Shown here piece by piece: positions 1-55,311 of a DNA stretch of 55,311 nt. The stretch lies in contig JAFUMP010000035.1 in NCBI GenBank assembly GCA_017482685.1, positions 1-55,311 of the forward strand, written 5' to 3'. How positions within the stretch are numbered: position 1 is the stretch's first letter; the number at the start of each line of letters is the position of its first letter. This DNA comes from a bacterium (lineage in GTDB: Bacteria > Cyanobacteriota > Vampirovibrionia > Gastranaerophilales > Gastranaerophilaceae). The notes under the pieces were generated by a model. That model was given only the letters and a program-made list of their open reading frames with translations, was not told the DNA's origin and did no database searches. The position numbers and the translations under genes are program-made.

Positions 1-6
1 ATATTA

Positions 7-30
7 AAAAGGTGCGCATAAACGCACCAT
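7..30 (-). terminator. Rho-independent terminator of the first gene
   Basis: Read on the minus strand, a GGTGCG/CGCACC stem with a six-base loop is followed by a run of five T. It lies about 30 bp past the stop of the small membrane protein. Hairpins with the same GGTGC core recur near 20430 and 21215. Confidence 0.75.
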
Positions 31-62
31 ACATAACTATTTACTTCCATTTTTATATAATT

Positions 63-620
63 TTATTTTTTTATAAAATATCTAGTTACATCAAGAGAGT
101 CTTTACTAATTTTATTTAAAGAATCTTTTACCATAACTGTCGCTTTTTCTTCCATAGGTTTGTTAATAGATCTTTTTTGTAACATATTTCCAGTTGTTAA
201 TATTATTAATAATAATAAGGTTGCTCCTAGATATACAGTCTTAAGTAGTTTTTTGATTTGCGTAACTTTTTCCCCGTTATTACATTCATAAATTAAAGCA
301 TCTTCATTAAGTGGCTGTTCTTTAGTAAGAGTTGCTAAATAATAATAATTTTTTTGGTCATTAAAATCAAAACTTTCATATAAATCCAAAGAATTCTCTT
401 TATATTGCCCTTTTTCTAGATAATAATCTTTACCAATGTTCTTTTCTATATATTCTAGATAAGAACGTCCTTTTTTATCTTTTGAATACGGTTTATTAAA
501 AGTTGCTTCTGTTGTTTTATAAATCTCTTTTTGTTCATCAGATAATTTATTTTTTGAATTTTCATGGATATACAAGCCATTAAAGTTTGTCTGATTCTGA
601 TTAATTAAATTTATTTTCAT
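63..620 (-). CDS. Hypothetical protein with one membrane segment and an N-terminal F-N-G motif
   Basis: I do not recognise a family. The 185-residue protein has a polar N-terminal region rich in Tyr, Lys and Asn. A single hydrophobic segment (about residues 129-147, GATLLLLIILTTG) follows, then a basic and polar tail of about 38 residues. Residues 13-15 (FNG) resemble the FKG/FKA motif of other proteins in this window. The frame is open for 22 more codons upstream, but the ATG at 620 is preceded by GAGG at good spacing, so I start there. There is no cleavable signal peptide, so a single-pass membrane protein is the likely arrangement. Function unknown. Confidence 0.7.
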   Translation of the reverse strand: MKINLINQNQTNFNGLYIHENSKNKLSDEQKEIYKTTEATFNKPYSKDKKGRSYLEYIEKNIGKDYYLEKGQYKENSLDLYESFDFNDQKNYYYLATLTKEQPLNEDALIYECNNGEKVTQIKKLLKTVYLGATLLLLIILTTGNMLQKRSINKPMEEKATVMVKDSLNKISKDSLDVTRYFIKK

Positions 621-632
621 ACCATAACCCTC

Positions 633-656
633 TTTGATATACTTTATTATATCAAA
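633..656. promoter_or_regulatory. Perfect 24-bp palindrome over a putative -10
   Basis: Two nine-base arms (TTTGATATA and TATATCAAA) flank a six-base centre. On the minus strand the palindrome includes TATAAT, about 15-25 bp ahead of the start of the small membrane protein. That placement suits a repressor operator overlapping the -10 box. The role is inferred from position and symmetry only. Confidence 0.4.
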
Positions 657-742
657 AATTTTAATAAATATACACTTACTTAACAAAAGTTATCAAATTG
701 ACTGTTCTTATTGAAGGTTTGATGATTTTAGAGATTTAAAAT

Positions 743-2122
743 CTATTTAGTGATTATTGCCACATTTTCGATATGGTAAGTATGTGGAAACATATCGAAC
801 GGCTGAATGAATTCGACTTTACATCCTTTTTCTGTAAGGTATTTTAAATCTCTGGCAAGCGTTGCAGGATTGCAAGAAACGTAAATAATTTTACCTTTGG
901 TTAACTTTAATGCATAGTCTAAGCTTTCTTGTGTGCAACCTTTTCTCGGAGGGTCTAAAACTGTTACATCAAACGAGCGACCTTTTGTGTTTAATTCTTT
1001 TTCAAAAAACTTGCCAGCGTCCATATTATGAATTTCGACATTCTTTATTCCGTTTTCTTTAACAATTTTAGATGCTAAATCTGTAGAAGCTTTTACTTCT
1101 TCTACTGTTACAACTTTTTTAGCTACGTCACTCAAACAAATCCCGAAAGTTGAAATCCCTGCATAAGCATCAAGCACCAAAGGTGATTCAAAGTTTTCTG
1201 AAATATGTTTTTTTACAAACTCAAAAATGCTATTTGCAGTATAAGGATTTACTTGAAAAAAGGTCTCTGCTCCGACTTTAAAAGTTTTATCGCAAAGCTT
1301 TTCTTCAATGTGGTTATTGCCAAATAATATTTGTGTTTCATTGCCTAAAATAAGATTTGTTTTTTGAGGGTTAAAGTTTACCCCAACGCCTATAATATTA
1401 TCAAGCTCTGTATAAATTCTTTGAGCAAGATTTTTCAATTTATCAAAAACTCTAGTCGAATTTACAACCAAAATAACAAGATTTTTTTCGTTGTAAGCTG
1501 ATGAACGGATTACAATATGTCTCAAATCTCCGGCATGCTTTTTCTCATTATATCCGCTAATTGCGCATTCTTGTGCAGCTTGTCTAATGAATTCTATAAT
1601 ATTATCACAATAACTCGGCTGAATTGGACAGTATTTGATGTTTACTAGCTCATGCGAAGCTGGTTTATAATATCCTGCTAAGATTCTTTTTGAATCACGA
1701 GTTTCAGATACAGGATATTGAATTTTATGGCGATATTCTTTTATTTTAGGACTTGGAATTGTGTCCTTAATTTCTACTTCACCACCATAAATTGAATGAA
1801 AAATATCTTCTACAATTTGTTTCTTGTATTTTAATTGAGCTTCGTAATCAATAAATTGTAACTGGCATGCTCCGCAGACTTTTTGCATAGGACAAATTGG
1901 CTCGACTCTATCTGGAGAAGGTTCAATAATTTCCACAACTTTAGCGTTAGCATAGTTTTTATTCTTCTTGCCAACTCTAATTTTTACTTTATCTCCAGGG
2001 CAAGCTCCTTCGACGAAGATTACATAGCCATCCAATTTAACTATTCCATAGCCTAGATTAGAAAGCTTTTCAATGTCAACTATAAGTTCTTCTGGAACTT
2101 CTTTTTTGTTGGTTATTTGCAT
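743..2122 (-). CDS. rlmD: 23S rRNA (uracil-5-)-methyltransferase RlmD/TrmA family
   Basis: SAM-dependent C5-methylation of a uracil in 23S rRNA is the family role. The 459 residues begin with a TRAM domain (about 7-66). Cysteines for a 4Fe-4S cluster follow at 77, 83, 86 and 164 (CPMQKVCGAC, then KYCPIQ). The C-terminal Rossmann methyltransferase has DPPRKGC and the catalytic-cysteine motif VSCNPATLARDL. Length is normal. The start overlaps the end of the upstream exonuclease gene by 10 bp, so the two are probably co-transcribed. Which RNA uridine is modified (RlmD, RlmCD or TrmA-like) cannot be settled from the sequence. Confidence 0.9.
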   Translation of the reverse strand: MQITNKKEVPEELIVDIEKLSNLGYGIVKLDGYVIFVEGACPGDKVKIRVGKKNKNYANAKVVEIIEPSPDRVEPICPMQKVCGACQLQFIDYEAQLKYKKQIVEDIFHSIYGGEVEIKDTIPSPKIKEYRHKIQYPVSETRDSKRILAGYYKPASHELVNIKYCPIQPSYCDNIIEFIRQAAQECAISGYNEKKHAGDLRHIVIRSSAYNEKNLVILVVNSTRVFDKLKNLAQRIYTELDNIIGVGVNFNPQKTNLILGNETQILFGNNHIEEKLCDKTFKVGAETFFQVNPYTANSIFEFVKKHISENFESPLVLDAYAGISTFGICLSDVAKKVVTVEEVKASTDLASKIVKENGIKNVEIHNMDAGKFFEKELNTKGRSFDVTVLDPPRKGCTQESLDYALKLTKGKIIYVSCNPATLARDLKYLTEKGCKVEFIQPFDMFPHTYHIENVAIITK

Positions 2123-3030
2123 GGTTTTATGACCTGAATATTACGTGTCTCAGATAATTCTTGACGAGCGTCACGAATAATTTGTTTGTATTCTTCTGAT
2201 AAACTCAAACCGTTGCAAAGTCTATCAATAAAACCGTTATTAAGCTTCACAGCTTTTTCTAATGCGCCAACATTTTCAAGTACTTCTTTTACGTCACTAA
2301 ATTCATATCCAAAAGATTGTTTTGATTGATAAATCATTACTTCGCCTGTTTCAGCTTGTAACGGTTCTCCTCCAAGTTCAAAATGAAGCTTAAAGACTGA
2401 TTTTAAATCTTGTAGTTCTGCTTGCATTGTTGCAATGCTTTGTTGAATCCTCAAGTATCTATCAAATAAATAATCTACGTTTTCAAGCTGTTTTCTTTGC
2501 CAATCAAGTCGTTGTAAATAAAGTTTTTTAAGCTTTGGATATGCTAAAGCCAGACCCATCGTATCAGCCATCGCTCTGTGATGATTATTTAATTCAACAT
2601 TAAATCTATTTGTCAAAGCTTCCAGTCCATGAGATTCTAAGTCAGGTGCAATTTCTTTAAACATAACTTGGGTGTCGATTCTAGGATTAGTAAGCTCTTC
2701 ACCCATAACACGTTTTTTAGCTTCGTTTAAGAACGAAAAGTCAAAAATTGCGTTATGCGCAACAATCGGATAGTCGCCAATAAATTCTAAAATCTTTGGT
2801 AAAATTTCTTCTTCAGTTGGAGCATCAGCAACCATTTCTTCTGTAATATGATGTATTGCCATTGAAGACTTTCTAATGTGTTGGTTTGGATTAATCAAAG
2901 TTTGGAACTCATCTTTGATTTTCCCATTTTCAAGTCTTACGGCTGCAAATTCTATAATTCTTTCTCGATTAAAATCAAGACCTGTTGTTTCTGTATCTAA
3001 AACTATTTCAATTTCTTTTTTTCTTGGCAT
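2113..3030 (-). CDS. DEDDh 3'-5' exonuclease (DnaQ/PolIII epsilon-like)
   Basis: The N-terminal 170 residues are a DnaQ-fold exonuclease. Exo I is DTETTG (Asp12, Glu14), exo II is the segment HNAIFDFSFL, and exo III is HHRAMADT with the DEDDh histidine and aspartate. The remaining 130 residues are helical, with no recognised domain. Such proteins remove 3' nucleotides as proofreading or repair nucleases. A stand-alone copy with an extra C-terminal region may be a repair enzyme rather than the polymerase III subunit. First gene of a pair with rlmD. A GGGTAA/TTACCC inverted repeat lies just upstream of its ribosome binding site. Confidence 0.85.
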   Translation of the reverse strand: MPRKKEIEIVLDTETTGLDFNRERIIEFAAVRLENGKIKDEFQTLINPNQHIRKSSMAIHHITEEMVADAPTEEEILPKILEFIGDYPIVAHNAIFDFSFLNEAKKRVMGEELTNPRIDTQVMFKEIAPDLESHGLEALTNRFNVELNNHHRAMADTMGLALAYPKLKKLYLQRLDWQRKQLENVDYLFDRYLRIQQSIATMQAELQDLKSVFKLHFELGGEPLQAETGEVMIYQSKQSFGYEFSDVKEVLENVGALEKAVKLNNGFIDRLCNGLSLSEEYKQIIRDARQELSETRNIQVIKPCK

Positions 3031-3149
3031 TTCTTATCCTCTGGGGGTAATTCTATTTACCCTTACCACTCCCTAATAATAATGTTAGCATAAACATATA
3101 ATATATGGTAATATAAAGGAGTAAGTAATTATAAAAAGGAGAGAAAACT

Positions 3150-3464
3150 ATGGTTTTAGAAATAAATTCAGAAAATTTTGATAACGAAGTTTTAGCTTAT
3201 AACGGTGTTATGGTCGTAGATTTTTTTGCTAATTGGTGTGGACCTTGTAGAAAGCTTGCGCCAATATTGGAAGAAGTAGAAGGTGAATTAAAAAATGTAA
3301 AATTTGCTAAAATAAACACTGATGAAAATATTGAAATGGCAAAAAAATATCAAGTAAGCGGGCTTCCAACATTGATGGTTTTCAAAAATGGTGAAGCGGT
3401 TGAAAGAATTGTTGGTTTGATGCCGAAGTCCTCTATAATTACAAATATTGAAAAACATATTTAA
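3150..3464 (+). CDS. trxA: Thioredoxin
   Basis: A 104-residue thioredoxin with the redox motif WCGPC (Cys30, Cys33) and the conserved cis-proline loop (SGLPTLMVF). It reduces disulfides of cytosolic proteins using electrons from thioredoxin reductase. No signal peptide. AAAAGGAG is placed well ahead of the ATG. Transcribed alone, divergent from the exonuclease gene and convergent with glf, with which it shares a terminator. Confidence 0.95.
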   Translation: MVLEINSENFDNEVLAYNGVMVVDFFANWCGPCRKLAPILEEVEGELKNVKFAKINTDENIEMAKKYQVSGLPTLMVFKNGEAVERIVGLMPKSSIITNIEKHI

Positions 3465-3505
3465 AAGATAAAGAGGGTGATTAAAAATCGCCCTCTTTAT
3501 CTAAA
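3464..3505. terminator. Bidirectional terminator between trxA and glf
   Basis: Twelve-base arms AGATAAAGAGGG and CCCTCTTTATCT flank a short loop, with A/T tracts on both sides. The right arm includes the last codons of glf, so the hairpin can serve both converging genes. Confidence 0.7.
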
Positions 3506-4599
3506 CTTTCAAAAACTTCAATAGATCGTGCAATCGCTTTATCCATATCATAATATTTGTAATCTCCAAGTCTGCCAAAAAAATACACATTTTTTAGATC
3601 TTTAGCTTTCTCTAAATATTTTTCATAAAGCTCTTTATTTTCATCTTTTGGGATAGGATAATATCTTTCATTTTTACCCAATTCGAAGTTCTCTGAATAT
3701 TCCTTAGCAATAACTGTATTTTTTGATTTATCGTTCAAGTAATATTTGTATTCGTGAATACGTGTATAATTTTCAGAACAAGGGTAATTTACGACAGAAT
3801 TATTTTGATAAAATTCTTTATCGTGTTCTTCAAATTCAAAATATACACTACGATATGGTAATTGTCCAAGTTCATAATTAAAGAATTCGTCAATAGCACC
3901 TGTATAAAAAACTCTATTATAATTCTCTGTTAGATTTTTATAATCTGTATTTAATCTTATTTCTATATTTGGATGATTAAGAAGTTTTTTTACAACCTCT
4001 GTGTATCCATTGGTTGGTATACCTTGATATTTATCTTGAAAATATCGATTATCTTTGCTTATATAAACAGGTACTCTTGCAGTTACAGCTCCATCAACAG
4101 AAGAAGGTGCAACTCCCCATTGTTTTGTTGTGTAATATAAAAATATTTTTTCATACACGTAATTTGCGAGTTCTTTTAATTCTTCATCATCTTGTTTTAA
4201 AAATTCTAGTATAGGAATTTTTACTTCAGAACCATAAAGTGTGATGAGTTTTTTTTCAAGCCTATTAGCTTTTTCCCTTGGAAAAACATCATATAAAGTG
4301 TTGATATTAAAAGGAATATGTGTTTCGATTCCATCAATCATACCTAAGACTTTGTGTTCATAATTGTTAAAATCTGTAAATTGGGTTATAAACTCCCAAA
4401 CTTTTTGATTATCTGTATGAAAAATATGTGAGCCATATTGATGAATCATTATTCCGTTTTTATCTCTGTAATCATAACAATTGCCAGCGATATGATTTTT
4501 TTTATCAATGATTAAAACTTTTTCATTAAGTTTATCTGCAATTAAATTAGCAATTACCGCACCTGAAAAACCAGCACCGACTACAAGATTTTTTTTCAT
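3481..4599 (-). CDS. glf: UDP-galactopyranose mutase
   Basis: Converts UDP-galactopyranose to UDP-galactofuranose, a precursor of surface glycans, with reduced FAD. The FAD-binding GAGFSGAV motif opens the protein, followed by the family pattern NCYDYRDKNGIMIHQYGSHI near residue 60. From the chosen ATG the protein has 372 residues, the usual length. A longer frame runs 17 codons upstream into galE, but only the ATG at 4599 has a GAGAG ribosome site at the right distance and the Rossmann start beside it. It lies 20 bp behind galE, which makes its substrate's precursor. Confidence 0.95.
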   Translation of the reverse strand: MKKNLVVGAGFSGAVIANLIADKLNEKVLIIDKKNHIAGNCYDYRDKNGIMIHQYGSHIFHTDNQKVWEFITQFTDFNNYEHKVLGMIDGIETHIPFNINTLYDVFPREKANRLEKKLITLYGSEVKIPILEFLKQDDEELKELANYVYEKIFLYYTTKQWGVAPSSVDGAVTARVPVYISKDNRYFQDKYQGIPTNGYTEVVKKLLNHPNIEIRLNTDYKNLTENYNRVFYTGAIDEFFNYELGQLPYRSVYFEFEEHDKEFYQNNSVVNYPCSENYTRIHEYKYYLNDKSKNTVIAKEYSENFELGKNERYYPIPKDENKELYEKYLEKAKDLKNVYFFGRLGDYKYYDMDKAIARSIEVFESLDKEGDF

Positions 4600-4619
4600 G
4601 TATTTATCACTCTCTATAT

Positions 4620-5612
4620 TTATTTTAAATTTTTTAATTTGTTTTCCCATGAAAACGCTGTTTTTATGCTATATTCTAATGTTCTTTTAGGTTGCCAATT
4701 CAAAACTTCCTTTGCTCTAGAATTATTAGCAACTAAACATGCTGGATCACCTTCTCTTCTAGGTTTGATTTCAACGGGTATTTCTTTTTCACTAATTTTT
4801 TCACAAATATTGAAAACTTCTTTGACAGTATTACCATCATTTGTTCCTAAATTAAAAAAGTTGGTTTCACCATTATTGTTTAAATAATCTAAAGCTAGAA
4901 TATGAGCTTCTACTAAATCTTCAATATTTATGTAGTCCCTAACACAAGTTCCATCTTTTGTGTCGTAATCAATTCCATACATTTCAAACGTTTTTTCTGA
5001 ATAAATTGTAGATTTAAGAATATTAGGGATGAGATGAGTTTCTGGTTCATGCCATTCTCCAATTTTGTTTTCAGAATCTGCACCAGCCACGTTAAAATAC
5101 CTTAACCTAATAGATTTCAGTCCATAAGCTTTATTATAATCATCTAAAATCTTTTCAATCATTAATTTGCTTTGTCCATACGGATTTATTGGATTTTGCG
5201 GATGTTTTTCATCTATTGGAGTGTAAACAGGTTCTCCATAAGTAGCGGCTGTAGAAGAAAAAACTATTTTTTTTACCTCATTATTTAACATTGCTTCAAG
5301 AAGATTAAGCGTTCCGTAAACATTGTTAAAATAATATTTTTGTGGGTTAGAAACAGATTCTCCAACTTGTGAACAAGCTGCAAAGTGTATTACTGAGTCA
5401 ATTTTAAATTCTTCAAAAACTTTTTTTAAATCAGATTTGTTTTGTAAATCACCTTTAACAAAATTTAGATTACCAAGCTGTTTTAGTGTTTTAATTGTTT
5501 CTTCATGCCCAGTAGAAAGGTTATCAAAAACAACAACAGAAAAACCATTGTTTAACAAAGCTTTTGTACAATGACTTCCAATATAGCCAGCTCCGCCTGT
5601 AACAAGAATCAT
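4620..5612 (-). CDS. galE: UDP-glucose 4-epimerase
   Basis: Interconverts UDP-glucose and UDP-galactose using bound NAD. The N-terminal NAD motif is TGGAGYIG. The active-site YGQSK (YxxxK) is near residue 147, with the preceding SSTAATYG giving the catalytic Ser/Thr. 330 residues, normal for the family. A TTG two codons upstream is possible, but the ATG at 5612 has AAGGAG eight bases ahead. It forms an operon with glf, so galE and glf together supply UDP-galactofuranose from UDP-glucose. Confidence 0.95.
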   Translation of the reverse strand: MILVTGGAGYIGSHCTKALLNNGFSVVVFDNLSTGHEETIKTLKQLGNLNFVKGDLQNKSDLKKVFEEFKIDSVIHFAACSQVGESVSNPQKYYFNNVYGTLNLLEAMLNNEVKKIVFSSTAATYGEPVYTPIDEKHPQNPINPYGQSKLMIEKILDDYNKAYGLKSIRLRYFNVAGADSENKIGEWHEPETHLIPNILKSTIYSEKTFEMYGIDYDTKDGTCVRDYINIEDLVEAHILALDYLNNNGETNFFNLGTNDGNTVKEVFNICEKISEKEIPVEIKPRREGDPACLVANNSRAKEVLNWQPKRTLEYSIKTAFSWENKLKNLK

Positions 5613-5781
5613 AAACAACTCTCCTTAAATTAATAATTAAAAATAGATACCATTAATAAAAATGATATCATAAATACTAATAAAATAATGAAAATATTTT
5701 TTAAGAATAAAAGCTTGATTTTAAATTTTGTCCATGATAGAGTGTTATTTGTGCAGTAAAAAAGCACAAGCCGAAACACGA

Positions 5782-5839
<58 letters not shown>

Positions 5840-5855
<16 letters not shown>

Positions 5856-6042
5856 GATAAAAGAGACGATGACATTTGTTATCGTCTCTTTTATTTAGCA
5901 GTAGGACGAGAACCCCCTTTTTGTGGTTCGAGCGCGAGTGAGCTGAGGCTGGAGTGCTTTTGCCGAAGATTGAAAATCTATAGGCAAAACACGGAATTGC
6001 CGTTAAACGCGAACGAGCAAGACAGTCCACTGCGGCCCAGAT
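5840..6042 (+). repeat. tRNA-linked element A, bounded by 19-bp direct repeats of the tRNA-Ile 3' end
   Basis: The T-arm/acceptor end of tRNA-Ile (AGTCCACTGCGGCCCAGAT) is present at 5840-5858 and again at 6024-6042, 184 bp apart. A copy of the T-arm 5' strand (GTGGTTCGAG) sits at 5923. Between it and the second copy lies a foldable segment: GTG-C-TTTTGCC pairs with GGCAAAA-CAC, enclosing AGATT-GAA-AATCT. A CGG-AATTG-CCG hairpin follows, and TTCGAGCGCG can pair with CGCGAACGA at the base. Element B behind tRNA-His has the same architecture. No convincing gene lies inside. Read as an integrated or duplicated non-coding unit; the mechanism is inferred. Confidence 0.7.
5860..5897 (+). terminator. 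Terminator behind tRNA-Ile
   Basis: AAAGAGACGAT pairs with ATCGTCTCTTT over a short loop, followed by TATTT. It begins a few bases after the tRNA, inside the unit bounded by the repeated tRNA 3' end. Confidence 0.8.
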
Positions 6043-6186
6043 TAATAGAAGGATAAGTAGTAATCCTTCTTGATGCTATATTGTGCTATAATCACAATAT
6101 ATTTCAAAACCTTTATAGAGAATCTGCATTTTACTTAAAAGATTATGGAAAAGCTCTAGAAAAACAGAAAGCGCAGGTATAGATTT

Positions 6187-6810
6187 TTGATAGATAAGAT
6201 TGTTCAAGCTTTAATAGATGCTCGTCAGCCAAGAAGTGAATTTGTTGAGCTCATGGAAAAATTCCAAGATCCTTATTTAGTGCTCATTGGATGTATATTG
6301 AGTTTGCACACAAATGACAAGACAACTTATCCTGCAACTTTAAGAATGCTAGAACTTGCAAAGACTCCTAAAGAAATGATGGGGGTAAATGTTGACGACT
6401 TATCACGAGCTATTTATCCCGTTGGTTTTTATGAAAATAAAGCCAAACAAATTATAGAACTTTCACGTCAAATCGTAGAAGAACTAAACGGAAAAGTTCC
6501 TGATGAAATTGAAGATTTAATAAAGTTTAATGGTGTTGGCAGAAAAACTGCGAATCTCGTTTTAGCAAAAGGTTTTAATAAACCTGCAATTTGTGTTGAT
6601 GTTCATGTTCATAGAATTTTTAATAGACTGGGTTATATTACGACCAAAAACCCTGAAGAAACAGAGTTTGCACTAAGAAAAAAACTTCCAGTTAAACATT
6701 GGCTTAATATAAATACTTTAATGGTTACACATGGTCAAAATGTTTGTAAATCGCAAAGACCAAAATGTGAAGAGTGTCCTATAGCAGAATGGTGTGAGAA
6801 AAAGTTGTAA
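6187..6810 (+). CDS. nth: Endonuclease III (DNA glycosylase/AP lyase)
   Basis: Removes oxidised pyrimidines and nicks the abasic site in base excision repair. In 207 residues it has the helix-hairpin-helix GVGRKTAN with catalytic Lys120, catalytic Asp138 in VDVHVHR, and the 4Fe-4S cysteines at 187, 194, 197 and 203. All have the same numbering as the E. coli enzyme. The residue usually Gln41 (LSAQ) is His41 here. The start is a TTG; a stop 28 bp upstream leaves no ATG option that keeps the N-terminus. Convergent with the next gene. Confidence 0.93.
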   Translation: MIDKIVQALIDARQPRSEFVELMEKFQDPYLVLIGCILSLHTNDKTTYPATLRMLELAKTPKEMMGVNVDDLSRAIYPVGFYENKAKQIIELSRQIVEELNGKVPDEIEDLIKFNGVGRKTANLVLAKGFNKPAICVDVHVHRIFNRLGYITTKNPEETEFALRKKLPVKHWLNINTLMVTHGQNVCKSQRPKCEECPIAEWCEKKL

Positions 6811-6817
6811 TTTACCC

Positions 6818-7213
6818 CTAAACATCAAGAGCAAATGTTGATATTTCTTCTGCAACATCAAAGACATACGCACTTGCTTTATAAGCCATTTCAGCGAGTC
6901 TAATATTGCATACGTCTTGTACGGAATAGCCGTTTTGCATAGCGATAACCATGGTGTTATCAAGCCTGTTAGCCGATTCAACAAAGTATTGACCTGATTT
7001 TGTAAGCAAATCTTCTGGACGTACTTCATTGTAATAATTGCTTAAATCTACGTCAGAGTTTTGATTTTCATTCCTATACCCACCATTAGAATAATTTGCA
7101 GTTTCTTCTTGAGGTTTTGCTTCAATTGCAGGCACAGGAAGCATGGTTTTGGGCGCAAAACCTTCTAAAAGCTCAGGATAAAAAGATGTATTAACAGACG
7201 ATATTTCACTCAT
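6818..7213 (-). CDS. Hypothetical protein, 131 residues
   Basis: I do not recognise it. The N-terminal 75 residues are low-complexity, rich in Pro, Asn, Glu and Tyr. The last 55 residues look like two amphipathic helices (around NGYSVQDVCNIRLAEMAYKA and the C-terminal VFDVAEEIST). No signal peptide or membrane segment. It ends 8 bp from the stop of nth on the opposite strand and is divergent from priA. Confidence 0.6.
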   Translation of the reverse strand: MSEISSVNTSFYPELLEGFAPKTMLPVPAIEAKPQEETANYSNGGYRNENQNSDVDLSNYYNEVRPEDLLTKSGQYFVESANRLDNTMVIAMQNGYSVQDVCNIRLAEMAYKASAYVFDVAEEISTFALDV

Positions 7214-7283
7214 AAAACTATACCTATATTATAATTTTATCGTATTTTTTATTTTTTTCAATATTAGATGTATAATAAATTTA

Positions 7284-9488
7284 ATGAAATATGCGTTAGT
7301 TTTAGTAAATATTAAGGGGCTGGGAGTAAAGACATTCAGCTATTTGATACCTGATGATATGAAGGAAATTATTCAGGTTGGTCAAGCTGTTCTTGTTCCT
7401 TTTGGACGCCAAGGTTTGATTAATGCTTTTATTGTGGGGTTTTCGGACTATGTTCCAGAAGATATTAGAGTTAAAAAAATAAATCGAATTTTAGATGAAA
7501 CACCTCTTTTTTCTTTGAAATATTTAAAGCTTCTTGAGTGGGTTGCAAACTATTACTGTACTGATTTTGTAACAGTTTTAAACGCTGCAATTCCAATGAA
7601 GTTGATTGAAAAAAACTCTAAAACAGAACAATCTGTTGAGCTTGTAAATGATAATTTTGAAGGCTTAACAAAACGTCAAAAAGAAATTCTAGAGCTTCTT
7701 AAAAAAGAAGGCAAACAACCATTAATAGATTTTGAGGACAAAGCCAAAACTACACGTGCTACTATGAAAAAACTTGAAGAAAAAGGCTTTGTTAAGTTTA
7801 ATTTGGAGCTTATTTATAGAAATCCTTTGACAATTTTCAAAAATGAAAAAATTGAGCCATTATTTGAATTATCATCTGAACAAAATGAAGTCTATGAAGG
7901 GATTAAGGGTAAATTAAAGTCACAAAACCCCATACTTTTACATGGTGTAACTGCTTCTGGTAAAACCGAAGTGTATTTCAAATTAATAAAAGATGTTATT
8001 GATTCAGGGAAAAATGTACTTTTTCTTGCGCCAGAGATTGCTCTTGCTTCACAGCTTACAAAGCGTTTAGCTAAAAAATTTGGAATAAATGATATTGCGA
8101 TTTGGCATAGTAGTATTTCGGATGGTGAAAAATATGATGTTTGGCAAAGGCTTTATAATAATGAAATAAAAATCCTAGCAGGAGCGAGGTCTGCTGTTTT
8201 TGCGCCATTGCAAAATATTGGATTAATTATTATAGATGAAGAACATGAAGGTGCTTACAAACAAACAAATCCAGCACCAAGATATGATGCTCGAGTTGTT
8301 GCAAAACGATTAGCTCAATTTCACCAAGCTCCGCTTATACTAGGTTCTGCAACTCCTGATATTTCGACTTACTATTATGCACAAAACAATAATAATTTGT
8401 TTCAAATGCTAAAGAGATTTAACAATGCTCCGCTTGCAAAGCCTGAAGTTATAAATATGCAAGAATATGGCAAAGCCTCTTATCGAGGGATTCTATCAAA
8501 GCCTTTACAGACAGAGATAAAAGAAGCTATTGAAGCTGGAAAACAAGTTATTTTATTAATGAATCGTAGAGGTTTTTCGACTTATACACAATGTAAAGCT
8601 TGTGGAACTGTAGTAGAATGTCCGGATTGTTCTATTCCAATGGTCTGGCATGCTGACGGAAAAAAATTAAAATGTCATTATTGCAATAAAGAAATGAGTT
8701 TCCCTGATTTTTGTCCTCAGTGTGGAAGTGATGCTCTTGCAAATTCTGGAAGTGGAACTCAAAAAATTGAAATTCTTGTAAAAGAAATTTTTCCAGAGTA
8801 TAGAGTTGAAAGGATTGATAGTGATATTTTAACAAAGAAAAATGCTCATATCGCATTATTAAATAAGTTTCAAAAAGGTGAAATTGATATACTTGTAGGC
8901 ACACAGATGATTGCAAAAGGATTAGATAATCCAAATGTTACTCTCGTGGGTGTAATAAGTGCTGATACAGGCTTTTCTGTGCCAGACTTTAGAGCTTCTG
9001 AAAGAGGATTTCAACTATTGACCCAAGTCGCTGGCAGAGCTGGAAGAGGTGAATATAAAGGAAAAGTTTTATTTCAAACTTATAATCCTGACTATTATGC
9101 ATTTCAAACCGCAAAGTCACAAAATTATGATAAGTTTTTTGAAACAGAAATTAAAGCTCGTGAAGAATTTGATTATCCACCATTTAGCCAAATTATACGT
9201 TTAATTTTATCTTCTTTAAACAATTTTAGAGCTGAAAAATCTGCGATGGAAATTGCTCTAAGGCTAAATACAATGACTGAAAAATTTGGTTTTTCGGAAT
9301 ATTTAGAAGTCTTAGGCCCTACACCATGTATAATTTCAAAAATTAATGGATACTATAGATATCAGATTCTTATAAAGAATAAACTATCTCAAAAAGGACA
9401 TGATTTTGTATCAAAATTTTTAAGTAAGATTACATTACCAAAAGACATAAAAATGGCAATTGATGTTGATCCATTAGATATTTTATAA
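7284..9488 (+). CDS. priA: Primosomal replication restart helicase PriA
   Basis: A 3'-5' helicase that reloads the replisome at collapsed forks. The N-terminal DNA-binding domain (about 1-110) and a winged-helix segment precede a helicase core with Walker A VTASGKTEV (near 225) and Walker B DEEHEG. A zinc-binding insert carries eight Cys (CKACG, CPDC, CHYC, CPQCGS; about 430-480). Motifs V-VI are GTQMIAKGLDNP and QVAGRAGR. 734 residues, usual length. It ends about 65 bp before tRNA-Cys and dnaA, so replication genes are clustered. Confidence 0.95.
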   Translation: MKYALVLVNIKGLGVKTFSYLIPDDMKEIIQVGQAVLVPFGRQGLINAFIVGFSDYVPEDIRVKKINRILDETPLFSLKYLKLLEWVANYYCTDFVTVLNAAIPMKLIEKNSKTEQSVELVNDNFEGLTKRQKEILELLKKEGKQPLIDFEDKAKTTRATMKKLEEKGFVKFNLELIYRNPLTIFKNEKIEPLFELSSEQNEVYEGIKGKLKSQNPILLHGVTASGKTEVYFKLIKDVIDSGKNVLFLAPEIALASQLTKRLAKKFGINDIAIWHSSISDGEKYDVWQRLYNNEIKILAGARSAVFAPLQNIGLIIIDEEHEGAYKQTNPAPRYDARVVAKRLAQFHQAPLILGSATPDISTYYYAQNNNNLFQMLKRFNNAPLAKPEVINMQEYGKASYRGILSKPLQTEIKEAIEAGKQVILLMNRRGFSTYTQCKACGTVVECPDCSIPMVWHADGKKLKCHYCNKEMSFPDFCPQCGSDALANSGSGTQKIEILVKEIFPEYRVERIDSDILTKKNAHIALLNKFQKGEIDILVGTQMIAKGLDNPNVTLVGVISADTGFSVPDFRASERGFQLLTQVAGRAGRGEYKGKVLFQTYNPDYYAFQTAKSQNYDKFFETEIKAREEFDYPPFSQIIRLILSSLNNFRAEKSAMEIALRLNTMTEKFGFSEYLEVLGPTPCIISKINGYYRYQILIKNKLSQKGHDFVSKFLSKITLPKDIKMAIDVDPLDIL

Positions 9489-9552
9489 TTTTTGAGATTA
9501 ATAATTTGACCTACTTGCAAATACGATTTGTTTATCGTAGAATTAATTTTAC

Positions 9553-9624
9553 GGCGACATGGCCAAGTGGTAAGGCAGAAGCCTGCAAAGCTTTTATTCC
9601 CCAGTTCGAATCTGGGTGTCGCCT
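9553..9624 (+). tRNA. tRNA-Cys (GCA)
   Basis: 72-nt cloverleaf with acceptor GGCGACA/TGTCGCC, anticodon GCA in loop CTGCAAA, T-arm CCCAG-TTCGAAT-CTGGG and the discriminator T typical of tRNA-Cys. CCA is not encoded. A TTGACC box at 9506 may be its -35. Unlike tRNA-Ile and tRNA-His, nothing repeats its 3' end downstream. Confidence 0.93.
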
Positions 9625-9665
9625 TTTTTATTTTTCAACTTATCACTAATAATTAAAAAAAGAAT

Positions 9666-11051
9666 ATGGAAAGTATAGAGTTAAATCAATTTTGGGAGCA
9701 AATTAAAGCCGAGTTATTAGAGGCTTTACCTGATAATGCTCATCCTTGGATTCATCCGCTTGTTATTTCCGGTTATGATAAAGGGGTTTTGACTGTTGTA
9801 ACTGGGCAAATAATGGGTAGAGATTTGCTTAGAAAAAATCATTATAAGCAAATTGTTGATGTGCTAAAAAAAATAACTCAAAATGAAAACTCAGATTTCA
9901 ATATAATTTATGATGCTAATGCTGCAAAGAGTTTAAAAAAAGAAAGCGATAAGCTTCAAAAAAAAGTTGCTGCCGCTGCAATGAAGGAACAGGCAATGGA
10001 AAATCTTTCATACATGCAATCGGCATCTAACCTTAATTTGAAATATAAGTTTGAAAATTTTGTTGTTGGTGAAAATAATAAGTTTGCTCATGCTGTTGCA
10101 ATGGCAGTAGCAAAAGCTCCAGCCCAAAAATATAATCCTTTGTTTATTTATGGTAATTCTGGATTAGGTAAAACCCATTTAATGCAAGCAATAGGGCATT
10201 ATACTTTATTTAATAATCCAAAATTAAAAGTTAAATATACTAAAACTGAAGATTACATTAACGACTTTATTTCTAATTCTAGGAATAGTAAAGATCAAGT
10301 TGAAAATATGTCCAAGTTTAACCGCAAATATACTAATATTGATATTATTTTAATAGATGATATTCAGTTTATTGAAGGTAAGAAAAAAACAATGGATCAA
10401 ATGCAGCATACATTTGATAGTCTTTATAATAAAGGAAAACAGATTGTAATAACTTCTGATAGACTTCCAAAAGATATTCCTAATTTGACAGCAGCACTTG
10501 ATTCAAGATTTGCAATGGGATTAATGATTGAATTAACTGCTCCGGATGAAGATACAAGGTTTGAAATTATAAAAAAACTTGCAAATGACAATGGTCTAGT
10601 TTTTGAAGAAAAAGCTTTACGTTATATTGCAAAGAATTTTTCAAAAAATGTTCGAGAATTAGAGGGTGCTTTTAATAAAGTTTGTGCGTTTGCTGAAATT
10701 ACAGAACAAGAATTAGATTTAAAACTTGCAAAAGAAGTATTAAAATGTAATGAAACTGAAAATGAAATTAGTATTGAATTAATTGCCGAAGTAACAGCTC
10801 AGTATTATAATGTTGATATAAAAGACATTAAAGGAACTGCAAGAGGACAAAAGATTTCAACAGCAAGACATATAGCAATTTATTTAGCTCGAGAAATAAC
10901 AGAAAAAAGTTTTGTTAATATAGCTGATTACTATAATAAAAAACATACAACCATAATGTTTGCGTATGAAAAAGTAAAAAAAGAGATTTGTGTTAATAGG
11001 GACTTATCCAGTGCGGTAAGAGAAATTAAACAGGCGTTAAAAGTTATTTAG
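9666..11051 (+). CDS. dnaA: Chromosomal replication initiator DnaA
   Basis: AAA+ initiator that binds and melts the origin. Domain I is about 1-85, with a linker to 120. The AAA+ core has Walker A GNSGLGKTH, Walker B IDDIQF and the arginine-finger region DSRFAMG. Domain IV has the helix-turn-helix with the ISTARH signature. 461 residues. Oddity: the recognition loop, usually RDHTTV, reads KKHTTI, so the conserved Asp is Lys426. dnaN is not next to it, and I saw no clear cluster of TTATCCACA boxes nearby, so I do not call an origin. Confidence 0.95.
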   Translation: MESIELNQFWEQIKAELLEALPDNAHPWIHPLVISGYDKGVLTVVTGQIMGRDLLRKNHYKQIVDVLKKITQNENSDFNIIYDANAAKSLKKESDKLQKKVAAAAMKEQAMENLSYMQSASNLNLKYKFENFVVGENNKFAHAVAMAVAKAPAQKYNPLFIYGNSGLGKTHLMQAIGHYTLFNNPKLKVKYTKTEDYINDFISNSRNSKDQVENMSKFNRKYTNIDIILIDDIQFIEGKKKTMDQMQHTFDSLYNKGKQIVITSDRLPKDIPNLTAALDSRFAMGLMIELTAPDEDTRFEIIKKLANDNGLVFEEKALRYIAKNFSKNVRELEGAFNKVCAFAEITEQELDLKLAKEVLKCNETENEISIELIAEVTAQYYNVDIKDIKGTARGQKISTARHIAIYLAREITEKSFVNIADYYNKKHTTIMFAYEKVKKEICVNRDLSSAVREIKQALKVI

Positions 11052-11137
11052 CCAAGTCTGCTAATCGTTCTAAAAAAAGCTCTATGATATTTTAATTAGG
11101 TAAGTGAAATTTGGGGATAAGTTAATAAAGAGGGATT

Positions 11138-12169
11138 ATGCTAGATAATATTAAATACCTAATGAGTTTGAAAATCGTAGATAAAAATATTTTGGATGGA
11201 AATTTTGATATTGCATTAGAAAAGCTTAATTTTTTAATAAAAGAAGAGTTTCGACCATCTTTAACATATTTAAAACGTGGTCGTTTGTGTAAAAAACTTT
11301 TAATGTATGAAGAAGCATACTCAGATTTTACGTATATTATTAATAATTGTTCTGAAAAAAGTGATGCTTATTATGAGAGGCTTTTTTTGAATTATGAAAT
11401 TGCTAATTTTTATGAAGCATTAAAAGACGCAAATTTAATTTTAACTTGGGATAATGAAAACTTTGATGTTAAAAGAATAAAATTTTTGTCATTAATTTTT
11501 ACAATGCAAATAGAACAAGCTAAAGAATATTTAATGGAAATTTTTGAGTTTAATAAGTATAGAGCTATTCAATTTTTGTTTAATGAAGTTGCTTTTACTT
11601 TAGCTAAAAATGAGTACTCTAAATCAATAAAAATACTGGAGTTAATTGAATTATTAGATGAAAATAATCCAATAAAAATGTTAAAAGAATCAACAATTTA
11701 TGGACTTGTTGGTGATAAAGAAAAACAAAAAGACATAATTTCAAAAATAGAACAAACTTTTCCAAAATATTTTGTTTCTCATTATAAATTTTCCGATATG
11801 TACGAGGACAAGGATTTGTTAGAAATAAGCTTTTTATTAGAGCTTGAAATTTTTGATAAACAAGGGCTATTTTTGTATCCATTCAGAATTTTAGAAGGAT
11901 ATAAAAACCACATTGAAGGTCATATTATAGATGCAAAAGAAAGCTTTGAAAAAGCTATAAAAATTAATCCAACAAAACCAGAAGCGTATGTTTTATTAGC
12001 TCAAACTTTGCAATTAATGTCAGGTTATAATAATCCTGAGTACAAAAAAGATGCTGAAGAAAATTATCAAAAAGCTTTACAAATATATCAAAATGAAAAA
12101 CTTTCTGATAAAGCTGAAGATATGAAACGACAGCTAAAGCATTTAAATTCTACTCTAAGTTTTAAATAA
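11138..12169 (+). CDS. TPR-repeat protein, hypothetical
   Basis: 343 residues, almost wholly helical. Tetratricopeptide-like repeats lie in the first third (near 25-120) and a clear TPR pair near 255-320 (AKESFEKAIKINPTKPEAYVLLAQ region). No enzymatic domain, signal peptide or membrane segment. TPR domains mediate protein contacts; the partner is unknown. It lies 86 bp behind dnaA in the same direction and ends at a strong terminator. Confidence 0.75.
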   Translation: MLDNIKYLMSLKIVDKNILDGNFDIALEKLNFLIKEEFRPSLTYLKRGRLCKKLLMYEEAYSDFTYIINNCSEKSDAYYERLFLNYEIANFYEALKDANLILTWDNENFDVKRIKFLSLIFTMQIEQAKEYLMEIFEFNKYRAIQFLFNEVAFTLAKNEYSKSIKILELIELLDENNPIKMLKESTIYGLVGDKEKQKDIISKIEQTFPKYFVSHYKFSDMYEDKDLLEISFLLELEIFDKQGLFLYPFRILEGYKNHIEGHIIDAKESFEKAIKINPTKPEAYVLLAQTLQLMSGYNNPEYKKDAEENYQKALQIYQNEKLSDKAEDMKRQLKHLNSTLSFK

Positions 12170-12178
12170 AATATTGAA

Positions 12179-12217
12179 AAAATAAATTTGCTATTAATAG
12201 CAAATTTATTTTTTACG
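12179..12217 (+). terminator. Terminator behind the TPR gene
   Basis: AATAAATTTGCTA pairs with TAGCAAATTTATT over a short loop, followed by TTTT. Long AT-rich arms of this type recur behind ychF at 42704. Confidence 0.8.
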
Positions 12218-12232
12218 TGTTTTTGAATAAAT

Positions 12233-12748
12233 ATGATACAGAAATTACCTCGGATAAATCTATCAAGAACAAAAAGCCTCGCAGACGATGCTTATCGCTA
12301 TGCATATAATGGCGATTCAAGGGTTGAAGCTAGTTTGTTAGAATTTTATAAAGAAGCGGTGCATTGTCCTAGTGTTGCGAAAGTTATTGCAAGAAAGTCT
12401 ATTGTTGATGGCCTAGAACGATATAAAAAAATGGTAGCAGAAACGATTGTATTTAGTAATAAAGAATATTGGGCACTTGTAAAAGATTATTTTACAAATT
12501 CTGTTGAAGCCATAGCAATTATAAATGAAGCTAAATATGATAGAGATATTAAAGAATATTATGATGTGTTTGAGAAAAAGTTTACAGAAACTCTTTATCC
12601 AACAACTCATAAAATAAGAGAAAAAATTATTGAAGATGGGAGAGTTGTCTACGGACAAGTTACTCCTAGAAAATCTTTAGGTTTAAGAGCGTGGCTAAGA
12701 TACTCTAAATTGTTTGCTGAAGCTAACGCTATGAAATCCCATAATTAA
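12233..12748 (+). CDS. Hypothetical protein, 171 residues
   Basis: Not recognised. Soluble and helical, with basic and acidic residues mixed, Tyr-rich, and a C-terminus with RKSLGLRAWLRYSKLF. No signal or membrane segment. It starts 16 bp after the preceding terminator. No clear ribosome site lies in front of the ATG, so the start is uncertain. Its last 20 bp overlap the end of nadE on the other strand. Confidence 0.6.
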   Translation: MIQKLPRINLSRTKSLADDAYRYAYNGDSRVEASLLEFYKEAVHCPSVAKVIARKSIVDGLERYKKMVAETIVFSNKEYWALVKDYFTNSVEAIAIINEAKYDRDIKEYYDVFEKKFTETLYPTTHKIREKIIEDGRVVYGQVTPRKSLGLRAWLRYSKLFAEANAMKSHN

Positions 12749-14381
12749 TACTTGAGCTTGTCACTGGCTGGAAGTAATCTACTTTATTAATAGAATGAGA
12801 ATCCACAATCGGAGATGGTGGCATTATTACACCTTTGAATAAAGCAAAAGACATTCTACGATAAAATTTATTAAGCCATTCCTGTTTTTGTTCTTTAGAA
12901 ATGTTCATTTTTTTCTCATAAATAAATTCGGCTTTCATTAAATCAGAATAACTTTCATTCCAATTTTCAATTCTCCAAATTATTTCATCTAAAAACTCAT
13001 AAGGCATAAGTGCATCCTCCGCACAAAGAGTTTTTCCAGTATTAGGATCTATCGCTAACTCAGCACCTGGACGTTTAAGAATTATAGATTCTGGTATTGC
13101 ATTTTTTTTCATTCTATTTTCGTTCATCCAACGTGCAAGCGCAAAAAGTTTTGTTTTTGTTACATCAGCTATTGGTGCAAAACCGCCTGACATATCACCA
13201 TTTATGGTTGCATAGCCCATATACAATTCTGACTTATCTGAAGTTGCTATTGGTATACAAGATGCAAACTCATTTGCAATTCCAAATAAATACATTGCTC
13301 TTGAACGAGCTTGAATGTTATCAGAAGTAAATGATTCTTTATATCGACAATTCCATTTTGTTTCAACTTCTTTAAATAAGTTTTGAAAACAATCATCTGT
13401 TGTTTTATACATTTCTTTTATAGGAGCTTCTGCAAATCCTATACCAAGATTTTTTGCCAAGATTTCAGCATCAGACTTACTTTCATCACTTGTTAATTTT
13501 GAAGGCATTGATACGCCAAAAACATTTTCTTTACCTAAAGCATCTGTTAATAAAACAGCACAAACTGTTGAATCAAGCCCGCCAGATAAACCTAAAACAG
13601 CACGTTTGAGACCGCATTTTGTGAAATAATCTCGTATTGATTGAACAATGGATTTATATGTGCGTTCCAAATCCCAACTATAATCTAAAACAAAAGAATT
13701 TGGAGCTTCCTTTGGATAATCAGAATATTTACCCCCAATTTTTCTAAAAGGATTAACTATTAAAAGTTGTTCTTCAAAATCTTTAGCACGTGCAAAAATT
13801 TCACCGTTTTCATCACAAGCTAAACTTTGACCAGAATAAGACCAACAATCAATTGAGCCAACTTGGTTTACTTCTAAGATCGGACGTTTTGTTTTTATAG
13901 CGAGCTGTTTTAAAGCTTCTTCTCGTTTTATTTGTGAGCCTGCTCTAGAAGGGATTGCTTCTGGTTTAATTAAAAATTCTACTCCATCATGAAATTCTTT
14001 TGAAGTAATATATTCACAATTTTTAAGTATTTTATCAATTTTTCCGCTTCTTAATATTGCATAAGCTTGATTTTTATCTTCGTCATAAAATCCTATTAAT
14101 GCTGAAATTTTTGTACACTTTTGTGCTATTTTTTCAAGCCATTTTTTAGATTCAACAAGAATAAAAGGATAACGATCTATAAAATCTTTCATTTCAAATC
14201 CTAATAGTGCATTTTTAGGAAAAGCAATAATATCCAAATCTAATAATGAGGCTTGTTCAATAAACTCAGAAATTTTATTAGAATTATATTCTAAATTTCC
14301 TGCAATAGGATTGATTTGCGCTAAACCAACAAAACCTCCTAATTTTATAAACTCTTTTAATTCTGAATCAATTTCAATCAT
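12729..14381 (-). CDS. nadE: NAD synthetase with a degenerate glutaminase domain
   Basis: The C-terminal half (about 245-530) is an intact ATP-dependent NAD synthetase: PP-loop SGGLDST, and the ATP/NaAD-binding TSDKSELYMGYATINGDM region. It amidates deamido-NAD. The N-terminal half is nitrilase-like but damaged. The catalytic Glu of the usual FPEL motif is Lys (FPKNALLGFE). The stretch that should hold the catalytic CED-W cysteine is absent, the sequence jumping from KEFHDGVEFL to the conserved VNQVG. The reading frame is intact. I infer use of free ammonia rather than glutamine. Last gene of the proA-tyrA-glycosyltransferase run, 12 bp behind its neighbour. Confidence 0.9.
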   Translation of the reverse strand: MIEIDSELKEFIKLGGFVGLAQINPIAGNLEYNSNKISEFIEQASLLDLDIIAFPKNALLGFEMKDFIDRYPFILVESKKWLEKIAQKCTKISALIGFYDEDKNQAYAILRSGKIDKILKNCEYITSKEFHDGVEFLIKPEAIPSRAGSQIKREEALKQLAIKTKRPILEVNQVGSIDCWSYSGQSLACDENGEIFARAKDFEEQLLIVNPFRKIGGKYSDYPKEAPNSFVLDYSWDLERTYKSIVQSIRDYFTKCGLKRAVLGLSGGLDSTVCAVLLTDALGKENVFGVSMPSKLTSDESKSDAEILAKNLGIGFAEAPIKEMYKTTDDCFQNLFKEVETKWNCRYKESFTSDNIQARSRAMYLFGIANEFASCIPIATSDKSELYMGYATINGDMSGGFAPIADVTKTKLFALARWMNENRMKKNAIPESIILKRPGAELAIDPNTGKTLCAEDALMPYEFLDEIIWRIENWNESYSDLMKAEFIYEKKMNISKEQKQEWLNKFYRRMSFALFKGVIMPPSPIVDSHSINKVDYFQPVTSSSINYGIS

Positions 14382-14393
14382 AATATGCCAATC

Positions 14394-16097
14394 TTATTTT
14401 TTCATAATTCTTTTTGCAATTTTTTTGCATTGAATTTTTTGTACTTCTTCAATAACTTTTGTTATAACTTCATCCCAAGCTTTTGATGTTTCGCATTGAA
14501 AAGGCCTTATAGATTTATACCAGCCAATGTCTGAGCCTTGAGTTTTAAACCAACGCCATTCAACAATTTTGTTGAAAAGTCCAAAAGTTTTTACTCCTAA
14601 AGCTCCAGCAAGGTTCATAACTCCATTATCGGTTGTTATCATTAAATCCATACATTTCATTGCGCAAGCGGTATCTTCCCAATTAGTAAAGGTTTTACCA
14701 AGCCTTATTAAATTACAATCCTCTGGGATTCTATCCATCTGTCTTGAAAGATCATCAACTTGAAAACTATAGACTTCAACTTCTGACAATCTTAGCAGAG
14801 GGTACATAAATTCTAAAGGAATATCTCTATCTGTTTCTTTAGAAGCCATAGTGCCTTCAAAAGCTATTCCAATTTTAAGTTTTTCAGTAGGATTAATGTA
14901 CTTTTTCTTGTAATTGTTAATATTTGCTCTTGAAACATTTAAATAACCATCGGCTTTTGGAATAGAATCTGGTTGTGTATTACAAATGATAGGTAAATCC
15001 ATCATTGGAATGTAGTAATCATAATTGATTTCAGAAAGCTTGTCTTCCGAATAAATATCAACATCTAATCCAGAAGCTTGGAATAAACTAATAAGGCCTT
15101 TTTGTACAACTAATGAAACTTTTCCTGTTAATTTTTTTAATTCATCAACAAATCTAACAAACATTATAGAGTCGCCAAAACCTTGTTCAAAATGAACAAG
15201 AACATGTTTATCTTTTATATCAACTTTCATATTCCAGCGCTTCTTTTTATTGCTGAATATCGCAGGAAAAGATACATTTTTTAAATCTTCTTTTTGGAAT
15301 CTATGTTGTAAGAATTTAAAACCTTCAGAGAAGCGTTTATGTCTTACCAAATAAGCTCCATAAGCATGTAAATCTGAATGTGTTGGATTTAGATACATTA
15401 ATTTAGAATAGTATTCATCAGCTTTTTGAATTTCATCAAATTTACCATATACATAAGCTAAGTTTTTAACAATAACTCTATTGTTAGGATTTAATTTATA
15501 AGCTTTTTCTAAATATTCAATCTGTTTTTCTTTAAATTTATCTTGATAACAAGTTGAATACAAATGACCTAACATATTATAAATAGAATAATTGTTTTTA
15601 TTTTTTTCTAATGCTTTTTCATAATATTCAATGGCTTTTATGTTATCTTTTATTTCGGAGTAAGTTATATCTGCTAAATATACATATACATCTTCTTTAT
15701 CTGGAGAAATTTCTTCAAAGCGTTTCAAAAATTTTATCGCTAAATCTGCATTTCCGATAGATTTCATACAAAGTCCTATGTATTTGTAGACATTAATAGG
15801 AAACCCTGAATACTTCATTAAATCTCTATATATTTCAATTGCATCAATCCATTTTTTTTCATCAGTTTTTTGTTTAGCGTAATTTAGTGAATAATTAATA
15901 TAAGAGTTTAATGTTGAATTATATTCATTCTCTTTCAATAAAGGCAAAATTTCTCGATATAATTGCAATCCTTTTTCAAAATCATTATTTTTGCAATAGT
16001 ATTCAGCCATAGCTATGTCTAAAGAATTTATTAAATCTTTTGAGGTATCAATGGGAATTTCTTTTTTTATGACCAAATGCTTTGAAACTTGTACCAT
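14394..16097 (-). CDS. TPR protein with C-terminal glycosyltransferase-like domain
   Basis: 567 residues. The first 270 are tetratricopeptide repeats (for example NKNNYSIYNMLGHLYSTCYQ). From about residue 285 the protein resembles GT9/heptosyltransferase-type folds: FEQGFGDSIMFVRFVDELK, then IGIAFEG, and the nucleotide-sugar site TTDNGVMNLAGALGVKTFGL. This layout suggests sugar transfer to a protein or lipid; donor and acceptor are unknown. A longer frame exists, but the ATG at 16097 has AAGGTG in front. Cytoplasmic, with no membrane segment. In line with tyrA and nadE. Confidence 0.78.
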   Translation of the reverse strand: MVQVSKHLVIKKEIPIDTSKDLINSLDIAMAEYYCKNNDFEKGLQLYREILPLLKENEYNSTLNSYINYSLNYAKQKTDEKKWIDAIEIYRDLMKYSGFPINVYKYIGLCMKSIGNADLAIKFLKRFEEISPDKEDVYVYLADITYSEIKDNIKAIEYYEKALEKNKNNYSIYNMLGHLYSTCYQDKFKEKQIEYLEKAYKLNPNNRVIVKNLAYVYGKFDEIQKADEYYSKLMYLNPTHSDLHAYGAYLVRHKRFSEGFKFLQHRFQKEDLKNVSFPAIFSNKKKRWNMKVDIKDKHVLVHFEQGFGDSIMFVRFVDELKKLTGKVSLVVQKGLISLFQASGLDVDIYSEDKLSEINYDYYIPMMDLPIICNTQPDSIPKADGYLNVSRANINNYKKKYINPTEKLKIGIAFEGTMASKETDRDIPLEFMYPLLRLSEVEVYSFQVDDLSRQMDRIPEDCNLIRLGKTFTNWEDTACAMKCMDLMITTDNGVMNLAGALGVKTFGLFNKIVEWRWFKTQGSDIGWYKSIRPFQCETSKAWDEVITKVIEEVQKIQCKKIAKRIMKK

Positions 16098-16162
16098 ATT
16101 TTCACCTTTTTTTTGTAATTTCATTTGTAATATTAGCAAAATAAAGCAATGTAGACAATAAA

Positions 16163-16921
16163 TTAATATAAATTCTTACGAAATTCTTTAATTTTAGATG
16201 CTTTTTCTGAGTAATCCTCTTTCAATAGTTCATTTAAGGAATTTTGTAGCATATCAATAGCATCCTTTATGTTGATAGAGTTTAATTTCACCATATCATT
16301 AGCCATTTGTAAATTAGATAGCGCTAATCTTGTAGTATCTCTAAATCCACTAGAAGCAAGTTCTTGCGCAAGAGGATTATTTTTTATGTTTTCACAAAGC
16401 GCTTGGGCTATAACCATTGGCATGTGCGATATTAATGCAACAGCTTTATCGTGCTCTTCTGGAGTTGTTATAATAATTTTTGCACCCATAGATTCAATAA
16501 CTTTTTCTAAGATTTCTTGCTCGTTTATAATAACTCCATTTAAAGGCGTTATAACCCATTTTGCATTCTTAAAAAGCTCGGGGAAAGAACTTTCCCAGCC
16601 AGAGTTTTCAGTTCCAGCCATTGGATGTGATGGTATGAATTTATATGAATATTCTTTTTTAGAAACAAAGCCTTTAAGACTACATACATCAGTTACAATG
16701 GTTGTCGAAGGCAAAAAACTTTCTAATTTATCTAAAACTTCTAAAGTAACATTCATTGGAGTACATACAAAAACCAAATCACAATCTTTAAGTCTTTCAT
16801 AATCTGTAGAAATGTTTTTTCCTTTTACAGAAGAAGAAACCCCTATGACATCATATTTATCTCTCAAAGCTTTAAATATAGATCCGCCAATTAGACCTAG
16901 TCCAATAACACCTATTTTCAT
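16163..16921 (-). CDS. tyrA: Prephenate/arogenate dehydrogenase
   Basis: Oxidative decarboxylation of prephenate or arogenate in tyrosine synthesis. The NAD(P) motif GLGLIGGS is at residues 7-14. The active-site SHPMAGTENSGW block lies near 98-109 and the second conserved histidine in ISHMPMVIAQAL. 252 residues, slightly shorter than average. There is no ACT domain, so feedback control may be absent or intrinsic to the catalytic domain. Start and proA stop overlap by 4 bp (ATGA), indicating translational coupling. Confidence 0.9.
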   Translation of the reverse strand: MKIGVIGLGLIGGSIFKALRDKYDVIGVSSSVKGKNISTDYERLKDCDLVFVCTPMNVTLEVLDKLESFLPSTTIVTDVCSLKGFVSKKEYSYKFIPSHPMAGTENSGWESSFPELFKNAKWVITPLNGVIINEQEILEKVIESMGAKIIITTPEEHDKAVALISHMPMVIAQALCENIKNNPLAQELASSGFRDTTRLALSNLQMANDMVKLNSINIKDAIDMLQNSLNELLKEDYSEKASKIKEFRKNLY

Positions 16922-18162
16922 AATAAATCCTTATGATTAAATTGTTTTCGACCTTCAACATAATCAGCGACAATATCACCATTACCTTGAAGTGTGTATT
17001 TATAGATAGTAAGTCCTTCTAATCCAACAGGGCCTCTGGCATGGGTTTTGTTAGTTGAGATACCAACTTCTGCGCCAAAACCATATCTAAACCCATCTGC
17101 AAACCTTGTTGATGCATTATGATAAACTCCCGCTGAATCAATTGCTGATAAGAATATTTGAGCATTTTCTCTATCTTCTGTAATAATTGATTCTGTATGA
17201 CCTGAAGAATATTCATTAATATGTTCAATAGCTTCATCTAAAGAACTTACAATTTTTACTGATAAAATCTTATCCGAATATTCAATATGCCAAGATTCTG
17301 GAGCAAACATTAATTGAATGTTTGCTTCTTTTAAAGATTCCAAAAGTTTATTTTGAGCTTCAAAATCTTTATGAATAAGAAGGGTCTCAACAGTATTACA
17401 AGCGCTAGGATATTGTGTTTTAGCATCAATTACAATTCGTTTTGCTTTTTCTAAATCCGCAGTTTCATCAACAAATATATGACAAATTCCATCAGCATGA
17501 CCTAATACAGGAATTTTTGTGTTTTCTTTTACAAATTGTACAAGACTGTTTCCACCACGTGGAATTATTAAATCAATATATTTATCTTGCTCAAGCATTT
17601 CTTTAACATCATCACGTGTAAACACTTGCGTTAAAACATTTTTAGGAAACTCTTGTATTGAACTTAAAGCAGATTGGATAATTTCCATAATAGCTTTGTT
17701 TGTATTTACAGATTCTTTTCCGCCTTTAAGAATAACAGCATTAGAAGATTTTATTGCTAAAGCTGAAATTTGAGAAATAACATCAGGTCTAGCTTCAAAT
17801 ATGATACCTAAAACTCCAATTGGACATGATTTTTTTGTTAAAATTAATCCAGTATCAAGAGAACGCTGTAATAAAATTTTACCAATAGGATCTTCTAGCT
17901 CGTAGATGTCAATTATTCCTTGAATCATGTCACGCATTTTGTTTTCATCAAGTTTTAAGCGGTTATAAACAGCTTGTGGAATTTTCCCTTCGGCTTGTTC
18001 TAAATCTTGTTTATTAGCTTCAAAAATTCTTGATTTATTTTTATCAAGAGTTTCTGCTACAGCTAAAAGAGCTTTGTTTTTAATTTCTGTTGATAATGTT
18101 GCTAGTTTTTTAGAAGCTTGTTTTGCATTTTTTGCTAATTCTATAAAGTTATATTCTACCAT
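16918..18162 (-). CDS. proA: Glutamate-5-semialdehyde dehydrogenase
   Basis: Reduces glutamyl-5-phosphate with NADPH in proline synthesis. Aldehyde-dehydrogenase fold of 414 residues with the catalytic cysteine in YPSACNTVETLL and the family motif NASTRFADGFRYGFGAEVG. A TTG five codons upstream is possible, but the ATG at 18162 is nine bases behind TGAGGA. Its start overlaps the end of a small upstream gene. proB is not in the window. Confidence 0.95.
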   Translation of the reverse strand: MVEYNFIELAKNAKQASKKLATLSTEIKNKALLAVAETLDKNKSRIFEANKQDLEQAEGKIPQAVYNRLKLDENKMRDMIQGIIDIYELEDPIGKILLQRSLDTGLILTKKSCPIGVLGIIFEARPDVISQISALAIKSSNAVILKGGKESVNTNKAIMEIIQSALSSIQEFPKNVLTQVFTRDDVKEMLEQDKYIDLIIPRGGNSLVQFVKENTKIPVLGHADGICHIFVDETADLEKAKRIVIDAKTQYPSACNTVETLLIHKDFEAQNKLLESLKEANIQLMFAPESWHIEYSDKILSVKIVSSLDEAIEHINEYSSGHTESIITEDRENAQIFLSAIDSAGVYHNASTRFADGFRYGFGAEVGISTNKTHARGPVGLEGLTIYKYTLQGNGDIVADYVEGRKQFNHKDLL

Positions 18163-18370
18163 TTCTATAATCCTCAACTCTTTTGCGGTATTGCAAACGT
18201 CTTAGATTAATCATAGTAGATAAACGTTTTTTTAGCAAATGTTGTTGAAGCGACATTGCAGGCATGTTTTCTGTAAAAGAAGGTTGTTTTAAAACAAATC
18301 CAGTTAAATCCATAAAAGGAACGGAATTTCGATAGTCCATATAGGGACTACTTGGTGTAAAATCTGTCAT
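18149..18370 (-). CDS. Small hypothetical protein upstream of proA
   Basis: 73 residues, N-terminus rich in Pro/Ser/Tyr, C-terminus strongly basic (HLLKKRLSTMINLRRLQYRK). AAGGAG lies seven bases ahead of the ATG, a stronger site than that of proA, and its stop lies 14 bp inside proA. That supports a real, translationally coupled gene. No family recognised; possibly a nucleic-acid or membrane-surface binding peptide. Confidence 0.6.
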   Translation of the reverse strand: MTDFTPSSPYMDYRNSVPFMDLTGFVLKQPSFTENMPAMSLQQHLLKKRLSTMINLRRLQYRKRVEDYRNGRI

Positions 18371-18462
18371 TCTCTCTCCTTAAAACGATCTGTGATAGAC
18401 TAATGTTAATTCAAAAAATAATCTTAAACAATATAAATTTAAGAAACGTAAAGAAAATATGC

Positions 18463-18491
18463 TTGAAAAGTTTTTATGTTGTTGATATATT
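18463..18491 (+). promoter_or_regulatory. Sigma70-type promoter of tRNA-Arg
   Basis: TTGAAA, a 17-bp spacer and TATATT. Transcription from here would begin about 30 bp before the partial tRNA copy at 18523, so the leader of the tRNA-Arg transcript contains that copy. Confidence 0.6.
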
Positions 18492-18522
18492 AATTAAGTA
18501 ATGCTTGTGCGTAACAAAATAT

Positions 18523-18605
18523 GCGCTCGTAGCCCAGTTGGCCGTTCGAGATTTTACGAAGTAAAATTCGAACAAAAATAGAGAAAATAGAAACGCTCTA
18601 TCCAA
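18523..18605 (+). repeat. Partial tRNA-Arg 5' copy with hairpin (reduced tRNA-linked element)
   Basis: The first 19 bases of tRNA-Arg (GCGCTCGTAGCCCAGTTGG) occur here and again at 18634, 111 bp apart. Right after the copy, GTTCGA-g-ATTTTAC, GAA, GTAAAATTCGAAC makes a strong hairpin. Its TTTTAC/GTAAAA stem and leading TTCGAG match element B at tRNA-His. CGCTCTATCCAAC at 18593-18605 is the reverse complement of the intact tRNA's D-arm. GTTGG of the copy can pair with this CCAAC. Confidence 0.65.
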
Positions 18606-18633
18606 CGGGTGAAAGGCAAAAAGAATAAGATAC

Positions 18634-18707
<74 letters not shown>

Positions 18708-18708
18708 A

Positions 18709-18747
18709 ATAAAAAAGCTGATGGTCAATCTATCAGCTTTTTTATTT
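18709..18747 (+). terminator. Terminator behind tRNA-Arg
   Basis: AAAAAAGCTGAT pairs with ATCAGCTTTTTT over a short loop. Confidence 0.8.
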
Positions 18748-19098
18748 ACTTTGGATATGGATAAGTGTATTTTTTATTTTATTGTTCAGTTTGGTTAGAA
18801 GTTGTATTGTAACGGGACTTCTGCGAAATAACAGTTCAAATGCGAATTGGGCATAAAGAGGCTTGTTGTTTAAGTCGTAGCGGTCGGAAGTGTTCCAAAA
18901 TTCGCATTTCAAATGTACTGATAAGTCCTTGAGCTGTCGGATGCTGTCCGAGCTTGGATTTTTGCTTATAAGTTAACAATGGCAGTTGTTAGCACCAAAT
19001 TTGTGTTTGTAACACTTCAAATGCGAATTTTGGAACAGGACATTTGAAAAAAAATTTCCTCCCCAGAGGGGGAGGTTAGGTGGGGTATGAACTAAAAA
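18748..19098. other. Gene-free accessory stretch with inverted repeats
   Basis: No convincing gene. The 17-bp arm TTCCAAAATTCGCATTT at 18893 is the exact reverse complement of 19019-19035; a weaker partial copy (CAAATGCGAATT) is near 18838. The segment 19005-19033 has a diverged inverted copy at 20263-20296, beyond the DUF559 gene and its neighbour. A G/C-rich hairpin (CCTCCCC.GAGGGGGAGG) at 19060-19077 stands just behind the DUF559 stop. Confidence 0.6.
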
Positions 19099-19437
19099 TT
19101 AATCTAAATATTTAACTATCTCACCTAATACAGATTCTATATTTGTATCAATATCATTATTCCAAAATCTTATAACTCTAAAACCTCTTGATTCCAGATA
19201 ATCTGTTCGTTCTTTATCATAGATTATGGCTTGTTCTTCATTATGCTGTCCACCATCTAATTCAATAATTAAATTCTTTTCACGACAAACAAAATCAACG
19301 ACATAATTACCAATAGGATATTGACGCCTAAAACGACAGTTATTAATTAATCTTTTTCTTAAATAATACCAAAGCTTCTTTTCTTGCTCTGTCATATTAT
19401 TTCTTAATTTACGAGCTCTAATATATTTTTCTTGCAT
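19099..19437 (-). CDS. DUF559 endonuclease-like protein
   Basis: 112 residues with the DUF559 pattern: an N-terminal basic segment (ARKLRNNMTEQEKKLW), then FRRQYPIGNYVVDFVCREKNLIIELDGGQH and the C-terminal FRVIRFWNNDI. This is a Vsr/PD-(D/E)XK-like fold; the D of VDF, E and D of IELDGG and H of GQH are the likely metal-site residues. Such genes are often solitary and mobile and lack an established function. Flanked by G/C-rich palindromes (19060 and 19536) and by a wider pair of inverted repeats. Confidence 0.85.
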   Translation of the reverse strand: MQEKYIRARKLRNNMTEQEKKLWYYLRKRLINNCRFRRQYPIGNYVVDFVCREKNLIIELDGGQHNEEQAIIYDKERTDYLESRGFRVIRFWNNDIDTNIESVLGEIVKYLD

Positions 19438-19535
19438 AGATTGATTATAACATATTTAGGACTGTACCCCTCCCAGCTCCGCACTTAATTTTTGAAATAT
19501 TACTATAATTTAGTAAAACATCTACGTGCGTAGCA

Positions 19536-19556
19536 CCCTCCCCCTTTGGGGAGGAA
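19536..19556. repeat. G/C-rich palindrome on the far side of the DUF559 gene
   Basis: CCTCCCC-CTTT-GGGGAGG, almost the same as the hairpin at 19060-19077 on the other side of the gene. In AT-rich surroundings this pair looks like the ends of a DUF559 cassette. Confidence 0.5.
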
Positions 19557-19602
19557 TAATCAAAAAGTCGGATTAAACCCGACTTTTGTTGATTTCAAAA
19601 AT

Positions 19603-20160
19603 TTATTTAACTTTTTTAACTAATGAAAAGACTTCTTTTTTTATTGTTGAAAGCTTTAATCGGTCATATTCATACTTTCTATCTACAAGTTCTGTCTTTT
19701 TCTTTTCTAAACTTTTTCTTAGAATATCTATTTCATCTTCTAATTTATTAATTTCATTTAATTTAGTGGAATTTTTTTCTTTAATATACTCAGTTGCTTT
19801 ATCTATGTAATAATCAACGTTATGTGGTATACATTCATCAAAAACACTACGTCCAAGCATAAGTTCTATTAATAGCCTTCTAGGGGGAATATAAGCAAAA
19901 CCACTAGAAACAGATTTTATTGGAGCAATCTTATTGCTGCTTAAATTTTGGACGTAATATTCTTCAGTTTTATTATTATAACCAATACTTATTAAATCAT
20001 CAGTTGGAATATCTTCTAATGCAAATTGAACCGCTAAAGTAGCTTCCCCATCTTTATATATAAAATGTTCTAAACTACTTTTTGTATTCTTATCATCAGC
20101 AAATCTTGCTTTAAAGCTTGGTTTTGAATAATTAACACTTGGATTAAAATTTACTTGCAT
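19603..20160 (-). CDS. Hypothetical protein with N-terminal FKA motif and C-terminal coiled coil
   Basis: 185 residues. The N-terminus (MQVNFNPSVNYSKPSFKARF) has the short Phe-Lys-Ala motif shared in form with other proteins in the window. The middle is a compact alpha/beta-looking region with no recognised motif. Residues about 130-170 form a heptad-rich coiled coil (LNEINKLEDEIDILRKSLEK). AGGTG is eight bases ahead of the ATG. No membrane segment. Function unknown. Confidence 0.65.
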   Translation of the reverse strand: MQVNFNPSVNYSKPSFKARFADDKNTKSSLEHFIYKDGEATLAVQFALEDIPTDDLISIGYNNKTEEYYVQNLSSNKIAPIKSVSSGFAYIPPRRLLIELMLGRSVFDECIPHNVDYYIDKATEYIKEKNSTKLNEINKLEDEIDILRKSLEKKKTELVDRKYEYDRLKLSTIKKEVFSLVKKVK

Positions 20161-20693
20161 ACATACACCTACTTTCTATTTATACAAGTAATAAACCATC
20201 TAAAAATATTTTTTGCTAGTTTAATGACTCCGATTTTGAGAAAATTTTATAAACAAAGTTTACCAAAATTCGCATTTCAAGTGTTACGTTACAAACAGTC
20301 TTTTGATGGACTCAAAATTCCATATAACCCCACCTTTATCCGCCCCATTCAGGAGGAAAGTTAGATTGTTTCTATATTTACCTCCAAGTCCTTAAAAAGT
20401 CCAAATTGGGAATTTTGATATTAAAAAGGTGCATTGCAATGCACCCTATCAACTAATTTTTATTTATCAAAACAATAATGATATCCCCCCCCCAAAAAAC
20501 AGAGTTTTTCATCAAACTCCTTTTGTAACAAATTGTAAAGATGAATTTTAATCAGTCTTAAACCTCCTTATAATATGCTATATAACCTATTTGAAGTAGG
20601 GTGAAATAATATAAAGAGAGCAATTTTTTTTCTTTAAAAGTTTTATTAATTATAGGGATAAGAATTAAAGTACAAATCATTACTTCTATCGTT
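20161..20693. other. Intergenic accessory stretch with repeat pieces and a C9 tract
   Basis: No gene supported. It holds the inverted copy (20263-20296) of 19005-19033. A 24-bp segment at 20395 (AAAAGTCC.AATTGGGAATTTTGA) has a near copy at 50524. A palindrome GGTGCATTGCAATGCACC followed on the minus strand by T5 lies at 20428-20445. Nine consecutive C at 20485-20493 are followed by six A. Near 20565 a TATAAT-like box could serve the next gene. Confidence 0.5.
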
Positions 20694-21203
20694 ATGAAAG
20701 GCAAAAGTCCTAAATACTTGGAACAATTGGCACAAAATTTGGGAAGGGCTGTTCGTACTAATAATGGATTTAATGTACGGGTAGGACAAGTTGTTGATGG
20801 AAATGTTCAAACAATAGCTACAAAAACATTAAAAGATGGGCGTAAAATTACACAAGAAGTCTGGCATTCACTAGATGGTGGAACTTATGCATATACAACA
20901 CAACAAAAAGGGCTTAGAAACATTTTTGAAAGTGTCGTACTAAAAGGTGCAAATGGTGAAATTTTGAACTCTACTATTAATGGTGCTAGAAAGTTCACTG
21001 CTCAGCGCAATGTTCCTGTCGGTCATGTTAATGGTAAGTATACAACAATCCCTGTAAGTGATATAATTACTGATAGTTGTCATATTCGTCGAGTTGGTGA
21101 TGCTTCGAATACGAATTATTTTAATAGCTATCCTTCAAGATTAGATTCTATAAAAGAGGCTTCTATGAAAGAGGCAATTAATAATTTTAGAAAATTTGCT
21201 TAG
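20694..21203 (+). CDS. Hypothetical protein, 169 residues
   Basis: Not recognised. Predominantly beta by composition (NVRVGQVVDGNVQTIATKTL and similar strands), with a helical C-terminus. Start uncertain: the ATG lacks a clear ribosome site, and the frame stays open upstream with hydrophobic codons (VLLIIGIRI) but no ATG, GTG or TTG. It ends in a strong terminator. In the accessory patch between tRNA-Arg and dprA. Confidence 0.55.
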   Translation: MKGKSPKYLEQLAQNLGRAVRTNNGFNVRVGQVVDGNVQTIATKTLKDGRKITQEVWHSLDGGTYAYTTQQKGLRNIFESVVLKGANGEILNSTINGARKFTAQRNVPVGHVNGKYTTIPVSDIITDSCHIRRVGDASNTNYFNSYPSRLDSIKEASMKEAINNFRKFA

Positions 21204-21204
21204 C

Positions 21205-21237
21205 AAGCAGGGTGCGTTAATAAGACGCACCTTTTTT
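21205..21237 (+). terminator. Terminator with GGTGCG stem
   Basis: GGGTGCGT pairs with ACGCACC across a short loop and is followed by TTTTTT. It shares its stem with the hairpin at 7-30. Confidence 0.8.
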
Positions 21238-21269
21238 AATTCAGAAATCTTTATGCTAGAATCAAAATC

Positions 21270-22361
21270 ATGAAAACAAAATTTTGGACAGCATTCGCTT
21301 CGATTGAGCAATTAGATTCGACTTTTATCCAAAGGCTTTATAACTACTTTGGTGATATTGAAACAGCTTGGAATGCAAGTATTTCTGATTTAAAACAAAT
21401 TGAAGGCTTAAGTGTCAGAAAAACCGAGAATTATTTTGCAAAAAAGAAGGATGTAAACCCCGAGCAAACATTAGAATTTGTTCAAAATAAAGGAATTAAT
21501 ATTCTTACTTATGATAGTGATATTTACCCCTTTATGCTTCGTCAGATTTCAAACCCTCCAATGACTTTGTTTTATAAAGGAGATTTGTTTTCTTGCAATC
21601 TTGATAGAACTCTCGCTTTTGTTGGTTCAAGACGAGCAAGTTTTAATGGTAAGGAAGCGGTAAAATCAATTATTTCTGATTTAGGGAATACTGATATTAC
21701 AATTGTTTCCGGCCTTGCAGCAGGAATTGATGCAGTATCACACGAAAGTGCAATTACGAATAATTTAAAAACAATTGGTGTAATTGCAAGCGGGTTTGAT
21801 TTTACGTATCCAAGTTCTAGTAAATATCTTTATGAAAAAATGGAAAACGGATGTGGAGCTGTAGTTACGGAATATTATCCAACTTTTGAGCCGATAAAAT
21901 TCAGATTTCCTCAAAGAAATAGAATTGTAACAGGCCTAAGTTATGGAACAGTTGTTGGCGAAGCTGCTATGAAAAGTGGAGCTTTAATAAGTGCAAATTT
22001 AACCCTTGAACAAGGTCGAGAGTTGATGTGCATCCCTGGTGCTATTAACAATATAAATACAGAAGGTATTTATAAATTGTTAAAAGATGGTGCAACTTTG
22101 GTTACAAGAGGTGAGGATGTTTTAAACGCCTTAAATTGGGCTATTGTAAAAATGCCAGCAAAAGCACAGTTTTCACAAAATTTAGATGAAAATACTCAAC
22201 TTATTTTTGATATAATTGGAGTTGAGCCGAAAGGGTTTGATGAAATCCAAATTTATACAGGATTATCAACAGAAGAACTTTTAGTTCGTTTGACAGAAAT
22301 GGAACTTAGTGGTTTGATAGAACAAGTCGAAGGTGATCGTTATATACGAGCAAGGCATTAA
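21270..22361 (+). CDS. dprA: DNA processing protein DprA (Smf)
   Basis: Protects incoming single-stranded DNA and loads RecA during natural transformation. 363 residues: N-terminal helix-hairpin-helix-like segment (about 10-60), Rossmann core with FVGSRRAS and VVSGLAAGIDAVSHESA, the conserved RFPQRNRIVTGLS, and a C-terminal winged helix (about 300-360). Located 26 bp before topA, the usual neighbour. With comM also in the window, this suggests DNA-uptake capacity. Confidence 0.95.
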   Translation: MKTKFWTAFASIEQLDSTFIQRLYNYFGDIETAWNASISDLKQIEGLSVRKTENYFAKKKDVNPEQTLEFVQNKGINILTYDSDIYPFMLRQISNPPMTLFYKGDLFSCNLDRTLAFVGSRRASFNGKEAVKSIISDLGNTDITIVSGLAAGIDAVSHESAITNNLKTIGVIASGFDFTYPSSSKYLYEKMENGCGAVVTEYYPTFEPIKFRFPQRNRIVTGLSYGTVVGEAAMKSGALISANLTLEQGRELMCIPGAINNINTEGIYKLLKDGATLVTRGEDVLNALNWAIVKMPAKAQFSQNLDENTQLIFDIIGVEPKGFDEIQIYTGLSTEELLVRLTEMELSGLIEQVEGDRYIRARH

Positions 22362-22387
22362 TTATCTTCAAGGGGAAAGAAAAATAA

Positions 22388-24706
22388 ATGGCAGAAGCTT
22401 TTGCAGAAGAGAAAAAAACAAAATCAAAAAAAGAGAAGGCTCTTGTAATAGTCGAGTCTCCTGCTAAATCAAAAACTATTAAAAAGATTTTAGGCGATAG
22501 CTATACGATTGAAGCTAGTTTTGGCCATGTTCGTAATTTACCCCTAAAAGATCCTAAGACTGATAATTTAGGTTTTGATGTTAATAACAACTTTGAGCCA
22601 AAATTTGAAATTATTGACGGTAAGCAAAAAGTTGTTACTAAATTAAACGAGCTAGCAAAACGCTCTGATAAAATTTATCTTGCATCTGACCCTGACCGCG
22701 AAGGAGAAGCTATTGCATGGCACGTACGTCAGATTTTAAAAGTGCCTGATGAAAAGATTTATAGAATAGTATTTAATGAAATTACTCCAAAAGCGGTTAA
22801 ACATTCTGTAGAAAACCCACGTGCAATTGACATGGATATGGTACAAGCTCAGCAGACAAGACAAATTCTTGATAAGCTTGTAGGTTTTAAACTTAGTCCA
22901 GTTCTTTGGAAACAAATCGGAAATAGGAATCTTTCTGCTGGTCGTGTGCAATCAGTAGCGCTTCGTATGATTTGCGAAAGAGAAGAAGAAATTGAAGCTT
23001 TTGTTCCAAAAGAATATTGGTCAATTCATGCATTGATGGATAAAGATGGTAAAATTTTTGAAGCGGAAGTTACAAAGCACAAAGGCAAAAAGTTTGATAT
23101 AAATAACGAAGCAGAAGCCACTGCTATTAAGGAATATTTATTAAATCCTACAACAGAATTTAAAGTAGAAAAAGTTACAAAAAAAGAAACAAAGCGTAAG
23201 CCTACTGCTCCCTTTATAACATCAACTCTTCAACGTGCCGCTAGTACAAAGCTTGGCTTTGGTGTCTCAAAGACCATGCAAGTAGCCCAAAAGCTATATG
23301 AAGGTATGGAAATTGATGGAACTCCAGTCGGTTTGATTACTTATATGAGAACAGACTCTGTTCGCGTATCAGATGACGCTCAAGAAATGGCAAAAGATTT
23401 TATTCTTAATAATTATGGTAAAGAATATTATCCGTCTTCGCCTAATTCCTATATAAAAGGCAAACAAAATGTACAAGATGCTCACGAAGCTATAAGACCA
23501 TCTTATCCAGATAAAACACCTGAAAGCATTAAACAATATTTGGATGCTGATCAGTATAAATTATATAAACTTATTTGGGATAAGTTTATGTCTTCGCAAA
23601 TGGCTCCAGCAAATATAGCTAATAAAACTGTTGAAATCGGTACAGGAGATTATACATTAAGAGCGGGTACAAGTAAGATTCTTTTTGATGGTTTCTTGAA
23701 ACTTTACAATGATGCTGAGGAAGATGAAAAAGATGCAGATGCTAAAATTCCTGATTTAAATGACGGAGATAAGGTAACTTGTAAAGAAATTAATCCAAAA
23801 CAACATTTTACACAACCTCCTCCAAGGTATAATGAAGCATCTCTGGTTAAGGCTCTTGAAGAACATGGAATTGGTCGTCCGTCTACTTATGCGACGATTA
23901 TTACAGTTATTCAGACTCGTAAATATGTGGAGAAAAAAGATAAAGCGCTTCATCCAACTTTGCTTGGTAGAACTGTTTGTAAGCAATTAGTATCACAATT
24001 TGCGGATATCATGGATTACAAATTTACAGCTGGCATGGAAGAAAAATTAGACTTAATTGCAGAGCAAAAACTTGTATGGAATGTTGTTCTACAAGAGTTT
24101 TATACGCCTTTTATGGAAGTTGTAAATTCTGTTATGAAAACGGCGCAAAAAGTTGTTATTGAAAGTGATAAAGTTTGTCCAAATTGTGGGAAGAAAATGC
24201 TTGTTAGAACAAGTCGTACTGGTAATCAGTTTTTAGGCTGTTCTGGTTATCCAGAATGTAAAACAGCTATTTCTATAAATGATTCTATACAATTAGATTC
24301 AGAGAATGATTCATCTGCAGAACTTCTGGTGGTAGATGAAAAATGTGAAAAATGTGGCGCGTCAATGGTTTTAAAAACTGGGCCTTACGGAAAGTATATT
24401 GAATGTACTGAATGCAAAGAACGTAAGAAATACGTGCGCTCAACAGGGGTTAAATGTCCGAAATGTGGAGAAGGTGAGATTATAGAAAAAAAATCTAAAG
24501 CCGGAAAAATTTTCTTCGGTTGTAATAAATATCCAGATTGTTCTTATGCTTTGTGGGATGAGCCAACTGGTAATAATTGCCCTGAATGTGGAGAATTGTT
24601 GCTTAAAAAGATTACTAAAAACGGTGATTTTGAAGTTTGCTCAAATAGGACTTGTAATTATAAAAGACAAATTGAATCTGAAAAGGTTGAAAATTCTGTT
24701 GAATAA
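22388..24706 (+). CDS. topA: DNA topoisomerase I
   Basis: Relaxes negative supercoils. TOPRIM domain (VIVESPAKSKTIKKIL; metal motif SDPDREGEAIAWH), catalytic Tyr319 in ITYMRTDSVR, and four C-terminal zinc ribbons beginning CPNCGKKM, CEKCGASM, CPKCGEGE and CPECGELL, the last three in the final 130 residues. 772 residues. The start follows AAGGGGAAAG. It probably shares a transcript with dprA and ends at a strong hairpin. Confidence 0.97.
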   Translation: MAEAFAEEKKTKSKKEKALVIVESPAKSKTIKKILGDSYTIEASFGHVRNLPLKDPKTDNLGFDVNNNFEPKFEIIDGKQKVVTKLNELAKRSDKIYLASDPDREGEAIAWHVRQILKVPDEKIYRIVFNEITPKAVKHSVENPRAIDMDMVQAQQTRQILDKLVGFKLSPVLWKQIGNRNLSAGRVQSVALRMICEREEEIEAFVPKEYWSIHALMDKDGKIFEAEVTKHKGKKFDINNEAEATAIKEYLLNPTTEFKVEKVTKKETKRKPTAPFITSTLQRAASTKLGFGVSKTMQVAQKLYEGMEIDGTPVGLITYMRTDSVRVSDDAQEMAKDFILNNYGKEYYPSSPNSYIKGKQNVQDAHEAIRPSYPDKTPESIKQYLDADQYKLYKLIWDKFMSSQMAPANIANKTVEIGTGDYTLRAGTSKILFDGFLKLYNDAEEDEKDADAKIPDLNDGDKVTCKEINPKQHFTQPPPRYNEASLVKALEEHGIGRPSTYATIITVIQTRKYVEKKDKALHPTLLGRTVCKQLVSQFADIMDYKFTAGMEEKLDLIAEQKLVWNVVLQEFYTPFMEVVNSVMKTAQKVVIESDKVCPNCGKKMLVRTSRTGNQFLGCSGYPECKTAISINDSIQLDSENDSSAELLVVDEKCEKCGASMVLKTGPYGKYIECTECKERKKYVRSTGVKCPKCGEGEIIEKKSKAGKIFFGCNKYPDCSYALWDEPTGNNCPECGELLLKKITKNGDFEVCSNRTCNYKRQIESEKVENSVE

Positions 24707-24707
24707 A

Positions 24708-24735
24708 ACTAGGAGAGAAATCTCCTAATTTTTTA
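24708..24735 (+). terminator. Terminator of topA
   Basis: AGGAGA-GAAA-TCTCCT followed by AATTTTTT. Confidence 0.85.
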
Positions 24736-24925
24736 AGCTCAAATGTGATTGTTTTTTTAATAAATAGTATTAAAAGAAAGGATTGCTTTATTAAAATATT
24801 TGCTATACCAACTGTATTTCGGCATGCATTTAGGGGAAATACTTTTATTAGACTATAAAACTAAATATTAAAAAAATAATCGTTTACAAAAATTTACAAT
24901 TTATCCTCAAATCTAATAAAAACGC

Positions 24926-24953
24926 TTGCAAACAGAAATTCAGCAAGTATTAT
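24926..24953 (+). promoter_or_regulatory. Promoter of the infA ribosomal operon
   Basis: TTGCAA, 16 bp, TATTAT, about 55 bp before infA. The 270-bp gap between topA and infA holds no gene that I can support; the rest is A/T-rich. Confidence 0.5.
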
Positions 24954-25008
24954 TAGATAAGATGCCGTATTGTGCATTACATTGAAAGCCGAAAATAGAG
25001 GAAAATAA

Positions 25009-25224
25009 ATGGCAAAAGACGTAATAGAAATAGAAGGTACAATTCTTGAGTCAATGCCGAATGCAATGTTCAGAGTAAAACTTGAAAACGGACATGAAAT
25101 TCTGGCTCATATCTCAGGAAAGATAAGAAAGAATTTTATCAGAATTCTTCCAGGTGACAAAGTAAAAGTAGAAATGACACCGTATGATTTAACAAAGGGA
25201 AGAATTACTTTCAGACTTAAGTAG
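25009..25224 (+). CDS. infA: Translation initiation factor IF-1
   Basis: 71-residue S1/OB-fold protein that occupies the ribosomal A site at initiation. Near-consensus sequence ([20 protein letters not shown] and [10 protein letters not shown]). First gene of the alpha-type cluster; adk, map and secY, common upstream neighbours, are absent here. Confidence 0.97.
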
Positions 25225-25250
25225 CATAAAAATATAAAGGAAACAGAAAA

Positions 25251-25364
25251 ATGAAAACAAGATCATCAGTAAAACCAATGTGCGACAAATGCAAAGTTAT
25301 TAAAAGAAAAGGCAGAGTTGCAGTTATTTGTGAAAACCCAAAACACAAACAAAGACAAGGCTAA
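25251..25364 (+). CDS. rpmJ: 50S ribosomal protein L36 (bL36)
   Basis: 37 residues, [20 protein letters not shown] at the N-terminus and [10 protein letters not shown] at the C-terminus. The zinc ligands CxxC, C and H of the classical zinc-binding form are all present. It sits 26 bp behind infA with AAAGGAAAC in front of the ATG, in the usual infA-rpmJ-rpsM order. Confidence 0.96.
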
Positions 25365-25368
25365 GCAA

Positions 25369-25440
25369 ATGGAAAATTGAAAATGTAAAATTGAAAATTA
25401 TTTATAAAATTTTCCATTTTCAATTTACAATTTTCAATTA
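25369..25440. repeat. Ribosomal-operon palindromic repeat, copy 1
   Basis: The left arm is built from units TGGAAAATTGAAAAT; the right arm is its reverse complement (ATTTTCCATTTTCAATTT...). It is the shortest of five copies and is almost only the two arms. It lies between rpmJ and rpsM and leaves the rpsM ribosome site (AAAAGGAAAA) intact. Confidence 0.85.
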
Positions 25441-25484
25441 ACACAAAAATTTAAGTAATAATACATAAAGAAAAGGAAAAAAAA

Positions 25485-25853
25485 ATGGCAAGATTAGTAG
25501 GGGTAGACTTACCTCGTAACAAAAGATTAGAAGTAGCTCTTACATACATTTATGGTATCGGACCTGCTAGAGCTGCAAAAATTCTTGAGAAAACTGGCAT
25601 TTCTCCAGACTTAAGAACAGATGATTTAACCGAAGACGATATTAGAGAATTGCGTAACGCATTATCTGAATACAATATCGAAGGTGACTTAAGACGTGAA
25701 GTTGCAATGAATATTAAACGTCTTCAAGAAATCAACTCTTACAGAGGTATGAGACACAAAAGAGGTCTTCCTTGCAGAGGTCAAAGAACAAAAACTAACG
25801 CAAGAACAAGACGCGGTAAAAAGACTGGACCTATCGCTGGTAAGAAGAAATAG
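25485..25853 (+). CDS. rpsM: 30S ribosomal protein S13 (uS13)
   Basis: 122 residues. H2TH domain ([20 protein letters not shown]) and the basic C-terminal tail [15 protein letters not shown] that reaches the P site. Preceded by repeat copy 1 and followed by copy 2. Confidence 0.97.
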
Positions 25854-25877
25854 GCATTTCTAAATAGCGTAGGTTAA

Positions 25878-25992
25878 AATGGAAAGTGGAAAATGGAAAA
25901 TTGAAAATTATTTAAAATTTTTGATAAAGCAAATTTCACTAATAGAATAATTTATAATAACTTTCCATTTTCAATTATCAATTTTCCATTCA
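25878..25992. repeat. Ribosomal-operon palindromic repeat, copy 2
   Basis: Arms GGAAAATGGAAAATTGAAAA and CATTTTCAATTATCAATTTT surround a core (TTTTTGATAAAGCAAATTTC) that is nearly the same in copy 4. It lies between rpsM and rpsK. Confidence 0.88.
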
Positions 25993-26034
25993 TAACAAGA
26001 AATAAATAGCAAAAATAATATAAGGAAAGAAAAA

Positions 26035-26421
26035 ATGGCAAGACCAAAAACTACAAAGAAAAAAGAAAAGAAAAATGTATTGCAAGGGGTTGTACACATT
26101 CAATCAACTTTTAACAATACAATAGTAACTTCTACAGATATGCAAGGTAATGCTATTGCTTGGGCTACTGCTGGTGCTGCTGGTTTCAAAGGTGCTAGAA
26201 AAGGTACTCCATTTGCAGCTCAATCTGCGGCTGAATCTGTAGCTAAAAAATCTATCGACCAAGGTATGAAAAAGGTTGAAGTTTATATCAAAGGACCTGG
26301 TTCAGGTCGTGAAACAGCAATCAGAGCTATCCAAGCTGCTGGTTTGGAAATTACATTGATTAAGGACGTAACACCTATTCCTCACAACGGATGTCGTCCA
26401 CCTAAGAAAAGACGTGTTTAG
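26035..26421 (+). CDS. rpsK: 30S ribosomal protein S11 (uS11)
   Basis: 128 residues with the hallmark [11 protein letters not shown] near the start and the C-terminal [13 protein letters not shown] platform protein binding 16S rRNA. Its ribosome site AAGGAAAG stands directly behind repeat copy 2. Confidence 0.97.
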
Positions 26422-26442
26422 TACAAATTAATGAAAATGTTT

Positions 26443-26564
26443 TAATGGAAAATGGAAAGTGGAAAATTGAAAATTGTTATTGATGCTACGCATCACAATT
26501 ATCAGAAGCACTTCTTGAAATAAAAGTAAATAATTATCCATTTTCAATTATCAATTTTCAATTA
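26443..26564. repeat. Ribosomal-operon palindromic repeat, copy 3
   Basis: Same arms (GGAAAATGGAAAGTGGAAAA; TATCCATTTTCAATTATCAA) but a different core that contains GATGCTACGCATC, itself palindromic. It lies between rpsK and rpsD. The following 70 bp up to rpsD carry no recognised leader structure. Confidence 0.85.
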
Positions 26565-26637
26565 GAAAAAGTCGGGGCTTGAACTTCGCCAAAAGTTTAA
26601 ACCATAGATGCCCGATAAAAGAAAAGGAGAAAATAAA

Positions 26638-27240
26638 ATGGCAAGATACACAGGACCAACTAATAAGCTATTCAGAAATAAGAAAGTTAAAGATATTTCA
26701 AATAGAAAATTAACTTCTTCAATGAGACAAACTGCTTCAGGTCAACATGGTGCAGTTAGAAAGAAACTTTCTGAATATGCTTTACATTTAGCAGAAAAAC
26801 AAAAAATCAGATTTACATATTTAGTAAGTGAAAAACAATTCGCTAAATATTACCATGAAGCAGCTAGAAGAAAAGGTGTTACAGGTACTATTCTTCTTCA
26901 ACTTTTAGAATCTAGACTTGATAATATTTTATTCAGAGCTGGTTTCGGTATTACAAGAAAACAATCTAGACAAATCGTTAACCACGGTCACGTATTAGTT
27001 AACGGTAAGAAAGTAGATATTCCATCATATTTAGTTAAAGCAGGTGATGTAATTACTGTAAGATCTAGAAGCAATGATTACTTAAAAGCTGTAATGAGCA
27101 TGATTGATTTATCTTGCGCACCAGCTTGGGTGACTGTTGATAAAGATGCTTTAAAAGTTACATTTGACAGAGTTCCTGAAAGAGAAGAACTTGATCCTGA
27201 AATCAAAGAACAATTAGTTATTGAGTACTATTCAAAATAG
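26638..27240 (+). CDS. rpsD: 30S ribosomal protein S4 (uS4)
   Basis: 200 residues from the ATG that follows AAAAGGAGAA; ten more codons upstream are open but lack conservation and a ribosome site. The S4 RNA-binding fold is at 90-155 (SRLDNILFRAGFG; NHGHVLVNGKKVDIPSY). The N-terminus lacks the zinc cysteines, so it is a C-minus type. Its stop is 19 bp before rpoA. Usually autoregulates this operon. Confidence 0.96.
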   Translation: MARYTGPTNKLFRNKKVKDISNRKLTSSMRQTASGQHGAVRKKLSEYALHLAEKQKIRFTYLVSEKQFAKYYHEAARRKGVTGTILLQLLESRLDNILFRAGFGITRKQSRQIVNHGHVLVNGKKVDIPSYLVKAGDVITVRSRSNDYLKAVMSMIDLSCAPAWVTVDKDALKVTFDRVPEREELDPEIKEQLVIEYYSK

Positions 27241-27259
27241 GCTGATAGGAGAGAAAAAT

Positions 27260-28267
27260 ATGGAATTAAAAATTAAAACTGTTAATACAATGGCAGGCTC
27301 AGATGGTTCACAATATGGTAAATTTACTATTGAACCATTAGAAAGAGGTTTCGGTCTAACTATTGGTAACGCATTAAGACGTGTATTACTTTCAAGCTTA
27401 GAAGGTACTGCAGTAACTTCTTGTAGAATTGAAGGTATTACTCATGAATACACTGCTATTCCAGGTGTATTAGAAGATGTTATTGATGTTATGTTGAATC
27501 TTAAAGGTTTAGCAGTTAAAACTGAATCTAAAGAACCACAACATTTAAGAATAGATGTTGATAGAGCTGGCGCAGTATTAGCAAGTGATATTCAATTACC
27601 TGCAGGTGTTAAAGTTGTTAATCCTGATTGGTTAATTTGTACAATCGCTGAAGGCGGTTCTTTCCACGCTGATATAATTGTTGAAACAGGAAAAGGTTAT
27701 GCAGCGAATGATGTTCCTAAAAACTCAAAATCTGGAGCATCAATTGATGTACTTCCTATAGATGCTACTTTCATGCCTATTAAGAGAGTTAGCTACGAAG
27801 TTGAAAACACTCGTGTTGGCGATAGCATTGATTTTGATAAATTGACTTTAGAAATTTGGTCAAATGGTACAATTGATGTAACAACCGCATTAAGCCAAGC
27901 TTCTGAATTATTAATTGAACATTTTGTTCAAATTGCTGGTATTTCTGGTAAAACTATTCAAACAAGAGAAGTTGAAGATGTTGTTTCTGATTCTGTAATT
28001 GAAGAAGAAGTTGCTTCATCTGATGAACCATCAATTACTATTGATGAATTAGAATTATCAGTAAGAGCATATAACTGCTTAAAAAGAGCAAGTATCAATT
28101 CAATGGCTGAATTATTAAAAAAATCAGAACATGATTTGTTAAATATTAAAAACTTCGGTAAAAAATCTTCTGATGAAGTAATTGAAAGATTACGTCATTT
28201 TGGCTTAGACTTAGCTCCAAGCCCAGAGTTGGATGAAGAAGGAATGGTTATCGAATCAGCTGAATAG
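27260..28267 (+). CDS. rpoA: RNA polymerase alpha subunit
   Basis: 335 residues: N-terminal assembly domain (FTIEPLERGFGLTIGNALRR), acidic linker (EEEVASSDEPS) and C-terminal domain (ELELSVRAYNCLKRASI; NIKNFGKKSSDEV) that contacts UP elements and activators. The chosen ATG stands behind TAGGAGAG; thirteen open codons before it are not conserved. No interspersed repeat separates it from rpsD. Confidence 0.97.
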   Translation: MELKIKTVNTMAGSDGSQYGKFTIEPLERGFGLTIGNALRRVLLSSLEGTAVTSCRIEGITHEYTAIPGVLEDVIDVMLNLKGLAVKTESKEPQHLRIDVDRAGAVLASDIQLPAGVKVVNPDWLICTIAEGGSFHADIIVETGKGYAANDVPKNSKSGASIDVLPIDATFMPIKRVSYEVENTRVGDSIDFDKLTLEIWSNGTIDVTTALSQASELLIEHFVQIAGISGKTIQTREVEDVVSDSVIEEEVASSDEPSITIDELELSVRAYNCLKRASINSMAELLKKSEHDLLNIKNFGKKSSDEVIERLRHFGLDLAPSPELDEEGMVIESAE

Positions 28268-28275
28268 CTGATTTA

Positions 28276-28382
28276 AATGGAAAGTGGAAAATGGAAAATT
28301 ATTTAAATTTTTGATAAAACAAATTTCACAAATAAAATGATTTATTAAAATTTTCCATTTTCAATTATCAATTTTCCATTTA
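28276..28382. repeat. Ribosomal-operon palindromic repeat, copy 4
   Basis: Arms ATGGAAAGTGGAAAATGG and TTTCAATTATCAATTTTCCA flank the core TTTTTGATAAAACAAATTTC, homologous to copy 2. It lies between rpoA and rplQ. Confidence 0.88.
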
Positions 28383-28427
28383 CGCAAAGAAAGATAAATA
28401 GTAATAATATATAAAGGAAAGTAAAAA

Positions 28428-28856
28428 ATGAGACACCAAACAAAAAAACATACGCTTGGTAAAGCACCAGACCAGAGAAAGGCTTTGTTGCGTTCATTAG
28501 CTACTGAACTTTTCGCTCATGGAGAAATCAAAACAACTATGGCTAGAGCTAAAGCTCTTCAACCATACGCTGAAAATGTTATCTCTTTAGCGAAAAAAGG
28601 TGACTTGAACTCAAGAAGATTAGCTGGCAGATACATATTTGATAAAGAAATCGGTCAATTAATCGATACAGCTACTGGCGAATTATTTGATGCACCTCAA
28701 GAAGGTAAAAAACTAGCTAAACAAACTGTTCTTAGAAAATTATTTAGCATAATAGGTGTTAAATATTCTTCAAGACAAGGTGGTTATACTAGAATCTACA
28801 GACTTCCACCTCGTAGAGGGGATGCTTCTGAAATGGCATTAATCCAATTGGTATAA
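28428..28856 (+). CDS. rplQ: 50S ribosomal protein L17 (bL17)
   Basis: 142 residues, somewhat longer than the usual 116-130. The N-terminus MRHQTKKHTLGKAPDQRKAL is canonical. Extra residues in the middle (around DTATGELFDAPQEGKKLAK) account for the length. The C-terminus GGYTRIYRLPPRRGDASEMA is canonical. Followed after 3 bp by truA. Confidence 0.95.
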   Translation: MRHQTKKHTLGKAPDQRKALLRSLATELFAHGEIKTTMARAKALQPYAENVISLAKKGDLNSRRLAGRYIFDKEIGQLIDTATGELFDAPQEGKKLAKQTVLRKLFSIIGVKYSSRQGGYTRIYRLPPRRGDASEMALIQLV

Positions 28857-28859
28857 TTA

Positions 28860-29759
28860 ATGCGTTACGCTCTTGATGTTCAGTATAGGGGTAGACGTTA
28901 TGCTGGTAGTCAGATTCAGTTTGAAAATGGTGAACAGATAGCGGAGCCGACAATACAAGGTGAACTAGAGAAAGCACTTAGTACATTGATATGCGTAAGC
29001 CGGTGTGAAGACCGAAAAGACTTGCAGAAGTGCAAGGCTTTGGAGGGCGAAACACTACGAAACCGCCGTTATGAACGAAACGATAGTGAAGTGAATGAAG
29101 CAATCTTTGATTGCACAGGCGGTGAAAAGCTTAAAAATATAAGACCGATTAAAACAATCTTCTCCGGAAGAACTGATAAAGGTGTAAATTCATTAGGACA
29201 AGTCGTTCATTTTGATTGTGACAAAGATATTGTTGCTTCAAAATTTGTCTATCAAATGAACGAAATCTTGCCTGATGACATCTCAGTTGATAACTTGAGA
29301 GTTGTTCCTGATTCGTTTCATGCTCAAAAATCTGCAAAGAGTAGATATTACAGATATGAGTTTATTAACAGACGTTATAAACAAGCTTTTGATGGTGATA
29401 TCTTAAGAGTAAAATACGAAATAGATGTAGAGCGAATGCAAACCGCTTTGAACTTCTTAATAGGAGAACACGATTTTTCAAGTTTTAAAAGCTCTGGAAC
29501 GCTAAACCCAAGCAAAGTTTGTTTTATAACTAGAGCCGAAGTTGAAAAACAAGGCGATAGAGTTTTTATCCATATTGAAGGAAATAGATTTCTTTATAAT
29601 ATGGTAAGAACAATAGTCGGTACTCTTCTAGAAATAGAAGGACATAAACTGCCACCTGAACACATGAAAGATGTTCTTGAGGCAAAAGACCGCCGTAAGG
29701 CGGGGCGAACTGTTAGTCCTTATGGGCTGACGTTAGTTCGAGTAAAATACTCGGACTAA
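28860..29759 (+). CDS. truA: tRNA pseudouridine synthase A with an in-frame insertion
   Basis: Makes pseudouridine at tRNA positions 38-40. Core motifs are present: the catalytic Asp106 in SGRTDKGVNSLGQVVHF, RYYRYEFINR, and the C-terminal FLYNMVRTIVGTLLEIE. Between ALSTL (residue 43) and RPIKTIFSG (94) lie about 50 extra residues, Cys-rich and charged, absent from the family as I know it. The DNA there is richer in G/C and full of hairpins. It starts 3 bp after rplQ, so the insertion must be tolerated or spliced for function. Without it the length would be about 249. Confidence 0.92.
   Translation: MRYALDVQYRGRRYAGSQIQFENGEQIAEPTIQGELEKALSTLICVSRCEDRKDLQKCKALEGETLRNRRYERNDSEVNEAIFDCTGGEKLKNIRPIKTIFSGRTDKGVNSLGQVVHFDCDKDIVASKFVYQMNEILPDDISVDNLRVVPDSFHAQKSAKSRYYRYEFINRRYKQAFDGDILRVKYEIDVERMQTALNFLIGEHDFSSFKSSGTLNPSKVCFITRAEVEKQGDRVFIHIEGNRFLYNMVRTIVGTLLEIEGHKLPPEHMKDVLEAKDRRKAGRTVSPYGLTLVRVKYSD
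28990..29126. repeat. Structured palindromic insertion inside truA
   Basis: Hairpins in order: CGGT-GTGAAG-ACCG (29001-29014), CTTGCA-GAAG-TGCAAG (29021-29036), and ACCGCC (29062) pairing with GGCGGT (29118), enclosing GCAATC-TTT-GATTGC (29100-29114). Base composition differs from the rest of truA. It keeps the reading frame. Similar in kind to the palindromic elements that insert in-frame in Rickettsia genes; homology to them is not claimed. Confidence 0.65.
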
Positions 29760-29762
29760 AAG

Positions 29763-29899
29763 AATGGAAAATTGAAAATTGAAAATGGAAAATTTTTACA
29801 TTTTTTATTTATTCAAATTCAGTTTTCTAAAATAGTACAAAATTGAAAAAGCGAAATTTGATAATAGAAATTACGATATAATTTTCAATTTTCAATTTA
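29763..29899. repeat. Ribosomal-operon palindromic repeat, copy 5
   Basis: Arms GGAAAATTGAAAATTGAAAA and ATAATTTTCAATTTTCAATT; longest and most diverged core, with GCGAAATTTGATAATAGAAA. It lies between truA and rplM. Confidence 0.82.
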
Positions 29900-29925
29900 A
29901 TTAACAAAACAAGAAGGAAAAGAAA

Positions 29926-30369
29926 ATGGCAAATAAAACATATTCAGCAAAACCTCTTGAAGTTGAAAGAAAATGGTATGTAATCGATGCAGAAGGCGAA
30001 GTATTAGGTCGTCTAGCTACTCGTGTTGCAAACATTTTAAGAGGTAAAAACAAACCTGAATACACTCCAAACGTTGATACTGGTGACTTTGTTATCGTTA
30101 TCAATGCTGAAAAAGTTGTAGTTTCAGGTAATAAAGAAACTGATAAAATTTATTATCACCACACTGGTTTCCCAGGTGGACTAAAATCTGCTTCAGTTAA
30201 AGAAGTTAGAGAAAAAGATGCAACTAAATTAATCGAAAAAGCAGTTAAAGGTATGTTACAACATAATACTTTAGGTGCTGAACAATTCAACAAGTTAAAA
30301 GTTTATTGTGGTCCAGAACATCCACATGCGGCTCAAAAACCTGTTGTTTTGGGAAAGGAGTCTAAATAA
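29926..30369 (+). CDS. rplM: 50S ribosomal protein L13 (uL13)
   Basis: 147 residues with [31 protein letters not shown] and [14 protein letters not shown]. An early assembly protein of the large subunit. TAATG overlap with rpsI gives strict coupling. Confidence 0.97.
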
Positions 30370-30770
30370 TGGCAGATTCTAAAGAAATGATTATGGCTAC
30401 TGGCCGTCGTAAATGTGCGATTGCAGTTGTTAAATTAGTAAAAGGAAAAGGAAGAATTTTCGTTAACGGAAAAACTTTACAAGCTTATATCGGCAATATG
30501 CCAGCTGTTGAAATGATGGTTTACAGACCACTTGTTTTAACTGAAAACCAAGAAAAATATGACGTTAGAGTTAAAGCTGTAGGTGGCGGTATTGTTGCTC
30601 AAGCTGCAGCTATCAGACATGGTATTTCAAGAGCTTTATTGAAAGCAAACGAAGAATATAAAGCTGTATTGAAAGCTGAAGGTCTTTTAACTCGTGACGC
30701 ACGTGTTAAAGAACGTAAGAAATACGGTAGAAAAAGAGCTCGTAAGAGATTCCAATTCTCTAAACGTTAA
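30369..30770 (+). CDS. rpsI: 30S ribosomal protein S9 (uS9)
   Basis: 133 residues, ATGRRKCAIAVVKL at the N-terminus and the C-terminal tail RKKYGRKRARKRFQFSKR that touches P-site tRNA. Last gene of the operon, ending before a terminator. Confidence 0.97.
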   Translation: MADSKEMIMATGRRKCAIAVVKLVKGKGRIFVNGKTLQAYIGNMPAVEMMVYRPLVLTENQEKYDVRVKAVGGGIVAQAAAIRHGISRALLKANEEYKAVLKAEGLLTRDARVKERKKYGRKRARKRFQFSKR

Positions 30771-30789
30771 TCTTATTTTATTAAAATTT

Positions 30790-30823
30790 CAAAAACGAGG
30801 TTGTATAAAACAGCCTCGTTTTT
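30790..30823 (+). terminator. Terminator of the ribosomal operon
   Basis: AACGAGG pairs with CCTCGTT, followed by TTTTTT. Confidence 0.85.
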
Positions 30824-30854
30824 TTATGCTAAAATTTTAGAAGAGGAGTAAAAA

Positions 30855-32882
30855 ATGAATAAGAAGATTTTGTCTTTTTGTATTTTAGTTTCACTATTTT
30901 TGTCAAGTAATATTGTATGTGCACAAAATAGTATAATATCTGCTCCTGTCCAAGCAACCAAGACAATTTTTCAAACAAATATAGAAACAGAGATTGAGAA
31001 TTTGATTCTTCAAATTTATGGTGAAAAATTTGCTCCAGATGTTTATAATAAGGTTATGGAATTAGCTCAGAAGGCTATTCAAAATCGTTCTGATGACTTA
31101 AAAAAAGAAGATTTAACTCGGATTGATGATTGGTATAAAGATGAAATAATATACATGTTTTATGTTGATCAGTTTGGAGTAAGAACTCCTGACAAGCCGA
31201 ATCAGTTTAAAGATTCTGCAGAAATGTTTGAGTATTTAAGAGATCTTGGAGTAACAACTCTTTATTTATTGCCATTTGCTGATTCACCTATGTCTGATGC
31301 AGGATTTGATGTAAAAAATCCACAAAATATTCGTAAGGACTTAGGGGGAACAATACAGTTTAAAGAGTTTATTAAAGAAGCTAAGGAGAATGGCTTTAAA
31401 ATTAAATCGGATTTAGTTTTAAATCATTTTTCGGATCAACATGAATGGTTTCAAGAACTATTAAAAGGAGATTTAACAAAGCTAAATTATTTTATTGTAA
31501 GAAATGAGATGCCGAAGTATAAAAAATATGTAGACACACAGGCTGGAACGATAGTTGAGTATCAAGAAGCTGATGGAAGAGTTTCTAAACGTCGATTAAT
31601 TTTTCCTGAGATTACTGAAAATCATTGGCGAGGGGTAAATATAAATGGTGCTGATTATTTCTTCTATCATACATTTTATCCGTTTCAATTAGATATAAAT
31701 TGGCAAAATCCAGAGGTTTTGTATTATTGTCTTGAAACTATTAATTATTGGACAAATCTTGGTATTGATATTTTTAGATTAGATGCTGTTCCGTATTTAT
31801 ATAAGGAAGTCGGAACAAATGCAGAGAATTTACCTAAAACCCATGCAATTGTTAAATTGTTGAGTAATTATATTCAAATGACAGCTCCAAGAACTGTTAT
31901 TCAAGCAGAGGCCTGTCAATGGCCAAATGACATATTGCCATATTTTGGAAAAGAAAGAAAAGTTAGAACTTTAATTAATAATGAAGAAAAAAACCTTAAA
32001 CGTACTGATGAATTTCAAATTGCATATCATTTCCCATACATGCCTGCTATTTGGGCTTCTTTAGTAACTGGTGACAAATCTCATTTTGTAAATGCATATA
32101 AAAATACTCCTATTATTCCTCAAAGTTCAACTTGGGGTGTGTTTTTAAGAGTTCATGACGAATTATCTTTAGAAATGGTTGATAAGGAGACTCGCGAAAT
32201 TGTCTATAATGCATTGATTAAAAAAGGGGCAGAGTTTAGAAAAGGTCTTGGCGTAAGTGGTAGGATGGCGAACTTTTTAGATAATGACCCAAATCGTATT
32301 GAGATGGCTTTTTCTATATTACTTTCAATGCCAGGCATTCCAATTATTTATTATGGTGATGAGGTGGGTGTAAGGAATAATTTTGAAAATGCAAAAGAAT
32401 CTGCAAGAGCTAGATTTGAAAGAAGTAAACTTGCTAAGTTTAAACTAACAAGCTATTTTGATAGCCGTGATATAAATCGTGGTGCAGTTCCTGCAAAATT
32501 ATTTTATGGTTCTTCAAAAGATTATTATGAATTTAATAGTAAAGTTTATAAAAAAGTTAAAAACTTGATTTCATTAAGAAAACGACTACCTTCAATGTCT
32601 AGAGGTGATTTTACTTTGTTAAAAACTAAATCTCCAAGCAACTTTGCTTATATAAGAAGTTTGGATGATGAAAAAATCCTTGTTATAAATAATCTATCTG
32701 ACGAAAAGTTGATTGCAGAAATAACTATACCAATGAGTGTGGTTTTAGAATCTGAAGGTAATAAAATCACAAGTTTCAAAAACCTTGTAAATGGTGATGA
32801 TGTCAAAGTAAATATTTCTTTAAAGAATAGAACTATGAATTTAAGAATAGCCCCTTATGGAGTTGTTTGGTTAAAATTATAA
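30855..32882 (+). CDS. Secreted GH13 enzyme, trehalose-synthase/alpha-amylase-like
   Basis: The signal peptide MNKKILSFCILVSLFLSSN ends near VCA-QN. A (beta/alpha)8 GH13 catalytic domain follows (about 95-560): region II FRLDAV with nucleophile Asp310, acid/base Glu352 in IQAEACQW, and Asp435 in VHDELSLEM. The HDEL-LEMV pattern and RMANFLDNDPNRIEMA resemble TreS-type maltose/trehalose interconverting enzymes more than plain amylases. A beta domain closes the C-terminus. Export is unusual for TreS, so hydrolysis or transglycosylation of external glucans is possible. Starts behind AGAGGAG. Confidence 0.85.
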   Translation: MNKKILSFCILVSLFLSSNIVCAQNSIISAPVQATKTIFQTNIETEIENLILQIYGEKFAPDVYNKVMELAQKAIQNRSDDLKKEDLTRIDDWYKDEIIYMFYVDQFGVRTPDKPNQFKDSAEMFEYLRDLGVTTLYLLPFADSPMSDAGFDVKNPQNIRKDLGGTIQFKEFIKEAKENGFKIKSDLVLNHFSDQHEWFQELLKGDLTKLNYFIVRNEMPKYKKYVDTQAGTIVEYQEADGRVSKRRLIFPEITENHWRGVNINGADYFFYHTFYPFQLDINWQNPEVLYYCLETINYWTNLGIDIFRLDAVPYLYKEVGTNAENLPKTHAIVKLLSNYIQMTAPRTVIQAEACQWPNDILPYFGKERKVRTLINNEEKNLKRTDEFQIAYHFPYMPAIWASLVTGDKSHFVNAYKNTPIIPQSSTWGVFLRVHDELSLEMVDKETREIVYNALIKKGAEFRKGLGVSGRMANFLDNDPNRIEMAFSILLSMPGIPIIYYGDEVGVRNNFENAKESARARFERSKLAKFKLTSYFDSRDINRGAVPAKLFYGSSKDYYEFNSKVYKKVKNLISLRKRLPSMSRGDFTLLKTKSPSNFAYIRSLDDEKILVINNLSDEKLIAEITIPMSVVLESEGNKITSFKNLVNGDDVKVNISLKNRTMNLRIAPYGVVWLKL

Positions 32883-33119
32883 TCTAAAAATTTCCATAGT
32901 TTCAGTATCAATAATATTTATTAATTTTTTGCTTTTTTCTTCTAAGATTTCTGCTATTACCATTAAATTTGCAGTAGCAGAATCAGTATTCATATTACAA
33001 TAATCAAAAGCTATCTCTCCAAGACTATTAATATCACATGCCAGTGAGGTGCCTTCTCTAGATATATTTAGAGCATGCTCTTTTATTTTTTTTATTCTTT
33101 TACAATCTTTTTTTAACAT
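32877..33119 (-). CDS. Small hypothetical protein, 80 residues
   Basis: All-helical, basic N-terminus (MLKKDCKRIKKIKEHAL), with a central region carrying two Cys. AAGGAG lies six bases ahead of the ATG, which supports translation. Its end overlaps the GH13 gene by a few bases on the opposite strand. No family recognised. Confidence 0.6.
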   Translation of the reverse strand: MLKKDCKRIKKIKEHALNISREGTSLACDINSLGEIAFDYCNMNTDSATANLMVIAEILEEKSKKLINIIDTETMEIFRL

Positions 33120-33252
33120 TTTTTACTCCTTTTGTTAAGTTATTTTAAAACATTATTTGCTAAAATAAAAACTATTTTGCTTAAATGTAAAATAATAATA
33201 ACAAAATTTTACTTGTTAGTCAAGTTATTCGTCCTAGAGTATAATTATTTCT

Positions 33253-33468
33253 ATGAGAAGAAATGTTAAAGAACAAATAAAAATATTATTAGCTGAGCGA
33301 GATGTAAAAATGAAGGAACTTGTTTCTGAGCTTGCACAAAAATTTGGCGCATCTACTTCATTGTCTAATTTTTCTTGTAAACTAAGCAGAGGTACTTTAA
33401 CTTACAATGAAGTTTTGGACATTTGTGACATTCTTGGCTACGATATCGAGTTTAAAAGTAAGTTTTAG
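33253..33468 (+). CDS. Small helix-turn-helix regulator
   Basis: 71 residues with a Cro/XRE-like layout: MKELVSELAQKFG, then STSLSNFSCKLSRGTLTYNEVLDICDILGYDI. The LSNFSCKLSRG segment would be the recognition helix. It resembles small LLM/DUF6471-type HTH proteins. Solitary; its target may be its own or the divergent small gene's promoter in the 130-bp gap. No toxin partner seen. Confidence 0.7.
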   Translation: MRRNVKEQIKILLAERDVKMKELVSELAQKFGASTSLSNFSCKLSRGTLTYNEVLDICDILGYDIEFKSKF

Positions 33469-34232
33469 TATAAATATTCACCAACCCACTCTGCGATCAT
33501 TTTAGCAAGCCCTGGATCGTTTTTTATCATTAACATGCCTGTTGATTTTGATTCAGAGGTAAATGTTGCAAACTCATCTTGAGCAAATCGCATAAGATAA
33601 ATTTCAGCATCTTTTGTCATTATATCGTCAGTACCTGATATTGAAAGAAAATCAACACCATTTAAATGTGCCATATTGACAGGAATATATAAGCCTTTAG
33701 CTTTAACGACAGGGGAAATCATAACAATTGTTTTAGGATGAATAGGCATTTTATCTGCAGCTATAATCCCTGTACTAGCTCCAATATCTGCTCCTACAAT
33801 TGCCCAATTGCTAAAAAAAGTTAATTTTGGATATTCTTCTTTAATCTTATTTATAACAGCCAGTACGTCATCAGGATATTTTGCGTACGCAGAGTTTTTT
33901 AAATTTTTCCAAGATGTTTTTGTTAGTTTTGAGTTATAAATACTAGCACCGTGACCTCTTAAATCAATAGCTAATACAGCATAACCTTTTGCGCTAAGTT
34001 CACTAGGTAATGTTTCCCACCATTGAGAATTATACCCAAGTGAGTGCAGAAGAATTACGGTTGGAAACTCTTTTTTATTTTTTACTTTTGGATATGTTAA
34101 AGTTGCTTCAATATTGAAGCCATCTTCTGCTATTGCTTTAATTTCTTTTTTTACAGTATTCTCTGCTGCATTTGCAGAGATATTTATAAATAATAAAAAT
34201 AATGTTAATATGTAAATAATAATTCTCTTCAT
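33465..34232 (-). CDS. Exported alpha/beta-hydrolase fold protein lacking Ser and His of the triad
   Basis: Signal peptide (MKRIIIYILTLFLLFIN, cleavage near ANA). The fold is clear: FPTVILLHSLGYNSQWWETLP, then AVLAIDLRGHGAS. The nucleophile elbow reads GADIG where GxSxG is expected, so Ser is Asp. The C-terminal segment reads SKSTGMLMI where relatives have AHG, so the catalytic His is missing. The acid-loop GTDD is kept. Either a binding pseudoenzyme or a changed chemistry. Convergent with the HTH gene, overlapping by 4 bp. Confidence 0.8.
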   Translation of the reverse strand: MKRIIIYILTLFLLFINISANAAENTVKKEIKAIAEDGFNIEATLTYPKVKNKKEFPTVILLHSLGYNSQWWETLPSELSAKGYAVLAIDLRGHGASIYNSKLTKTSWKNLKNSAYAKYPDDVLAVINKIKEEYPKLTFFSNWAIVGADIGASTGIIAADKMPIHPKTIVMISPVVKAKGLYIPVNMAHLNGVDFLSISGTDDIMTKDAEIYLMRFAQDEFATFTSESKSTGMLMIKNDPGLAKMIAEWVGEYLY

Positions 34233-34277
34233 ATATATTATTATAACATGTTAAAACTTAGGTTTACAATTCTTCAT

Positions 34278-34318
34278 AAAAAAGGCAATTATTAAACGCT
34301 TATATACTTTATATATAT
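34278..34318 (+). promoter_or_regulatory. Shared promoter-like motif, copy 1
   Basis: A-tract, GGCAATT (34284-34290), 13 bp, ATACTT (34304-34309), then TATATATA, 32 bp before the Met-rich protein gene. The same arrangement with the same 13-bp spacing is found at 46182 and, inverted, at 49524. Confidence 0.5.
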
Positions 34319-34340
34319 AACAACAATTTAAGGAGAGACT

Positions 34341-35249
34341 ATGTCACTGGTAATAAATGCAAATATGAAACTTTTTGCAGATAAAATGAATATCACATCC
34401 ACAAGGATGATTCGTGACTATGGGCTTTCGACTATTGATGAGATTATTGAAGCAGAGGCAGAGCGTGGAAATACAAGCGCTGTTAATTATGCACGAGCAT
34501 ATTATCATTCACCAGAAAAACTTATAAAATTATTTAAATTAACTAATGTAGAGAATAAATTTGTGTTAATAAATTCAATGGATGATTCGACTAGGCGTCA
34601 ATTATTACCGTTGCTTGAACAAGAAGATTTGTTAATGGGCATGTATTTTTTCACCCAAGAAAAATTATTAGAAATGCTTATGAAAGTAGATATTGAAGAG
34701 CTTGTACGAGTTGTTCAAGAGGCGTTTCCACTTGAGCAAATTGTCATGATGTTTCCTGAAGAAGATTTAGCTGAATTTATGATGAATAAAGATTTAGAAA
34801 GAACTGATGTAATGGAGCAAATAAAAATTATGCCACCAGAAATGTTACAACAGTTTATTGAAGGTGTAACAGGCATGCCAATGGAACAAACTGGTTCAAA
34901 TAATTTTATTAAAAGCTTGGAACAAATGTCAGATGATAATTTTAAAAAATTTATGTCACAAATAGATCCAGATGTTCAGCGCCAGTTAACTTTTCAGTTA
35001 ACAAAAGAAAAGCCTGAGTATTTAACATTATTTAATAATGAATGTTATGTGAATATGTTAAATACATTAATGAAGCCCGAAATGGTTAAGCCAATGATTA
35101 TGTTGAATAAAGAAACTATGGTAAATATGTTAAACGAGTTACCTGATGAAATGATGTCGATTGTTGCAGCTCAAATTGATCCGAAAGATTTTGCGGAATT
35201 CTTACAAGACGGACACATGGATTTATTAGAAAAAGCAATGATGATTTAG
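34341..35249 (+). CDS. Met/Glu-rich helical repeat protein
   Basis: 302 residues, all helical, with repeating segments of the type LLPLLEQEDLL, MMFPEEDLAEFM, IDPDVQRQLTFQL and IDPKDFAEFLQDG. These recall the superhelical N domain of MgtE and FliG-like repeats but without any membrane part. Very high Met content. AAGGAGAG is ahead of the ATG. Probably a cytosolic scaffold. It may be controlled by the shared promoter-like motif upstream. Its stop overlaps the convergent HEAT-like gene. Confidence 0.65.
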   Translation: MSLVINANMKLFADKMNITSTRMIRDYGLSTIDEIIEAEAERGNTSAVNYARAYYHSPEKLIKLFKLTNVENKFVLINSMDDSTRRQLLPLLEQEDLLMGMYFFTQEKLLEMLMKVDIEELVRVVQEAFPLEQIVMMFPEEDLAEFMMNKDLERTDVMEQIKIMPPEMLQQFIEGVTGMPMEQTGSNNFIKSLEQMSDDNFKKFMSQIDPDVQRQLTFQLTKEKPEYLTLFNNECYVNMLNTLMKPEMVKPMIMLNKETMVNMLNELPDEMMSIVAAQIDPKDFAEFLQDGHMDLLEKAMMI

Positions 35250-35965
35250 GATTCAAAAATTTTTCGAACATAATAATTTTCATCATTTTTAAGAAGTTCT
35301 TTTAAAGAATCGAATTCAGGGTTGTCTAGCTTAACTAGGATTTGTGCAGCTTTTTCTCTTATTGTATATTCTCTTTCTTTAGAAGCCTTATCAATTATTG
35401 GGAATAGAGTTTTTAGAGGAATTGAATCTGCATAATATTTTAGGGCTTCAAGACACCAATATAATTTGAACAATTGTTTATTTATTACGTATTTTTTATC
35501 TCTATAAATAAATTTATCTAATTCTATAAAAGTTTCGTTTATAAGTTTTATAATTTGAGATGAGTATTTTGATGCAAACTCTTGATTTGAATTTAGAATT
35601 TCAGCAGAGTCTATTACTAATCTACAAATATTGCCATTGATGTCAATAGAAGCTTGTGCAAATACTTCAGCTTGTGTGAAAAATTCTACAAAATCTTTAT
35701 TTTGATTTAAAAGTTGATTTATTTTTAAAGCAACAGCTTCTCGAATTTTACCATCACATCCTGTTAAATTTGAAATAAGGATTTCAGCTTCTTCTTTATT
35801 GTTTAGTGTTTTGAGCTTTAATGCAGCAATTTGTTTTTCTGGAATATTACCGTTTTTTAGCATTTCTAAAAGCTCTATATGTGAAAACTCTTTTTCAGCC
35901 ATTTCCAAAGCTTGTTCAAAATTTGTATCTAAATCTTTATAAAAACCTGTATTCAAATTGTTCAC
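35246..35965 (-). CDS. HEAT-like repeat protein
   Basis: 239 residues, helical. Repeats such as IPEKQIAALKLKTLNNKEEA, CDGKIREAVALKINQLLN and EREYTIREKAAQILVKLDNP have the HEAT pattern. No catalytic motif, signal or membrane segment. Convergent with the Met-rich helical protein, stops overlapping by 4 bp. Likely a protein-binding scaffold; partner unknown. Confidence 0.65.
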   Translation of the reverse strand: MNNLNTGFYKDLDTNFEQALEMAEKEFSHIELLEMLKNGNIPEKQIAALKLKTLNNKEEAEILISNLTGCDGKIREAVALKINQLLNQNKDFVEFFTQAEVFAQASIDINGNICRLVIDSAEILNSNQEFASKYSSQIIKLINETFIELDKFIYRDKKYVINKQLFKLYWCLEALKYYADSIPLKTLFPIIDKASKEREYTIREKAAQILVKLDNPEFDSLKELLKNDENYYVRKIFES

Positions 35966-36056
35966 CTTAATATCTTGTATGTATATTTTAGCACAACGTA
36001 TATTGAATTGGGATTAAATAAAAGTTTTAATATATAATAATTGTAAGGAGAACACT

Positions 36057-36224
36057 ATGGAGATGTTTTTAAATTTAATACAAAAGGTTTTTATTTTTGA
36101 AAAAGAGCCTCAAAAAATTGGTTTAAGTCAGTTTAAAGAACCTGACGTAAAAGAAGAAAAAAAAGTTGAACCTTCTATCAAGAATAAGGATGTTAAGCTT
36201 TCTGACTTAATGCGCCGTTGTTAA
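36057..36224 (+). CDS. Small protein with C-terminal DLMRRC
   Basis: 55 residues: MEMFLNLIQKVFIFEKEP, a Lys/Glu-rich linker, and the end VKLSDLMRRC. AAGGAG stands six bases before the ATG, and TATAAT with TTGAAT/TTGGGA boxes lies upstream, so expression is likely. The C-terminal Asp-Leu-aromatic/Met-basic-x-Cys ending is shared in form with the 62-residue protein at 46248 (VDDLFKLC). Function unknown. Its stop overlaps the convergent methyltransferase gene. Confidence 0.6.
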   Translation: MEMFLNLIQKVFIFEKEPQKIGLSQFKEPDVKEEKKVEPSIKNKDVKLSDLMRRC

Positions 36225-36898
36225 ACTTTTTTTATTAGAAATCCAAATCGTTGATATTTATATTCAAAGTAAGAGCTTTTTAGTTCTCCTAGTTGAGTAT
36301 ATTTTATGTTTAATTTATCTAAGAGTGTTTTTTGCACTTCTTCTTCGATTTTTCCTTGATTAATGATAAGCATTTCTCCATTTTGTTCTAAAATAGAGTA
36401 AGCATGTTTTAATAAAGCTTCAGGATAAAAATATTTTTTGGGTAATCCCCAATAAGTATGTGGTTCGACCAAGACGAATGGTAAAAACCAAATGATATAA
36501 TTATATTTAGTTGTGATATTAAGTAAATTATCTGCAATATAATTTGTATTTTGAAGCCCTTTTGTATAATATTTCGCTACTTCATATCTTGAATAGAGGT
36601 TTGAGTATAGCCTATAAGCATCTAGTTCAACTCCATCAAGTTGAAATTTATTTATGTGTTCACTGAAAAATTCATGTTCACCCTTTGCATAAAACCAATT
36701 TTTACAACCAATATCTAAGATTTTAATGTTTTCTTCTGTAGGTTTGCTGAAATTTTGAGCTAAAATATCTTTTGTGTAAAGATTTTCAAGTTTATTACGC
36801 TCAATAAGGTTATGGTTTTTCTCAATAAAATTTTTTCTAGAGAATCCTGTTTTATTACGTATAAAAAAATCAATATTATTTTTTAGATCTTCAAGCAT
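36221..36898 (-). CDS. Class I SAM-methyltransferase-like protein
   Basis: 225 residues. Motif I ILDIGCKNW, an acidic post-I strand LDGVELDAYRLY, and a motif IV-like strand YNYIIWFLPFVLVEPH, followed by LEQNGEMLIINQ, outline a Rossmann methyltransferase. Substrate not deducible. Overlaps the HAD gene by 16 bp; last gene of the ldpA-HAD-methyltransferase operon. Confidence 0.7.
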   Translation of the reverse strand: MLEDLKNNIDFFIRNKTGFSRKNFIEKNHNLIERNKLENLYTKDILAQNFSKPTEENIKILDIGCKNWFYAKGEHEFFSEHINKFQLDGVELDAYRLYSNLYSRYEVAKYYTKGLQNTNYIADNLLNITTKYNYIIWFLPFVLVEPHTYWGLPKKYFYPEALLKHAYSILEQNGEMLIINQGKIEEEVQKTLLDKLNIKYTQLGELKSSYFEYKYQRFGFLIKKV

Positions 36899-37644
36899 TC
36901 CAAATCCTTTAATGATTCAATAACATAAGGTGAAGTATCTTTTAGCTTGTCTGATGAAATTTGTCCAGTTGAAACAAGTATAGTATTTTTAATCCCAGCG
37001 TTTTTAGCGGAGATATAATCCATTGGTGCATCTCCAATCATAACAGTGTTTTCTGAACTTGAATTAAGGGCCTCTAATGCTATTTTGGTTGGAATTCCGC
37101 TTTCTTTTGTATATTCTGAGGTTTCTCTACCAATTACAACATCAAATAAAGATTCCCAGTTGAAATTTTTTATAGTAAGTTCAGTTGATACTACTGAATC
37201 TGAAGTTACGACTCCTATTTTAATATTGTTTTTGCGAAGTTCTTTTATAAAATCAATAGCGTTTTCTATTGGCTTTGTATATTTTTCTATTTCACTATAA
37301 AAATCTATGCTTACTTTGTCAAAAATGTCGGTAATTTCTTTTTCTGTAGTATAAATGTTAAAATCTTTTAATTTGTTAACAAAAATTTCTATAATTTTCA
37401 CTCTTGAGTATAAGGCTGTGATTCCTTCTGGAATCATTTTTTTTGTTTCAATATTGTAGCCCAAGATATCACAGAGTTTTGAGTGATTTACGGGATTTAG
37501 CTGGAATGTTTCTATTACTTTCAAAGAACGTAATTCTGTCATTTTTCCCCAAAAGTAATGTAAATCAATAAAAGTTCCATCTTTATCAAATAAAACTGTA
37601 TCAATATTATCTATTGTCCAATCTTTTGATATTAGTTTAATCAT
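36883..37644 (-). CDS. HAD-family phosphatase, phosphoglycolate phosphatase-like
   Basis: 253 residues. Motif I FDKDGTFIDL (nucleophile Asp), motif II VVTSDS, motif III lysine region YTKESGIP, and motif IV IGDAPMDYISAKNAG. A helical cap lies between motifs I and II. Hydrolyses small phosphate esters; the substrate is not fixed by the sequence. Overlaps ldpA by 8 bp. Confidence 0.85.
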   Translation of the reverse strand: MIKLISKDWTIDNIDTVLFDKDGTFIDLHYFWGKMTELRSLKVIETFQLNPVNHSKLCDILGYNIETKKMIPEGITALYSRVKIIEIFVNKLKDFNIYTTEKEITDIFDKVSIDFYSEIEKYTKPIENAIDFIKELRKNNIKIGVVTSDSVVSTELTIKNFNWESLFDVVIGRETSEYTKESGIPTKIALEALNSSSENTVMIGDAPMDYISAKNAGIKNTILVSTGQISSDKLKDTSPYVIESLKDLECLKI

Positions 37645-38608
37645 TTGTCATATTCCCTACAGAAGTATCAATTAGGCTTTTTGCGATTTTAACAGCTTCA
37701 TTTAAGGCCTGTTCATTTGTTAAAATATCATCCATTTCTAGATAGTTTTTTACTATTTTTCGAGCAAATGAGCCAACTGCTAAACAATGAGGTTTTACAC
37801 CACATAATTTTGCCAATTCTGTTGATTTTGTATTAGTACCGCCAGACATCATTATATATACTGGTAGTTTTGAGTTTTGAAAAAGCTGAGCTGTTGCAAC
37901 AGCTTGAAGGGTTGTTCCCCATTCATCATTGTTACCACTCATAGCAACTCCGTCAGCTTGTATAATTGTTGAGAAATCTTTTCTAGAAGAAATTAATCTT
38001 TTTACTCGTTCTATAAGTTTTTTATCACCTAACTCCGAGCGATCTAAGGATATGCAAAGTAATCCGTTATAAATTTCATTAATTTCTTGCCATTTTTCAT
38101 CAACATCTTTTTCATCTGTTGAAATAGCGTGAAATTCTATACAATCAATACCTTTTTCGATTAATTGGGGGAGTACTTTTTTATAGTCAATTATCTTTGA
38201 CTCCATATTTATAGCTTTTTGTGGGCATGCGCTTACACATTTAGAACATCCAATGCATCTTTCTTTATTTATCATAAATTTTTCTTTGAAATCTATTGCA
38301 TTGTGTGGACAAATTGTTTTACACGCTCCGCAAGTTATACATTTTTGTTGATTTATTGAAGCTTTTGTAATATGAGGATCACCTGCAATTCCTACACTAA
38401 CGCATAAATATCGTGGAGAATCTATTTTAGAATTTATAATCCCTTTTTTTGCAGCTTCTACAATTTCAGGCTTTGCACAAACATCAAAAAAAGCACAACC
38501 TGCTTTTGAATAGATTGTAACAAGTCTTTCCACTTCCACTACATCTTCGTTGCCAGCTCCACATACGAGCTTGAACCCTTTTCTTTGTTCAAATAAATCT
38601 TTTAGCAA
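37637..38608 (-). CDS. ldpA: LdpA-type iron-sulfur protein
   Basis: 323 residues. The N-terminal 80 residues (GFKLVCGAGNEDVVEVERLV; AGCAFFDVCA) and the C-terminal half (IEFHAIS; SGGTNTKSTELAKLCG) are a TIM-barrel-like LdpA architecture. Between them are two 4Fe-4S ferredoxin motifs: Cys90, 93, 96, 100 and Cys118, 121, 124, 128. In cyanobacteria LdpA tunes the circadian clock to redox state. No kai genes or photosystem genes are visible here, so a redox role apart from light is likely. Identification from memory of the cyanobacterial family. Confidence 0.82.
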   Translation of the reverse strand: MLKDLFEQRKGFKLVCGAGNEDVVEVERLVTIYSKAGCAFFDVCAKPEIVEAAKKGIINSKIDSPRYLCVSVGIAGDPHITKASINQQKCITCGACKTICPHNAIDFKEKFMINKERCIGCSKCVSACPQKAINMESKIIDYKKVLPQLIEKGIDCIEFHAISTDEKDVDEKWQEINEIYNGLLCISLDRSELGDKKLIERVKRLISSRKDFSTIIQADGVAMSGNNDEWGTTLQAVATAQLFQNSKLPVYIMMSGGTNTKSTELAKLCGVKPHCLAVGSFARKIVKNYLEMDDILTNEQALNEAVKIAKSLIDTSVGNMTND

Positions 38609-38738
38609 TGTTTTCTCGCTTTCTTTAATTTAATAAAAAAATTTTATTACGATAATATGAAAAAATCTAGCAAAAAAATTAACATAGTGTTATTTGTTTT
38701 AAGAAATAATTTATGTTATATTATTTATTAAGGAGAGC

Positions 38739-38778
38739 GTCCTTAAATCCGACTATTTGACTTTTTCTGATTTAGGAC
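38739..38778. repeat. 40-bp inverted repeat upstream of the 83-residue gene
   Basis: GTCCTTAAATC and GATTTAGGAC face each other across about 19 bp, just upstream of TATATAATAC, a probable -10. Could be an operator or an RNA hairpin in the leader. Confidence 0.4.
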
Positions 38779-38811
38779 TAAGTATATAATACATAGGTAA
38801 GGGTATTTTAA

Positions 38812-39063
38812 ATGAAGCTAATCAACAGAATGAAAATGTTTGAACAACAATATGTGTTTTTAAGATGGGCTACTGGAGCTGAGTATGGGAAAATAACATT
38901 TGTTGGAGAAGATTACATAGAATTTAATATTATTGATGTTGATACAATGGAATATCGAGAAACCGTTGTTATAAACTCTCAGCTTATTTTAGAAGCGGTA
39001 TTTGGTGGACCTGATATTTCAAGAATTGTTGCAGAAATTTCATCAATGCTTACAGATTCTTAA
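38812..39063 (+). CDS. Small conserved-looking protein, 83 residues
   Basis: Compact beta-rich sequence (FLRWATGAEYGKITFVGEDY; IEFNIIDVDTMEYRETVVIN), of the size of an Sm-like or SH3-like barrel, with a short C-terminal helix. No signal or membrane segment. I believe related small proteins occur in cyanobacteria, but I cannot verify that. It lies 20 bp before comM in the same direction. Confidence 0.65.
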   Translation: MKLINRMKMFEQQYVFLRWATGAEYGKITFVGEDYIEFNIIDVDTMEYRETVVINSQLILEAVFGGPDISRIVAEISSMLTDS

Positions 39064-39083
39064 TTTTATAATATAATTTTTTT

Positions 39084-40604
39084 ATGGTCGCAAAAGCAAT
39101 AACAGCAGCTACGGTTGGAATTAATGCATACAAGATAGAGGTAGAAGTTGATGTAATCAATTCTTTACCTAATATTAGTATTGTTGGTTTGCCAGATAGT
39201 TCCGTAAATGAAGCTCGAGAGCGAGTTCATTCTGCAATCAAAAATTCAGGTTTTTCTTTCCCTTTAGGTAGGGTGATTGTTAATCTTGCACCTGCTGATA
39301 TAAGAAAAGAAGGTACAAATTTTGATTTACCGATTGCTATTGGGATTCTAAAAGAACAAGGGATTAATATTCCGGATGATTTAACACTGGCTTTTTTGGG
39401 TGAGCTTTCTTTGGATGGCTCTTTAAGAGGTGTAAATGGAGTTTTACCTTTGGTATTAGGATTAAAAGAACAAGGTATTTCAACTGTATTTGTTCCTCAA
39501 GCTAATGCTAAAGAAGCTGCTCTTGTTCAAGGGATTAAAGTTTTTGGGGCTAATCATTTAAGAGATATTATATCTCATTTTGAGGAATCTCCTTTAAAAG
39601 AAACAGTTGTGGATATTAATAAGTATCTTGAAGAAAATGCGCTTACAGATTATTCATTTGATTTTAAAGATGTGAAAGGACAACAAAAAGCTAAAAAAGC
39701 TTTGGAAATTGCAGCAGCAGGTGCTCACAATGTGCTTATGTCGGGTTCTCCAGGTTCAGGAAAGACAATGATGGCGAAATGTATGGCATCAATTTTACCA
39801 CCTCTAGAGTTGCAAGAAGCTTTAGAGCTTACCAAGATTTATAGCATAAGTGGATTACTTTCTTCAGATAAGCCTTTAATGACAAAACGTCCATATAGAC
39901 CAGTTCACCATACAGCTTCGCCTAATGGAATTATTGGTGGTGGAACAACTCCTCGTCCTGGTGAAATTACGCTTGCTCATAGAGGAGTTTTATTCCTTGA
40001 TGAAATGGTAGAATTTCCAAGGAATGTACTTGAAGTACTGAGACAGCCATTAGAAGATGGTGAAGTTGTAATTTCCCGTTCAAAAAATTCAATTAAATAT
40101 CCTAGTAACTTTATATTATTAGGGGCTATGAATCCTTGTCCTTGTGGTTTTTTAGGAGATAGAGAAAAGCAATGTACTTGTTCTGAATATCAAATTCAGC
40201 GTTATAGAAGTAAATTGTCAGGCCCTTTGTTAGATAGGATTGATTTAGTTATTAATGTTCCAAGGCTTACAACAGAAGAATTAATTAATACAACAGTAGA
40301 AGCTGAGCCATCTTGTCAAATAAGAGAGAGGGTTATAAAAGCTCGTAAGATTCAAGCAAAAAGGTATGAAAAAGATGGAATTTTAACTAATTCTGAACTT
40401 ACAGCTGATTTAATAAAAAAATATTGTATATTGAATGAAGCTTCTACCCAGCTAATGAAAACGGCTGCGCAAAAATATCAGCTTTCTGGAAGAAAGTACA
40501 ATAGAATATTAAAGATTGCAAGAACTATTGCTGATTTAGCTGGTGCAGAAAACATTGAAACAATTCATCTAACACAAGCTTTGCAATATAGAAGCGATAA
40601 TTAA
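39084..40604 (+). CDS. comM: YifB/ComM Mg-chelatase-like AAA+ ATPase
   Basis: 506 residues. An N-terminal Lon-protease-like S5 fold domain (about 1-180, IVGLPDSSVNEARERVHSAI) precedes an AAA+ core with Walker A GSPGSGKTMMAK and Walker B VLFLDEMVEF. A cysteine-containing NPCPCGFLGD segment and a C-terminal Mg_chelatase_C region follow. ComM is a branch-migration helicase promoting integration of transformed DNA. It fits with dprA elsewhere in the window. Confidence 0.93.
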   Translation: MVAKAITAATVGINAYKIEVEVDVINSLPNISIVGLPDSSVNEARERVHSAIKNSGFSFPLGRVIVNLAPADIRKEGTNFDLPIAIGILKEQGINIPDDLTLAFLGELSLDGSLRGVNGVLPLVLGLKEQGISTVFVPQANAKEAALVQGIKVFGANHLRDIISHFEESPLKETVVDINKYLEENALTDYSFDFKDVKGQQKAKKALEIAAAGAHNVLMSGSPGSGKTMMAKCMASILPPLELQEALELTKIYSISGLLSSDKPLMTKRPYRPVHHTASPNGIIGGGTTPRPGEITLAHRGVLFLDEMVEFPRNVLEVLRQPLEDGEVVISRSKNSIKYPSNFILLGAMNPCPCGFLGDREKQCTCSEYQIQRYRSKLSGPLLDRIDLVINVPRLTTEELINTTVEAEPSCQIRERVIKARKIQAKRYEKDGILTNSELTADLIKKYCILNEASTQLMKTAAQKYQLSGRKYNRILKIARTIADLAGAENIETIHLTQALQYRSDN

Positions 40605-41416
40605 CAAGTTTTTTTTAAGCCCTTGTTTTTAAGTCTTTGTTCAATTCTTCTATACCATTTTAATTTTTGTTGGAATAAAGTTTGGTAGCCTGCAAAATTA
40701 GCTTTGCTAATATCATACATTTGTTTATCACAAAGAGCCTCTAATGTTTTTGCAAGATAATTAGTATATTCTTTTCTATCAATTTTCCCAGCTTCAAGTT
40801 CGATGATTTCTCCCATTTCTACCATAACCTCAGGGCGATTATCTCTTAAAAAGAAATAGTTAACTGCGATAGGCATTAACCCTACTTTGCCATATTTTTT
40901 AGCAGCTTTTTCTGCAATATATGCTAAGCCAGAACGAAAATCTATAGGTCTAGCGTTAGGTGGATTAATAATACCTTGTGGGAACAAGTATAAAATAGCA
41001 TTTGGATTTCCAACTTGTTCAATTGAATATTTTAACGCATCCATAGATGCTTGAGGTGATTTTTTATTAACGCTAAAAGCTCCAGAACGTCTTAGTAGTG
41101 GAAAACGATTTAACTCTTCTACCATTAAACGGATTTCTTTGTTAAAGATTCTATTTGTTATATGGTATCCAACAATACCATCCCACCAATTTGAATGTGG
41201 AGCAAACATAATGATAGGCATGTTTGGATCTTTTTTGAAATAATTTTCTGCACCTTTATAACGAAATGCATAAAATCTATCTTCAAGCATTCCATAGTAA
41301 AAGAAATCTGCAACCTTTAGCCAAAATGGAGTTGTTGCTGCCGGACAGAACTTCTCATCAATATTGCGAAGTTTTGTTGGAGGTACTCCTGAATATAAAT
41401 CCTCTAGATTAACCAT
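40601..41416 (-). CDS. PlsC-like 1-acyl-glycerol-3-phosphate acyltransferase
   Basis: 271 residues from the ATG; a TTG seven codons upstream is also possible and neither has a good ribosome site. The acyltransferase motif HSNWWD (HX4D) and the second block YLFPQGIINPPN (the FPEG-type motif has Gln for Glu) identify the family. No N-terminal transmembrane helix is obvious. Likely phospholipid synthesis or lipid modification. Overlaps the end of comM by 4 bp on the opposite strand. Confidence 0.8.
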   Translation of the reverse strand: MVNLEDLYSGVPPTKLRNIDEKFCPAATTPFWLKVADFFYYGMLEDRFYAFRYKGAENYFKKDPNMPIIMFAPHSNWWDGIVGYHITNRIFNKEIRLMVEELNRFPLLRRSGAFSVNKKSPQASMDALKYSIEQVGNPNAILYLFPQGIINPPNARPIDFRSGLAYIAEKAAKKYGKVGLMPIAVNYFFLRDNRPEVMVEMGEIIELEAGKIDRKEYTNYLAKTLEALCDKQMYDISKANFAGYQTLFQQKLKWYRRIEQRLKNKGLKKTC

Positions 41417-41591
41417 AAGTAAATAATACAACTTCAATCTTTTTTTGTGAACAATTTAGGGCTGAATTTTTACAATCTTAACATATTGAAAAGTTTAAAC
41501 CAGTTATTTTTATTTTAAGTTTAAGTTGATTAACTCTTTTTGCTTGTGTTAAAATGGTATGGTATAACTTGAATTAAGGGGAATTATAAAT

Positions 41592-42689
41592 ATGTTAAGA
41601 GCCGGAATTGTAGGACTACCAAATGTAGGAAAATCAACATTATTTAATGCGCTTACTGCGACGAAAAATGCGCAGAGTGCGAATTATCCGTTTTGTACAA
41701 TTGAACCAAATGTTGGTGTCGTTACAGTTCCGGATGAAAGATTAAAAGTTCTTTTAGATTTATGCAAGGCAAAAGAAATTATTCCAACTGTAATAGAATT
41801 TGTAGATATTGCTGGTTTAGTTAAGGGTGCAAGTCAAGGTGAAGGACTTGGAAACCAGTTTTTACATAATATAAGAGAAGTAGATGCTATTATTCAAGTT
41901 GTTCGTTGTTTTGATGACGAAAATACAATTCACGTAGCAGGAAAAGTCGATCCAATTAGTGATATCGAAATAATTAACGCAGAGCTTGCTCTTGCTGATT
42001 TAGCTTCTGTTGAAAGACGTATCCAAAGGATTCAAAAACAAGCGAAGGGTGGAGATAAGGATGCTGTATTAGAAAATAATGCATTACTTAAACTCCAAGA
42101 ACTTTTGGGACAAGGTACATTTATTAATCTTGAAGATCATTTTAGTGCCGATGAAATCGCAGTAATAAAACCTCTTAATTTAATGTCTGTTAAACCTGTT
42201 ATTTATTGTGCAAATGTTTCTGAATTCGATTTGAAAGCTGGTAACGAATATACAAAACGAGTTGAAGAGTATGCGAAATCTCATGGAGCTCAGACTGTTA
42301 TAATTTGTGCTCGAATTGAAGAAGAACTTGTTGAGTTAGGTGAAGACGGCGCTAAAGAATATTTAGAAGAGCTTGGTGTAGAAGACAGTGGTATTGATAA
42401 AATGATTAAATCGGTATACAGATTATTGAATTTAATTACTTTTATAACAGCTGGAGAAAAAGAAGTTCATGCTTGGACTTGTTCAGCTAATACAAAAGCT
42501 CCTCAAGCTGCAGGTGTTATTCACACAGATTTTGAAAAAGGTTTTATTAGAGCAGAAGTGACTTCTTATAAGGATTTTGCAGAATGTGGCTCTTATACTG
42601 CTTGTAAAGAAAAAGGTGTTACACGCCTTGAGGGTAAAGATTATATTGTTCAAGATGGTGATATTGTCCATTTTAGATTTGCAGTGTAA
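41592..42689 (+). CDS. ychF: Redox-regulated ATPase YchF
   Basis: 365 residues. P-loop GLPNVGKST, switch II DIAGLVKGAS, and the Obg-like G4 motif NVSE in place of NKxD, which gives ATP preference. Coiled-coil insert at about 130-170 and C-terminal TGS domain (ITFITAGEKEVHAWTC onward). Binds ribosomes. Alone, with a strong terminator. Confidence 0.95.
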   Translation: MLRAGIVGLPNVGKSTLFNALTATKNAQSANYPFCTIEPNVGVVTVPDERLKVLLDLCKAKEIIPTVIEFVDIAGLVKGASQGEGLGNQFLHNIREVDAIIQVVRCFDDENTIHVAGKVDPISDIEIINAELALADLASVERRIQRIQKQAKGGDKDAVLENNALLKLQELLGQGTFINLEDHFSADEIAVIKPLNLMSVKPVIYCANVSEFDLKAGNEYTKRVEEYAKSHGAQTVIICARIEEELVELGEDGAKEYLEELGVEDSGIDKMIKSVYRLLNLITFITAGEKEVHAWTCSANTKAPQAAGVIHTDFEKGFIRAEVTSYKDFAECGSYTACKEKGVTRLEGKDYIVQDGDIVHFRFAV

Positions 42690-42703
42690 ATAAGTTTTTA
42701 TAA

Positions 42704-42746
42704 AATAAATTTGACTTGTAGATAAAACTACAAGTCAAATTTATTT
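42704..42746 (+). terminator. Terminator of ychF
   Basis: Perfect 18-bp arms AATAAATTTGACTTGTAG / CTACAAGTCAAATTTATT around ATAAAA. An unusually long AT-rich stem. Confidence 0.8.
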
Positions 42747-42804
42747 CTAAGCTAGCAATTTTATTTTTTAGAAGGTTTAATAAGATTAAAAGGAGAAAAT
42801 AGAT

Positions 42805-43404
42805 ATGCAAGTTTATAATAATTCACAAATTCTACAATCTATGTCTTATACTAATTTTAAAGGGTTTAAATCAGCTCCAAAATGTGTGGGACTATATGAG
42901 AAATATCCTGAATATGGGAAACAATTAATTGATACATTTAAGAATAATTCAAAAGCGATAGAATTCTGTAAAAAATATAATAATGTTGAGTTGTTTTTTT
43001 TAGCATGTAAAGATTCAATGAGTGGTGTTGAAAGTTATATCCGTATTCTTTTTGATAATCCTGCAAAGAGTAAATTTTTAGGTCTTTTTGGTTCTATAAG
43101 GGATGAAATATCTCTTTCAGCGTATGGGAATGCATACAATATAGAAGATAGCCTTAAAGACAGTACTAATCGTCTGGTAGATGAAATTATAGAAAGCACT
43201 GCAGGTAAGTCTGTAAGTGGAATCCTTAATCAACATTTGAAATTAAAAGAAGATGAAATTCAAGAAGCTTTAGCTCAAAAATCTGATAAAATAAAAGAGA
43301 AAAAAGAAAATGAAAATAAGGCTCTTACTCTAAAAGAGCAGAAGAAATCTTCTCAAAAAAAATTGGATGCTTCTATTCAAGAGTTAATGGATAGTGTTAA
43401 GTAA
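42805..43404 (+). CDS. Hypothetical FKG-motif protein, 199 residues
   Basis: The N-terminus MQVYNNSQILQSMSYTNFKG carries the Phe-Lys-Gly motif at 18-20. The middle is a helical globular region, and residues about 145-195 are a Lys/Glu-rich coiled coil. Reaches no membrane and has no classical signal peptide. AAAAGGAG precedes the ATG. Same design (motif, globule, coiled coil) as the FKA protein at 19603. Function unknown. Confidence 0.68.
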   Translation: MQVYNNSQILQSMSYTNFKGFKSAPKCVGLYEKYPEYGKQLIDTFKNNSKAIEFCKKYNNVELFFLACKDSMSGVESYIRILFDNPAKSKFLGLFGSIRDEISLSAYGNAYNIEDSLKDSTNRLVDEIIESTAGKSVSGILNQHLKLKEDEIQEALAQKSDKIKEKKENENKALTLKEQKKSSQKKLDASIQELMDSVK

Positions 43405-43448
43405 TTTAATTTACTTGATTTTTAAGATAAATCCATTAAAATAGTTTT

Positions 43449-44180
43449 ATGCTAAGGATTTTATTGTTATTAATAATATTTACTTCTTTACCCGTATTTG
43501 CGGATTATAACCCACTATCGGATGATCCTATTGAGAGTGTTGAGCAGTTTTATAAAGATGAAGAGGGTGAAGAATCTTCTCCTGAGTTTGAATATACAGC
43601 AGGACAAGCTCCTAAATCAAGCGAATCTACCGAAGCTACAACTACTACCGATACTGCAAAACCTATAGAAGCAAAACCAAGCAAAAATTATGCTGAAATC
43701 TATAATAATCTTGAGCCTGCAAAACATTCTTATATGCATAATATTGATCCTGACCAATATTATGATATGAAAGATGCAACTTGGGCGCCATATCCGCTTT
43801 TAAGACTAAATTCTTATATTTATTTTAAAGAGAATTCAATAGAGCCTGGTTATTATTTACTTACTCCTCGTCAACATAAAGATAAGTGGTATTTATTATT
43901 TAAGCAAAATGGTAAAGTCTCACATATAATACCTGTCTATGAGCGTGATATTGTACCAGAATTCTTTTATGATAAACATTTGCCAAAACCCAAATTAACT
44001 AAAGCTCAAAAGATTCACATGGGTGCGCTTAGCTTTTTGGGTAAATTTAATAGTACAAAACGTAAGGATCCAATAAAATCATATATGGAAATTACGGATT
44101 TAGAAAATCATTTTGTTTCAATCATAATATATTATGGAAACCACAAGTACTCTACAATTTTTAGGACGATTAAGCTGTAG
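43449..44180 (+). CDS. Exported hypothetical protein
   Basis: Signal peptide MLRILLLLIIFTSLPVFA. It is followed by an acidic, Ser/Thr-rich low-complexity segment (about 20-80) and a C-terminal domain of about 150 residues with beta character (YPLLRLNSYIYFKENS; GYYLLTPRQHKDKWYLLFKQ). No membrane helix beyond the signal, no lipobox. Periplasmic or secreted. Not recognised. Confidence 0.68.
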   Translation: MLRILLLLIIFTSLPVFADYNPLSDDPIESVEQFYKDEEGEESSPEFEYTAGQAPKSSESTEATTTTDTAKPIEAKPSKNYAEIYNNLEPAKHSYMHNIDPDQYYDMKDATWAPYPLLRLNSYIYFKENSIEPGYYLLTPRQHKDKWYLLFKQNGKVSHIIPVYERDIVPEFFYDKHLPKPKLTKAQKIHMGALSFLGKFNSTKRKDPIKSYMEITDLENHFVSIIIYYGNHKYSTIFRTIKL

Positions 44181-44209
44181 TGAAATGTAGATAGAATACT
44201 AAATAAATT

Positions 44210-44236
44210 AGGCTTGTATATTTATACAAGCCCAAT
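44210..44236. terminator. Hairpin between converging genes
   Basis: GGCTTGTATA-TT-TATACAAGCC lies between the exported protein gene and the Na/Pi transporter gene. T-tracts are weak on both sides. Confidence 0.55.
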
Positions 44237-44259
44237 TGTGTATTAAGAAAATTTTTAGT

Positions 44260-46032
44260 TTAAACTTTTTCTTCTTGCTTCTTTTTTGATACAGAATATC
44301 TAGATTTAAAGTTTTCATATTTGCTTACAAAAAGCATATCTTCATCTTTGTTTCTATGATTATATTCGTGTTTTTCAATTGTGCTATCATAAAGCTGAAT
44401 TACACTTGTTGCTATATTCCCACAGTGAGCAGCGATTCTTCTCATATCATTTAATAAGTCTGAGAATAAGAAGCTTACGTCAGGAGTACAAAGTCCATCT
44501 TTTAATCTTTGAATATGTCTGTTTTTAACTTTTCTTATCATTCGTTTGATAACAGCTTCAAGAGGTTCAACTTCTTGAGCTAAAGCTATATTATCCGTTT
44601 TATATGCTTCAAAAGACATTAAAAATATTTCTGAAACTGCGTGTACTATAACTTTTAGCTCTTCTACAGCTAATTGTGATAATTTCTTTTCACTATCTTT
44701 TAATTTCTCAGCTATCTTAAGAATATAAGTTGCGTGGTCGCCCATTCTTTCGTAGTCCCCAATTGCTAACATTAGTTGAGAAATACGAGCATTGTCCTCT
44801 TCTGTTAGTTCTTTTGCCGAAAGTTTTATTAAGAAAGAGTTTAGTTTATCCTCATACATATCAATTTTAGCTTCGTTTGAAGAGATTTGTTCTGCTCTTT
44901 TTTTATGATAGCTTTTTAGCATCTTTGTAGAATTTATAAAGTTAAATTCTACCATTTCGGCCATCTTAACTGATTGTCTATAACATTCAGCTATTGCAAA
45001 AGACGGAGCAAGTAGTAATCTATCATCAAGAAGTACAGATTCTCCTTTGATTTTTCTATCAGGTACTGTAGCAATTGCGATTTTTTCTAATAGATTCACA
45101 AAAGGGAATAGGACAATTGTCGCTACTATATTGAATATAGAATGTACAACTGCTATTCCAAAAGGTGAAATATTGGCGTTATGTAATGCAAATTTTGTTA
45201 CTGAATAAACCGCAAAATATCCAGACAATAATATAACTGTTCCTAAAAGATTAAATATAACGTGTACAGCTGCAACACGTTTCGCTGCAGTGCTTACTCC
45301 GCTTAAACAAGAAAGAACGGCAGAAATACAAGTACCAATATTTTGTCCCATAATAATTGGAACTGCCATGCCATAAGTCATTCCTCCAACCATTGATAAA
45401 GCTTGTAATATACCAATAGAAGCCGCTGAACTTTGGATTATTGCAGTAACAATAGCACCTATAAATACCCCGAAGACAGGATTGTTGAACATTAATAGTG
45501 TTTGTTGGAATTCAGGCATTCCTGCAAGTGGTGACATAGAATCACTCATTACCTTCATACCAAACATTAGGATTGCAAAGCCTATAAGTATTGAACCAAC
45601 ACTTTTGCGTTTATTGCTTTTTGCTACCATTATCATTATTACACCTACAAGTGCCATAATTGGAGAAAACGAATCTGGTTTTAATAATCTGACAAAAAAG
45701 TTTGTACTTTGTATTCCTGATAAACTTAAAATCCAAGCTGTAATTGTTGTTCCAATATTAGAACCCATTATAACCCCAATTGCTTGAGATAGTTTCATAA
45801 TACCAGAGTTAACAAGACCAACTAGCATAACAGTAACGGCAGAAGATGATTGTACAGCAGCTGTAATCCCCGCACCAAAAATTAATGCTTTAATTGGATT
45901 AGCAGTCATTTGTCTTAAAATTCGTTCTAATCTACCACCAGCAATTTTTTCTAAGCCAGATGACATTATGGTAATACCATATAAGAAAAATGCTAGGCCT
46001 CCGCATAGTGTAAATATTGAAAATATATCCAT
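44260..46032 (-). CDS. Na/Pi cotransporter family protein with PhoU-like domain
   Basis: 590 residues. An N-terminal membrane domain of about eight to ten helices carries two inverted QSS repeats (AVQSSSAVTVML and IIQSSAASIGIL), the sodium/phosphate signature. A cytosolic helical PhoU-like domain (about 340-560) contains the ERMGDHA-type sequence. Imports or exports phosphate with sodium. The ATG at 46032 follows GAAGGG; five codons further upstream are not supported. Confidence 0.92.
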   Translation of the reverse strand: MDIFSIFTLCGGLAFFLYGITIMSSGLEKIAGGRLERILRQMTANPIKALIFGAGITAAVQSSSAVTVMLVGLVNSGIMKLSQAIGVIMGSNIGTTITAWILSLSGIQSTNFFVRLLKPDSFSPIMALVGVIMIMVAKSNKRKSVGSILIGFAILMFGMKVMSDSMSPLAGMPEFQQTLLMFNNPVFGVFIGAIVTAIIQSSAASIGILQALSMVGGMTYGMAVPIIMGQNIGTCISAVLSCLSGVSTAAKRVAAVHVIFNLLGTVILLSGYFAVYSVTKFALHNANISPFGIAVVHSIFNIVATIVLFPFVNLLEKIAIATVPDRKIKGESVLLDDRLLLAPSFAIAECYRQSVKMAEMVEFNFINSTKMLKSYHKKRAEQISSNEAKIDMYEDKLNSFLIKLSAKELTEEDNARISQLMLAIGDYERMGDHATYILKIAEKLKDSEKKLSQLAVEELKVIVHAVSEIFLMSFEAYKTDNIALAQEVEPLEAVIKRMIRKVKNRHIQRLKDGLCTPDVSFLFSDLLNDMRRIAAHCGNIATSVIQLYDSTIEKHEYNHRNKDEDMLFVSKYENFKSRYSVSKKKQEEKV

Positions 46033-46174
46033 ATTTTTCCCTTCCAAGTTATCCTTATTTAGGCATATATTCTAGTTTATCACAAGGATATTTTTTCTTC
46101 TGTATTATTGTTTCAAAATGTTTACAAAAAAAGAAAATTTTAACCTTTTTGTTACAAAACTTAATAATTTACAT

Positions 46175-46216
46175 AAAAAAAGGAAATTTTTTAAAATATA
46201 AATACTTTATATATAC
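46175..46216 (+). promoter_or_regulatory. Shared promoter-like motif, copy 2
   Basis: A7, GGAAATT (46182-46188), 13 bp, ATACTT (46202-46207), TATATATA; 40 bp before the 62-residue gene. Confidence 0.5.
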
Positions 46217-46247
46217 ATAAGAGATATTTAAAATAAGAGAGGCTAAC

Positions 46248-46436
46248 ATGACAACTGAAAACAAAAGAAGATTTACTGTTATTGAAAATACTGAAATTAA
46301 AACACAAGATTTTAGTGAAAAAGAAACAAATAATTATATGTCAAATCCTATGTATCAAAAATTGTTAAATTTTAAAAATTTACAAGATCAACAGAAAAAA
46401 AGATTTTCAGTAGATGATTTGTTCAAATTGTGTTAA
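46248..46436 (+). CDS. Small protein with C-terminal DLFKLC
   Basis: 62 residues, hydrophilic, ending KRFSVDDLFKLC. Also has an internal KRRFTV echo of KKRFSV. Starts behind AGAGAGG. The C-terminal ending matches the 55-residue protein at 36057 in form. Preceded by the shared promoter-like motif. Function unknown. Confidence 0.6.
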   Translation: MTTENKRRFTVIENTEIKTQDFSEKETNNYMSNPMYQKLLNFKNLQDQQKKRFSVDDLFKLC

Positions 46437-46473
46437 TAATAATTATTATTAATATATTTGAATAGGTTAAAAC

Positions 46474-46980
46474 ATGTATCAAATAAAGTCACGTATATAT
46501 TTAGATTTTGATAAAACACAAAAAAGTGGTATTTGTAATTGTATACGCGCATTAGTTAAACAAAATCTTGAATTAACAAGTATAGAAATATTAGAGAAGT
46601 TTCTTGAAGATGAAAAGTATTATTTAGAGCTGAAATCTTCAAGATTTCCATTTTTGGAAGATTTTATTGATGATGAGAGGTTTATAAAAGATACAGAAGC
46701 ATACATTTATGAATGTAAGAAATATTACTCTTATAAAGAATCGCAACGTCCGTTTATTGAAAAACAAAAGGAATTTGATAAGCAAAAACGAAAATTTTTA
46801 CAAGAAGTGAAAATGTCTAAAGAAGCGCCAACAAAAAAACAGTTGTATTATTATGATAAACTATGTAAAAGGTATGATATAGATAAAAAAGATGTTGAAA
46901 ACTTATCAAAATTAGATTTAAGAGATGAAATAGAAAGAATTTTAAATGAATATTCAAGAGTTGATAAAAATATTGATTAA
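46474..46980 (+). CDS. Hypothetical protein, 168 residues
   Basis: Highly charged and helical. The first 75 residues have aromatic clusters (YLELKSSRFPFLEDFIDDERF). A coiled linker (EKQKEFDKQKRKFL) leads to a C-terminal motif PTKKQLYYYDKLCKRYDI...LSKLDLRDEIERIL, of the small helical type found at the ends of DNA-metabolism proteins. Overlaps the start of prmC by 35 bp, so they are co-transcribed. Confidence 0.65.
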   Translation: MYQIKSRIYLDFDKTQKSGICNCIRALVKQNLELTSIEILEKFLEDEKYYLELKSSRFPFLEDFIDDERFIKDTEAYIYECKKYYSYKESQRPFIEKQKEFDKQKRKFLQEVKMSKEAPTKKQLYYYDKLCKRYDIDKKDVENLSKLDLRDEIERILNEYSRVDKNID

Positions 46981-47773
46981 TGCTGGTTTGGAAGAAAATG
47001 AAGCTAAATGTGAAATAAAAATGCTTTTGGAACATTTTTATAATATTTCTTCTAAAGATATCTTACTCGGTAAAGAGCTTCTAGAAGAAGAGTTTAATAA
47101 CCTTAAAGAGAAAGTTATATACAGAGCTAAAACAAGGACTCCTATTCAATATATAATTGGTGAAGCTTGGTTTATGGAAAATCGTTTTAAGGTTACCCAA
47201 GATGTTTTAATCCCTCGAGATGAAACAGAAATCCTTGTAAGAAAAGCTATTGAAATAATTGATAAGAATGCTTTTGAAGATGTTTTGGATATTGGAACAG
47301 GGTCTGGGTGTATAGCTTGTACTATAGCAAAAAAAACAAATGCAACAGTTTTGGGCGTCGATATTTCTTCAGATGCACTAAGGATTGCATTAGATAATGT
47401 TACTAAACTAGGGATAAATAATAAAGCCGTTTTTAGGAAATCAGATTTGTTTGACAAAATAAGAGAAGGTGAAACTTTTGATTTGATTATATCAAATCCG
47501 CCTTACATACCTATTGGAACTATTTTATCAGAAGAAGTTAAATGCGAGCCTAAAATAGCTCTTTTTGCAGAAGAGAAAGGTTTATATTTTTATCGCAAAA
47601 TTATTGAACAAGCACCTTTGTATCTAAATAACGGTGGATATTTAATGTTTGAATTAGGTATTGATGAGGCAGAATACGTAAAAAATATGATGGAAAAAGA
47701 TTTTGAAAATATTGAAATTATAAAAGATTTAGCTGATATAGATCGAGTTATTATAGGTAAACTTAAAATCTAG
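46946..47773 (+). CDS. prmC: Peptide chain release factor N5-glutamine methyltransferase
   Basis: 275 residues. N-terminal helical domain (about 1-80), then Rossmann methyltransferase with DIGTGSGCIACTIA and the NPPY motif ISNPPYIP. It methylates the GGQ glutamine of release factors. The ATG lies within the preceding gene with AGAAAG ahead; a TTG five codons downstream is a weaker alternative. Confidence 0.93.
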   Translation: MNIQELIKILINAGLEENEAKCEIKMLLEHFYNISSKDILLGKELLEEEFNNLKEKVIYRAKTRTPIQYIIGEAWFMENRFKVTQDVLIPRDETEILVRKAIEIIDKNAFEDVLDIGTGSGCIACTIAKKTNATVLGVDISSDALRIALDNVTKLGINNKAVFRKSDLFDKIREGETFDLIISNPPYIPIGTILSEEVKCEPKIALFAEEKGLYFYRKIIEQAPLYLNNGGYLMFELGIDEAEYVKNMMEKDFENIEIIKDLADIDRVIIGKLKI

Positions 47774-47906
47774 TTTTGTCTTTGTATAATCTTGGCATTG
47801 AAAATATTTATTTATACCCTCTTGCAAAAATCTTTAACTTCTATTAAGATATATATATTAATATTAAGAAATTAGAAGAAATGTAAAAATCAATAAAGGT
47901 GGTAAC

Positions 47907-48692
47907 ATGGCGGAAAATGAAGAAATGCTAGAAGAGATGAGTGAAGAAGAGACTCGTCAAAAGATATTAGTTGCTGATGATGAAGCTAGTATCAGAAGAA
48001 TCCTTGAAACTCGTCTTAAAATGGTAGGCTATGATGTTGTAGTTGCAGAAGACGGTGAAGAAGCTGTTGATGTGTTCAACAAAACAAATCCAGATTTGGT
48101 AGTATTGGATGTCATGATGCCAAAAATGGATGGTTATGGTGTAACTCGAGAAATCAGAAGAACATCTGATGTTCCTATTATTATATTAACAGCTTTGGGT
48201 GATGTTTCTGAAAGAATAACAGGTTTAGAATTAGGTGCAGATGATTATGTTATTAAACCATTCAGCCCTAAAGAATTAGAAGCTCGTGTAAAAGCTGTTT
48301 TAAGAAGAACTATTTCTAAGGATATTATGATTCCTGGTAGCGCTGGGGCATCTCCTGTTGCTGGCGGAAAAGGTGCTAAGAATGTAATTACTACAGGTGC
48401 AATTAAAATCGATACAGCAAGACGTCAAGTTTATAGAAAGAATGAACGTATTAGATTAACAGGAATGGAATTTAGTTTACTTGAATTGTTGGTAAATAAT
48501 TCTGGCCAAGCTTATTCAAGAAATGAAATCTTGCAACACGTATGGTCTTATCCAGCAGATCATAGAATTGATACAAGAGTTGTTGATGTTCATATTTCAA
48601 GATTACGTTCAAAATTGGAAGCAGATCCGACAAACCCTGAGTTAATTTTAACAGCTCGTGGTATAGGATATATGTTCCAAAGAATTAATTAG
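47907..48692 (+). CDS. rpaB: OmpR-type response regulator, RpaB-like
   Basis: 261 residues. Receiver domain (about 17-135) with acidic pair Asp24/Asp25, phospho-acceptor Asp68 in VVLDVMMP, and KPFSPKELEARVKAVLRR. A Gly/Ala-rich linker (GSAGASPVAGGKGA) is followed by a winged-helix effector domain (ELLVNNSGQAYSRNEILQHVW; RIDTRVVDVHISRLRSKLE). It closely resembles cyanobacterial RpaB/Ycf27. No histidine kinase lies beside it. GGTGG precedes the ATG, and a very strong terminator follows. Confidence 0.88.
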   Translation: MAENEEMLEEMSEEETRQKILVADDEASIRRILETRLKMVGYDVVVAEDGEEAVDVFNKTNPDLVVLDVMMPKMDGYGVTREIRRTSDVPIIILTALGDVSERITGLELGADDYVIKPFSPKELEARVKAVLRRTISKDIMIPGSAGASPVAGGKGAKNVITTGAIKIDTARRQVYRKNERIRLTGMEFSLLELLVNNSGQAYSRNEILQHVWSYPADHRIDTRVVDVHISRLRSKLEADPTNPELILTARGIGYMFQRIN

Positions 48693-48708
48693 AGATAAAA
48701 GAATTTTT

Positions 48709-48745
48709 AGAGGGCGGTTTGCTTTGCAAACCGCCCTCTTGATTT
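48709..48745 (+). terminator. Terminator of rpaB
   Basis: A 14-bp G/C-rich stem AGAGGGCGGTTTGC / GCAAACCGCCCTCT with loop TTT. Its T-run is short (TTGATTT), and TTGATT here doubles as the -35 of tRNA-His. Confidence 0.85.
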
Positions 48746-48766
48746 ATAAAATTGATTTGGTATACT
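48739..48766 (+). promoter_or_regulatory. Promoter of tRNA-His
   Basis: TTGATT, 16 bp, TATACT, about 19 bp before the tRNA. Confidence 0.55.
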
Positions 48767-48784
48767 AGGAATTGTCGGAAATAT

Positions 48785-48861
48785 GGCGCCTGTCGTCAAG
48801 TGGTCAAGACCTCGGATTGTGGTTCCGATATGCATGGGTTCGAATCCCATCAGGCGCCCCA
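48785..48861 (+). tRNA. tRNA-His (GTG)
   Basis: Cloverleaf with the extra G(-1) paired to C73, acceptor GCGCCTG/CAGGCGC, anticodon GTG in loop TTGTGGT, T-arm TGGG-TTCGAAT-CCCA, and CCA present in the DNA. Its last 20 bases plus T recur 188 bp downstream. Confidence 0.95.
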
Positions 48862-49050
48862 TAAAAAAGACTTTGGCTTTTGCCAAGGTCTTTTTTATTT
48901 GAGAGATGAGGGTGAGAAGCCATTTGAGGGTTCGAGCGAGGAGCGAGCAGAGTGCGAAGTGTTTTTACGAAAAGAATGAAATTCTTTGAAGTAAAACACG
49001 TAGACACGTTTAACGCGAGCGACTCAAGACAATCCCATCAGGCGCCCCAT
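48843..49050 (+). repeat. tRNA-linked element B, bounded by 20-bp direct repeats of the tRNA-His 3' end
   Basis: AATCCCATCAGGCGCCCCAT is at 48843-48862 and 49031-49050, 188 bp apart. A copy of the T-arm 5' strand (GGGTTCGA) is at 48928. Between it and the second repeat: GTG-T-TTTTAC (48959-48968) pairs with GTAAAACAC (48991-48999), enclosing AAAGAAT-GAA-ATTCTTT. CGT-AGAC-ACG follows; TTCGAGCG pairs with CGAGCGA at the base with two purine mismatches, as in element A. Sequence identity to element A is partial but the fold and the order of parts agree. Confidence 0.7.
48862..48900 (+). terminator. Terminator behind tRNA-His
   Basis: AAAAAAGACTTTGGC pairs with GCCAAGGTCTTTTTT over a very short loop. 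Same position relative to the tRNA as the hairpin behind tRNA-Ile, different sequence. Confidence 0.8.
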
Positions 49051-49051
49051 T

Positions 49052-49087
49052 TATAAAAATAGACCTCTTTAGAGGTCTATTTTATTT
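49052..49087. terminator. Bidirectional terminator
   Basis: AAAATAGACCTCT and AGAGGTCTATTTT face each other over TT, flanked by A and T runs; it follows element B and may also end the minus-strand gene to its right. Confidence 0.7.
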
Positions 49088-49153
49088 TAATATCAACATT
49101 TTTCTAGGCCTAGCCTCTTAATATTGTCAGGCAGGGCTAACCTTCAGATTACC

Positions 49154-49477
49154 TTATGTAGTAAACATAAGCTGATTTATTCTTTCATTAATCAAATTTT
49201 TAAGCGCTTTTAAACTTTCTACATCAACTGATTTACAACCGAAAACAGCCAGAATAGTATCTCCAAGTATGGCTAGAAAGCCTTTGCTTTCTTCTTTTTG
49301 TATCATATTATTAATTATTTCTAGATATTGTTTTAATGTTTTTACATCGGTACTATTAGAAACAAATTCTATTTGTTCTTTACCTAAATTTGTTTTATTT
49401 GCTTGTGATTTTGCAACTTGTAATATATCTACCGTTTTTATACTTTTAGATGAAATAGAATCTGCATTTTCTGGCAT
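49154..49477 (-). CDS. Small hypothetical protein, 107 residues
   Basis: From the ATG preceded by AAAGGAGG; a further 50 open codons upstream are not supported. N-terminal polar segment (MPENADSISSKSIKTVDILQ), helices, then a hydrophobic stretch FLAILGDTILAVFGCKS (about 70-86) that could be a re-entrant or short membrane helix, and the end LINERINQLMFTT. The upstream region has the shared promoter-like motif. Not recognised. Confidence 0.65.
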   Translation of the reverse strand: MPENADSISSKSIKTVDILQVAKSQANKTNLGKEQIEFVSNSTDVKTLKQYLEIINNMIQKEESKGFLAILGDTILAVFGCKSVDVESLKALKNLINERINQLMFTT

Positions 49478-49492
49478 AAAACATCCTCCTTT

Positions 49493-49530
49493 ATATATAA
49501 GTATTTTTCTCTTACAAAATTGCCTTTTTG
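49493..49530 (-). promoter_or_regulatory. Shared promoter-like motif, copy 3
   Basis: On the minus strand: A5, GGCAATT (49524-49518), 13 bp, ATACTT (49504-49499), then ATATATAA; 21 bp before the ATG of the 107-residue gene. Confidence 0.5.
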
Positions 49531-49677
49531 GAACAAACTTAATCAGAATTGTTACAATTTGTAAGAAATTTCTTAACCTGCTCAATAGTATCTTCATCGT
49601 GCAAACATAAATGTAGAAATTCAACAATATAAATCAGCTTTGGTTCGAAGTTTATACCATCGCTTGCCCCATTTACA

Positions 49678-49700
49678 TTAGCCTCGTAAGAGGCATTTTT
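49678..49700 (+). terminator. Small hairpin with T6
   Basis: GCCTC-GTAA-GAGGC followed by ATTTTTT. It stands just ahead of a short open frame; no gene upstream of it on the plus strand is evident. Confidence 0.5.
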
Positions 49701-49717
49701 TGTAAGGAGGTCGAGTG

Positions 49718-49825
49718 ATGTCAAGACTAAATGAAAGAATTGAAAACTTTAATAAAGCTTTTAATATTTATAGTGAGGCCGTAGAAGATTTTGTGTATTT
49801 TAATGAGTGGTTTGGGTGGATGTAA
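49718..49825 (+). pseudogene. Short open frame, probable remnant of an HI0074-like (HEPN) protein
   Basis: 35 residues (MSRLNERIENFNKAFNIYSE...) ending in WFGWM, behind a very strong AAGGAGG site. The first 20 residues look like the N-terminal helix of nucleotidyltransferase substrate-binding proteins of the HI0074 type. It then ends abruptly next to an inverted-repeat element. Could also be a genuine small protein. No nucleotidyltransferase partner is nearby. Confidence 0.35.
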
Positions 49826-49835
49826 AAAGTAAAAA

Positions 49836-49926
49836 TGTCATCCTGAATTTATTTCAGGATCTTACTAGAATGTAGTAAACACGCTAAGTCGGTAAGATGC
49901 TGAAACGAGTTCAGCATGACGAAATA
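49836..49926. repeat. Interspersed inverted-repeat element (GTCATCCTGAA type)
   Basis: Ends GTCATCCTGAATTTATTTCA and, as reverse complement of the right end, GTCATGCTGAACTCGTTTCA, each running on into a GATCTTAC/CATCTTAC segment. The inner pairs CCTGAA/TTCAGG and GCTGAA/TTCAGC differ between the arms. Elements beginning GTCATCCTGA and ending CAGCATGAC are common in many bacterial genomes. It touches the broken 35-codon frame. Confidence 0.7.
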
Positions 49927-49970
49927 GGTTGGAAGTTTGCGATTTCAAACTACTCCAAAAGAACCTTTTT

Positions 49971-50017
49971 TTGCACCTTTTTGCACATTCTTGCACAAAA
50001 TTGCACTATTTTTGCAC
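49971..50017. repeat. Five TTGCAC boxes in helical phase
   Basis: TTGCAC starts at 49971, 49981, 49991, 50001 and 50012, that is every 10-11 bp, so all boxes lie on one face of the helix. Four of the five are followed by A or T. Resembles an iteron or cooperative operator array. It lies 50 bp beyond the stop of the minus-strand 90-residue gene. Confidence 0.6.
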
Positions 50018-50065
50018 AAGCTTCAGAAAAAAGATCGAGCGTTAGCCCGACACATTTTATATTTA

Positions 50066-50338
50066 TTAAACCTTATTATAGTATGTTTTAAGAATTTCAA
50101 GACATTCCTTTACATCATCAGATAAGTTAGGATATTTTGATTTTATAACATTCATTGTGAATTCAGTACTATGCAAAGGGATACTACGTTTTAAAATAGC
50201 TTCATCCAACATTTCTTCTAATACTGGATTAGGTTTGATACTACTTTTTAGTATAGGATTTTGTGTAAATTTGGTTAAAAGTTCTGGTTTATCCCAAGGC
50301 TTAGAAAGGATTTTAAAACTTACATCTGGCTTGTACAT
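50066..50338 (-). CDS. Small hypothetical protein, 90 residues
   Basis: From the ATG at 50338 behind AAGGAA. N-terminus MYKPDVSFKILSKPWDKPEL contains an SFK segment like the FKA/FKG motif position of other proteins here. The rest is helical and charged. No signal or membrane segment. Not recognised. Confidence 0.55.
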   Translation of the reverse strand: MYKPDVSFKILSKPWDKPELLTKFTQNPILKSSIKPNPVLEEMLDEAILKRSIPLHSTEFTMNVIKSKYPNLSDDVKECLEILKTYYNKV

Positions 50339-50660
50339 GCTATATTCCTTAAATTTTATATATAACATTATTTTAGCATGGAAATATTTATGCCAAGCAA
50401 TGCTTGACATACAATTTAATCATCAAACATACTATTCTTTCTTCTCAAACCGAATGTCAAAATACATTTATACACCCCTCACCTGAGTTTCGCCCACACC
50501 CTCTCGCAATGGGCGAAGGTAATAAAAGTCCTATTTGGGAATTTTGAAAGGGTAAATAAAAAATTATAGGTTGGCATTACTATGCCAACTATAAATAAAG
50601 TCGGCTTGGTAAAGCCGACCTATTAACTGAATTATGGTGCAATTTATTACATCAAACAGG
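50339..50660. other. Gene-free stretch with repeat pieces
   Basis: No gene supported. It holds a 45-bp segment (50423-50467) that recurs as a direct repeat at 52276-52320. An inverted pair TTCGCCCA/TGGGCGAA lies at 50489-50517. The AAAAGTCC...TTGGGAATTTTGA segment (50524-50547) is shared with 20395. Two hairpins (GTTGGCAT/ATGCCAAC near 50571-50590 and GTCGGCTT/AAGCCGAC near 50601-50619) probably terminate the gene to the right. Confidence 0.55.
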
Positions 50661-52040
50661 CTAAGCTTTATATAAGTTTTCAAAAGGTAACTGCTGAGCT
50701 TTTACGATATTTGCAACTCTAGTGCCGCATTTACTCATATCGTTACCAGCTTCTTTTATGACAGCATTAATCTTGATTTCAGCTTGTCTTATTGATTTCA
50801 TATTTTTAGCAAAATCTTCATCACTCATATTTTGCCAACCTTGCTTATCTAAAAGGTTCAATATAGTTTCATATTTTTTATAATTATAGTAAATATCTCT
50901 AAAAGCATCACTTTGAACATATTCTGTACAGTATTCTTTTTTATAAAAATTATACAAACGGGTAATAAATTCTGGAACTTCTTCATACGCTACTTTAAAA
51001 CCACCTAATGCATCTAAATTTATACCAGTAAGTTTAAATATTTTTTTACACTCTTCAGGTGATTCAGCATATTTTTCTACAATATTACTGATTTTGTATC
51101 TTTTGTAATGAGGATATCGTCTTTTGTCTTCTTCAGTCATCATTGAATTAGCAATATCCATAAGTTCATCTATTTCTTTGCTATACTTACTATCAAGTTC
51201 ACATAGTTTTATAACATCTTCATAGTCAAAAGGTATTCGTGTATCATTAAGATACTTACTTACAACTGATTTATCAAAGTTAGTCAATGCACATATCCTA
51301 CGGCAACTGAAAACATCTTTATTATCAAGTCTTTTGATAAGCATATCAACAATTTCTTTGTTTTTATCAATAGCTTTGGTTAAATGCAACATATCATCAA
51401 AATCAGGTTCCCAATTGCTACGTTGATACTTATCCCCATACGCTAAAGAGTTTCTTGCATGGGTTACAAGCTTATTTTTATATTCCATTACCAACTCAGG
51501 TTCTGCTAAATGCTTGTTTATAACAAATTCCACATCAGCATCATTTGCTTTTCCAGATTCTTTAAATAAAGATGCTAATTCAAATGCTGTTTTAGGATCG
51601 GTGTCATATAATTCGGTGGCTTTAATTATAGCAGTTTTATTATATACGTCTATATCACGTGTAATATAATCGTCATAACCGACTTGTATATATTCTTTTA
51701 TTGTTAATTTTTCTAGATTTTTCCCGAAAATTTTTGCTTCTGGACTTACATCTAAAGAATCTATTATGCTTTGAGGCGTTGTTTCTATTGATTTGTTTAC
51801 TTGCGCATTTTTGATATTATTATTTTTCTTTGATGCAATTCCTGCAAATCCTAACAATCCAGCAAGAGCTGCTAATATTTTTCCGCTACTCTTTTTAACG
51901 GTTTCACTAGTAGCTTTAGATGTTACACCTTTAAATGCAACTTGATTTTCTGGCACTTGAGAATTATTTGGTAAATTATTATTTTTTCTTATGTTAATAG
52001 TATTCTGATAATTAGAACAAGAAATTGGAGAAATTGTCAT
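50661..52040 (-). CDS. Large FKG-motif protein with a hydrophobic segment
   Basis: 459 residues from the ATG behind AAAGGA. N-terminal 45 residues are Asn/Ser-rich and disordered-looking, with AFKG near residue 40, followed by a hydrophobic stretch ILAALAGLLGFAGIA (about 60-74) that could be a membrane anchor. The remaining 380 residues are helical with repeats of about 35 residues, including TELYDTDPKTAFELASLFKE and LIKRLDNKDVFSCRRICAL, reminiscent of HEAT/ankyrin solenoids. No catalytic motif. The gene is enclosed by a pair of 45-bp direct repeats. Function unknown. Confidence 0.68.
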   Translation of the reverse strand: MTISPISCSNYQNTINIRKNNNLPNNSQVPENQVAFKGVTSKATSETVKKSSGKILAALAGLLGFAGIASKKNNNIKNAQVNKSIETTPQSIIDSLDVSPEAKIFGKNLEKLTIKEYIQVGYDDYITRDIDVYNKTAIIKATELYDTDPKTAFELASLFKESGKANDADVEFVINKHLAEPELVMEYKNKLVTHARNSLAYGDKYQRSNWEPDFDDMLHLTKAIDKNKEIVDMLIKRLDNKDVFSCRRICALTNFDKSVVSKYLNDTRIPFDYEDVIKLCELDSKYSKEIDELMDIANSMMTEEDKRRYPHYKRYKISNIVEKYAESPEECKKIFKLTGINLDALGGFKVAYEEVPEFITRLYNFYKKEYCTEYVQSDAFRDIYYNYKKYETILNLLDKQGWQNMSDEDFAKNMKSIRQAEIKINAVIKEAGNDMSKCGTRVANIVKAQQLPFENLYKA

Positions 52041-52342
52041 ACACATTCCTTTCATAAAAAATTACGCTACACATGTAATTTAAAACAATTTGTTTCAAAA
52101 AATTGCTTGATTTTGAAAGATTCGTTATAAAACTTAACATTACAAATGTAATAGAACGAAGAGGTTAGCCAGTAGCCTGTAGGATGTGATAAATTTTAAT
52201 TTACCGCATCTTTTAAAATATCCGTATATTTACCCCTGTTTCGGTAATCTAGTGATTACCAAAACCTACAAATTCTCAAACACACTGTATTTTCTTCTCA
52301 AATTGAGCACTAAAATACATCCGTTGCAGTTTTCACCTTAGA
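52041..52342. other. Gene-free stretch with direct repeat and palindrome
   Basis: Contains GGTAATC-TAGT-GATTACC (52243-52260) and the second copy (52276-52320) of the 45-bp segment also found at 50423-50467. No gene supported. Confidence 0.55.
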
Positions 52343-52549
52343 TTATGCATTTAATCCATTTGGAAACAGTAATTGTATATTTTCTTCTGTTGGGTTAAAT
52401 AATCTAGTATTTGCATCGTTATATTTACCATTTACTTCTTCTGGCACTCCTTTAGATTTTAGTAATGCTTGAAGTTCTGTTTCTGATAGGTTTTGTTCTT
52501 TTGCAATTTTTCTTACAGAAAAATATAAAGAACGAGCATTTCTTGGCGA
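52343..52549 (-). pseudogene. C-terminal gene fragment without a start
   Basis: On the minus strand a frame of about 68 codons ends NPTEENIQLLFPNGLNA and reads like normal protein (ARNARSLYFSVRKIAKEQNL; SETELQALLKSKGVPEEV). It has no ATG, GTG or TTG, and its 5' end runs straight into the terminator of gyrA. It looks like the 3' remnant of a gene cut off by rearrangement. The parent family is not recognised. Confidence 0.5.
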
Positions 52550-52550
52550 A

Positions 52551-52597
52551 ACAAAAACCCTAAAGTAGATTTTTAATATTATCTTACTTTAGGGTTC
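52551..52597 (-). terminator. Terminator of gyrA
   Basis: On the minus strand CCCTAAAGTA and TACTTTAGGG face each other across 17 bases, followed by TTTTTG. Confidence 0.75.
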
Positions 52598-52618
52598 TTT
52601 AATTTAATAATATATCAT

Positions 52619-55177
52619 TTATTCTTCAATACTGTTTTCAATTAATGTTGTTTGTTCTGTTTTAGTTTCAGCTTCTTGCATTGCACAAGAACCAGTTGCA
52701 GGATCGTAATCATCATCTTTATCCGTGTTTACAATCTTGTTAACAGAAACAACTGTATCATTTTCCATTAAGTTTTGTGCTCTTACACCAGTTGCAGGTC
52801 TGCCTTGACAAGAGATATCGCCAGCTTTAATTCTAGTTACGATACCGCTTGATGTTACTAGCATAATTTCATCTTTTTCTTCAACGATTGTTAATGCAAC
52901 CAATCTAGACATATTAGATTTAAATTTAGTTGCAATTAAGCCAATACCACCTCTGTTTTGTGAACGAAATTCAGATAATTTTGTACGTTTTCCAAATCCG
53001 TCAGAAGTTACAACTAATAAATCAGCATCATAATTACGAGGGACGATATCACAGCCGATAATTGTATCAGCAGAACGTAATTTCATTGAATTAACCCCTC
53101 TTGCGCTTCTGCCTAATGGTCTTAAATCTTCAATTGGGAATCTAATAGCCATACCGCAAGATGTACCGATAATAATTTCGTCATTTGGATTTGCTAGTTT
53201 TACCCAATTCAACTTATCGCCTTCTTCAAGCGAAATTGCAATAATACCGCTTCTTCTAATATTTGCAAAATTATCTAATTCAATTCTCTTAATATAACCT
53301 TTTTGAGTTAGCATGATTAAATTCAAATCATGTGAGAATGTACTTACAGGAACAACTGCTGTAATTTTTTCTCCTTGTTCTATTGGAAGAACATTTACAA
53401 TTGGTAGTCCTTTAGATTGTCTACCGCCTTCTGGGAAGTCATATACATTTAAGCTGTATACAATACCCTTAGAAGAGAAGAATAATACTTTGTCATGCAT
53501 CATTGCAGTAAAGAAATGTTGTATATCATCATCTTCTTTTGTTTTAATTCCAGCTTTACCTCTTGTTGCACGATTTTGACGCTCAAATGTATCTAAAGAA
53601 ATTCTCTTTAAATATCCTTGGTGAGTAATAAATACAGCCATTGGTGTATTTGGAGTTAAATCTTCAATTGTAACTTCTCCTTGTTCTGGAAGAATTTGAG
53701 TTTTTCTATCGTCACCATATTTTTCTTTATCTTCAATAAGTTCTGCTTTAATAATATCAAGAACTTTTTGTCTATCAGCAAGGATTTCTTCGTACTCTTG
53801 AATCTTTTTAAGTAATTCATCATATTCATTTTTAATCTTATCTTGTTCTAAGCCTGTCAATCTTCTTAATTGCATTTCTAAGATTGCATTGGCTTGGTCT
53901 ACGTCTAAACCAAATCGACTCATTAAGCCAATTCTTGCTTCATCAGTAGTTTTTGATTTTTTGATTAATTCAATAACTTCATCTAATGAGCCTAATGCAA
54001 TTAATAAACCAGCTAAAATATGAGCTCTAATTTTTGCTTTTTTCAAGAAGTAAATAGTTCTTCTTGTCACAATTTCAACTCTATGTTCTACAAATTCGCT
54101 TAATACTTCGTATAAGTTCAACAATCTTGGCTGTTTACCACAAAGCGTAACCATGTTTACACCGAATGTCGTAGCTAGTTGAATATATTTGAACAAGTTA
54201 TTTTTAACAACTTCTGGTTTTGCGTCACGTTTAAGTTCGATAACTATACGCATACCATCTCTGTCTGATTCATCTCTTAAATCAGAAATACCATTGATTC
54301 TTTGTTCTTTAACCAAATCTGCAATTTTTTCGATTAATTGCGCTTTGTTAACTTGATAAGGAATTTCTGTAACAATAATTGCAGTTCTTGTTTGTCTACC
54401 TGCGCCACCAGGAATTTCTTCAATAGTAGCTACTGATGACATTTTTATAGAACCACGTCCTGTTTCGTAAGCTTGTTTAATATCATTTAAACCAATAATT
54501 GTTGCAGCTGTTGGGAAGTCTGGACCCTTAATATGTTCCATCAATCCTTCAATAGTGATTTGAGGGTTATCAATTAACGCTATTGTTCCATCAACAACTT
54601 CTGATAAGTTATGAGGAGGAATATTTGTTGCCATACCTACTGCAATACCAGATACTCCGTTTAATAAAAGCATAGGTAATCTTACAGGCAGTACAGAAGG
54701 CTCTTCTAATGAACCGTCAAAGTTTGGAACAAAATCAACTGTTTCGCAGTCAATATCAGCTAACATAGAAGTTGTAATTTTGTGCATACGTGCTTCTGTA
54801 TAACGCATTGCAGCAGCTCCATCACCGTCAACTGAACCGAAGTTACCATGACCATCAACAACTAGATAACGAGTGTTGAAATCTTGAGCCAAACGAACAA
54901 GAGCTTCATAAACAGAACTGTCGCCGTGTGGGTGATATTTACCAAGAACTTCACCAACGATACGAGCACACTTTTTGAATGGTTTATCAGGTGTCATGCC
55001 TAACTCGTTCATTGCGTATAAAATACGTCTATGAACTGGCTTTAGCCCGTCTCTAACATCTGGAAGTGCACGACCAACAATAACAGACATTGCATAGTCA
55101 ATGTAGCACTTTTTCATTTCTTCTCTTATATTAACTGGTACGATTTTACCGTCCGAAAACATATTTTGTTGACTCAA
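52619..55177 (-). CDS. gyrA: DNA gyrase subunit A
   Basis: Introduces negative supercoils together with GyrB. 852 residues: breakage-reunion domain with catalytic Tyr126 in [11 protein letters not shown], quinolone region [10 protein letters not shown] (Ser at the position equal to E. coli Ser83, Glu at 87), and a C-terminal beta-pinwheel. The GyrA box, normally QRRGGKG, reads QNRATRG; I recall similar forms in cyanobacterial GyrA. The TTG start stands seven bases behind AGGAG; the next ATG five codons on has no site. ParC is a less likely alternative given the pinwheel repeats. Confidence 0.92.
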
Positions 55178-55288
55178 AATCTTTCTCCTCCATCCCTTAT
55201 ATTTAACATTATACTACCATAAAAATAGTTTGTGTAAAGTTATACGTTGTTTTAATTATTTTTTTATATAAATTGGGGGAGGAATAAG

Positions 55289-55311
55289 GTGAGATATTTT
55301 ATTAATTTATG
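55289..55311 (+). CDS. Start of a gene cut by the window end (tentative)
   Basis: GGGGGAGG stands six to eight bases before GTG AGA TAT TTT ATT AAT TTA, open to the window edge. Only seven codons are visible, so this rests on the ribosome site alone. Confidence 0.3.

Follow-up and report, generated by a model that had tools for sequence, protein, structure and literature searches.

Element B, a unit of about 190 bp behind the tRNA-His gene of a bacterium of the order Gastranaerophilales, belongs to a family of small units associated with the 3′ ends of tRNA genes. From sequence data alone, it can be established that the unit is mobile, that it has a strand-specific fold and junction strands specific to the neighbouring tRNA, and that it inserts exactly at tRNA 3′ ends. 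The explanation that we prefer, with a probability of roughly one half, is that these units are cassettes mobilised in trans, with tRNA genes as their anchors and a site of folded single-stranded DNA (ssDNA) that rebuilds the T-arm in the manner of an integron attC site; the recombination itself and the enzyme are inferred. The window, meaning the whole stretch of DNA analysed (55,311 nucleotides), also contains a second unit, element A, behind tRNA-Ile (Table 1).

Element B is composed of the tRNA end, a terminator, an inverted T-arm copy, a hairpin, the left half of the T-arm, a core of about 95 nt and an exact 20-nt repeat of the tRNA 3′ end. An earlier note on this DNA had placed such an element behind tRNA-His; its position and parts are reproduced by ARAGORN and by a repeat and hairpin search, including the stem formed by GTG-bulge-TTTTAC and GTAAAACAC and the GAA-capped hairpin. 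Element A has the same order of parts, as had been proposed, with two repeat copies around the core. The inverted T-arm copy upstream of the core had been overlooked (GGGTGAGAAGCC, 48910-48921, within site 2 of B; GGACGAGAACC in A). What had been described as a small CG-stem is better explained by a long-range triplet pair in the middle of the core, which occurs in five combinations and is complete in 71 of 76 copies, whereas the local stem is complete in 43 of 76; the combinations are GGC/GCC, GTG/CAC, GAG/CTC, GGG/CCC and GAA/TTC. The proposed closing strand is real, but it constitutes one side of a long basal helix with tandem G.A pairs. Elsewhere in the window, an inverted partial copy of tRNA-Arg (AAACGCTCTATCCAAC-GGG) is located at 18591-18609, just upstream of tRNA-Arg(ACG) at 18633.

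Table 1. Features of the tRNA-His locus (element B) and the tRNA-Ile locus (element A), in window coordinates.
Feature	Position	Strand	Basis or remark
tRNA-His(GTG)	48786-48861	+	ARAGORN
tRNA-His T-arm GGGTTCGAATCCC, presumed attachment site	48836-48848	+	Sequence read directly
tRNA-His 3′ end, copy 1 (T loop to CCA+T), direct repeat	48843-48862	+	Repeat search; empty and filled tRNA-His loci in relatives
Unit B's own terminator-like hairpin	48861-48898	+	17-nt arms, 94% complementary; unit terminator of relatives differs from native terminator
Site 2 of B, inverted T-arm copy GGGTGAGAAGCCAT	48910-48923	+	5′ strands of putative junction helices 1 and 2
Site 3 of B, left half, T-arm 5′ strand GGGTTCGA (8 nt)	48928-48935	+	Repeats 48836-48843
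Structured core of B (GCG...AAGAC)	48936-49030	+	Covariance model match, 96.6 bits
Core B, basal helix with tandem G.A pairs	48938-48948/49015-49025	+	
Core B, triplet pair GTG/CAC	48952-48954/49005-49007	+	
Core B, bulged stem	48959-48968/48991-48999	+	
Core B, hairpin with GAA loop	48971-48987	+	
tRNA-His 3′ end, copy 2, exact 20 nt	49031-49050	+	Its ATCCC is the right half of site 3
Second terminator at the tRNA-His locus	49056-49083	+	Native one, judged by comparison with relatives
tRNA-Ile(GAT), anchor of element A	5782-5855	+	ARAGORN
tRNA-Ile 3′ end, copy 1	5840-5861	+	Repeat search
Terminator-like hairpin of unit A	5857-5894	+	Repeat search
Site 2 of A, inverted T-arm copy GGACGAGAACC	5904-5914	+	
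Element A: T-arm left half GTGGTTCGA (5923-5931) and core (5932-6023)	5923-6023	+	Covariance model, 111.3 bits
Core A, triplet pair GGC/GCC	5947-5949/5999-6001	+	
tRNA-Ile 3′ end, copy 2	6024-6045	+	95% over 22 nt

A covariance model built from five copies was used for genome searches. Six strong copies were found in the window's own genome (1.5 Mb, 65 contigs, 74% complete), and within the genus 44 of 46 genomes carry copies, as do 15 of 22 genomes from other families of the order; in a wider draw, 24 of 28 genomes of the family carry them. The number per genome reaches about 32-34, five genomes having 19-34, and the genus as a whole contains hundreds. No copies were detected in 69 genomes from other families of the class in the wider draw, nor in nine in the first draw. 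A chance origin of the likeness between A and B is excluded because of the four additional strong copies in the same genome and the hundreds in the genus. A pattern scan of named genomes matched almost exclusively gut MAGs of Candidatus Gastranaerophilales / Melainabacteria; a match in a Rhizobacter MAG (L228) was rejected as a chance coding match without the core. The element has no match above the gathering score in Rfam 15.

The mobility of the unit can be seen at the tRNA-His locus of relatives, where an empty (G031) and a filled (G004) genome differ by exactly one 193-bp insertion, followed by 99% identity over 706 bp; G039 and G021 are likewise distinguished by 193 bp at this position. 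The insert is bounded by directly repeated copies of the tRNA 3′ end, relatives have the empty site, and comparison of these loci, at the level of sequence, shows that a unit of about 190 bp has been gained or lost with its borders precisely at the two tRNA-end copies. Units are found alone, in tandem, which is frequent (spacing 172-207 bp), or behind one or a few cargo genes; some units hold a single gene, but most are empty. Cargo found between sites includes Fic proteins (L051, L212), pairs of the ParDE (L211) and HigBA-like (L065) kinds, the latter in the window's own genome, a protein of the GIY-YIG type (L096) and ORFs of unknown function (L095). In the cargo examined, the next terminator and site are usually preceded by a decayed tRNA end. 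A pattern search for core-less units, considered as a sign of the core hopping alone, gave only background and a third core class, and this idea was dropped.

Among the 92 distinct copies with flanks, 60 have a tRNA gene no more than 260 bp upstream, mostly 55-87 bp away, representing 24 isoacceptors; the tRNA end is repeated in 53 of these 60. Such an arrangement might be no more than the remains of islands or prophages integrated into tRNA genes, with attL and attR left after deletion of the interior and no dedicated system involved. Island integration does leave repeats of tRNA 3′ ends (Islander, PMC4383910), and an IMG/VR prophage record (L317), in which the prophage lies between a tRNA-Val end and a copy, ends with a decayed tRNA-Val end, a terminator and a site. 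Independent deletions, however, would not yield the same 190-bp plan and a covarying core at 24 isoacceptors, and the exact 193-bp gain or loss is recent; we regard this origin as improbable. The same prophage record contains a phage-borne reverse transcriptase gene (phrog_1423; L317:6092-7252, minus strand).

The core is flanked by two halves of the T-arm of the neighbouring tRNA, as in the units at tRNA-His (GGGTTCGA-core-ATCCC), tRNA-Ile (GTGGTTCGA-core-GTCCAC), tRNA-Leu (GGGTTCA-core-AGTCCC) and tRNA-Gly (GCGAGTT-core-CGAGTCTCG). Taking the core out of site 3 gives an intact T-arm in the His, Leu and Gly examples, and the junction consensus in the listed units is AAGACA-ATCCC / AGTCC. The possibility that GGGTTCGAG serves only as one strand of a hairpin, without being a T-arm copy, was discarded, the split T-arm of the Leu, Gly and Asp units following their own tRNA. 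The upstream inverted T-arm copy has an altered loop (GGGAT-GAGA-ACCC, compared with the true reverse complement GGGATTCGAACCC). A three-way junction can form from the sense strand, with GGGAT/ATCCC as helix 1, AACCC/GGGTT as helix 2 and the conserved core hairpin as helix 3; free folding of a tRNA-Ala unit (L049), both as DNA and as RNA, yields this junction de novo. In 77 units, the mean pairing of helices 1 and 2 is 8.05 of 10, as against 7.26 (SD 0.10) with swapped partners and 6.69 (SD 0.08) in shuffled windows; judged by this pairing test, the junction helices covary with the target tRNA. In B itself the pairing of site 2 is weak (3 and 4 bp), helices 1 and 2 being partly mismatched. Some copies are located away from tRNA genes; these belong to a 90-nt subtype in G040 (L089-L094), where the dispersed cores lie inside long A/T-rich inverted repeats (e.g., CTTTTTCTTTGTTCTT...AAGAACAAAGAAAAAG). 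A peculiar copy is G005:C14:38857 (L052:3858-4065): the only close match to tRNA-Val(TAC) in that genome covers just positions 1-60, with the 3′ end about 140 bp further on, behind the core, which places the interruption of the gene in the T loop (by deletion, splicing or an assembly artefact).

The fold of the core was assessed in 98 distinct copies. Altogether, 84.2% of the cells are paired and two-sided changes occur at 23 of 26 pairs, with 437 two-sided cells compared with 112 (SD 10) for shuffled partners and 43-115 for slid registers. Along the basal helix, Watson–Crick pairs alternate with tandem G.A/A.G steps. Columns 16/17 contain tandem G.A/A.G in 58 copies and, as a block, two Watson–Crick pairs in 27, with few mixed states; elsewhere in the core, G.A mismatches outnumber T.C mismatches by 45 to 3. 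The tRNA-sense strand is the folded strand, because the G.A pairs would be T.C mismatches on the complementary strand. The earlier inference of selection on an RNA or ssDNA structure is supported by this covariation together with the strand-specific G.A pairs; a lack of homologues, or uncompensated changes at paired positions, would have refuted it, but homologues are many and the changes are compensated.

The covariation data do not decide whether the folded form is RNA or ssDNA, and a role as RNA is not excluded. The main rival to the cassette reading takes the core to be a structured non-coding RNA, either a small RNA gene or an RNA of a mobile element of the guide or bridge type, whose fold acts as RNA, the repeats only marking the place of insertion. 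Covariation and strand specificity would suit such an RNA equally, as would the tolerance of G.U over A.C (34 vs. 15), the tandem G.A pairs and CGAA/GUAGA internal loop, which are typical of RNA motifs, and the RNA folding of L049 (z -4.35). It is nevertheless unlikely in our estimation: a terminator stands between tRNA and core, neither A nor B shows a sense-strand promoter between its terminator and its site, no Rfam family is matched and the junction helices follow the DNA target. A guide RNA of TnpB or CAST, comprising the core and its 3′ flank, was ruled out, since TnpB/Cas12f-type nucleases (PF07282) are absent from all 12 genomes searched.

At least three classes of core have been seen. 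The second has the same ends (AGCGGATTTGCG...GAGCGTGGAGCAAATCCAAGACA) and another interior (L095:3732-3824 and L051:4000-4145, both minus strand; L119:1940-2060). The third (CTCCATTGGC...GCCAACGGAGTCC), found in L191 (G018:C90) and L183 (G021:C91) and standing in tandem in the latter, follows the same plan of tRNA, inverted T-arm and hairpin. Homologous exchange also occurs, because the same hairpin is found with different cores (L064/L068) and chimeric cores exist (L095). Two cores of one array, L095:5156-5262 and L095:2650-2756 (minus strand), look like reciprocal chimeras, the left half of each pairing with the right half of the other.

The enzyme has not been identified. No integrase gene was found inside the element in the copy neighbourhoods of the surveyed genomes. 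Among 49 tyrosine recombinase hits in eight genomes, just one (G009:C11) lies within 5 kb of a copy; it is upstream of tRNA-Lys, outside any unit, and was rejected as not linked. A second genome set gave no evident link between recombinases and copies either. A genome with 15 copies (G043) encodes no more than two Xer-like proteins and a single recombinase of 549 aa, and the universal tyrosine recombinases are XerC/XerD-like. Scoring against the integron integrase model TIGR02249 was limited to nine tyrosine recombinases of G000, G005, G033, G039 and G040, all of which fall below the cut-off (best 152.9 vs. 265).

Another candidate mover is a Y1 (HUH) transposase, such as RAYT, in which case the unit would be a non-autonomous ssDNA transposon or REP-like repeat inserting at T-arm hairpins. 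The hairpin with mismatches, the dispersed non-tRNA copies of G040, the RAYT genes of some genomes and the position of the core between T-arm halves without a target duplication of its own are compatible with this possibility, to which we nonetheless give only a small chance: no Y1 transposase match was obtained in G000, G005 (32 copies), G015, G026 or G039 (23 copies), and the 20-bp repeats flanking the mobile unit are unlike IS200/IS605 insertions. RAYT itself was rejected as the mover, being missing from many-copy genomes, and the RAYT genes here own a separate short repeat, GTAGGGTGCAATTTATTGCACC. One such gene, at L118:4560-5190, stands between its own REP-like repeats of this kind.

According to the preferred cassette reading, a small mobile unit aimed at tRNA 3′ ends in Gastranaerophilales would use element B, in folded form, as its recombination site. 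As ssDNA, helices 1 and 2 would rebuild a duplex resembling the tRNA T-arm, i.e., a symmetric site of the type used by T-loop-targeting tyrosine recombinases, and the core, as an extrahelical branch, would mark the strand and offer the recombinase a place to bind. An unidentified recombinase supplied in trans, possibly a housekeeping Xer protein or a phage integrase, would then join the folded site to the double-stranded T-arm, by which the unit, alone or together with a gene cassette, is inserted and the tRNA 3′ end restored; the T-arm would thus play the role of attI in an attC-like system. The ssDNA form, the mimicry of the attachment site by helices 1 and 2 and the recombinase in trans are all inferred. 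Each process has a precedent: a phage integrase that uses a T-loop attB is documented in mycobacteriophage Ms6 (PMC1762012), and folded-strand recombination in integrons (PMC3053210). The lack of a linked recombinase, the non-tRNA copies, the mostly empty units, the weak junction helices of B, the signs of homologous exchange among cores and the good RNA folding weigh against this explanation. A further and more tentative proposal, which we consider rather doubtful, is integron-independent cassette capture, where the site derives from the T-arm of the target tRNA and the cores are exchangeable, so that one machinery could serve any tRNA gene, the choice of tRNA being set by short pairing strands and not by the recombinase.

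If the cassette reading is true, an order of gut bacteria possesses a second lineage of cassette sites, centred on tRNA T-arms, the solution has evolved more than once, and hundreds of natural sites are at hand for finding the enzyme and testing target choice. Even under another mechanism, this is an undescribed, strongly covarying element with up to about 30 copies per genome in common gut bacteria, and it merits a name and an Rfam or mobile-element entry. Attachment at tRNA genes, folded sites and cassettes are each known singly; their combination and the family itself are undescribed as far as our literature searches show.

Elements of tyrosine integrases with a T-loop attB (Ms6, genomic islands) share with the units a repeat that starts in the T loop and ends with the tRNA 3′ end, as well as an insertion that restores the tRNA, but the units measure 190 bp, lack an integrase and contain an inverted T-arm copy besides a folded core that is conserved. 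REP/REPIN sequences with RAYT are likewise short structured repeats with many copies per genome; the units differ in having no GTAG foot or RAYT dependence and in possessing tRNA-end repeats and a 95-nt core with tandem G.A pairs. In CTX-phi, a folded single-stranded attP is recombined by the host XerCD. The underlying idea, a host recombinase acting on an attachment site formed by a folded single strand, is the same, whereas the units target the tRNA T-arm instead of dif and contain no phage genes. Integrons are the textbook example of recombination with a folded single strand. Their attC sites resemble those of the units in being folded and strand-specific, with a poorly conserved sequence, a conserved shape and boxes rebuilt by pairing; some of the units, like integron cassettes, carry one gene (toxin-antitoxin, Fic) or stand in tandem, although most are empty. 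The family is not an integron, because no integron integrase was found among the recombinases scored and the attC boxes (RYYYAAC/GTTRRRY) are absent from the junction in the listed units; unlike in integrons, the anchor is any of 24 tRNA genes rather than attI, and the site is a three-way junction with tRNA T-arm sequence.
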